A stretch of DNA of 23,053 nucleotides from IMG/VR virus record IMGVR_UViG_3300049827_000058, positions 1-23,053 of that record. One strand, written 5' to 3'. A model generated the notes under the pieces. That model did not search any database and was not told the DNA's origin. It worked only from the letters and a program-made list of their open reading frames with translations. The translations under genes and the position numbers were made by a program. Within the stretch, counting starts at the first letter, position 1. Each line of letters begins with the position of its first letter. Shown here one piece after another: positions 1-23,053 of this stretch. This stretch comes from a virus.

Positions 1-285
1 AGGTGGAGGCGGCGGTGTAAACACAGGCGCAGCCACAGGTGGAGGTGCTACAGGCTCTGGTGGAGGCGTAAACACAGGAGGCGCAGGTGGAGGCTCTGGT
101 GGAGGAGGTAGATTTATACCACCAACACCACCTGTTCCATCCCATTGAAAAACAGGCGCATTGCCAGCAAAGAAATTTGAGTAGCCTTGACCACCGCCCT
201 CGATAAAGTCATCCCTAAAAAGACCGCCATTGTCTTCGTAGTTGGCATACATCGGGGTATCAGAAAGGAAAGGTCTATACATCAT
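1..285 (-). CDS. Partial proline-rich virion-region protein (3' end cut by window)
   Basis: The reading frame opens at ATG 285 and stays open to base 1, so only the first 95 codons are present. A ribosome binding site GGAGA lies just upstream of the ATG pair at 285/282. The first 55 or so residues are ordinary and rich in Gly, Asp and aromatics (for example MYRPFLSDTP, then GGGQGYSNFF). The remainder is a repetitive Pro/Ala/Val segment with units such as PPPEPVAPPP and PPVFTPPP. A proline-rich stalk or linker in a tail or virion protein is plausible from its place after the tail genes, but I do not recognise a family and the C-terminal part is missing. The next gene starts 59 bases upstream. 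Confidence 0.7.
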   Translation of the reverse strand, partial: MMYRPFLSDTPMYANYEDNGGLFRDDFIEGGGQGYSNFFAGNAPVFQWDGTGGVGGINLPPPPEPPPAPPVFTPPPEPVAPPPVAAPVFTPPPPP

Positions 286-344
286 TATCTCCATAGAGTA
301 ATGGACTGCATGATGCGTCATCCTTAGACATAATTATACCTAAA

Positions 345-1130
345 TTATCCAATAACAACATATTTGTAAGTCTTGTTAGCAGTTGAATTTGCAAAGTGGC
401 TAATAGTAGCCGTTCCCTGTCCTTGGCTACTGGCATAAACACCATTAAAAGTACCAGAGCCACCTACTAAGTTCATAGTTGCTATAACTGATGGCACAGC
501 AGGTCTTGTTGGGCTTGTGCTAGTACCATAATGTTCAATACTTACACCAGTATTTTCAGTTCTCCACATAATCTCAACGTAATCATTAGCAGCCATGTCA
601 ATAAAGAAATTCAATGCAGCAATGATATGGCTTGGGTCGCCAGCACTTTTCCTTGCAGGAGGGTGAAATCTACTGTTTGAGTTTGCGATGTTTGTACCAT
701 TCTTGCGAAACCAAATATCAACGTCATGTCCATCGTTTGTGGTGTTTTTCAGTTGAATAGAAAACTGTAAATTGTAGAGTCCTGCGTTTTTTACGTTTAA
801 TCTTGAACTATTTGATAACGTAACTCCATTAGAGAAGTCAGTTGTATTAAATGTAATTGGGTAAGCAACAGTCGTGCTAGCAGCAGTTTGGTCTGTAGAG
901 TCTTGAAACGCACCATAAGGAGCAGAATCAGCAAACGCAGCAGCCGAGTCAGGGACAAACAAGATAACGCTATCCCCACCAATCCTTCTGTCATTCAGAG
1001 TGGTAGTCGTAGCACCACCAGTAGCCAAGGTTAGCGTTCCAGTATTGTTGGTTTTGCCATCCATGATTCCACGGATAATCTCAGCAGTCTGTCGCTGATC
1101 TCCACCAAACGGAGGAAGCGTTCTAAACAT
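345..1130 (-). CDS. C1q-like jelly-roll tail or fibre protein
   Basis: 261 aa. The first 60 or so residues resemble the N-terminal part of phage tail proteins that begin with a conserved MFRTLPPFGGDQR-type segment and run on to GKTNNTGTLTLATGG. Residues from about 75 to 220 look like a C1q/TNF-type beta jelly-roll: alternating strands with the signatures LNVKNAGLYNLQFSIQLKN, DVDIWFRKNGTNI and NDYVEIMWRTENTGVSIEHY. Such domains in phages usually form trimeric receptor-binding or fibre tips. The start codon shares one base with the stop of the upstream tail gene (TAATG), and a GGGAG ribosome site precedes it, so translation is probably coupled. The fold is inferred from pattern, and the receptor-binding role from family knowledge. 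Confidence 0.72.
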   Translation of the reverse strand: MFRTLPPFGGDQRQTAEIIRGIMDGKTNNTGTLTLATGGATTTTLNDRRIGGDSVILFVPDSAAAFADSAPYGAFQDSTDQTAASTTVAYPITFNTTDFSNGVTLSNSSRLNVKNAGLYNLQFSIQLKNTTNDGHDVDIWFRKNGTNIANSNSRFHPPARKSAGDPSHIIAALNFFIDMAANDYVEIMWRTENTGVSIEHYGTSTSPTRPAVPSVIATMNLVGGSGTFNGVYASSQGQGTATISHFANSTANKTYKYVVIG

Positions 1131-2575
1131 TATCTAACTCCCTGACCTTGGAAATCTACATCCAAGGCAACAGCAGTCTTCCATTGACCAGTAGGAGTTA
1201 CTTGGAACTGGTGGAAGTTACCATTCGATCTCAGAGATACCCTGTTATCAGAATCAGCCGCCAGAGCCGTACCAAACACAGGTGCTTCACTCAATAGTGT
1301 TCTAGAAGCCACAGCCACATTAGCAGAGCCTCCATCAATCAAAGGTCTAGCAAGGGTTACTACTGATCTGCCGCCTGCATTTAGATCACCAGTTACGATA
1401 TTACCTGTAGCGTTAGCCCCGTTATAGGTAACGACATATCTGCCATTCGTACCTCCAAGGAAATACTTTCCACCCATGTAAAGAATAGAGTCCAAGCTAA
1501 CAGTCAAAGCATCAATGCTGTTAGAGATCGAATCTAGGTTTTCTAGGGTAGTTGCAGCAGTAGAAGCATCAGAGATGTAGTCAGCACCAGCATCACCATA
1601 AGTCCACTTCTTAGTGTTGAAGTTATAAATTAACAACTGTCTGTTACCAAAAGTAGTTCTAAAGTTCCAGATAATCAGCTTACGAACAGGGTCTACAGCC
1701 GCAGACATTAGATTAAACTGGCTCTCATCAGCGTTAGCAAAGAACCAACGATCTACCTTCTCTGTGCCAATCCCAATAACACTCTGACCATCGCACGAGT
1801 AAAAACCATCGTCTGACAAAAAGAAAGTGATACTTTGGACTTGAGCAATCGAGCCTGAAGCGATACATCCTTTACCACGAGAGATATTGTCAAACTGGAA
1901 AATAAACGGAGTGCCGACATAACTCATGCGGGTTATTCCCTTTTCCAAGAGAATAATTCCTACCTCACCACCACGAATCCCCATGATCTGACCGCCATCA
2001 GGAATGTCTTGGTAGTCAGATTGGGTTACTTGATCTGCAACCCATTCAGTCTCGTCATTGATACCAGACCATTGAACCCTTGATGGATAAAGAGTAGATG
2101 AAGCGTTGATAAACGCAGTCACCACAAAATCACGCACGACAGTTAAATAGCGACAGATTGGGGCGTTAGCCGATAGGTTAGCAAACGCAGTAGAAGTACC
2201 CAAAGTAAAAACCTGCATTGGGTCACTAAAGTTAGTCCCAATGATGGCATTACCGAATTGAGTAAATCTAAATCTGTCGCCATAAGCGTTAGGAGTGTAT
2301 CCACCAGACTTAGAAACATTGGTCAAAGCACCAACACCACTCACGCTAAAAATCTTAGTAGTTCCAGCAGCAAATAACTTAGTGTCGTTTGTAGGTGTTT
2401 TCCCTGCTACCAATGTAGTAAGGTCTTCAGAGGCTTGTTGTGAGAATGTAGCCGCAGTTGGGAGTGGGCCATAACCCACAGCCTGAGAGACTACGTTCTT
2501 TGCGTCAACCAAAGCACCAGTAATGCTAGGTTGGTCAGGCATCCATTCACCAAAGTTTAGTTTTGTCGTTGCCAT
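1130..2575 (-). CDS. Beta-propeller tail hub / P22 gp10-like stabilisation protein
   Basis: 481 aa. The protein is made of repeated beta segments with short aromatic and Gly turns (SRVQWSGINDETEW, LIIWNF, QLLIYNFNTKKWTYGD), as in beta-propeller tail accessory proteins that plug the portal-adaptor tube of P22/SU10-like phages. Position fits: it follows the adaptor and two small structural genes and precedes the fibre-like gene. Residues encoded at 1475-1546 (NLDSISNSIDALTVSLDS) closely resemble the N-terminus of the neighbouring repeat protein, which is unusual. Its start lies inside the end of that upstream gene (19-base overlap). I am confident that this is a tail structural protein, less so of one-to-one equivalence with gp10. 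Confidence 0.72.
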   Translation of the reverse strand: MATTKLNFGEWMPDQPSITGALVDAKNVVSQAVGYGPLPTAATFSQQASEDLTTLVAGKTPTNDTKLFAAGTTKIFSVSGVGALTNVSKSGGYTPNAYGDRFRFTQFGNAIIGTNFSDPMQVFTLGTSTAFANLSANAPICRYLTVVRDFVVTAFINASSTLYPSRVQWSGINDETEWVADQVTQSDYQDIPDGGQIMGIRGGEVGIILLEKGITRMSYVGTPFIFQFDNISRGKGCIASGSIAQVQSITFFLSDDGFYSCDGQSVIGIGTEKVDRWFFANADESQFNLMSAAVDPVRKLIIWNFRTTFGNRQLLIYNFNTKKWTYGDAGADYISDASTAATTLENLDSISNSIDALTVSLDSILYMGGKYFLGGTNGRYVVTYNGANATGNIVTGDLNAGGRSVVTLARPLIDGGSANVAVASRTLLSEAPVFGTALAADSDNRVSLRSNGNFHQFQVTPTGQWKTAVALDVDFQGQGVR

Positions 2576-3447
2576 GTGTTACTTCCTTGAGCCTGAATTG
2601 TCCAAGTATTGTCGTTAGCAGATACTGGTGTCCATGTGTTTGTGTCACTCGATACTGTTGTCCAAGTGTTTGAGTCTGTAGAAACAGGAGTCCAAGTGTT
2701 GTCGTCTTTGGGTACTGGTGTCCAGTTCTCACCAAGGATTACACCCTTTGCGGTGATCGTAGCCGTGCCAGTAATGCTACCAACTCCTGCGTATATCGCA
2801 GAGGCATTAGCAGTAACATTTCCAGTTACGTTAATACTTGCCTTACCTGCAACAACTAAACCACCATTAGCAGTAAATGTTGCGTTACCAGTAATAACCG
2901 CTACAGCATCACGCACCCTAATTGCATCAGCAGTAACAGTCGCATTACCAGTAACAGAGGCAGAACCATTAGCTATGATTCCACCTAAAGCAGTTACATT
3001 GGCATTACCAGTAATAGCCGCATTGCCAAACTGGACACGAGTTCCAATTGCCGTTACATCAGCGTTACCCGTGATACTTCCAGAGGCAAACTGAACACGA
3101 GTTCCATTTGCAGTAACTGTTGTATTAGCATCTATCGCACCAGAGCCAAACTGAACCCTAGTACCTGCACAACCAACACTAGCACTAGCACTCATGCTTG
3201 CACTAGCAAACTGAATCCTTACAGCATTAGCCGTGACTGTTGCCGTACCATTTACTGCCGCTACACCATTTTGAACCCTTACTGCGTTAGCCGTAACAGT
3301 CGCAGAAGCACTCACAGACCCATAGGCATCCCATAGGGTAACTGAGGTGGTGTAGAGTGGACTATCGAGTGTGAGTGTTAAGTCATCAATGCTAGACTTT
3401 AAATTGTCTAGCGAGTCAATTGTCCACGGAGGCAGTAAATCAGCCAT
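2557..3447 (-). CDS. Tail-region repeat protein with 20-residue and 10-residue arrays
   Basis: 296 aa with three parts. Residues 1-41 include an amphipathic segment SLDNLKSSIDDLTLTLDS. Residues 42-241 are ten tandem repeats of exactly 20 residues with consensus close to GSITGNATVTANGTRVQFA. Residues 242-291 are five tandem repeats of exactly 10 residues with consensus WTPVSxDxNT, followed by a half copy (WQRQN). Regular Val/Thr/Ala repeats suggest a beta-solenoid or similar elongated fold, and the Trp repeats may form a second, packed ladder. It sits between two structural genes: its ATG is one base beyond the preceding TGA, and its end overlaps the next start by 19 bases. Function is unknown; a tail spike, fibre or tail-shaft accessory protein is my inference. 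Confidence 0.75.
   Translation of the reverse strand: MADLLPPWTIDSLDNLKSSIDDLTLTLDSPLYTTSVTLWDAYGSVSASATVTANAVRVQNGVAAVNGTATVTANAVRIQFASASMSASASVGCAGTRVQFGSGAIDANTTVTANGTRVQFASGSITGNADVTAIGTRVQFGNAAITGNANVTALGGIIANGSASVTGNATVTADAIRVRDAVAVITGNATFTANGGLVVAGKASINVTGNVTANASAIYAGVGSITGTATITAKGVILGENWTPVPKDDNTWTPVSTDSNTWTTVSSDTNTWTPVSANDNTWTIQAQGSNTWQRQN
2575..2724 (-). repeat. 30-bp tandem coding repeat (five units)
   Basis: Five exact-length 30-bp units, each encoding ten residues of the form WTPVSxDxNT. On the plus strand units begin with TCCA at 2601, 2631, 2661 and 2691, with a partial start at 2721 and a diverged unit at the 5' side. Phase is constant and there are no spacers of other sequence. 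Confidence 0.85.
2725..3324 (-). repeat. 60-bp tandem coding repeat (ten units)
   Basis: Ten consecutive 60-bp units without a single length change, each encoding 20 residues around the core TGNATVTA. DNA identity between units is only moderate while the protein period is strict, which suggests old amplification kept in register by structure rather than recent slippage. Confidence 0.85.
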
Positions 3448-3448
3448 C

Positions 3449-3835
3449 TCACGCTAAAGTAACGCTCAATGAACCAGAGGCAATGCGAAACACATCACCA
3501 GTTGCAATAGTCTTAGAAGCGTCTAGTGGTGTGTGATACAGCAAGTTACCTGTAGTCAAAGCATCACGGATTCCAATGTGAGTAATCGTGCCCCATGAGC
3601 CACCAGCTTGAGGAAACTCAACAGCCGCAGAGTTGGTAGTCGCACCATTGCTAGGCGCACCAAAAGTCACAGCTTGACGAGCATACGATGTACCAGAACA
3701 CTCAGTTCCAGTATCAGCATCAGTTGGGTCAGAAGTGTACAAAGCCACATACACAGTCGTTGGTGCTGTGTAGCTAGTTGCTCTCAAAGTTACGTTGATA
3801 AGAGCATTTTCCAAATAATTGCTTAATTCAGCCAT
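3449..3835 (-). CDS. Small phage structural protein (phiHSIC gp80-like family)
   Basis: 128 aa. The sequence runs NYLENALINVTLRATSY, then VYVALYTSDPTDADTG, SYARQAVTF, VEFPQAGG, ITHIGIRDA and GDVFRIASGSLSVTL. This order of short motifs is typical of a widespread all-beta phage tail/neck protein family that I recall as gp80-like. The role is structural and probably at the neck or tail, but is not established in detail. AAGGTG precedes the ATG by five bases. It lies between the adaptor gene (stop 3840) and the repeat protein, in the same co-directional run. Confidence 0.7.
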   Translation of the reverse strand: MAELSNYLENALINVTLRATSYTAPTTVYVALYTSDPTDADTGTECSGTSYARQAVTFGAPSNGATTNSAAVEFPQAGGSWGTITHIGIRDALTTGNLLYHTPLDASKTIATGDVFRIASGSLSVTLA

Positions 3836-3839
3836 AGTT

Positions 3840-4460
3840 TCACCTTGCAGTAAGTTTCATTGCTAATGGGACACCAGAGTACTGAGTATTCTCATCAGAC
3901 CTAGTGAGAGAGGAAATCGCACGATCGTACATAGAACCCCATGTATTGACACGACCATCGTTCATTAAATACGGCTCTGCCTCAAGCAAAGCAGCATAAA
4001 GTAGTGCGTCAGGTGCAACAGTTAAAAACACATTAGATGCGTTTGTACTAGACATATATGCAGGAGCAGAATAGTACAAGAGTCTTAGTGTGTAAACGCC
4101 ATCAGGAGGAGGCGACATTAGAAACTCGTTAGCCAAGATTGTGTAAGACTTAGGAACACCAACTTCTGATGCTCTTGGGTCATTAGACAATGCAGAGGGG
4201 CTAGAGTAACTCAATGGTTGAATTGGGTTTGTCAAAACAACAAAATCACGAATCTCTAAAAAGTCGCTAGGCACTTCAACAGTTGAGTCACCAGATACTG
4301 TAGCCGTTGTTACAGACTTGAGCATTTGACGAACACGCAGTTCTCTACGCAGACGATTCTCAGCAAATGTAATGAAGTCTGGAATCTGGTTAGTCAGATC
4401 AGACCGAGCCAAGTAACCTGCAATCGAGATCTTTAAATCAGAGTATGTTGCGAAACTCAT
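3840..4460 (-). CDS. SU10-type head-tail adaptor protein
   Basis: 206 aa. The N-terminus (SFATYSDLKISIAGYLARSD), the following PDFITFAENRLRRELRVRQM and the downstream VPSDFLEIRDFV are hallmark segments of the phage SU10/P22 gp4-like adaptor family. This protein forms a dodecameric ring under the portal and extends the DNA channel. Length fits the family. Its ATG overlaps the stop of the 101-aa gene (ATGA), indicating coupling. Position after the capsid gene and before tail genes supports the call. Confidence 0.85.
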   Translation of the reverse strand: MSFATYSDLKISIAGYLARSDLTNQIPDFITFAENRLRRELRVRQMLKSVTTATVSGDSTVEVPSDFLEIRDFVVLTNPIQPLSYSSPSALSNDPRASEVGVPKSYTILANEFLMSPPPDGVYTLRLLYYSAPAYMSSTNASNVFLTVAPDALLYAALLEAEPYLMNDGRVNTWGSMYDRAISSLTRSDENTQYSGVPLAMKLTAR

Positions 4461-4762
4461 ACTACTCCTGTCCTAGTGCGCCATGCACGATTCATTGGGT
4501 CATTCAACCAAGCAGCAAAACGCTTGTCATCAAGAACAGCAAAGCCACGCATGATGCCTTGTTTGTTTAGATCATCAATCACAGTCATTGGGATAGATGC
4601 GACCTTGTTGCCAAACAGTTCGTCAGACCATCTTGCACGTTCATCAAAGGAGTTATATTCATTTTTATTCTGCTCAACAATGTCTGAAACATCTTGACGA
4701 GTTTGAATAACGATGCCGCCCTCACCATCAGCATGAACAGCAGTTTGTTTAAAGTTTTGCAT
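4457..4762 (-). CDS. Small conserved structural-region protein
   Basis: 101 aa, not assigned to a function. Notable segments are GGIVIQTRQDVSDIVEQNK, ERARWSDELFGNKVASIP and GFAVLDDKRFAAWLNDP; the last resembles a small globular unit found in head genes of related phages. It is the first gene after the capsid-gene terminator and lies directly before the adaptor gene with an ATGA overlap. No convincing Shine-Dalgarno sequence precedes its ATG (the upstream bases are AATTAAGCT). A possible extended -10 box lies only six bases upstream, so the message could start at or near the ATG; this is speculative. Confidence 0.7.
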   Translation of the reverse strand: MQNFKQTAVHADGEGGIVIQTRQDVSDIVEQNKNEYNSFDERARWSDELFGNKVASIPMTVIDDLNKQGIMRGFAVLDDKRFAAWLNDPMNRAWRTRTGVV

Positions 4763-4768
4763 AGCTTA

Positions 4769-4777
4769 ATTCTAACA
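4769..4777 (-). promoter_or_regulatory. Possible extended -10 promoter for the adaptor/tail unit
   Basis: On the minus strand the bases TGTTAGAAT form a TGn extended -10 with TAGAAT (5 of 6 matches to TATAAT), six bases before the ATG at 4762 and immediately beyond the capsid terminator. No good -35 box is seen (the best is TTTTCT, 3 of 6). The location makes sense for restarting transcription after the terminator, but the evidence is thin. Confidence 0.25.
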
Positions 4778-4787
4778 GTTTGGCTAG

Positions 4788-4826
4788 AAAAGAAAATGCC
4801 CCAGAGGTTTAAGTCTGAGGCATTTT
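4788..4826 (-). terminator. Rho-independent terminator after the major capsid gene
   Basis: The arms are 4793-4805 and 4814-4826 with an 8-base loop. In the minus-strand RNA the 13-base stem (AAAAUGCCUCAGA with UCUGGGGCAUUUU) pairs fully through one G-U pair and is followed by UUUU-C-UUUU (complement of 4788-4796). In plus-strand RNA the same position is an A-C mismatch, so the hairpin favours leftward transcription, the direction of the capsid gene. Confidence 0.75.
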
Positions 4827-4842
4827 TCGGAGTTACCTTAAA

Positions 4843-5793
4843 TTAAGGTGTGAGGTCGGCAATGATGCCATGTGCAGCTTCGTTACGAACTTCCAATGTG
4901 TACTCGCACAGCAACTGTGTAGACTCATTGTCACCAGTAACAGCCAACTCGTTGGTCTGGAAAGGGCGCAAGTAAGCGATAGCAGCCATGTCGGGGTCAA
5001 GCACAAATGCTGTCTCATCGCATGAGTTGGTAGAAGTCATGAAACGGTTAGGCACAACAGAAACTGTACCGAAATCGCTCAAATAGACATCAGCCGCACC
5101 AATGATGGTGGTAGGAGCATTTGAGGGGGCCATGAAGCGTTGAGCAGCGATACCAGCAAAAGCAGAAACAACTTGCTTGTGTGCAGGGTTGACCATCAAC
5201 ACTTTAGGATTGCCACCAGCAGCGTAGACTTGACGAATAACAGTTTTCAACAATGCTTCGTCAAAGGTGCGGTTTGTACCATTTCCACGAGCAGTTGTAC
5301 CCAAGTTACCAGCAGTACCAGAAGTACCACCAGAGAAGTTGGTGTTCAACCATGCTTGCAGACCACCCAATTTACGAGCAGTAGTAGAGTTGCCGTTAGC
5401 AGCAACTTGGTTGCTCAACACAGAAGTTTCCATGTCACGCTTGATTTCGCTAGAAGCCTTAGCCAACTGATAAGCCTTTTCAGACTTACGACCAGCTTTG
5501 TCAACAGCGTTCAAAGTGCCAGAAATCTTTACAGTTTTCTGTGCAATCTGGCAGCGGTTGCCAACACGGGTAGTTGGAGACATAGTTGCGTCAGAAGCGG
5601 TGTCGCCTTCAACAGCAAAGTTTGACAAAGTGGCGGCTGCCAAAGAGTCGGTTTGCCACTCGTGCAGAACAGCAGTAGCTTTGGTTTTACCTACAGACGA
5701 AAAAAATGGGGTTTCTGTTGGTGAAATCGAATAAATAACATCCGAAAGGTCTTCACGCATACCGATTGCGGTATATGTTTGATATGTAGGCAT
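4843..5793 (-). CDS. Major capsid protein, SU10/DUF5309 type (HK97 fold)
   Basis: 316 aa. The N-terminus (MPTYQTYTAIGMREDLSDVI, then ISPTETPFFSSVGKTKA and HEWQTDSLA) matches the DUF5309/SU10 major head protein family closely, as do the later NPAHKQVVSAFAG and the C-terminal CEYTLEVRNEAAHGI. The family adopts the HK97 fold and forms the icosahedral shell. The gene follows its scaffold by 16 bases, has a GGAG ribosome site seven bases before ATG, and is closed by a strong terminator. Both order and sequence agree. Confidence 0.92.
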   Translation of the reverse strand: MPTYQTYTAIGMREDLSDVIYSISPTETPFFSSVGKTKATAVLHEWQTDSLAAATLSNFAVEGDTASDATMSPTTRVGNRCQIAQKTVKISGTLNAVDKAGRKSEKAYQLAKASSEIKRDMETSVLSNQVAANGNSTTARKLGGLQAWLNTNFSGGTSGTAGNLGTTARGNGTNRTFDEALLKTVIRQVYAAGGNPKVLMVNPAHKQVVSAFAGIAAQRFMAPSNAPTTIIGAADVYLSDFGTVSVVPNRFMTSTNSCDETAFVLDPDMAAIAYLRPFQTNELAVTGDNESTQLLCEYTLEVRNEAAHGIIADLTP

Positions 5794-5809
5794 AATTTAC
5801 TCCAAAAAT

Positions 5810-6733
5810 TTAAAAGAATCGTTCAAATGCTTTGGCAGCGTCTGAGACTTTTCCTGTCTCACGCAACCTTTGCATCGCTTGTTTGTCACTTGATGACTTA
5901 GTAGGAGGGGCAGAAGTTCCTGATCGCATCATCTTAGGAGCAGCTTGAAGTTTCTTGTTTACCTCTGGCTTGCTCTTTTGAAGTTGCGCGTACTTCATTC
6001 CGTTATACAAAGTCACCACAGCACGACTGTCATATAGTTGACTGAGTTCTTGGTCAGTCCACCCAACAGACTTCGCATAGTCACGGATTTGTTTCCGAAC
6101 CGCATCACCCTGTGGCGTAGCTAACTCAGGAATCAAACTGGTTAACTTCTCAGATTCTTGACGGAGATGGTTTTGCAAAGAGGCATGATGCTCAGATTGT
6201 TGCTGTTGGGCAAGTCTTTGCTGTTCCTGTCTAACTACTGCTAATTGCTTCTCACGCTGACTCTGTTCAGCAACCGCCACGGCATAGCCAATGGGGTCTG
6301 TTTCCTTTAGAACATCTAAGTTAACACCCTGATCTTGCTGCGTAAGGAAGCTATCCAACGCTTGCAACTTCTGGGCATACGCTTGTCGCTCTTGTTTCAC
6401 ATACTCTAAGTGTTGACGTTCAGCTTCAAGAGCTTTACGTTGTTCAGCTAGAGCCTGAGACTTTTTAGTGTAATCTGCACCTTGTTGATAACCCTTAATG
6501 AGTTCGTCAAGTTCTACCTCAACTTCCTCACCACTTGCCTTGACTTTATATCTAGGCTTAGGCTCCTCAGATTCCTCCGAGTATTCAACTTCATCAGTCT
6601 CTTGTTGGTCTTCTAGTTGACCTTCGGCTTGGCCTTGTTCGGCTTCCTCAGAATCACCCATCATCCCTTCAAACGCTGAAGCGGCTTGGTTTACATCTAG
6701 GCTTTCACTCCCGCTTGGGTTGGTGTTTTCCAT
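5810..6733 (-). CDS. Capsid scaffold protein
   Basis: 307 aa. An acidic, disordered N-terminus (EESEEPKPRYKVK follows a Glu/Gln/Asp-rich run) leads to the segment VKASGEEVEVELDELIKGYQ, which is typical of phage scaffolds. A long Gln/Glu/Lys/Ala coiled coil follows over roughly residues 85-195. The C-terminus is basic and ends in a short helical pair (MQRLRETGKVSDAAKAFERF), as scaffolds use to bind the capsid protein. It lies directly before the capsid gene. There is no visible protease, so scaffold exit is more likely than cleavage, as in P22; that last point is inference. Confidence 0.85.
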   Translation of the reverse strand: MENTNPSGSESLDVNQAASAFEGMMGDSEEAEQGQAEGQLEDQQETDEVEYSEESEEPKPRYKVKASGEEVEVELDELIKGYQQGADYTKKSQALAEQRKALEAERQHLEYVKQERQAYAQKLQALDSFLTQQDQGVNLDVLKETDPIGYAVAVAEQSQREKQLAVVRQEQQRLAQQQQSEHHASLQNHLRQESEKLTSLIPELATPQGDAVRKQIRDYAKSVGWTDQELSQLYDSRAVVTLYNGMKYAQLQKSKPEVNKKLQAAPKMMRSGTSAPPTKSSSDKQAMQRLRETGKVSDAAKAFERFF

Positions 6734-6751
6734 TTGTCATCTCAAAAATCG

Positions 6752-6791
6752 CTAGAAACCTTCTAGACGGAGGTGTGGTTTTTATACCACA
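6752..6791 (-). promoter_or_regulatory. Two tandem hairpins with an embedded possible extended -10 box
   Basis: The 62-base gap before the scaffold gene holds two perfect inverted repeats: CTAGAA/TTCTAG (6752-6757 and 6761-6766, 3-base loop) and TGTGGT/ACCACA (6774-6779 and 6786-6791, 6-base loop). On the minus strand the second contains TGGTATAAA, an extended -10 candidate, without a convincing -35. The structures could be a processing site, a weak terminator, or a promoter for scaffold and capsid. Confidence 0.4.
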
Positions 6792-6795
6792 GAAA

Positions 6796-7035
6796 TCAAA
6801 GTATCTTCCACTTTTTCTCTTTGATTAAAGTTTCCGAGGCCAAGCCTTCTAGGTGTCCTGTAATCAAGTCGATTGTCTTGATATGTCGGTAAGCATCTTC
6901 TCTTACACCTATATCACTACTATTTGTGTTAATTATCACACTAATCTGTTCTTTTTTCAAATTATCTATGACTTCTTTGAAAAAGTCATCGTTTAACAGA
7001 TTCTTAGCCCATTGAGCCTTGAGGTGTTTGTCCAT
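6796..7035 (-). CDS. Small conserved protein between internal protein and scaffold genes
   Basis: 79 aa from ATG 7035 (MDKHLKAQWAKNLLNDDFF). The frame can be extended to a TTG at 7056 for 86 aa, but that start has no better ribosome site. The protein is mostly helical and charged, with LKKEQISVIINT and AYRHIKTIDLITGHLEGL, and ends Lys-rich. Small helical proteins of this kind are commonly found before the scaffold in related phages, but I know no function. The start lies inside the end of the preceding 473-aa gene (32-base overlap). The region is AT-richer than its neighbours. Confidence 0.65.
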   Translation of the reverse strand: MDKHLKAQWAKNLLNDDFFKEVIDNLKKEQISVIINTNSSDIGVREDAYRHIKTIDLITGHLEGLASETLIKEKKWKIL

Positions 7036-8425
7036 ATTGGCTTTGTATTCCTGCAATTACATCGTTGATCGAAAGGTTCTGTGTTGGGATTGATTCTCTT
7101 GAACCACCCAAGATTTTGGTCAACTCATTAAACGTCATGTTAGATGGGTTGGTAGAAGTTGGCATTGCAGGGGCTTTGCCGTAGTCAGGGCTTAACAACT
7201 GTTCCCATTGAGTGCCACGAAGCATCTCTTTATTACCGAAGTCAATTGGTGCTAAAGGTGTGAACGCTGCTGTACCTGTAGGTTTAATTGGGCTAGTCCA
7301 ATCGCTAGGTATAGGTACTATTGGGAAGCCACCAGAGCCACCGCCCTCAAGTGCTTTGTTTGCACCTGCGATTGTTGCAACAACACCTGCGGCTCGAATG
7401 GCATCGGATACACCTAAACCAGACTTAGCGGCATTTGCAACATTTGAAGCCGTAGCCGCACCTTCATTCAGTTTAGCCGCAACAGACTCAGGAGTTATCC
7501 CACCAGCAGCACCTGTAAAGATGCCACTGCCACCAGTTAAAGCGGTATTTGTAACTGTTGGTGCGCCTGTAGCCAAGGCATTACCCAATTCAGCAGCACC
7601 AGCAGAACCGCCAGAGCCACCCAAAGCCAAATCTAGTTGAGCAAGTTCAGCTTCGGTCATTGCACTACCAAGCAAACCTGAACCGCCACCCATGCCTGTA
7701 GCACCTTCAGCCAGTTTAGCGGCTACAGAGTCAGCAGTAATGCCACCAGCAGTACCTGTTAAAAGACCGCTACCGCCCGTCAAACTTGTCACTGTTGGTA
7801 CAGTTGCACCTGTTAGCAAAGCATTGCCAAGAGAAGTAGCACCAGCAGAGCCACCTACACCACCTAAAGCTAGGTCTAATTGAGCAAGTTCAGCCGCTGT
7901 CATGCCAGCAGCACCTGCGCTACCTGCGGCTGCACCACCTGTTGCACCTGCTGCACCTAAAGACTCTAACCCACCAAGACCAGCCGCCAACAAAGCCATT
8001 GTTGCAAAAGGCTTGATGATCTCAGCAGCATTAGAACTAGATGCGCCTGTAGTGTAGAAAACTGGTTTGCCATCAGGAGTGAAATCTACTCGGTAGCCTG
8101 TGTTACCTTTGCCCTCAAAAGTACCACCAAAAGCATTGCCTGTTTGACGCTCGCTGTAAGTAACTGGAACAGCTTGACCAGTTACTTTATTCCCAAAGGT
8201 TTGTTCTTCTTGAGTTTGATAGATTGGAGTGCCATCTACACCCTCACCCATGTATAACTCAACTTGCTTGGTTACAGGGCCAAACTGGTTAATGTCGGTA
8301 ATCCCAATGCTATCCAAGATGCGAGCCATGTCTTTGGTAGCCGCATCAGCACCATATCCACCTGTCCACTTGTCGGTAGTGCCTTGCGATTGAATCTGCT
8401 TAATGAGATTATCAATGTTTGACAT
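7004..8425 (-). CDS. Gly/Ala-rich internal virion protein with a duplicated module
   Basis: 473 aa. Residues 1-130 are a globular N-terminal part (for example VELYMGEGVDGTPIYQTQEE, RVDFTPDGKPVFYTTG). Residues 131-360 are Gly/Ala/Ser/Leu-rich and weakly hydrophobic (KPFATMALLAAGLGGLESLG). An internal repeat with an 81-residue period covers about 175-245 and 256-325. The C-terminus is Pro/Thr-rich and then helical. Placement between portal and scaffold and its composition recall ejected internal proteins of short-tailed phages that insert into membranes; that role is inferred, not shown. It starts two bases after the portal stop, with AAGGG upstream. Confidence 0.68.
   Translation of the reverse strand: MSNIDNLIKQIQSQGTTDKWTGGYGADAATKDMARILDSIGITDINQFGPVTKQVELYMGEGVDGTPIYQTQEEQTFGNKVTGQAVPVTYSERQTGNAFGGTFEGKGNTGYRVDFTPDGKPVFYTTGASSSNAAEIIKPFATMALLAAGLGGLESLGAAGATGGAAAGSAGAAGMTAAELAQLDLALGGVGGSAGATSLGNALLTGATVPTVTSLTGGSGLLTGTAGGITADSVAAKLAEGATGMGGGSGLLGSAMTEAELAQLDLALGGSGGSAGAAELGNALATGAPTVTNTALTGGSGIFTGAAGGITPESVAAKLNEGAATASNVANAAKSGLGVSDAIRAAGVVATIAGANKALEGGGSGGFPIVPIPSDWTSPIKPTGTAAFTPLAPIDFGNKEMLRGTQWEQLLSPDYGKAPAMPTSTNPSNMTFNELTKILGGSRESIPTQNLSINDVIAGIQSQYGQTPQGSMG
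7451..7903 (-). repeat. Internal 243-bp duplication in the Gly/Ala-rich gene
   Basis: Two copies, about 7691-7903 and 7451-7660, encode the same series of segments: AELAQLDLALGG, GNALxTGA, LTGGSG, TAGGIT or GAAGGIT, and SVAAKLxEGA. The copies differ at many bases, so the duplication is not very recent. Confidence 0.8.
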
Positions 8426-8427
8426 GA

Positions 8428-10563
8428 TTAACCCTTAATCTCTACGTTAGAAGTGATACCAGCACCAACCTTCATTGCTTTCAATTGAGCCTCAACCTCA
8501 AACTCTTGCTGTTTCATAGCGAAGTAAGCCTGTTGTTTCTCACGCTCTAATTGCAACTTAGCCGCTTCTTTCTCACGAAGTAACTGCATCTCAAGGCCAG
8601 CCTTTTGTTGAGCCATTTGCATATCAATCTGCATTTGCTGTTGTTGCAGTTGCATATCAGCTTGGGCTTTTTGTTGGTTAGCCTGAATCTCAGCCTGAGT
8701 CTTTTGCATCAATGCCTGAACTTCTGGAGGCATCTGTGGTTGTTGTGGAGGAGGAGGATTAGACAACTGCTGATCTTGCTCTGGTGTGATTGCTTTGTAG
8801 AACTCACCAGAATCCTTAAATCCTGCCAACTCAACCATTCGACCCAAGGTAGAACGATACTGAGCAGGGCTGACATAAGGATTGGCAGGGCCGTACTGGT
8901 TAATCAGTTGCTCTTGTTTGGCAAGAACCATCTGAAGCATAGCCATTTGCTCTTGTCTGTTACCAGCACCCAAACCTACGTTAATCGCTACATCGTATTG
9001 ATTAGCCCATGTGCGAGGGTCAAACTCTACAAATTCACCTCTCATACGCACCAAACGAGGCTTGTCTTGGTACTTGCACAATAGATGCAAGATGCCCTTA
9101 AACAGAGACTTAACGCCTGTCTCAGCAAACAAACGAGCCATCAACTCAATCTTACCTGCGCCAGCTTGTTGCATAGAAGCAACAGCCGCAGCAGTCACGT
9201 TCTGCAAGATAGATGGGTCTAAACCCTGTGAAGCATCAGATACGCCTGTACGCTTCGATTGCATGGTGTCCAAGTACTGAAGCATTGGGAAAGCCGCTTG
9301 AGCCACATTGGTCACATTAAGTTGCGACACAGCTCCTTGAGACTTAGCACGAATAACACCACCAGCAGTAGATGTAAGAAGGTCGTCAAGGTTTACCTGC
9401 CCTTCAACAGCGACAACACGAGCATTGTTTGTCAGATAGAGGTTATCCAGAATCTGACGAGTGATCGTAGTCTTGATTAGCTGAATGTCTGTGGTTCTAT
9501 CAGCAAGTGAGTTGCCAAAGAACTTGTGTGGGATTGGGATGGGGCAGATTGAGTGGAAAGGAACGTAGTCCACTTCCTCAACCATCTCTTTACCCTTCTT
9601 GTCCTCAAGAATCTCGTTACCTGCGTAGAACACCTGAACGAGTGAGGCAATACCCTTACCATTTACATCAGTCTTTACATAGCACTCAAAGACCTCAATC
9701 TCTTGCATGGATGGGTCATCAGTCTGGACTTGGTAAGGTTGCTCACCAGCAGAGAAACGAGCCACACGCTCAGGAGTGTATGCAAGAGCATCACCCATTT
9801 GCAGACCTTCAACTTGCTTTTTGTTAAAGCCCATAGCGATTAGATCACTACGAGTCAGCATTTGTCTGTGGGCTACGAATGGGCTGTCAGCAATGGTACG
9901 AGCTTTCTTGCTAATCAAGAACTCCTCTGGGGGTACATTCTCAATGCGAACCCGACCGACCATCTTTTTCTGCTGCACAACCACGTTGTGAATGGAGTTA
10001 ATCATTGGCTGACCCATCTGATCAAACGCAGGATTACCCATTTGATCTAGGATAGGGAATTCCTCTGTGTCTTGCTCGACAATCTCCATTGTGTCGTCAG
10101 ACATAAGCATTGCCAACTCATCGTTAGACAAGTTGAAGTAACGCTCTTTGGTAATGTTTTCCTCGTCAGCCCAATATGCTTTCACCACTCCATTTTTCTG
10201 AAGCAGAGCATCCTTAAACCAATCATGGAGAATGGCTACGCCTTCGTTATCCCTGTTAAATACCCAGTTACAGTAGTCAGTAGCTTGCTTGGCAGAGGCT
10301 TCGTCTCTTGGGCCTTGTGGCTCAAAAACAACAATGTTGTCTGAGCCTGTAAAGATGCGAACTAAAGAGGGTAGAGCACCATCAATTGCTTCGGCTACCT
10401 CACCAGTAACGATCTGAGACTTGCCTTCGACCTCGTTATTGTAAGGTTGACGTAAGTAAGCCTCAAGAGCCTGTTTACGTTGTTCAACTGTCTCACTTTC
10501 AATGTAGCCGATCGCATCCGAAATTTCTGCGTCAATTATCGACGACAAGTCGTTCGTTTCCAT
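8428..10563 (-). CDS. Portal protein, P22-like family
   Basis: 711 aa. The N-terminal region (GEVAEAIDGALPSLVRIFTG, then CNWVFNRDNEG and LLQKNGVVKAYW) and the central VPPEEFLISKKARTI, FGNSLADRTTDIQ and DNLYLTNNARVVAVEGQVNL are characteristic of P22-type portals. The last 120 residues form a Gln/Lys/Met-rich coiled coil after a PPPPQQPQMPP linker, equivalent to the barrel or extended tail of long portals. The portal forms the dodecameric vertex ring that docks TerL and the adaptor. It follows TerL in the usual order, with a 55-aa gene overlapping its start. Ribosome site AAGGAAAA lies before the ATG. Confidence 0.9.
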   Translation of the reverse strand: METNDLSSIIDAEISDAIGYIESETVEQRKQALEAYLRQPYNNEVEGKSQIVTGEVAEAIDGALPSLVRIFTGSDNIVVFEPQGPRDEASAKQATDYCNWVFNRDNEGVAILHDWFKDALLQKNGVVKAYWADEENITKERYFNLSNDELAMLMSDDTMEIVEQDTEEFPILDQMGNPAFDQMGQPMINSIHNVVVQQKKMVGRVRIENVPPEEFLISKKARTIADSPFVAHRQMLTRSDLIAMGFNKKQVEGLQMGDALAYTPERVARFSAGEQPYQVQTDDPSMQEIEVFECYVKTDVNGKGIASLVQVFYAGNEILEDKKGKEMVEEVDYVPFHSICPIPIPHKFFGNSLADRTTDIQLIKTTITRQILDNLYLTNNARVVAVEGQVNLDDLLTSTAGGVIRAKSQGAVSQLNVTNVAQAAFPMLQYLDTMQSKRTGVSDASQGLDPSILQNVTAAAVASMQQAGAGKIELMARLFAETGVKSLFKGILHLLCKYQDKPRLVRMRGEFVEFDPRTWANQYDVAINVGLGAGNRQEQMAMLQMVLAKQEQLINQYGPANPYVSPAQYRSTLGRMVELAGFKDSGEFYKAITPEQDQQLSNPPPPQQPQMPPEVQALMQKTQAEIQANQQKAQADMQLQQQQMQIDMQMAQQKAGLEMQLLREKEAAKLQLEREKQQAYFAMKQQEFEVEAQLKAMKVGAGITSNVEIKG

Positions 10564-10699
10564 GTTTTTCCTTTGGAGGCCGTCCCATTCTGGGTTTGTC
10601 CGATTTTAACTCTTTAATAGCATTTTCTAACATTTCAATGCGGTTTTCAAGTTCTTTTACTTTTGGGGCTAGATTTACCCCTTGACGCTCTACATACAT
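10532..10699 (-). CDS. Nested 55-aa coiled-coil protein between TerL and portal
   Basis: The frame starts at ATG 10699, six bases after a near-perfect AGGAG, and ends at TGA 10532 inside the portal gene (32-base overlap). The protein begins MYVERQGVNLAPKVKELEN and continues as a heptad-like helix (IEMLENAIKELK), then carries a short basic RMGRPPKEK element resembling an AT-hook core (GRP). The function is unknown. A DNA-binding or packaging accessory is possible from position and motif only. The strong ribosome site and the exact filling of an otherwise empty 148-base gap support a real gene. Confidence 0.65.
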   Translation of the reverse strand: MYVERQGVNLAPKVKELENRIEMLENAIKELKSDKPRMGRPPKEKHGNERLVVDN

Positions 10700-10711
10700 A
10701 CTATTCTCCTG

Positions 10712-11980
10712 TTAAACAATCCAACTCGGTGCTTTGTTAATGGGTTTACCCCATGTAGAGTGACCTTCATCTAGACCAATTGCAAGCATCCTAAACGAGT
10801 CCGAGCCGTGGGATGACCAGTCATGCAATGGCCTTTCAAAGAATATCTTTCTCTTTTCGTCATAGTGCCTACGATAGTTTCTTAAACAATTTAGACCTAT
10901 CTGTACGCTTGGGACATTAAACCAGCATCGAGGAAGAATCCTTCTAACGGCTTGGATGCCATCGTCAATGCTCATCATTGGAGCAATCTTTATTTGTAAT
11001 CCTGCTTCTTCCAACATTTCAAGCCTACTCTTACCTGTTCCAAGTTCTCGTACTCGCACATCGTGAGGCAGTATGTGTTCAGCTTTTTCATAGTTGTTAT
11101 CTCGCAACCATTTAACATAAGCATCTAAGCCTACCCCATGATTCTCGTAGTAGTCGATCAATCTGATCTCTGTGCCTACTAATTGAGCAACCCAGATAGA
11201 AGTAGAGTCACCCATACCCAAGTCCCAAGCGGTAAAGGTACGGCTGAGTTCCTCCCAAGGAATCTCTTGCATGTGCTTCTTGTCTTCTAGCTCGTTAAGG
11301 ATTTGCCCATAGTAAGAACCCTCTACAGCAGCGTCAAAGGAACACTCAAACTCTTGGCGATACTTATCCTCACCCATCTCATTGCGAGCCGCCTTCAGTT
11401 CTGTGTCATCCACTACACCTGTCTCAGAGGCTTTGAACTCTAGCAAACCCCAACCATCCTCCTTCTCAGCCCTGTCTCGCAGTTCCTTGAAGTGGTTGTG
11501 TCCTTTGGGTGTACCAATGAATAAGCACCAACCTTTGCGGTCTGTCAGAGCAGGTCTAACGATGTCTGTCCATATCTTAGGGTTCTGATCTCCAACTTCG
11601 TCTAGGATTACTCCATCAAACCATTGTCCACGCAATGAATCTGGGTTATCCGAGCCATAAAGTTGAATCCTTCTGCTTCCTAAAAAATCAACTCTTAACT
11701 CTGAAATATTGTTTATTGCATCTAGTGGCTCAACATATTTAGTCAAGTAATCCCAAGCAACACGCTTTGCTTGCCCATAAGTCGGAGCAATGTAGGCATA
11801 TCTAGCCATGTCATATTGGTTGTTGACAGCTTCCATAATCAAATGGTTTAAAGCTGAAACTGTTTTGCCAAACCTTCGATGTGCGACAACTACACCAAAA
11901 CGCTTTTCTCCAAGCATTTCATGTATTTTTATCTGATGCTCTCTTGGTTTGTAGTCAATTTGGATTTCTACTTCTTCCAT
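10712..11980 (-). CDS. terL: Terminase large subunit (packaging ATPase and nuclease)
   Basis: 422 aa. The ATPase domain has a variant Walker A at residues 33-40 (AHRRFGKT), Walker B VILDEV at 124-129 with catalytic Glu128, and a coupling motif IGTPKG at 155-160. The RNase H-like nuclease domain has its first acidic site in AWDLGMGDSTS (Asp253, Asp258), a second in HDVR (Asp307), and a late cluster DWSSHGSDSFRM. Together these drive ATP-powered DNA translocation into the prohead and cut the concatemer. The gene overlaps the end of TerS by 13 bases and precedes the portal. Length is slightly short for the family but all motifs are present. Confidence 0.95.
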   Translation of the reverse strand: MEEVEIQIDYKPREHQIKIHEMLGEKRFGVVVAHRRFGKTVSALNHLIMEAVNNQYDMARYAYIAPTYGQAKRVAWDYLTKYVEPLDAINNISELRVDFLGSRRIQLYGSDNPDSLRGQWFDGVILDEVGDQNPKIWTDIVRPALTDRKGWCLFIGTPKGHNHFKELRDRAEKEDGWGLLEFKASETGVVDDTELKAARNEMGEDKYRQEFECSFDAAVEGSYYGQILNELEDKKHMQEIPWEELSRTFTAWDLGMGDSTSIWVAQLVGTEIRLIDYYENHGVGLDAYVKWLRDNNYEKAEHILPHDVRVRELGTGKSRLEMLEEAGLQIKIAPMMSIDDGIQAVRRILPRCWFNVPSVQIGLNCLRNYRRHYDEKRKIFFERPLHDWSSHGSDSFRMLAIGLDEGHSTWGKPINKAPSWIV

Positions 11981-12270
11981 GTGACTACCATTTTCAAAGG
12001 CTTCTCAGTATCACTACCGACCTCAACAGCAGAAAGTCTTGGATGAATATATGGCGCAGCATCTTTAGCAACCCTTACAGCCGCCTCTTTGTCACCACTT
12101 TGATAGAAATCAATCATTGACTCAATCATCACCTCTAATGGCGTTAAACCCATCTCAGCGCACTTTTCTGCAATTTCTCTAGTCTTTGTAGTAACACTTC
12201 CTACTTTGCGACCAGCACCTGCTCTAGCACCACCACGAGATGATTTAATTTGATTATTTTCATTTGTCAT
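11968..12270 (-). CDS. terS: Terminase small subunit-like DNA-recognition protein
   Basis: 100 aa. The N-terminus carries RGGARAGAGRKVGS, a motif commonly seen at the start of small terminase-like proteins next to TerL. A predicted helical body (IAEKCAEMGLTPLEVMIESM, DFYQSGDKEAAVRVAKDAAP) follows. It would recognise the packaging site and regulate TerL. Immediate position before TerL with overlapping reading frames supports the call; sequence similarity alone would be moderate. Its start overlaps the HNH gene by 11 bases. Confidence 0.82.
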   Translation of the reverse strand: MTNENNQIKSSRGGARAGAGRKVGSVTTKTREIAEKCAEMGLTPLEVMIESMIDFYQSGDKEAAVRVAKDAAPYIHPRLSAVEVGSDTEKPLKMVVTWKK

Positions 12271-12775
12271 TTGTATGACCCCTTATGTATCTAGCTATTG
12301 CCTCAAATACTTCTGGATTGTCGCAATCTGACTTTAGCCTATTTGCTTTCCACGATATTACACGAACATTTCCTTTGATGTAACCTTTTGTATTAACAAC
12401 TTTATCAAGTGTAGGTGTTGATTCGCTTTTATGTCCATTTCCTTTTGAAGTTAAAGTGATACCAAGAACACAACACTTTTCAGGAATTGCACAATCTTCA
12501 ACCTCAATGTTAAATGGAATATTTGAATTTCTTGCTCTGTTTCGAGCTTCAATCCAGATTGTTCTAGCTGGATTTTTATAGTATCTGACCTTACGCCACT
12601 CAACCCATATAGGATCTTGTCCATAAGATCTCATGCAAGGCTTACAGTAGCTTCCCCGACCAGTAGGAGATGATTTGTTTAAATAAAAATCAAGTGGGTT
12701 TTTATAAGTTTTACATCTTGAACAATGATGTAACTCTACCCCATCATTAACAACTACTCGCTGTTTCCGTTGCAT
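12260..12775 (-). CDS. HNH-type endonuclease with N-terminal zinc ribbon
   Basis: 171 aa. Residues 18-47 hold two Cys pairs (CSRC and CKPC) of a zinc ribbon. The C-terminal part has a pattern typical of phage HNH/His-Me finger nucleases: CVLGITL, then TPTLDKVVNTKGYIKGNVRV and SWKANRLKSD (residues 120-150). AAGGA precedes ATG by seven bases. Location directly before TerS matches two known situations: a homing-type free-standing nuclease inserted by packaging genes, or an HNH protein that assists terminase cleavage. The DNA appears AT-richer than terL, which hints at separate acquisition. Active-site residues are inferred by pattern. Confidence 0.78.
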   Translation of the reverse strand: MQRKQRVVVNDGVELHHCSRCKTYKNPLDFYLNKSSPTGRGSYCKPCMRSYGQDPIWVEWRKVRYYKNPARTIWIEARNRARNSNIPFNIEVEDCAIPEKCCVLGITLTSKGNGHKSESTPTLDKVVNTKGYIKGNVRVISWKANRLKSDCDNPEVFEAIARYIRGHTNDK

Positions 12776-12796
12776 TCACATTCCTTTCGGTTTGTG

Positions 12797-12827
12797 AATA
12801 TTTTATCACAATATTTTGATAAATATT
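12797..12827. promoter_or_regulatory. AT-rich dyad upstream of the HNH/terminase unit
   Basis: This 104-base gap (12776-12879) contains an inverted repeat: TTTATCA (12802-12808) and TGATAAA (12817-12823). It extends outward as AATAT and ATATT with one unpaired base. The right side lacks the T run expected of a terminator. An operator, or a promoter-associated dyad for the leftward packaging genes, is possible. A minus-strand TAAAAT hexamer (complement of 12800-12805) could be a -10, but no matching -35 is convincing. Confidence 0.4.
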
Positions 12828-12879
12828 AAAAAGCATTTGTGTTTGACTCCTCTAGGGTTGGTCAAGGTTAAGTTAGTGA

Positions 12880-14319
12880 TTACTCGCCTAGTAGTGACGG
12901 CATAAGTTCATAGAGTTTCTTACGCTGTTCTTCGTCTGCTAGTAGTCCTAATGGTAGCACACCAGCAAGAATGTCTGCTTCTTTAGTTCTAGTTGGGTCA
13001 AAAGCAGCAAACTTACTTCTAATCTGGTTTGGCTCAAATACAACTCCTACATCTACTAGCTTTGGACTACCTGCGCCAGCATCAAAAGTATTTTTAAGAA
13101 TTAAGGCATCATGCCCCTTGCGTTTAGCTTCTTCAACCAAATCGTTGTAAGACTTCTCTCGGTATGCTTGACCTTTAAAATCGTAAACCATAGGGTTTTC
13201 ATAACGCAATGCAACTGGCATTACATTACCGCCTTCTTGCGTCTTATCAATTAAGGCTCGTTCAGCAGCAATTGCTTTAAAGTTATCAATCTCTTTTATT
13301 GCAGATTTAGCAGCTTTTTCACCAACCAAGTCAACAAGTTCTGTTTTTAGATTATTAAACTGCTCTGGTGTGTAAGTGTTATACCAACCATAAGGCATCA
13401 GTTCTTTATATTTTTTATCTAATAACTCTGCTTGTGCTTGTGGATGTTGCAGACTATAAAAAGTTTGGTTAATCTTTTCAGTCATTGTGTCTCTAGCATC
13501 ACCATACTTGGCAACCAATAACTGAGCATCATTCATGCGTTTTATTTCGCTATCCTCTGCAATGAGCATTTGTTTCTCGTACTCATCCCAATTTCCACGC
13601 TTTTCAGCAGACTTAGCTTTACGCATTGCTTCTCTATATTCTCTTGACCCACCAATCTGTGCATATCCTGATGCTGTTTCAGCACCATGACCTTTCATGG
13701 ACACAGTATTTAGTGCTGCAATTTCTTCGTCAGTTTTACCTAATTTCTTTAAAAATTCAATAGACTTAGGGTCTGTTGTTTTTTGCAACATTGCTGCTGG
13801 AGGGTTTTGTGGGTCACGAGCAAAGAAAAAGCCTTTTTTAGCACTTTCAGCACCAGTTGCCTCACCTAACAAGCCCTTGTCAAACGCTTTAATATCACCT
13901 GTACTTCCGTGATACCAACCATAGTCATACCCCTGTTGCAATGAACGAGTGTATGGATTTGGTGATTGACCAATCCTCTCTGCTGCTTCTTTAGCCATCT
14001 GCTGATTTAAAGCAGGAGTTATTTCTTTAATACTTGCACCTACTGGTAAACCCTTAGTAAGTGGGGCTAACAAAGGTGCGGCTTGACCTAACAAGCCTAA
14101 AGCAAACGCTGGCTCTGCGGCTTTTCTAATCTTTTCGTAATCAGGATTTAGAACACTAAACCCCATTTGGTCAGGAGCAGTACCTAACAATCCCTGAACA
14201 ACCGCATAGGTGCGAGGGTCTGCCAATGTGTTTACATCACGCTGTGCGGCTAAAGCCCTAGCCCTAGCACCTTGACGCTGTAAATTAGGATTACCAAAAA
14301 ATGCGCCTAGTTCAGCCAT
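12880..14319 (-). CDS. Putative ADP-ribosyltransferase (polyvalent-protein ART type), likely virion-associated
   Basis: 479 aa. Residues 134-170 (GWYHGSTGDIKAFDKG, then KKGFFFARDP) match the start of ART domains of the polyvalent-protein class: Tyr136-His137-Gly138 and an aromatic-rich second strand at 164-166. Residues 366-435 match its end: NVMPVALRYENPMVYD, GHDALILKN and FEPNQIRSKF, with Gln432 at the usual third catalytic position. About 190 helical, charged residues lie between the two halves. Residues 70-95 are a hydrophobic Ala/Leu segment like that in ejected phage proteins. Known phage ARTs such as T4 Alt modify host RNA polymerase; target and ejection here are inference. It overlaps the preceding 57-aa gene by one base (TAATG). 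Confidence 0.7.
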   Translation of the reverse strand: MAELGAFFGNPNLQRQGARARALAAQRDVNTLADPRTYAVVQGLLGTAPDQMGFSVLNPDYEKIRKAAEPAFALGLLGQAAPLLAPLTKGLPVGASIKEITPALNQQMAKEAAERIGQSPNPYTRSLQQGYDYGWYHGSTGDIKAFDKGLLGEATGAESAKKGFFFARDPQNPPAAMLQKTTDPKSIEFLKKLGKTDEEIAALNTVSMKGHGAETASGYAQIGGSREYREAMRKAKSAEKRGNWDEYEKQMLIAEDSEIKRMNDAQLLVAKYGDARDTMTEKINQTFYSLQHPQAQAELLDKKYKELMPYGWYNTYTPEQFNNLKTELVDLVGEKAAKSAIKEIDNFKAIAAERALIDKTQEGGNVMPVALRYENPMVYDFKGQAYREKSYNDLVEEAKRKGHDALILKNTFDAGAGSPKLVDVGVVFEPNQIRSKFAAFDPTRTKEADILAGVLPLGLLADEEQRKKLYELMPSLLGE

Positions 14320-14492
14320 TATTTCATTCTGCCCATCTTCTTAGCAGCAGAACTAATTGCAATGGCGAGAGCCTGTTTTTGGTCTTTGACAACCTTACCA
14401 CCCTTACCAGAGTGCAGTTCACCCTTGCCAAATTCTTTCATCACAGTAGCCATCTTAGCTTTGCCTGCTTTATTCATCTTTGGAGTTTTCAT
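14319..14492 (-). CDS. DUF6496-like small basic protein
   Basis: 57 aa, start ATG 14492 with GAGGAA upstream, stop TAA sharing a base with the ART gene start. The sequence MATVMKEFGKGELHSGKGGK followed by VVKDQKQALAIAISSAAKK fits the DUF6496 pattern I recall from phage and environmental genomes (MkEF-KGkL-SG, then QAiAIalSeA). It is Lys-rich and soluble. Its function is unknown. It is coupled upstream (ATGA) to the DUF6321-like gene and downstream to the ART gene, so these are made together. Confidence 0.8.
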   Translation of the reverse strand: MKTPKMNKAGKAKMATVMKEFGKGELHSGKGGKVVKDQKQALAIAISSAAKKMGRMK

Positions 14493-14785
14493 TTCTTGTT
14501 CCTCGCAGAAATTGATTTAGCCTTTGCCTTGGCATCAGCTTTTGAACTCGCACCCCACGCTTGGAGGCTTTGCAACAAACGGGTAGGGCTACCATCAGGT
14601 TTTCTCTCAGGCCCTGCCATACCGCCCATACGGGCTAGGAATGAGGCTCTGCGAGGGTTATCGCCAGATTTGACAGGAGGCTTTAGATTGCTCCCTGCAT
14701 TTTCACGCTCGTAAGACTTCCGACCCTTTTCATTGAGTCCGCCTTTAGGGTTCTTACCCTCCTTACGAGTCCAAGCTGCGCTCAT
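14489..14785 (-). CDS. DUF6321-like basic protein
   Basis: 98 aa. The order GLNEKGRKSYERENAGSNLK, PPVKSGDNPRRASFLARMGG and PDGSPTRLLQSLQAWG is the signature I associate with DUF6321, a family widespread in cyanophage and freshwater phage genomes. The protein is rich in Arg, Lys and Gly and lacks hydrophobic segments. Its role is not established; the RRASFLARMGG core and charge suggest nucleic-acid contact. The start overlaps the 52-aa gene and the stop overlaps the DUF6496-like gene, both as ATGA. Confidence 0.82.
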   Translation of the reverse strand: MSAAWTRKEGKNPKGGLNEKGRKSYERENAGSNLKPPVKSGDNPRRASFLARMGGMAGPERKPDGSPTRLLQSLQAWGASSKADAKAKAKSISARNKK

Positions 14786-14940
14786 TTTTTCTTAGCAGTC
14801 TTAGCCGCTTGCTTAAACGCAGACGCAGTTGGCGCACCCTTCGCACCCACTTTACGCATACGCTCTGGAGTCTTGCCAGCAGCCTTTTGCGCCTTGATGC
14901 GTTCTTGTTTGGCATGAATGTTAGCGTAGAGGCCGTTCAT
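14782..14940 (-). CDS. Small basic phage protein (NIHAK...GAPT family)
   Basis: 52 aa, ATG 14940 to TGA 14782. The sequence has MNGLYANIHAKQERIKAQ, ERMRKVGAKGAPTASAFKQ and a Lys-rich end. I recognise this layout (YaNIhaKr-RI, then MRk-G-kGAPTa-aF) as a common tiny phage family of unknown function that often sits near DUF6321-like genes. It is strongly basic. Both ends overlap neighbours as ATGA, so it belongs to the same translationally coupled chain. Confidence 0.75.
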   Translation of the reverse strand: MNGLYANIHAKQERIKAQKAAGKTPERMRKVGAKGAPTASAFKQAAKTAKKK

Positions 14941-15059
14941 TTTTTAGGCTTCTTTGCTTTGTTCTTTGCAGTACGCTCACCCCTGACAGGCATGGGTTTA
15001 GTCTTTTTCTGCATAAGTTTCTGCATCATTTCTATCGCTTGCTGATTTGTCGTTCCCAT
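14937..15059 (-). CDS. Tiny Lys-rich protein
   Basis: 40 aa from ATG 15059, preceded by GAGGAAAAAC, to TGA 14937. The sequence MGTTNQQAIEMMQKLMQKK is a short Met/Gln-rich helix, and the rest is Lys/Arg-rich with RGERTAKNK. It starts 62 bases inside the end of the Cys-rich gene in another frame, and overlaps the next start by four bases. The good ribosome site and coupling favour reality; with so few residues no function can be offered. Confidence 0.6.
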   Translation of the reverse strand: MGTTNQQAIEMMQKLMQKKTKPMPVRGERTAKNKAKKPKK

Positions 15060-15501
15060 GTTTTTCCTCGGTTATTGGCCCACCTGCAATCCATGCCTCA
15101 CAAGTTCTCTTAGAGGCACACTTAAAATCAAACACTTCGCAGTAACCTAAGTCACCAGCGTCAATCACTTCCCAAGCATCCATCTCGGTGTCGCCCATCT
15201 CCAAGCCTGTCTCAATACAGGAGAGCATCTTTGGTGTTTGGATGAAAGCGGAACAATTGCCACAGCGAGACTTCTTAGCCTGATCTGGTGAGTTTCTCCA
15301 AGTCTTAGAGATCTCACGCCAGTAATCCATGTTGGCTTCGTTGGGATTCATTGGGCCATAGTTAGCCTTGTCGATGGCCTTCTGACGATTTTCAAGATTG
15401 ACCTCTACATCGCCTGTAGCAACAGGACAAGCCTTGCCACTTTTCTCTTGGCTTTGTATCTCAATTTCAATCTTTACGGAGGGTTCAAGCAAACCAGACA
15501 T
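14998..15501 (-). CDS. Cys-rich conserved phage protein, possible metal or Fe-S binder
   Basis: 167 aa from ATG 15501, which has GAGG six bases upstream; the frame extends to a TTG at 15537, but that would start inside the terminator. The core CPVATGDVEVNLENRQKAI, YGPMNPNEAN, KKSRCGNCSAFIQTPKMLSC, AGDLGYCEVFDFKC and RTCEAW occurs in many aquatic phage genomes. The spacing of the Cys residues (CGNC, then C, then GYC and C) resembles high-potential iron-sulfur proteins, a resemblance I infer rather than know. The C-terminal tail is polar and overlaps the next gene. Confidence 0.75.
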   Translation of the reverse strand: MSGLLEPSVKIEIEIQSQEKSGKACPVATGDVEVNLENRQKAIDKANYGPMNPNEANMDYWREISKTWRNSPDQAKKSRCGNCSAFIQTPKMLSCIETGLEMGDTEMDAWEVIDAGDLGYCEVFDFKCASKRTCEAWIAGGPITEEKHGNDKSASDRNDAETYAEKD

Positions 15502-15534
15502 AACAGTCCTCAAGGAGTTTGTACTATTTTCGCA

Positions 15535-15562
15535 CAAAAAAAGAGGGCATACAAGCCCTCAA
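15535..15562 (-). terminator. Rho-independent terminator after the Ref-like gene
   Basis: A perfect stem GAGGGC (15543-15548) with GCCCTC (15555-15560) and a 6-base loop. Read leftward it is followed by seven U residues (complement of 15536-15542) and preceded by UUUU. It closes the unit that begins with the promoter at 17444-17473, 22 bases beyond the Ref-like stop. Confidence 0.85.
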
Positions 15563-15584
15563 AACTCATGGCAACTGAGTGCCT

Positions 15585-15842
15585 CTATCCTATCAACTTT
15601 CTCAGGGTTTCGTTTAAAACTGACATTTCTGTGTGCTTATAAACCGACCATATCCTAGCTTGCCCATGAATTCCATTGTGGCTACCCTGATGGCAATCCT
15701 TACATAGCGGAATACAAAGGTACTGCTGATGTTGCTCAATGTGGTGAGCATCTGATGGCCCTGCCTGACCACAGACCCCACAAGGCATCTCTTTGACCCT
15801 TGCTAGGTGTAATCTCTCACGGCTAGAAAGTTTGTTATTCAA
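15585..15842 (-). CDS. Ref-like HNH nuclease (RecA-dependent nuclease family)
   Basis: 85 aa, TTG start at 15842 overlapping the upstream gene by eight bases. The family N-terminus (RERLHLARVKEMPCGVCGQ) is conserved, which supports the TTG rather than ATG 15788. Cys21/Cys24, His33-His34 (SDAHHIEQH), LCKDCH at 46-51 and SHNGIHG at 54-60 give the zinc and HNH sites of the Ref/DUF968-like group. P1 Ref cuts D-loops made by RecA; whether this short protein does so is inference. It is the last gene before a strong terminator. Confidence 0.8.
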   Translation of the reverse strand: MNNKLSSRERLHLARVKEMPCGVCGQAGPSDAHHIEQHQQYLCIPLCKDCHQGSHNGIHGQARIWSVYKHTEMSVLNETLRKLIG

Positions 15843-16293
15843 TCTCTACCACCAGATTCCCATGTGACCTTATGTAGTCTTTTGTTTTCTGAATGTATCT
15901 CTCAAACTCTGATCTTGAGATACTTCCCTGTTGCAGATCAGCATATTCGATCAATTCTCTGATGGCTTTTATACCCTGACCATCCAATCCCATCTTCTTT
16001 GTCTCTTGAAAGCGTATAGCGGATTTGTGGAGGCTGTCCTGTGCTGTTTGGCATACAGGTAGCACTTCTGGGCCTATCCCATTCTTTCCCATCATCTCAG
16101 ACAGGTTTAGAACATCTACCAAGGTACGCCAGTCAGAGATAGTTCCAGAGCCTTTTGTCATTGCGTCTAGTGCTGAGTACTCAAGGAGTCTTAGTTTGTC
16201 CAGCTTGTCCCTCTGGGTTATCGATGCCCCGATTATTGCGTGAACAGTCGGGTCTATCAGATTCCAATGCTTTCTCTTTGTTTTCTTTCTCAT
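15835..16293 (-). CDS. Conserved phage protein of Burkholderiales type, unknown function
   Basis: 152 aa from ATG 16293 (MRKKTKRKHWNLIDPTVHAI); the frame extends to ATG 16314 (159 aa), but family members start with the basic RKKTKRKHW. Later segments are LDKLRLLEYSALDAMTKGSG, LNLSEMMGKNGIGPEVLPVC and ADLQQGSISRSEFERYIQ. I recognise this family from beta-proteobacterial prophages, where it is sometimes labelled a Fis-type regulator without evidence. It is mostly helical. The 5' part overlaps another small gene in a different frame, and the 3' end overlaps the Ref-like start. Confidence 0.75.
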   Translation of the reverse strand: MRKKTKRKHWNLIDPTVHAIIGASITQRDKLDKLRLLEYSALDAMTKGSGTISDWRTLVDVLNLSEMMGKNGIGPEVLPVCQTAQDSLHKSAIRFQETKKMGLDGQGIKAIRELIEYADLQQGSISRSEFERYIQKTKDYIRSHGNLVVEIE

Positions 16294-16378
16294 TGTCTCT
16301 GCCAAATATGGCATCCCATCGGTTTGAGTATTCTTGATTGCTTACAGAAAATGGCCGACCAATTGACCCTTTGCTCAT
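16181..16378 (-). CDS. Possible small protein with NRWDAIFG motif, long overlap
   Basis: 65 aa from ATG 16378, coupled to the upstream gene by an ATGA overlap. The motif SNQEYSNRWDAIFGRDN resembles short phage proteins that contain EY..NWDrIFgk. After this it runs for about 113 bases in another frame over the start of the next gene, and the C-terminal half is low-complexity and polar. Coupling and motif argue for a real gene; the long overlap argues for caution. Confidence 0.5.
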   Translation of the reverse strand: MSKGSIGRPFSVSNQEYSNRWDAIFGRDNEKENKEKALESDRPDCSRNNRGIDNPEGQAGQTKTP

Positions 16379-16626
16379 TTTTTCATACCTCTTACGAAAG
16401 CAGCGAAACTCTGTGCAGTATCACCAAATGACTTCATTAAACTGAACTCATGGGCTACCTCATCTAGCGTCTTATTGCGTACTGGACAGTTCCTTCCTTG
16501 GGTACAGTCATAAGTGCAACAGTCCATGCCACTAGATTTGTTTGCTCTTAATATCTGCTTACCAAGGTTGCTTTGTCTTTCAACATCGTTAAAGGCTTCG
16601 TCTTCCTCTTTTGTCCATTCAGTCAT
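16375..16626 (-). CDS. Small Cys-containing phage protein
   Basis: 83 aa. It starts with a charged helix (MTEWTKEEDEAFNDVERQSN), carries a central Cys cluster MDCCTYDCTQGRNCP, and ends with HEFSLMKSFGDTAQSFAAFV. The Cys pattern suggests a small metal site, but I know no function. Start and stop overlap neighbours by four bases each (ATGA), so it is the middle of a coupled chain. Confidence 0.7.
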   Translation of the reverse strand: MTEWTKEEDEAFNDVERQSNLGKQILRANKSSGMDCCTYDCTQGRNCPVRNKTLDEVAHEFSLMKSFGDTAQSFAAFVRGMKK

Positions 16627-17000
16627 AACTCACCCTCTAAGTTAGCAATATGTGTCTGCAAGTCAACGATGCGGGCTGTTTGGCTTTCTAATATTTTGTC
16701 TTGGTCAGCCATCAATTTTTCTACATTTTTTATCCATGCGTTTGCTTCACGCAATTCATCTAGTGTTATGCAGTGCAAATCAACAGCCTTCTGATATTCT
16801 TCTTTCCAATCTGGTTGATAGTTCAAATCTACAGGCTCATCCTTCGCTTCTAGTGAGGCTTTAATGGCGGTGATGGCATCTCTGCATTGAACAACCTCGT
16901 ACAAGCCGCCTGAGATAGACGCATCTAACACCTTTGGAGAATCATCTAAAACGCCTTCCAAAGCCTCCAATGCAAGGCGTAATGCTTCGTCTTTAGTCAT
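16623..17000 (-). CDS. Helical phage protein of unknown function
   Basis: 125 aa from ATG 17000, preceded by AGGTGAAGAC; the frame extends to ATG 17036 but that lies inside the 47-aa gene without a ribosome site. The N-terminus MTKDEALRLALEALEGVLDD and the following CRDAITAIKASLEAK are typical of a common phage family with an EALRLALEALE start. The C-terminal third is a coiled coil (LREANAWIKNVEKLMADQDK, then ARIVDLQTHIANLEGEL). No catalytic motif is seen. Confidence 0.72.
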   Translation of the reverse strand: MTKDEALRLALEALEGVLDDSPKVLDASISGGLYEVVQCRDAITAIKASLEAKDEPVDLNYQPDWKEEYQKAVDLHCITLDELREANAWIKNVEKLMADQDKILESQTARIVDLQTHIANLEGEL

Positions 17001-17140
17001 GTCTTCACCTGTAAAGATATAGGTACATAGATGCAAGCCTTGTCCTTGGAGTTCTTGACGTTGACAGGGTTAGGCAGTAACCGCCTTTTACAGTTACTGC
17101 ACTTTGCATCTGGCTCTTTTGGTTTGCAGCCTAAAAGCAT
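16997..17140 (-). CDS. 47-aa zinc-ribbon-like protein
   Basis: The frame runs from ATG 17140 to TGA 16997, coupled at both ends (TAATG with the gene before and ATGA with the gene after). The sequence includes MLLGCKPKEPDAKCSNCKRR, then LLPNPVNVKNSKDKACIYVP. Cys14 and Cys17 (CSNC) and Cys37 could bind zinc. It fills a gap that would otherwise be empty in a very compact run. Function unknown. Confidence 0.68.
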   Translation of the reverse strand: MLLGCKPKEPDAKCSNCKRRLLPNPVNVKNSKDKACIYVPISLQVKT

Positions 17141-17397
17141 TAGATGCCCCTCATGTCGTAGTCAACAGTAGCCGAGTGATCTGCCTCGTCTAAAAGGTGC
17201 TTGGCAAGGCGCATACTTCCCTCGATCTCTAATTCTTTGTATTGCTCAACAGTAAAGATACCCATGACGTTTCTGCCCTCAAACCAGACTTCCTCGATGT
17301 TCTCGTTATAAGTGCCTTCTTCGTCTTGCTCGTATTCCATCACGACAGTAACGATTACAGAGCCTTCACCAATGGTTGTGTCAAATTCGTATTTCAT
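17140..17397 (-). CDS. Small acidic phage protein, first gene of the promoter-to-terminator unit
   Basis: 85 aa. The N-terminal half looks like a beta-sheet (YEFDTTIGEGSVIVTVVMEY) followed by acidic loops (EQDEEGTYNENIEEVWFEG), and the C-terminal half is helical (TVEQYKELEIEGSMRLAKHL). AAGGATTAAGAA precedes the ATG. The gene follows the leftward operator-promoter at 17444-17473 and so is predicted to be among the first products of that unit. I do not know its function. Confidence 0.72.
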   Translation of the reverse strand: MKYEFDTTIGEGSVIVTVVMEYEQDEEGTYNENIEEVWFEGRNVMGIFTVEQYKELEIEGSMRLAKHLLDEADHSATVDYDMRGI

Positions 17398-17430
17398 TTC
17401 TTAATCCTTAAAAGTACCCTTGCGAATTGC

Positions 17431-17473
17431 TTGGGCTGACGTAAGTATAGCAAAGAAATAAACAAAATGTTTA
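17431..17473 (-). promoter_or_regulatory. Leftward operator-promoter, twin of the one at 21.4 kb
   Basis: On the minus strand: a 15-bp palindrome TAAACA-TTT-TGTTTA (17459-17473), whose first six bases can serve as -35, an 18-base spacer, and an extended -10 TGCTATACT (-10 hexamer at 17444-17449). The following bases TACGTCAGCCCA are shared with the rightward promoter. The remaining intergenic bases (17398-17430) contain a CCC/GGG leader stem and the ribosome site; 17474-17507 show nothing clear. Confidence 0.7.
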
Positions 17474-17507
17474 CCGATCAACAAATATATCTAGGTACTT
17501 TCCCTAA

Positions 17508-17909
17508 TCACAGATCAATTCCATTTTCTGCTGACCAAGCATAGAGCCACTCTACAAACTCGCTTGCTTGCTCTTTGGTGAACTTACGCGTCTGAAGCCC
17601 TAACTGGACAATCCCTGTGCCATCAAGGTTAGGGACAATCTTTCCTTGTATGTTTTCAGTCTCACGCAAGAATTGGTCAACCAGTAACCGCTTCCAATCC
17701 TCGGTAGACCACTTTGCACCTAAGTGCTGTGCTTGCTTGGCAATATCGCCAATCATTGCGTGATATTTTTCCTCTTGCTCACGAGTTTTACTGACCAGCT
17801 TGATCTCCATAGTGAGATGTTTTCCAGCATCCAAGGCTTTGGTTATCTTGTCCCAATTTAGACGAATACTGGTTTTCGCCTGTTCTGTGCTTGTCAGTTG
17901 GAGAATCAT
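17508..17909 (-). CDS. ninB: NinB-like recombination protein
   Basis: 133 aa from ATG 17909, which overlaps the RusA stop as ATGA and has GGAG eight bases upstream; a GTG at 17918 is an alternative without room for a ribosome site. The segments SKTREQEEKYHAMIGDIAKQ, STEDWKRLLVDQFL, GIVQLGLQTRKFTKEQASEF and the final WSAENGIDL fit the NinB family (lambda Orf-like). Lambda Orf/NinB acts as a recombination mediator binding SSB and DNA. Being next to RusA fits a resolvase-plus-mediator pair. Confidence 0.88.
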   Translation of the reverse strand: MILQLTSTEQAKTSIRLNWDKITKALDAGKHLTMEIKLVSKTREQEEKYHAMIGDIAKQAQHLGAKWSTEDWKRLLVDQFLRETENIQGKIVPNLDGTGIVQLGLQTRKFTKEQASEFVEWLYAWSAENGIDL

Positions 17910-18334
17910 TCCAGACACTCCTTAACGCAAATATCTACACCAGCTTGGCTTGAGTAAACCTTAGTTACATGGATATTGACGATCTGCGAATCATCCTTAT
18001 AGACCACAGAATTCATGCCATCTTCTACGCTTTTTAGGATGTTGGAGGCATCAGGCTTCTTAATTGGTTGCTCAGAGCCATTTAAACAAGCCTCTATGCG
18101 TTTTTTAGAGTGTGACTTAGGAATGGATACTCTGATGTATAGGTAAAGCGTTACAGGGGTTTCTAGTGGCTCGGAACTTCCCATTGCTTTGATGGCTGCT
18201 TCTTTAATCAAAGATTCGTAAGTTCTGGTTTTCTCAGGGGTGTAAGCAGAAACAAAGTTTCCACGTTTGACATACCTTGCTCTTTGTTTTCCAACTGGGT
18301 TGCCTTCTACTGTGAAATTTACAATAAATGTCAT
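17906..18334 (-). CDS. rusA: RusA-family Holliday junction resolvase
   Basis: 142 aa. The N-terminus FTVEGNPVGKQRARYVKRG and the catalytic stretch KKPDASNILKSVEDGMNSVV followed by YKDDSQIV give the acidic residues Asp95, Asp105 and Asp114/115 of RusA. The second classical aspartate (PDxDN) is Ser97 here (PDASN), a variation seen in some family members. The enzyme cuts four-way DNA junctions, resolving replication or recombination intermediates before packaging. The start overlaps the upstream gene (ATGA). Confidence 0.92.
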   Translation of the reverse strand: MTFIVNFTVEGNPVGKQRARYVKRGNFVSAYTPEKTRTYESLIKEAAIKAMGSSEPLETPVTLYLYIRVSIPKSHSKKRIEACLNGSEQPIKKPDASNILKSVEDGMNSVVYKDDSQIVNIHVTKVYSSQAGVDICVKECLE

Positions 18335-18543
18335 TCAAGTGTCCCATCCTTAATTCTGTTCATGTAAGTACGAATCCTGTCTCTAGCACCAGAGCCATAG
18401 ATTCGTTCTGCTCGCTCTAGCCGACCACGCACAAAGTCTCTGTCTTTGTTTGTTTCCCAAGTGCGATAGAGTTCCCTTGCTTCTGCTTGCTCAAGGATTA
18501 CCCTATCGCTAGGGCTTTCGATATTCTTACGACTCCAAGTCAC
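18331..18543 (-). CDS. Small charged phage protein, GTG start
   Basis: 70 aa from GTG 18543, with GGAG seven bases upstream. The sequence is highly charged and helical: SDRVILEQAEARELYRTWET, then GRLERAERIYGSGARDRIRT. It resembles small phage proteins in which a VRGRLERAER-type helix is followed by a G-x-x-x-A-D-x-L/I-R pattern; I cannot give a function. It overlaps the 36-aa gene before it by 17 bases and RusA after it by four. Confidence 0.7.
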   Translation of the reverse strand: MTWSRKNIESPSDRVILEQAEARELYRTWETNKDRDFVRGRLERAERIYGSGARDRIRTYMNRIKDGTLE

Positions 18544-18637
18544 CAGTAAGCTCCAATGCTTTGTTTATCAGGTGTATAGGGTAAGGTACGCCCTCACGCA
18601 CCTTGTCTAGTAGTTTCATAGCGTCAGAGTGGCTCAT
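18527..18637 (-). CDS. 36-aa conserved mini-protein
   Basis: ATG 18637 overlaps the methyltransferase stop (ATGA) and the frame ends at TAA 18527. The protein, starting MSHSDAMKLLDKVREGVPYP and followed by IHLINKALELTGDL, matches a pattern I recall in related phages (DALxLLDkVREGVPyP...ALelTGDL). It would be one or two helices. Coupling and the recognisable motif support it despite its size. Confidence 0.65.
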   Translation of the reverse strand: MSHSDAMKLLDKVREGVPYPIHLINKALELTGDLES

Positions 18638-19587
18638 ATCAACTCCAATGATTGTTGAGCCAATCTTTTTTGCTGAAGTTTTCCATACTCAGGATTTAAC
18701 TCACATCCAAGATACTTTCTACCAAGGTCTTGAGCAACTTGTGCAGTCGTTCCAGAACCCATGAATGGGTCTAAAACAATTCCTCCAACTGGTGCGCCAG
18801 CCATGATGCAAGGTTCAATCAAATCGCTTGGAAATACAGCAAAGTGAGCGCCAGCGTAAGGCTTAGTGGTGACTGTCCAAACGCTTCGCTTGTTACGATT
18901 ACCATCAAACTCTTTCATGCCTTTGGTGTGTGTTGCACCCGTAGCCGAATAACCACCACTTTCATGCTTTTCGCCAGCAAAAAAAGGTGCTTTATATCTG
19001 TTTGCGCTTCCTTCTGGGTCTACGCTTGCTTCTTTAATTGACTCAGCATCGTAATAATATTTTTGCGACTTACTCAACAAAAAGATGTACTCATGCGCTT
19101 TAGTACAACGATCTCCAACAGATTCAGGCATTGGATTTGGCTTGTGCCAAATGATGTCTTGGCGTAGATACCAGCCATCTGCACGAAGGGCAAAGGCCAA
19201 CATCCAAGGAATACCAATTAAGTCTTTGGTTTTCAGGCCAGTGGCGTGTAACTTGTCTAACTTTCTATCGTTGGCTGGCATATTGTTTCTGCCTTCACGC
19301 TGATACTCAGGACTAGCCCTAGCAAAACCATTTGTATTGCAATAGCTATCACCAATGTTTAGCCATAAAGTCCCATCATCCTCAAGAACATCCCACACAC
19401 ATCGGAAAACTTCAACCAGTTGCTTAATAAATTCTTCTGGTGTTTCCTCATGTCCAATTTGACCTTCGTGACCATAATCACGCAAACCAAAGTAAGGTGG
19501 GCTAGTTACACAAGTTTGTGCCTTGATTCTTTGTTTAGCCCAATTACGCATTGTTTCTCTGCAATCACCAAATTCAATCTTGTTCAT
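18634..19587 (-). CDS. Orphan DNA methyltransferase (beta class, SPPY motif)
   Basis: 317 aa. Catalytic motif IV is TSPPYFGLRDYG (residues 28-39) and the AdoMet-binding motif I is LDPFMGSGTT near the C-terminus, so the order is that of the beta class. SPPY is more usual in N4-cytosine enzymes but occurs in N6-adenine ones. The segment WHKPNPMPESVGDRCTKAHE is typical of phage enzymes. No restriction gene is near, so protection from host restriction or a regulatory role is likely. AAGGAG precedes the ATG, and both ends overlap neighbours (ATGA). Recognition site unknown. Confidence 0.9.
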   Translation of the reverse strand: MNKIEFGDCRETMRNWAKQRIKAQTCVTSPPYFGLRDYGHEGQIGHEETPEEFIKQLVEVFRCVWDVLEDDGTLWLNIGDSYCNTNGFARASPEYQREGRNNMPANDRKLDKLHATGLKTKDLIGIPWMLAFALRADGWYLRQDIIWHKPNPMPESVGDRCTKAHEYIFLLSKSQKYYYDAESIKEASVDPEGSANRYKAPFFAGEKHESGGYSATGATHTKGMKEFDGNRNKRSVWTVTTKPYAGAHFAVFPSDLIEPCIMAGAPVGGIVLDPFMGSGTTAQVAQDLGRKYLGCELNPEYGKLQQKRLAQQSLELI

Positions 19588-20342
19588 GCTTTTCTCCTTA
19601 ACTCAGCCATTCTTGCTAAAACTTCTAGCGGAATAGGAACTGCCTTCTTGTCATCAGCTTTAATCTTTTCCAATGCAGGGTCAGGCTCATTTGATGGCGG
19701 AACTGTGAGCCTTATGTTGTCAGCAGGGTTTGGTTTAACAACCCAATCTGCTTTAAATGCTTGCCAACCACGAACAATACATTCCTCCAAGGCTTTCTCT
19801 AAAGTCCAACCAGCCTTGATTGCTTCATTGGTTAATGAATCAATGGCTCTTTGAGTTATCGGTGCTTTTTTGGCTTTCCTCAAAGATTTGAATTCTTGCC
19901 AAACAGAATCAGAAACACCGACAGGTGTTGCAACGATAGTTGCTTTATTCTGTATCTGTTTCTTATCTGTATCTGTATCTATAGCGTTACTTTGACGTTT
20001 CTGTAACGTTTCATCATTGTTACTTGGTTGTTTCTTTTTGTCTCGATGCTTGCGAACCCTTGTGGTGCTTGAATCTGAGACAAATTGACGTTTATCCCAA
20101 TTCAACAAATTCCATTGCTTATCAATAAAATTCTTACTGATGAACAGTTGTTTTGTTTCAATGAGTTCTGCTTCTGATAAGCGTAGTTGAAACGCTATCT
20201 CTGTTTCATGTAACGTTTCAAGTGTCTCGCTACATCTAAGGCACATAAGCATGACATAACGTCTTTGCATAGCCTCTGAAAGCATTTGAATTTTAGGGTC
20301 GTGTGCGAACTCCGAATAGAGTCGAAACCAAGGATTAGCCAT
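19584..20342 (-). CDS. Replication protein (O-like replisome organiser)
   Basis: 252 aa. The N-terminus ANPWFRLYSEFAHDPKIQML and QRRYVMLMCLRCSETLETL, followed by a winged-helix-like region, match a family of phage replication proteins. A polar linker with a short Asp/Thr/Lys repeat (DTDTDK; hexamer repeats at 19957-19982) separates it from a C-terminal domain SVWQEFKSLRKAKKAPITQR and CIVRGWQAFKADWV that is widespread in phage replication proteins. It would bind the origin and recruit host helicase. It has a strong promoter of its own and a 99-base leader, and overlaps the methyltransferase start (ATGA). No helicase is present in the window. Confidence 0.78.
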   Translation of the reverse strand: MANPWFRLYSEFAHDPKIQMLSEAMQRRYVMLMCLRCSETLETLHETEIAFQLRLSEAELIETKQLFISKNFIDKQWNLLNWDKRQFVSDSSTTRVRKHRDKKKQPSNNDETLQKRQSNAIDTDTDKKQIQNKATIVATPVGVSDSVWQEFKSLRKAKKAPITQRAIDSLTNEAIKAGWTLEKALEECIVRGWQAFKADWVVKPNPADNIRLTVPPSNEPDPALEKIKADDKKAVPIPLEVLARMAELRRKA

Positions 20343-20441
20343 AGTGTGTGCCGCTTTTTAAACCACCCTTAAAGGAATTGCCAGCAGGAGAAGGGTTAAC
20401 TCTTTTCGGTTGGGTAGCAACTCCCGACCTAGCTGGATTCC

Positions 20442-20470
20442 ATAATAGCAAAATTATTCTACTTTGTAAA
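20442..20470 (-). promoter_or_regulatory. Strong sigma70 promoter for the replication gene
   Basis: Minus-strand TTTACA (20465-20470), 17-base spacer, TATTAT (20442-20447), with a TGC extended -10. Both boxes match 5 of 6 consensus bases. The leader 20343-20435 has two weak stems: an ACCCTT/AAGGGT pair and a GGT-GGG/CCC-ACC pair. The start lies at the junction between the winged-helix gene and the replication gene, with no terminator. Confidence 0.75.
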
Positions 20471-20472
20471 CT

Positions 20473-20838
20473 TCAAATAAATTGATTATTTGTGATTTCT
20501 TTCGCAGGTCTTGGTCTGCCAAGCAATCGTTTAGCTTGTGCGTTCATCACAGCATACTCTGATTTGCTAAAGATACCCTTGGCGTTACGAATGTCAAAAG
20601 GGTTCAGCAAGCAGCGAGTTTCGTTTTTTGGTTTGTTCTCAATCAAGTGGTCAGCAAGGGTGTACTTAGCCACTCTGTAGCGACCAACCTTGACCTCCTC
20701 GGTTGTTAGATCACCTTTGTAGCGTAGTTTCTTAGCTGTGGACAGGACAGAGGATTTGGGCATACCTGTTAAGTCACAGACTTCTTGTGAAGTAAGTGGG
20801 CCATTCTGGAGGGCTTTAATTATTGCTTCTTGTGTCAT
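20473..20838 (-). CDS. Winged-helix DNA-binding protein
   Basis: 121 aa. Residues 3-60 are a clear winged helix: IIKALQNGPLTSQEVCDLTG, MPKSSVLSTAKKLRYKGDL, then wing strands VGRYRVAKYTL. The C-terminal half (NPFDIRNAKGIFSKSEYAVM) is unassigned; it ends in a basic GRPRPAKE patch. It may control the early genes or act with the replication protein. It follows a zinc-finger gene with a 23-base overlap and is transcribed from the repressor-like gene. Confidence 0.75.
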   Translation of the reverse strand: MTQEAIIKALQNGPLTSQEVCDLTGMPKSSVLSTAKKLRYKGDLTTEEVKVGRYRVAKYTLADHLIENKPKNETRCLLNPFDIRNAKGIFSKSEYAVMNAQAKRLLGRPRPAKEITNNQFI

Positions 20839-21142
20839 TTGTTTCTTGGTTTAATGGAATAGCTGGGCCTCTACGAATGTTGCAACCTTTGCAAGTCGGT
20901 ACAACTTCTAGCGGTTTGTTGTAATCTCTATGTTCATAGCATTGGGCAGGTTTGCCACAATCTACACATATCAATGTAGATACATGGGGAAGTAAGCCTT
21001 TTTTTACTGCCTGATTTACCTTTGAGGCAGCTTGTGCTTGACCATTTTTTTTAGGTCTTAGATCGCAACAAGTCCAACAGAATTTTGCACTATTTTCTCT
21101 GCCAATAATTTCTTGATTGCAATCGGCACACAATTTAGTCAT
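20816..21142 (-). CDS. Zinc-finger / HNH-like small protein
   Basis: 108 aa with two Cys clusters. The first is CADCNQEI with FCWTCCDLRPK, residues 5-29. The second is ICVDCGKPAQCYEHRDYNKP followed by VVPTCKGCNIRRGPA, a pattern common in small phage proteins and reminiscent of HNH nucleases (CxxC, H, CxxC, RRG). Catalysis cannot be judged, as only one His (in YEHRDY) is in a suitable place. ATGA overlap with the repressor gene indicates coupling. Confidence 0.72.
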   Translation of the reverse strand: MTKLCADCNQEIIGRENSAKFCWTCCDLRPKKNGQAQAASKVNQAVKKGLLPHVSTLICVDCGKPAQCYEHRDYNKPLEVVPTCKGCNIRRGPAIPLNQETNDTRSNN

Positions 21143-21327
21143 TTCTTAATCCTTTTGTTTAAGAAAAGTTTTGGGTAAGCCAATTTGACAGATGCGGGTA
21201 TTCCCCTAGTCATCCAGTTATTAATTCTTTGCTTAGATGTAATGCCTAGCTTTTTTGCAAGCATGGTAGTTCCACCTAAAAGTGCTATCAATTCTTTGTC
21301 TGATTGGATTTGATCTTGTTTGTTCAT
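21139..21327 (-). CDS. Cro/CI-like HTH repressor
   Basis: 62 aa from ATG 21327; the frame is open further upstream to 21477, but that region holds the promoters and operators. Residues 16-42 are a helix-turn-helix: LLGGTTMLAKKLGITSKQRI followed by NNWMTRGIP, close to the YdaS/Cro-type pattern with the conserved W-x-x-RGIP. It is divergently placed to the rightward recombination genes across a control region with palindromic operators, as lambda cro and cI are. No Shine-Dalgarno is present and a strong promoter ends six bases before ATG, so a leaderless message is predicted. Confidence 0.8.
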   Translation of the reverse strand: MNKQDQIQSDKELIALLGGTTMLAKKLGITSKQRINNWMTRGIPASVKLAYPKLFLNKRIKK

Positions 21328-21333
21328 AGTTGC

Positions 21334-21362
21334 ATCATAACAACAAAATTCATAAAAGTAAA
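21334..21362 (-). promoter_or_regulatory. Promoter of the repressor gene (leaderless start)
   Basis: Minus-strand TTTACT (21357-21362; 4 of 6), 17-base spacer, TATGAT (21334-21339; 5 of 6) with TGT extended -10. The predicted start falls on or next to the A of the ATG at 21327, six bases beyond the -10 box. Confidence 0.75.
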
Positions 21363-21373
21363 CGCTTTGTGAA
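21359..21373. promoter_or_regulatory. Degenerate operator copy over the repressor promoter
   Basis: TAAACGCTTTGTGAA agrees with the 15-bp palindrome at 17459-17473 (read as TAAACATTTTGTTTA) at 11 of 15 positions and overlaps the -35 box of the repressor promoter, suggesting autoregulation. Symmetry is imperfect. Confidence 0.45.
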
Positions 21374-21380
21374 AATAATT

Positions 21381-21408
21381 TAAACATTTCGTTTATTTGC
21401 GTTATACT
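21381..21408 (+). promoter_or_regulatory. Rightward operator-promoter of the recombination module
   Basis: The palindrome TAAAC-ATTTC-GTTTA occupies 21381-21395; its first six bases can act as -35 (4 of 6), followed by a 16-base spacer and TATACT at 21403-21408. The downstream bases TACGTCAGCCCA repeat those of the leftward promoter at 17.4 kb. A repressor bound at the palindrome would block polymerase. Confidence 0.7.
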
Positions 21409-21415
21409 TACGTCA

Positions 21416-21445
21416 GCCCACAACAAATCGTAAGTGGGTCTTTTT
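21416..21445 (+). promoter_or_regulatory. Leader hairpin before the first rightward gene
   Basis: CCCAC (21417-21421) pairs with GTGGG (21434-21438) and is followed by TC and five T residues, directly before the ribosome site AAGGA (21446-21450). It could be an attenuator or an antitermination site. The leftward twin also has GCCC and GGGT in the matching places. Confidence 0.4.
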
Positions 21446-21457
21446 AAGGAAAACAAG

Positions 21458-21547
21458 ATGAACTTCGAGAAAATCATGGATTACGTTACAGCAATATCAA
21501 TCGGTGTTGGCATGGCAGTTTTACTGGTTGCATGGTGGTCAGCATGA
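21458..21547 (+). CDS. 29-aa single-pass membrane peptide
   Basis: ATG 21458 follows AAGGA by seven bases; TGA 21547. The peptide MNFEKIMDYVTAISIGVGMA continues VLLVAWWSA, so residues 10-28 form one hydrophobic segment of membrane length. It is the first gene after the rightward promoter and is coupled (ATGA) to the next. Small membrane peptides are frequent in early phage regions; no function can be assigned, and it is too short and oddly placed to call a holin. Confidence 0.6.
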   Translation: MNFEKIMDYVTAISIGVGMAVLLVAWWSA

Positions 21548-21699
21548 ACACAAGATTCTTAGTCCACGTTCGTAAGATATTTGCCAGCTACGATGCCCCT
21601 CCAGAGGTCATTAGAGGCTACCAAAAGCAATGGGTGAAGTCAGTACGCCAGTTAGGTGATAAATGGCTTGTAGCTAAACAGGTGCAGAGAATCCAATGA
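21544..21699 (+). CDS. 51-aa conserved phage protein
   Basis: ATG 21544 overlaps the TGA of the membrane peptide; TGA 21699 overlaps the next ATG. The sequence MNTRFLVHVRKIFASYDAPP, then QKQWVKSVRQLGDKWLVAK resembles a small family in beta-proteobacterial phages (FxVRkLFA...WvkSVRqLGdKWLLA). It is basic and probably helical; its function is unknown. Confidence 0.68.
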   Translation: MNTRFLVHVRKIFASYDAPPEVIRGYQKQWVKSVRQLGDKWLVAKQVQRIQ

Positions 21700-21881
21700 C
21701 AAGACAAGACGCAATCAAAGACTTATCGCATGGTGAGTACTGTTGCTACTGTACTGAACAAAAGACCTACGGCTCTTGCTGTGGAGAAAACCACTTCGTA
21801 CCTTTTGAGGATTTATACGAGGAAGACAAAGAAGCAATGATCGAAGAATATTTAAGTCAAGGAAATGAAGATGTCAATTGA
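21696..21881 (+). CDS. Cys-rich small protein
   Basis: 61 aa. The segment GEYCCYCTEQKTYGSCCGEN has five Cys residues and is followed by HFVPFEDLYEEDKEAMIEEY, giving a likely small metal-binding knot and an acidic tail. Similar proteins with a CCGENHFV core occur in other phages, with no known function to my knowledge. It lies between the 51-aa gene and the annealase, overlapping both. Confidence 0.7.
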   Translation: MTRQDAIKDLSHGEYCCYCTEQKTYGSCCGENHFVPFEDLYEEDKEAMIEEYLSQGNEDVN

Positions 21882-22536
21882 AGCACTACTCAAGACGAAT
21901 GTTAATGAACACACAGAAAAGAAAGCTAACCTAACCTACCTGTCATGGGCTTGGGCATGGGCAGAGGCTCTCAAAGCAGACCCTAAAGCTACCTTCAAGG
22001 TAGAGATGTTTGATGGCAAGTGCTACATGGAGATTAACGGCACAGCAATGGTCTGGGTGACAGTTACCATGTTTGACAAGCCTATGACCTGCCAGTTGCC
22101 AGTTATGGACTCAAGTAACAAAGCAATCCCTCTTAAAGGCTATACAGCAGTCTCTAAGTACGGCAAAGAGTATCGGGTTGAGTGTGATGCGTTTGCGGTT
22201 AATACAGCCATTATGCGCTGCATGACTAAAGCACTTGGCTTGCATGGTCTTGGTTTGTACATCTATGCTGGTCAAGACTTGCCAGATGAAGATGCGCCAC
22301 CAGAAAAGGTCATCATCACACCTACTCAGGGTGCAATGGACAACATCCCAGAGGATGAACAGATTTATCTCAAAGAGTTAGCAATGGACTTAATTGCTCT
22401 CTGTGATAAAGAAGAACCTAAGACAGCTTGGGTGAAGTTGGAAGCAGAGAACCTAGATGCTGAACAAAAAATAGCATTGTGGACTCTGCTGCCTAGTAAA
22501 GTAAGAAGTTCCTTGAAAAAGGCTAAGGAGTTATAA
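21871..22536 (+). CDS. Sak/DUF1071-type single-strand annealing protein
   Basis: 221 aa from ATG 21871, which has AAGGA seven bases upstream; ATG 21865 is possible but too close to it. The pattern NVNEHTEKKANLTYLSWAWA, then CQLPVMDSSNKAI, CDAFAVNTAIMRCMTKALGL and LGLYIYAGQDLP is that of DUF1071, the Sak group of phage annealases. It would anneal homologous single strands in recombination, together with an SSB. The C-terminal 70 residues are a separate acidic/helical part. The first residues overlap the preceding gene by 11 bases. Confidence 0.9.
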   Translation: MSIEALLKTNVNEHTEKKANLTYLSWAWAWAEALKADPKATFKVEMFDGKCYMEINGTAMVWVTVTMFDKPMTCQLPVMDSSNKAIPLKGYTAVSKYGKEYRVECDAFAVNTAIMRCMTKALGLHGLGLYIYAGQDLPDEDAPPEKVIITPTQGAMDNIPEDEQIYLKELAMDLIALCDKEEPKTAWVKLEAENLDAEQKIALWTLLPSKVRSSLKKAKEL

Positions 22537-22716
22537 ATGGAGAGAGTATTTCATGCCCCAGAAGGATATAAAAGGCTCACGATTAACTTGCGTGAGGATA
22601 TTCATAAACAAATAAAACTAATTGCTGTGCAAGAGGAATCTACTGTTACAGACATTATTTCAAAGTTTCTTGAAAAAGAAATTGCATACAAAGAAAAGAA
22701 AGCAAAGGAAATTTAA
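22537..22716 (+). CDS. Ribbon-helix-helix (Arc/CopG-like) protein
   Basis: 59 aa, ATG directly after the annealase TAA, with AAGGAG six bases before. Residues 12-48 (KRLTINLREDIHKQIKLIAV, then EESTVTDIISKFLEKEI) give a beta strand and two helices, as in RHH repressors. The strand residues RLTIN would contact DNA. A lysine-rich tail follows. It may regulate the recombination module or another promoter. Confidence 0.75.
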   Translation: MERVFHAPEGYKRLTINLREDIHKQIKLIAVQEESTVTDIISKFLEKEIAYKEKKAKEI

Positions 22717-22965
22717 ATGGAATACGACAACAACAATCGAGGCTCGCTCTTTAAGAACGACCGCAAAGACGATGCTAAATTTCCTGATTACAAAGGAAGC
22801 ATTAACGTAGATGGAACTGACTACTGGCTATCTGCTTGGATTAAAGTCAGCAAGGATGGAAACAAGTTTATGTCTCTGTCTGTTAAAAATAAGAACGCAG
22901 ACGCTTCTCTGCAACCTAAGAAAAAGGTTAAGCAAGAAGAATTTGACGATTCAATGCCTTTCTAG
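22717..22965 (+). CDS. Small protein with SSB-like C-terminal tip
   Basis: 82 aa, ATG directly after the RHH stop, with AAGGA upstream. The body (RGSLFKNDRKDDAKFPDYKG, then VDGTDYWLSAWIKVSKDGNK and FMSLSVKNK) looks like a small beta-barrel with aromatic residues. A Lys-rich linker then leads to the acidic tail EEFDDSMPF, which closely resembles the SSB interaction tip (DFDDDIPF). It may bind ssDNA, or mimic SSB to recruit SSB-binding host or phage proteins. The pairing with the annealase fits. Confidence 0.7.
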   Translation: MEYDNNNRGSLFKNDRKDDAKFPDYKGSINVDGTDYWLSAWIKVSKDGNKFMSLSVKNKNADASLQPKKKVKQEEFDDSMPF

Positions 22966-22972
22966 GAAATAT

Positions 22973-23053
22973 ATGATTAAAGTAGATGACCCTTGGATGC
23001 ACAGATCAAAACACATGAGTTGCATAACTTGTATGTGGTTTGTGGCAAAAGCT
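22973..23053 (+). CDS. Partial Cys-containing phage protein (3' end cut by window)
   Basis: ATG 22973 after AGGAAATAT; 27 codons are present. The start MIKVDDPWMHRSKHMSCITC followed by MWFVAKA matches a small phage family that has an N-terminal CxTCMWF motif and later Cys residues, probably a zinc site. The rest lies outside the window. Confidence 0.6.
   Translation, partial: MIKVDDPWMHRSKHMSCITCMWFVAKA

Follow-up and report, generated by a model that had tools for sequence, protein, structure and literature searches.

A predicted CI-free, Cro-type operator circuit at three early promoters of a metagenomic phage

The window analysed here, the whole 23,053-nucleotide stretch of IMG/VR viral record IMGVR_UViG_3300049827_000058, carries palindromic operator-like sites at three early promoters, and we propose that it encodes a Cro-only early-gene circuit in which all three promoters would be shut off as a 62-aa Cro-type protein accumulates. 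We put the probability of this reading at roughly three in four. The layout of the window is that of lambda with the CI segment missing. The record is probably a fragment; end overlaps proving completeness were found in none of nine contigs checked. The phage presumably comes from freshwater, a habitat that we assume from its relatives and from what is generally known of metagenomes of this kind.

Operators and promoters in the window

The sites and promoters of interest are as follows.

21381..21395, unstranded: operator O1, TAAACATTTCGTTTA, a perfect TAAAC-N5-GTTTA over the -35 of P-right
21359..21373, unstranded: operator O2, TAAACGCTTTGTGAA, weaker and degenerate, with two mismatches to TAAAC-N5-GTTTA; it reads TTCAC-N5-GTTTA on the minus strand and lies over the -35 of P-cro
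17459..17473, unstranded: operator at P3, TAAACAAAATGTTTA, a perfect TAAAC-N5-GTTTA
21379..21408, plus strand: P-right, TTTAAA - 18 nt - TATACT, or alternatively a -35 of TAAACA with 16 nt; the -10 at 21403-21408 is kept in relatives
21334..21362, minus strand: P-cro, TTTACT - 17 nt - TATGAT, with TG ahead of the -10
17444..17473, minus strand (leftward): P3, TAAACA - 18 nt - TATACT

A preliminary description, made from the letters alone, had placed a perfect and a degenerate palindrome at 21381-21395 and 21359-21373, and both were found there; it had also reported a leftward recurrence at 17431-17473, which we confirm and extend. The leftward copy at 17.4 kb aligned to 21381-21460 with a score of 42 (best of 500 shuffles, 16), and the similarity begins at the palindrome (17473) and extends over the -10, a leader hairpin and the Shine-Dalgarno sequence as far as the ATG at 17397. 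The stretches leading leftward from 17473 and rightward from 21381 are, as read from the sequence, copies of one promoter-leader unit. Exact TAAAC-N5-GTTTA occurs only twice in the 23,053-base record, at O1 and at P3, against 0.03 occurrences expected under a first-order Markov null (P(≥2) = 0.002). When up to three mismatches were allowed, the palindrome was not enriched in the record (107 found, 117 expected); the claim is therefore built on exact matches and conservation, and only exact or consensus matches were used for counts.

By their boxes, the three promoters appear sigma70-like. P-right and P-cro stand back to back, their -35 hexamers about 16 bp apart, and P3 is located between NinB and the block leading to the terminase, portal and capsid genes. 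The promoter scan by itself was not above chance (10 found, 12.7 expected), so that the argument for these promoters is carried by conservation. A terminator scan likewise returned three candidates where 5.7 were expected, and no terminator is claimed.

The 62-aa protein and the operons around it

The genes adjoining the three promoters are listed below.

21139..21327, minus strand: 62-aa Cro/YdaS-type HTH protein, the proposed repressor and first gene of the left (replication) operon
21458..21547, plus strand: 29-aa membrane-peptide-like ORF, the first gene after P-right; peptides of 26-30 aa occur in many relatives
21865..22536, plus strand: Sak-type single-strand annealing protein (PF06378, E 9e-38; phrog_659, 2e-44) in the right (recombination) operon
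17140..17397, minus strand: 85-aa protein, the first gene after P3, conserved in relatives

The 62-aa protein matched the DNA-binding protein phrog_8008 (E 6e-19), Pfam YdaS_toxin (9e-7; 29.1 bits, just below the cut-off of 30) and Pfam P22_Cro (E 0.0045), and is a small HTH protein of the Cro/YdaS families. Its AlphaFold model has five helices and a mean pLDDT of 87. A fold search with this model placed Cro proteins on top, with the prophage Cro 3bd1 as the best PDB match; the helical model resembles Cro and 434 folds, but with no significant E-value. Sequence searches of the PDB and of plasmids gave no match. The gene comes first in the replication-side operon and diverges from a second early operon, an order that is the same in relatives. 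The shared operator at divergent promoters suggested in the preliminary description is thus supported in silico, with three promoters involved and the HTH gene heading the left operon. We infer that the operators are bound by the 62-aa protein, which would thereby repress both its own promoter and the divergent one, on the basis of operator conservation, which extends to homologues down to about 50% identity, and of the co-replacement of protein and operator in close relatives.

Downstream of the 62-aa gene, the left operon encodes a protein resembling a helicase loader or replication initiator, a methylase-like ORF (identified by eye, not by family search), RusA and NinB. An Rfam search of the window returned only a sub-threshold int-alpA RNA match between two genes of this operon (20366-20439, minus strand; 25.1 bits against a gathering threshold of 35.8, E 0.22). 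The right operon comprises the 29-aa membrane-like peptide, the Sak annealing protein, an Arc-like RHH protein and an SSB-like protein. The slot after P-right often holds a membrane-like peptide and in other relatives holds unrelated small genes, as in a cassette slot. Pfam and PHROGs searches with the 85-aa protein were without match. The block after P3 also includes a 159-aa protein (15835-16314, minus strand; phrog_20828, unknown function) common to podovirus-type and siphovirus-type relatives, and a 479-aa protein elsewhere in the window (12880-14319, minus strand) gave a weak ADP-ribosyltransferase match (ART-PolyVal, Pfam E 4e-6, below the curated cut-off).

Conservation of the operators among relatives

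The consensus TMAAC-N5-GTTKA, hereafter E62, was counted in 22 cro62 contigs (the window and 21 relatives; 571 kb), which were chosen for encoding the 62-aa protein and are partly redundant: 44 sites were found against 4.0 expected, and permuted palindromes gave 5, 8 and 10 matches. By our reading, 17 of the 44 fall at O1 in the switch, 19 at P3 (located with the pattern itself, and occupying the same place as the window's operator in 19 cro62 genomes) and eight outside both, within ORFs of 90 codons or more. Random occurrence in coding sequence had been named beforehand as the observation that would count against regulatory sites; instead, 36 of the 44 gather at promoters, and the eight intragenic sites are about the number expected by chance.

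Among 24 non-redundant switches (mutually less than 93% identical), the AAC-N5-GTTK core of O1 is kept in all 24; this core, the TTTTC-ACA of O2 and the region of the cro -10 hardly vary, in contrast to the central five bases. O2 in relatives is mostly TTCAC-N5-GTTK and lies 22-23 bp from O1. In relatives the P3 operator remains intact while its distance to the -10 is 0, 8-9 or about 19-20 nt, behaviour that fits a binding site for a protein better than a promoter element.

The switch and the P3 unit occur both in podovirus-type genomes such as the window (portal, capsid) and in siphovirus-type genomes (portal, capsid, tape-measure; L075/L074 of G016), suggesting that the whole early control region may have been exchanged. 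Among the window proteins that were tested, the overlap between the two is limited to Cro, the P3 gene block and a few small genes.

Replacement of the 62-aa protein by a 50-aa Cro

In close relatives of the window, whose terminase is at least 85% identical, this place is taken by a different protein, 50 aa long and of the P22-Cro type; it was found at the switch in 19 loci among the terminase relatives (Pfam P22_Cro, 6e-10). These cro50 switches have their own palindrome, TAGGK-N5-MCCTA (E50; also used as TAGGK-N5/6-MCCTA), which was present in 14 of 15 non-redundant cro50 switches and in none of the 24 cro62 switches (Fisher 1e-9, relatedness ignored). The E62 core, in turn, was present in 24/24 cro62 and 7/15 cro50 switches (Fisher 1e-4, relatedness ignored). 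All 18 cro50 P3 regions contain E50 in its 15- or 16-bp form; this pattern was relaxed after the regions had been seen, with a background of about one per 7 kb, so that about 0.01 is expected per region. E50 also occurs in four of 19 cro62 P3 regions, the window's included:

17492..17506, unstranded: TAGGTACTTTCCCTA, matching the E50 motif, a probable relic of the 50-aa Cro's operator

The E50 sites in cro62 P3 regions are thus probable operator relics. E62-type sites are found in the reverse setting, in the 7/15 cro50 switches above (TCAAC-N5-GTTGA in about half of the 50-aa switches) and in 5/18 cro50 P3 regions, so that the motif also occurs without the 62-aa Cro. The promoter-proximal half GTTTA, moreover, turns up again in cro50 promoters where the other half is missing, and part of the GTTTA conservation may belong to the promoter. 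Taken together, co-replacement appears to tie each Cro to its own operator, with the E62 sites in cro50 phages as the weak point.

One possible account, which we regard as doubtful and offer tentatively, is that these seemingly non-integrating freshwater phages exchange Cro and the switch operators as a cassette, after which P3 must acquire a new operator and old relics are left behind; should phages that differ in Cro type co-infect, the specificity of Cro would then act as an immunity-like trait between virulent phages. If true, such a trait would explain the E62 sites in some cro50 phages.

The operators could also belong to another binder, with the 62-aa protein a neighbour by chance: the Arc-like RHH protein (22537-22716), a winged-HTH-like 121-aa protein (20473-20838) or a host regulator. 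Both phage proteins look DNA-binding, and some phages that lack the 62-aa protein do have E62-type sites. However, the RHH protein was found in the window only, and the winged-HTH protein is absent from siphovirus-type genomes that keep the operators while being present in cro50 phages. E50 tracks the Cro type, and the same operators stand beside Cro homologues in phages of several hosts, Shewanella and Moraxella among them, which speaks against a host factor. We consider a binder other than the 62-aa Cro unlikely.

Temperate-type cousins and the apparent absence of CI

More distant homologues of the 62-aa Cro, about 50% identical and with the recognition segment QR-x-x-NW, are encoded in five temperate-type cousins (L055-L059). 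Here a triad of TAAAC-N5-GTTTA-type sites lies between a divergent HTH (CI) gene and Cro, just upstream of Cro, and a further operator site lies beyond the repressor gene. Shewanella phage QDWS and its relatives have the same triad and far site, beside a neighbour annotated as repressor protein C. In these temperate-type cousins, the operator overlaps the -10 rather than the -35. The Cro of Moraxella phage Mcat7 (segment TTVYNW) is associated with TACAC-type repeats instead, and a scan with this protein returned no relatives. The Cro of Acinetobacter phage fEg-Aba01 (segment QRVQNW) has upstream repeats of the form AATC-N5-GATT, which differ despite its segment; the recognition segment alone is therefore no full predictor of the operator. 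A profile scan of genome collections returned two loci only.

An S24 repressor was present in 5/5 and an integrase in 4/5 of the cousins L055-L059. In the window's clade, no integrase was found in 27 records, several of them contigs of 34-39 kb, and no serine recombinase or resolvase in 17 records, although these contigs are possibly incomplete, which affects both absences. No S24 repressor was found in 17 records, the window and 11 related contigs being without match, and no CI gene lies between the divergent promoters in the clade, the profile search having covered S24-type CI. Two operators, not the three of a lambda-type switch, lie between these promoters. Neither an opposing CI nor integration machinery, as a lambda-type bistable switch would have, was thus detected in the clade. 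The 'lambda-like switch' of the preliminary description holds for the shared operator and the divergent promoters; its implied pair of opposing repressors does not.

A complete lysis-lysogeny switch of the lambda type would still be conceivable if a CI-like repressor sharing the operators, and an integrase, were encoded elsewhere in the genome, outside this incomplete 23-kb fragment, and the window's operators are indeed those of temperate-type cousins with CI. Yet the searches that were positive in the cousins were empty in the clade, contigs of 34-39 kb included, and the cousins' CI sits between the divergent promoters, where the window's back-to-back promoters leave about 16 bp between -35 hexamers; we judge this arrangement quite improbable. 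That the palindrome is an element of the early promoters, or arose as a side effect when a promoter was duplicated, with no repressor at all, is very improbable: GTTTA beside the -10 of cro50 promoters and the plainly related sequences of P-right and P3 speak for it, but the site stays intact while shifting relative to the -10 among P3 regions, O2 lies the other way round on P-cro, and the cousins' site overlaps the -10.

Transcript starts and leader hairpins

The leaders of the three transcripts show the following features.

21325..21333, minus strand: cro leader gap GCAACT, six nt from the -10 to the ATG; predicted leaderless mRNA
21417..21438, plus strand: leader hairpin of the P-right transcript, CCCAC...GTGGG, pairing kept in relatives
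17417..17435, minus strand: leader hairpin of the P3 transcript, CCC...GGG, pairing kept in relatives

The 6-nt spacing between the -10 and the cro ATG is kept in all 24 non-redundant aligned 62-aa switches. Automatic scoring recovered it in 38 of 50 relatives, a rival hexamer having been picked in most of the other 12. The same six nucleotides separate the -10 from the start of the 50-aa Cro gene in 19/19 loci. Given start codons six nt past the -10, the mRNAs of both Cro genes are probably leaderless. At P-cro, the string GTTG.TA.GATGCAAC.ATG is near-invariant in relatives. The conservation around the cro -10 and start codon (GTTG.TA.GATGCAACYATG, 21325-21339, minus strand) goes beyond promoter needs. 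GTTG-N8-CAAC around this -10 was considered as a third operator and set aside, its half-sites having the opposite polarity to those of the operator.

Both non-cro operator-controlled transcripts open with a short hairpin just 5' of the Shine-Dalgarno sequence, and relatives pair with different bases. Across three small sets grouped by hand, 96-100% of cells are paired, compared with no more than about 63% in slid controls; compensatory changes are few, with five pairs changed on both sides over the three sets. A role in RNA stability would be a guess.

Proposed mechanism

On infection, host sigma70 RNA polymerase would fire P-cro, P-right and P3. P-cro would yield, leftward, the 62-aa Cro, the replication initiator, the methylase, RusA and NinB; P-right would yield, rightward, the small membrane peptide, the Sak annealing protein and the SSB-like protein; and P3 would yield, leftward, the 85-aa gene and the block before terminase. 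Cro, translated from a probably leaderless mRNA, would bind TMAAC-N5-GTTKA as a dimer. The perfect sites O1 and P3 would be covered first, turning off P-right and P3, and at a higher Cro level the weaker O2 would be covered, turning off its own promoter, P-cro. A precedent for such graded occupancy is YdaS, the Cro analogue of CP-933P, which binds in hierarchical order at the two promoters of an intergenic region of the cI-cro type (PMC8630535). Should P3 feed late genes, shutting it off late in infection would call for a further late promoter. We suggest that both layout and operators go back to a temperate immunity region of the lambda type from which CI and integrase have gone, a loss that would leave P-right and P-cro, the equivalents of PL and PR, back to back.

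Comparison with known systems

Control of divergent promoters by Cro-type proteins is a familiar arrangement, and annotated phages such as Methylophilales phage Venkman likewise show Cro but no annotated CI. Within the reach of our searches, three features are new: a third promoter under operator control, the joint replacement of Cro and operator, which leaves apparent relics, and Cro mRNAs predicted to be leaderless; no paper on this Cro-only circuit was found among the open-access literature on Cro-only virulent phages. The circuit would amount to the best-studied gene switch reduced to a minimum and stripped of CI, seen in many metagenomic viral contigs and in two unrelated virion types. 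Its swapped Cro proteins, operators and apparent relics make transcription-factor/operator co-evolution directly testable, and it raises the question of what purpose Cro serves in a phage seemingly unable to lysogenise.

As in the OR/OL system of lambda (CI, Cro), divergent early promoters share palindromic operators, and Cro comes first in the replication/nin operon (RusA and NinB here), with the recombination genes in the opposite operon. Unlike lambda, no CI was detected, the PL-like and PR-like promoters are back to back, the switch has two sites rather than three, and an extra operator-controlled promoter, P3, lies inside the left gene block. The operator here is the 15-bp TMAAC-N5-GTTKA. 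The leaderless mRNA of lambda is that of cI, whereas here it is predicted for Cro; lambda cI and paaR2 of CP-933P are both described as leaderless (PMC8630535).

YdaS of the cryptic prophage CP-933P belongs to the same Pfam family, for which the window protein falls just under the cut-off, and is likewise a Cro analogue acting on several palindromes over two divergent promoters, with GTTTA in the half-site consensus (PMC8630535). CP-933P differs in having a CI analogue (PaaR2) and YdaT, in its 18-bp palindromes with the half-site GTTTAGTAA, and in that its leaderless gene is paaR2 (PMC8630535).

L055-L059 and Shewanella phage vB_Sb_QDWS share a Cro about 42-55% identical, the same operator sequence and a cro start 6-9 nt after the -10. 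Unlike the window, they encode a repressor of the CI type (in L055-L059 an S24 protein, mostly accompanied by an integrase), three operators between CI and Cro, and the far site beyond CI.

The nearest annotated terminase relatives are Venkman and podovirus MW202481 (62-64% TerL identity). Their Cro is of another sequence group, no E62 triad was seen in them, and Venkman has its sak gene in the cro-side operon; like the window, both have a Cro gene, here annotated, at the divergent junction with no CI annotated, together with related head and terminase genes.
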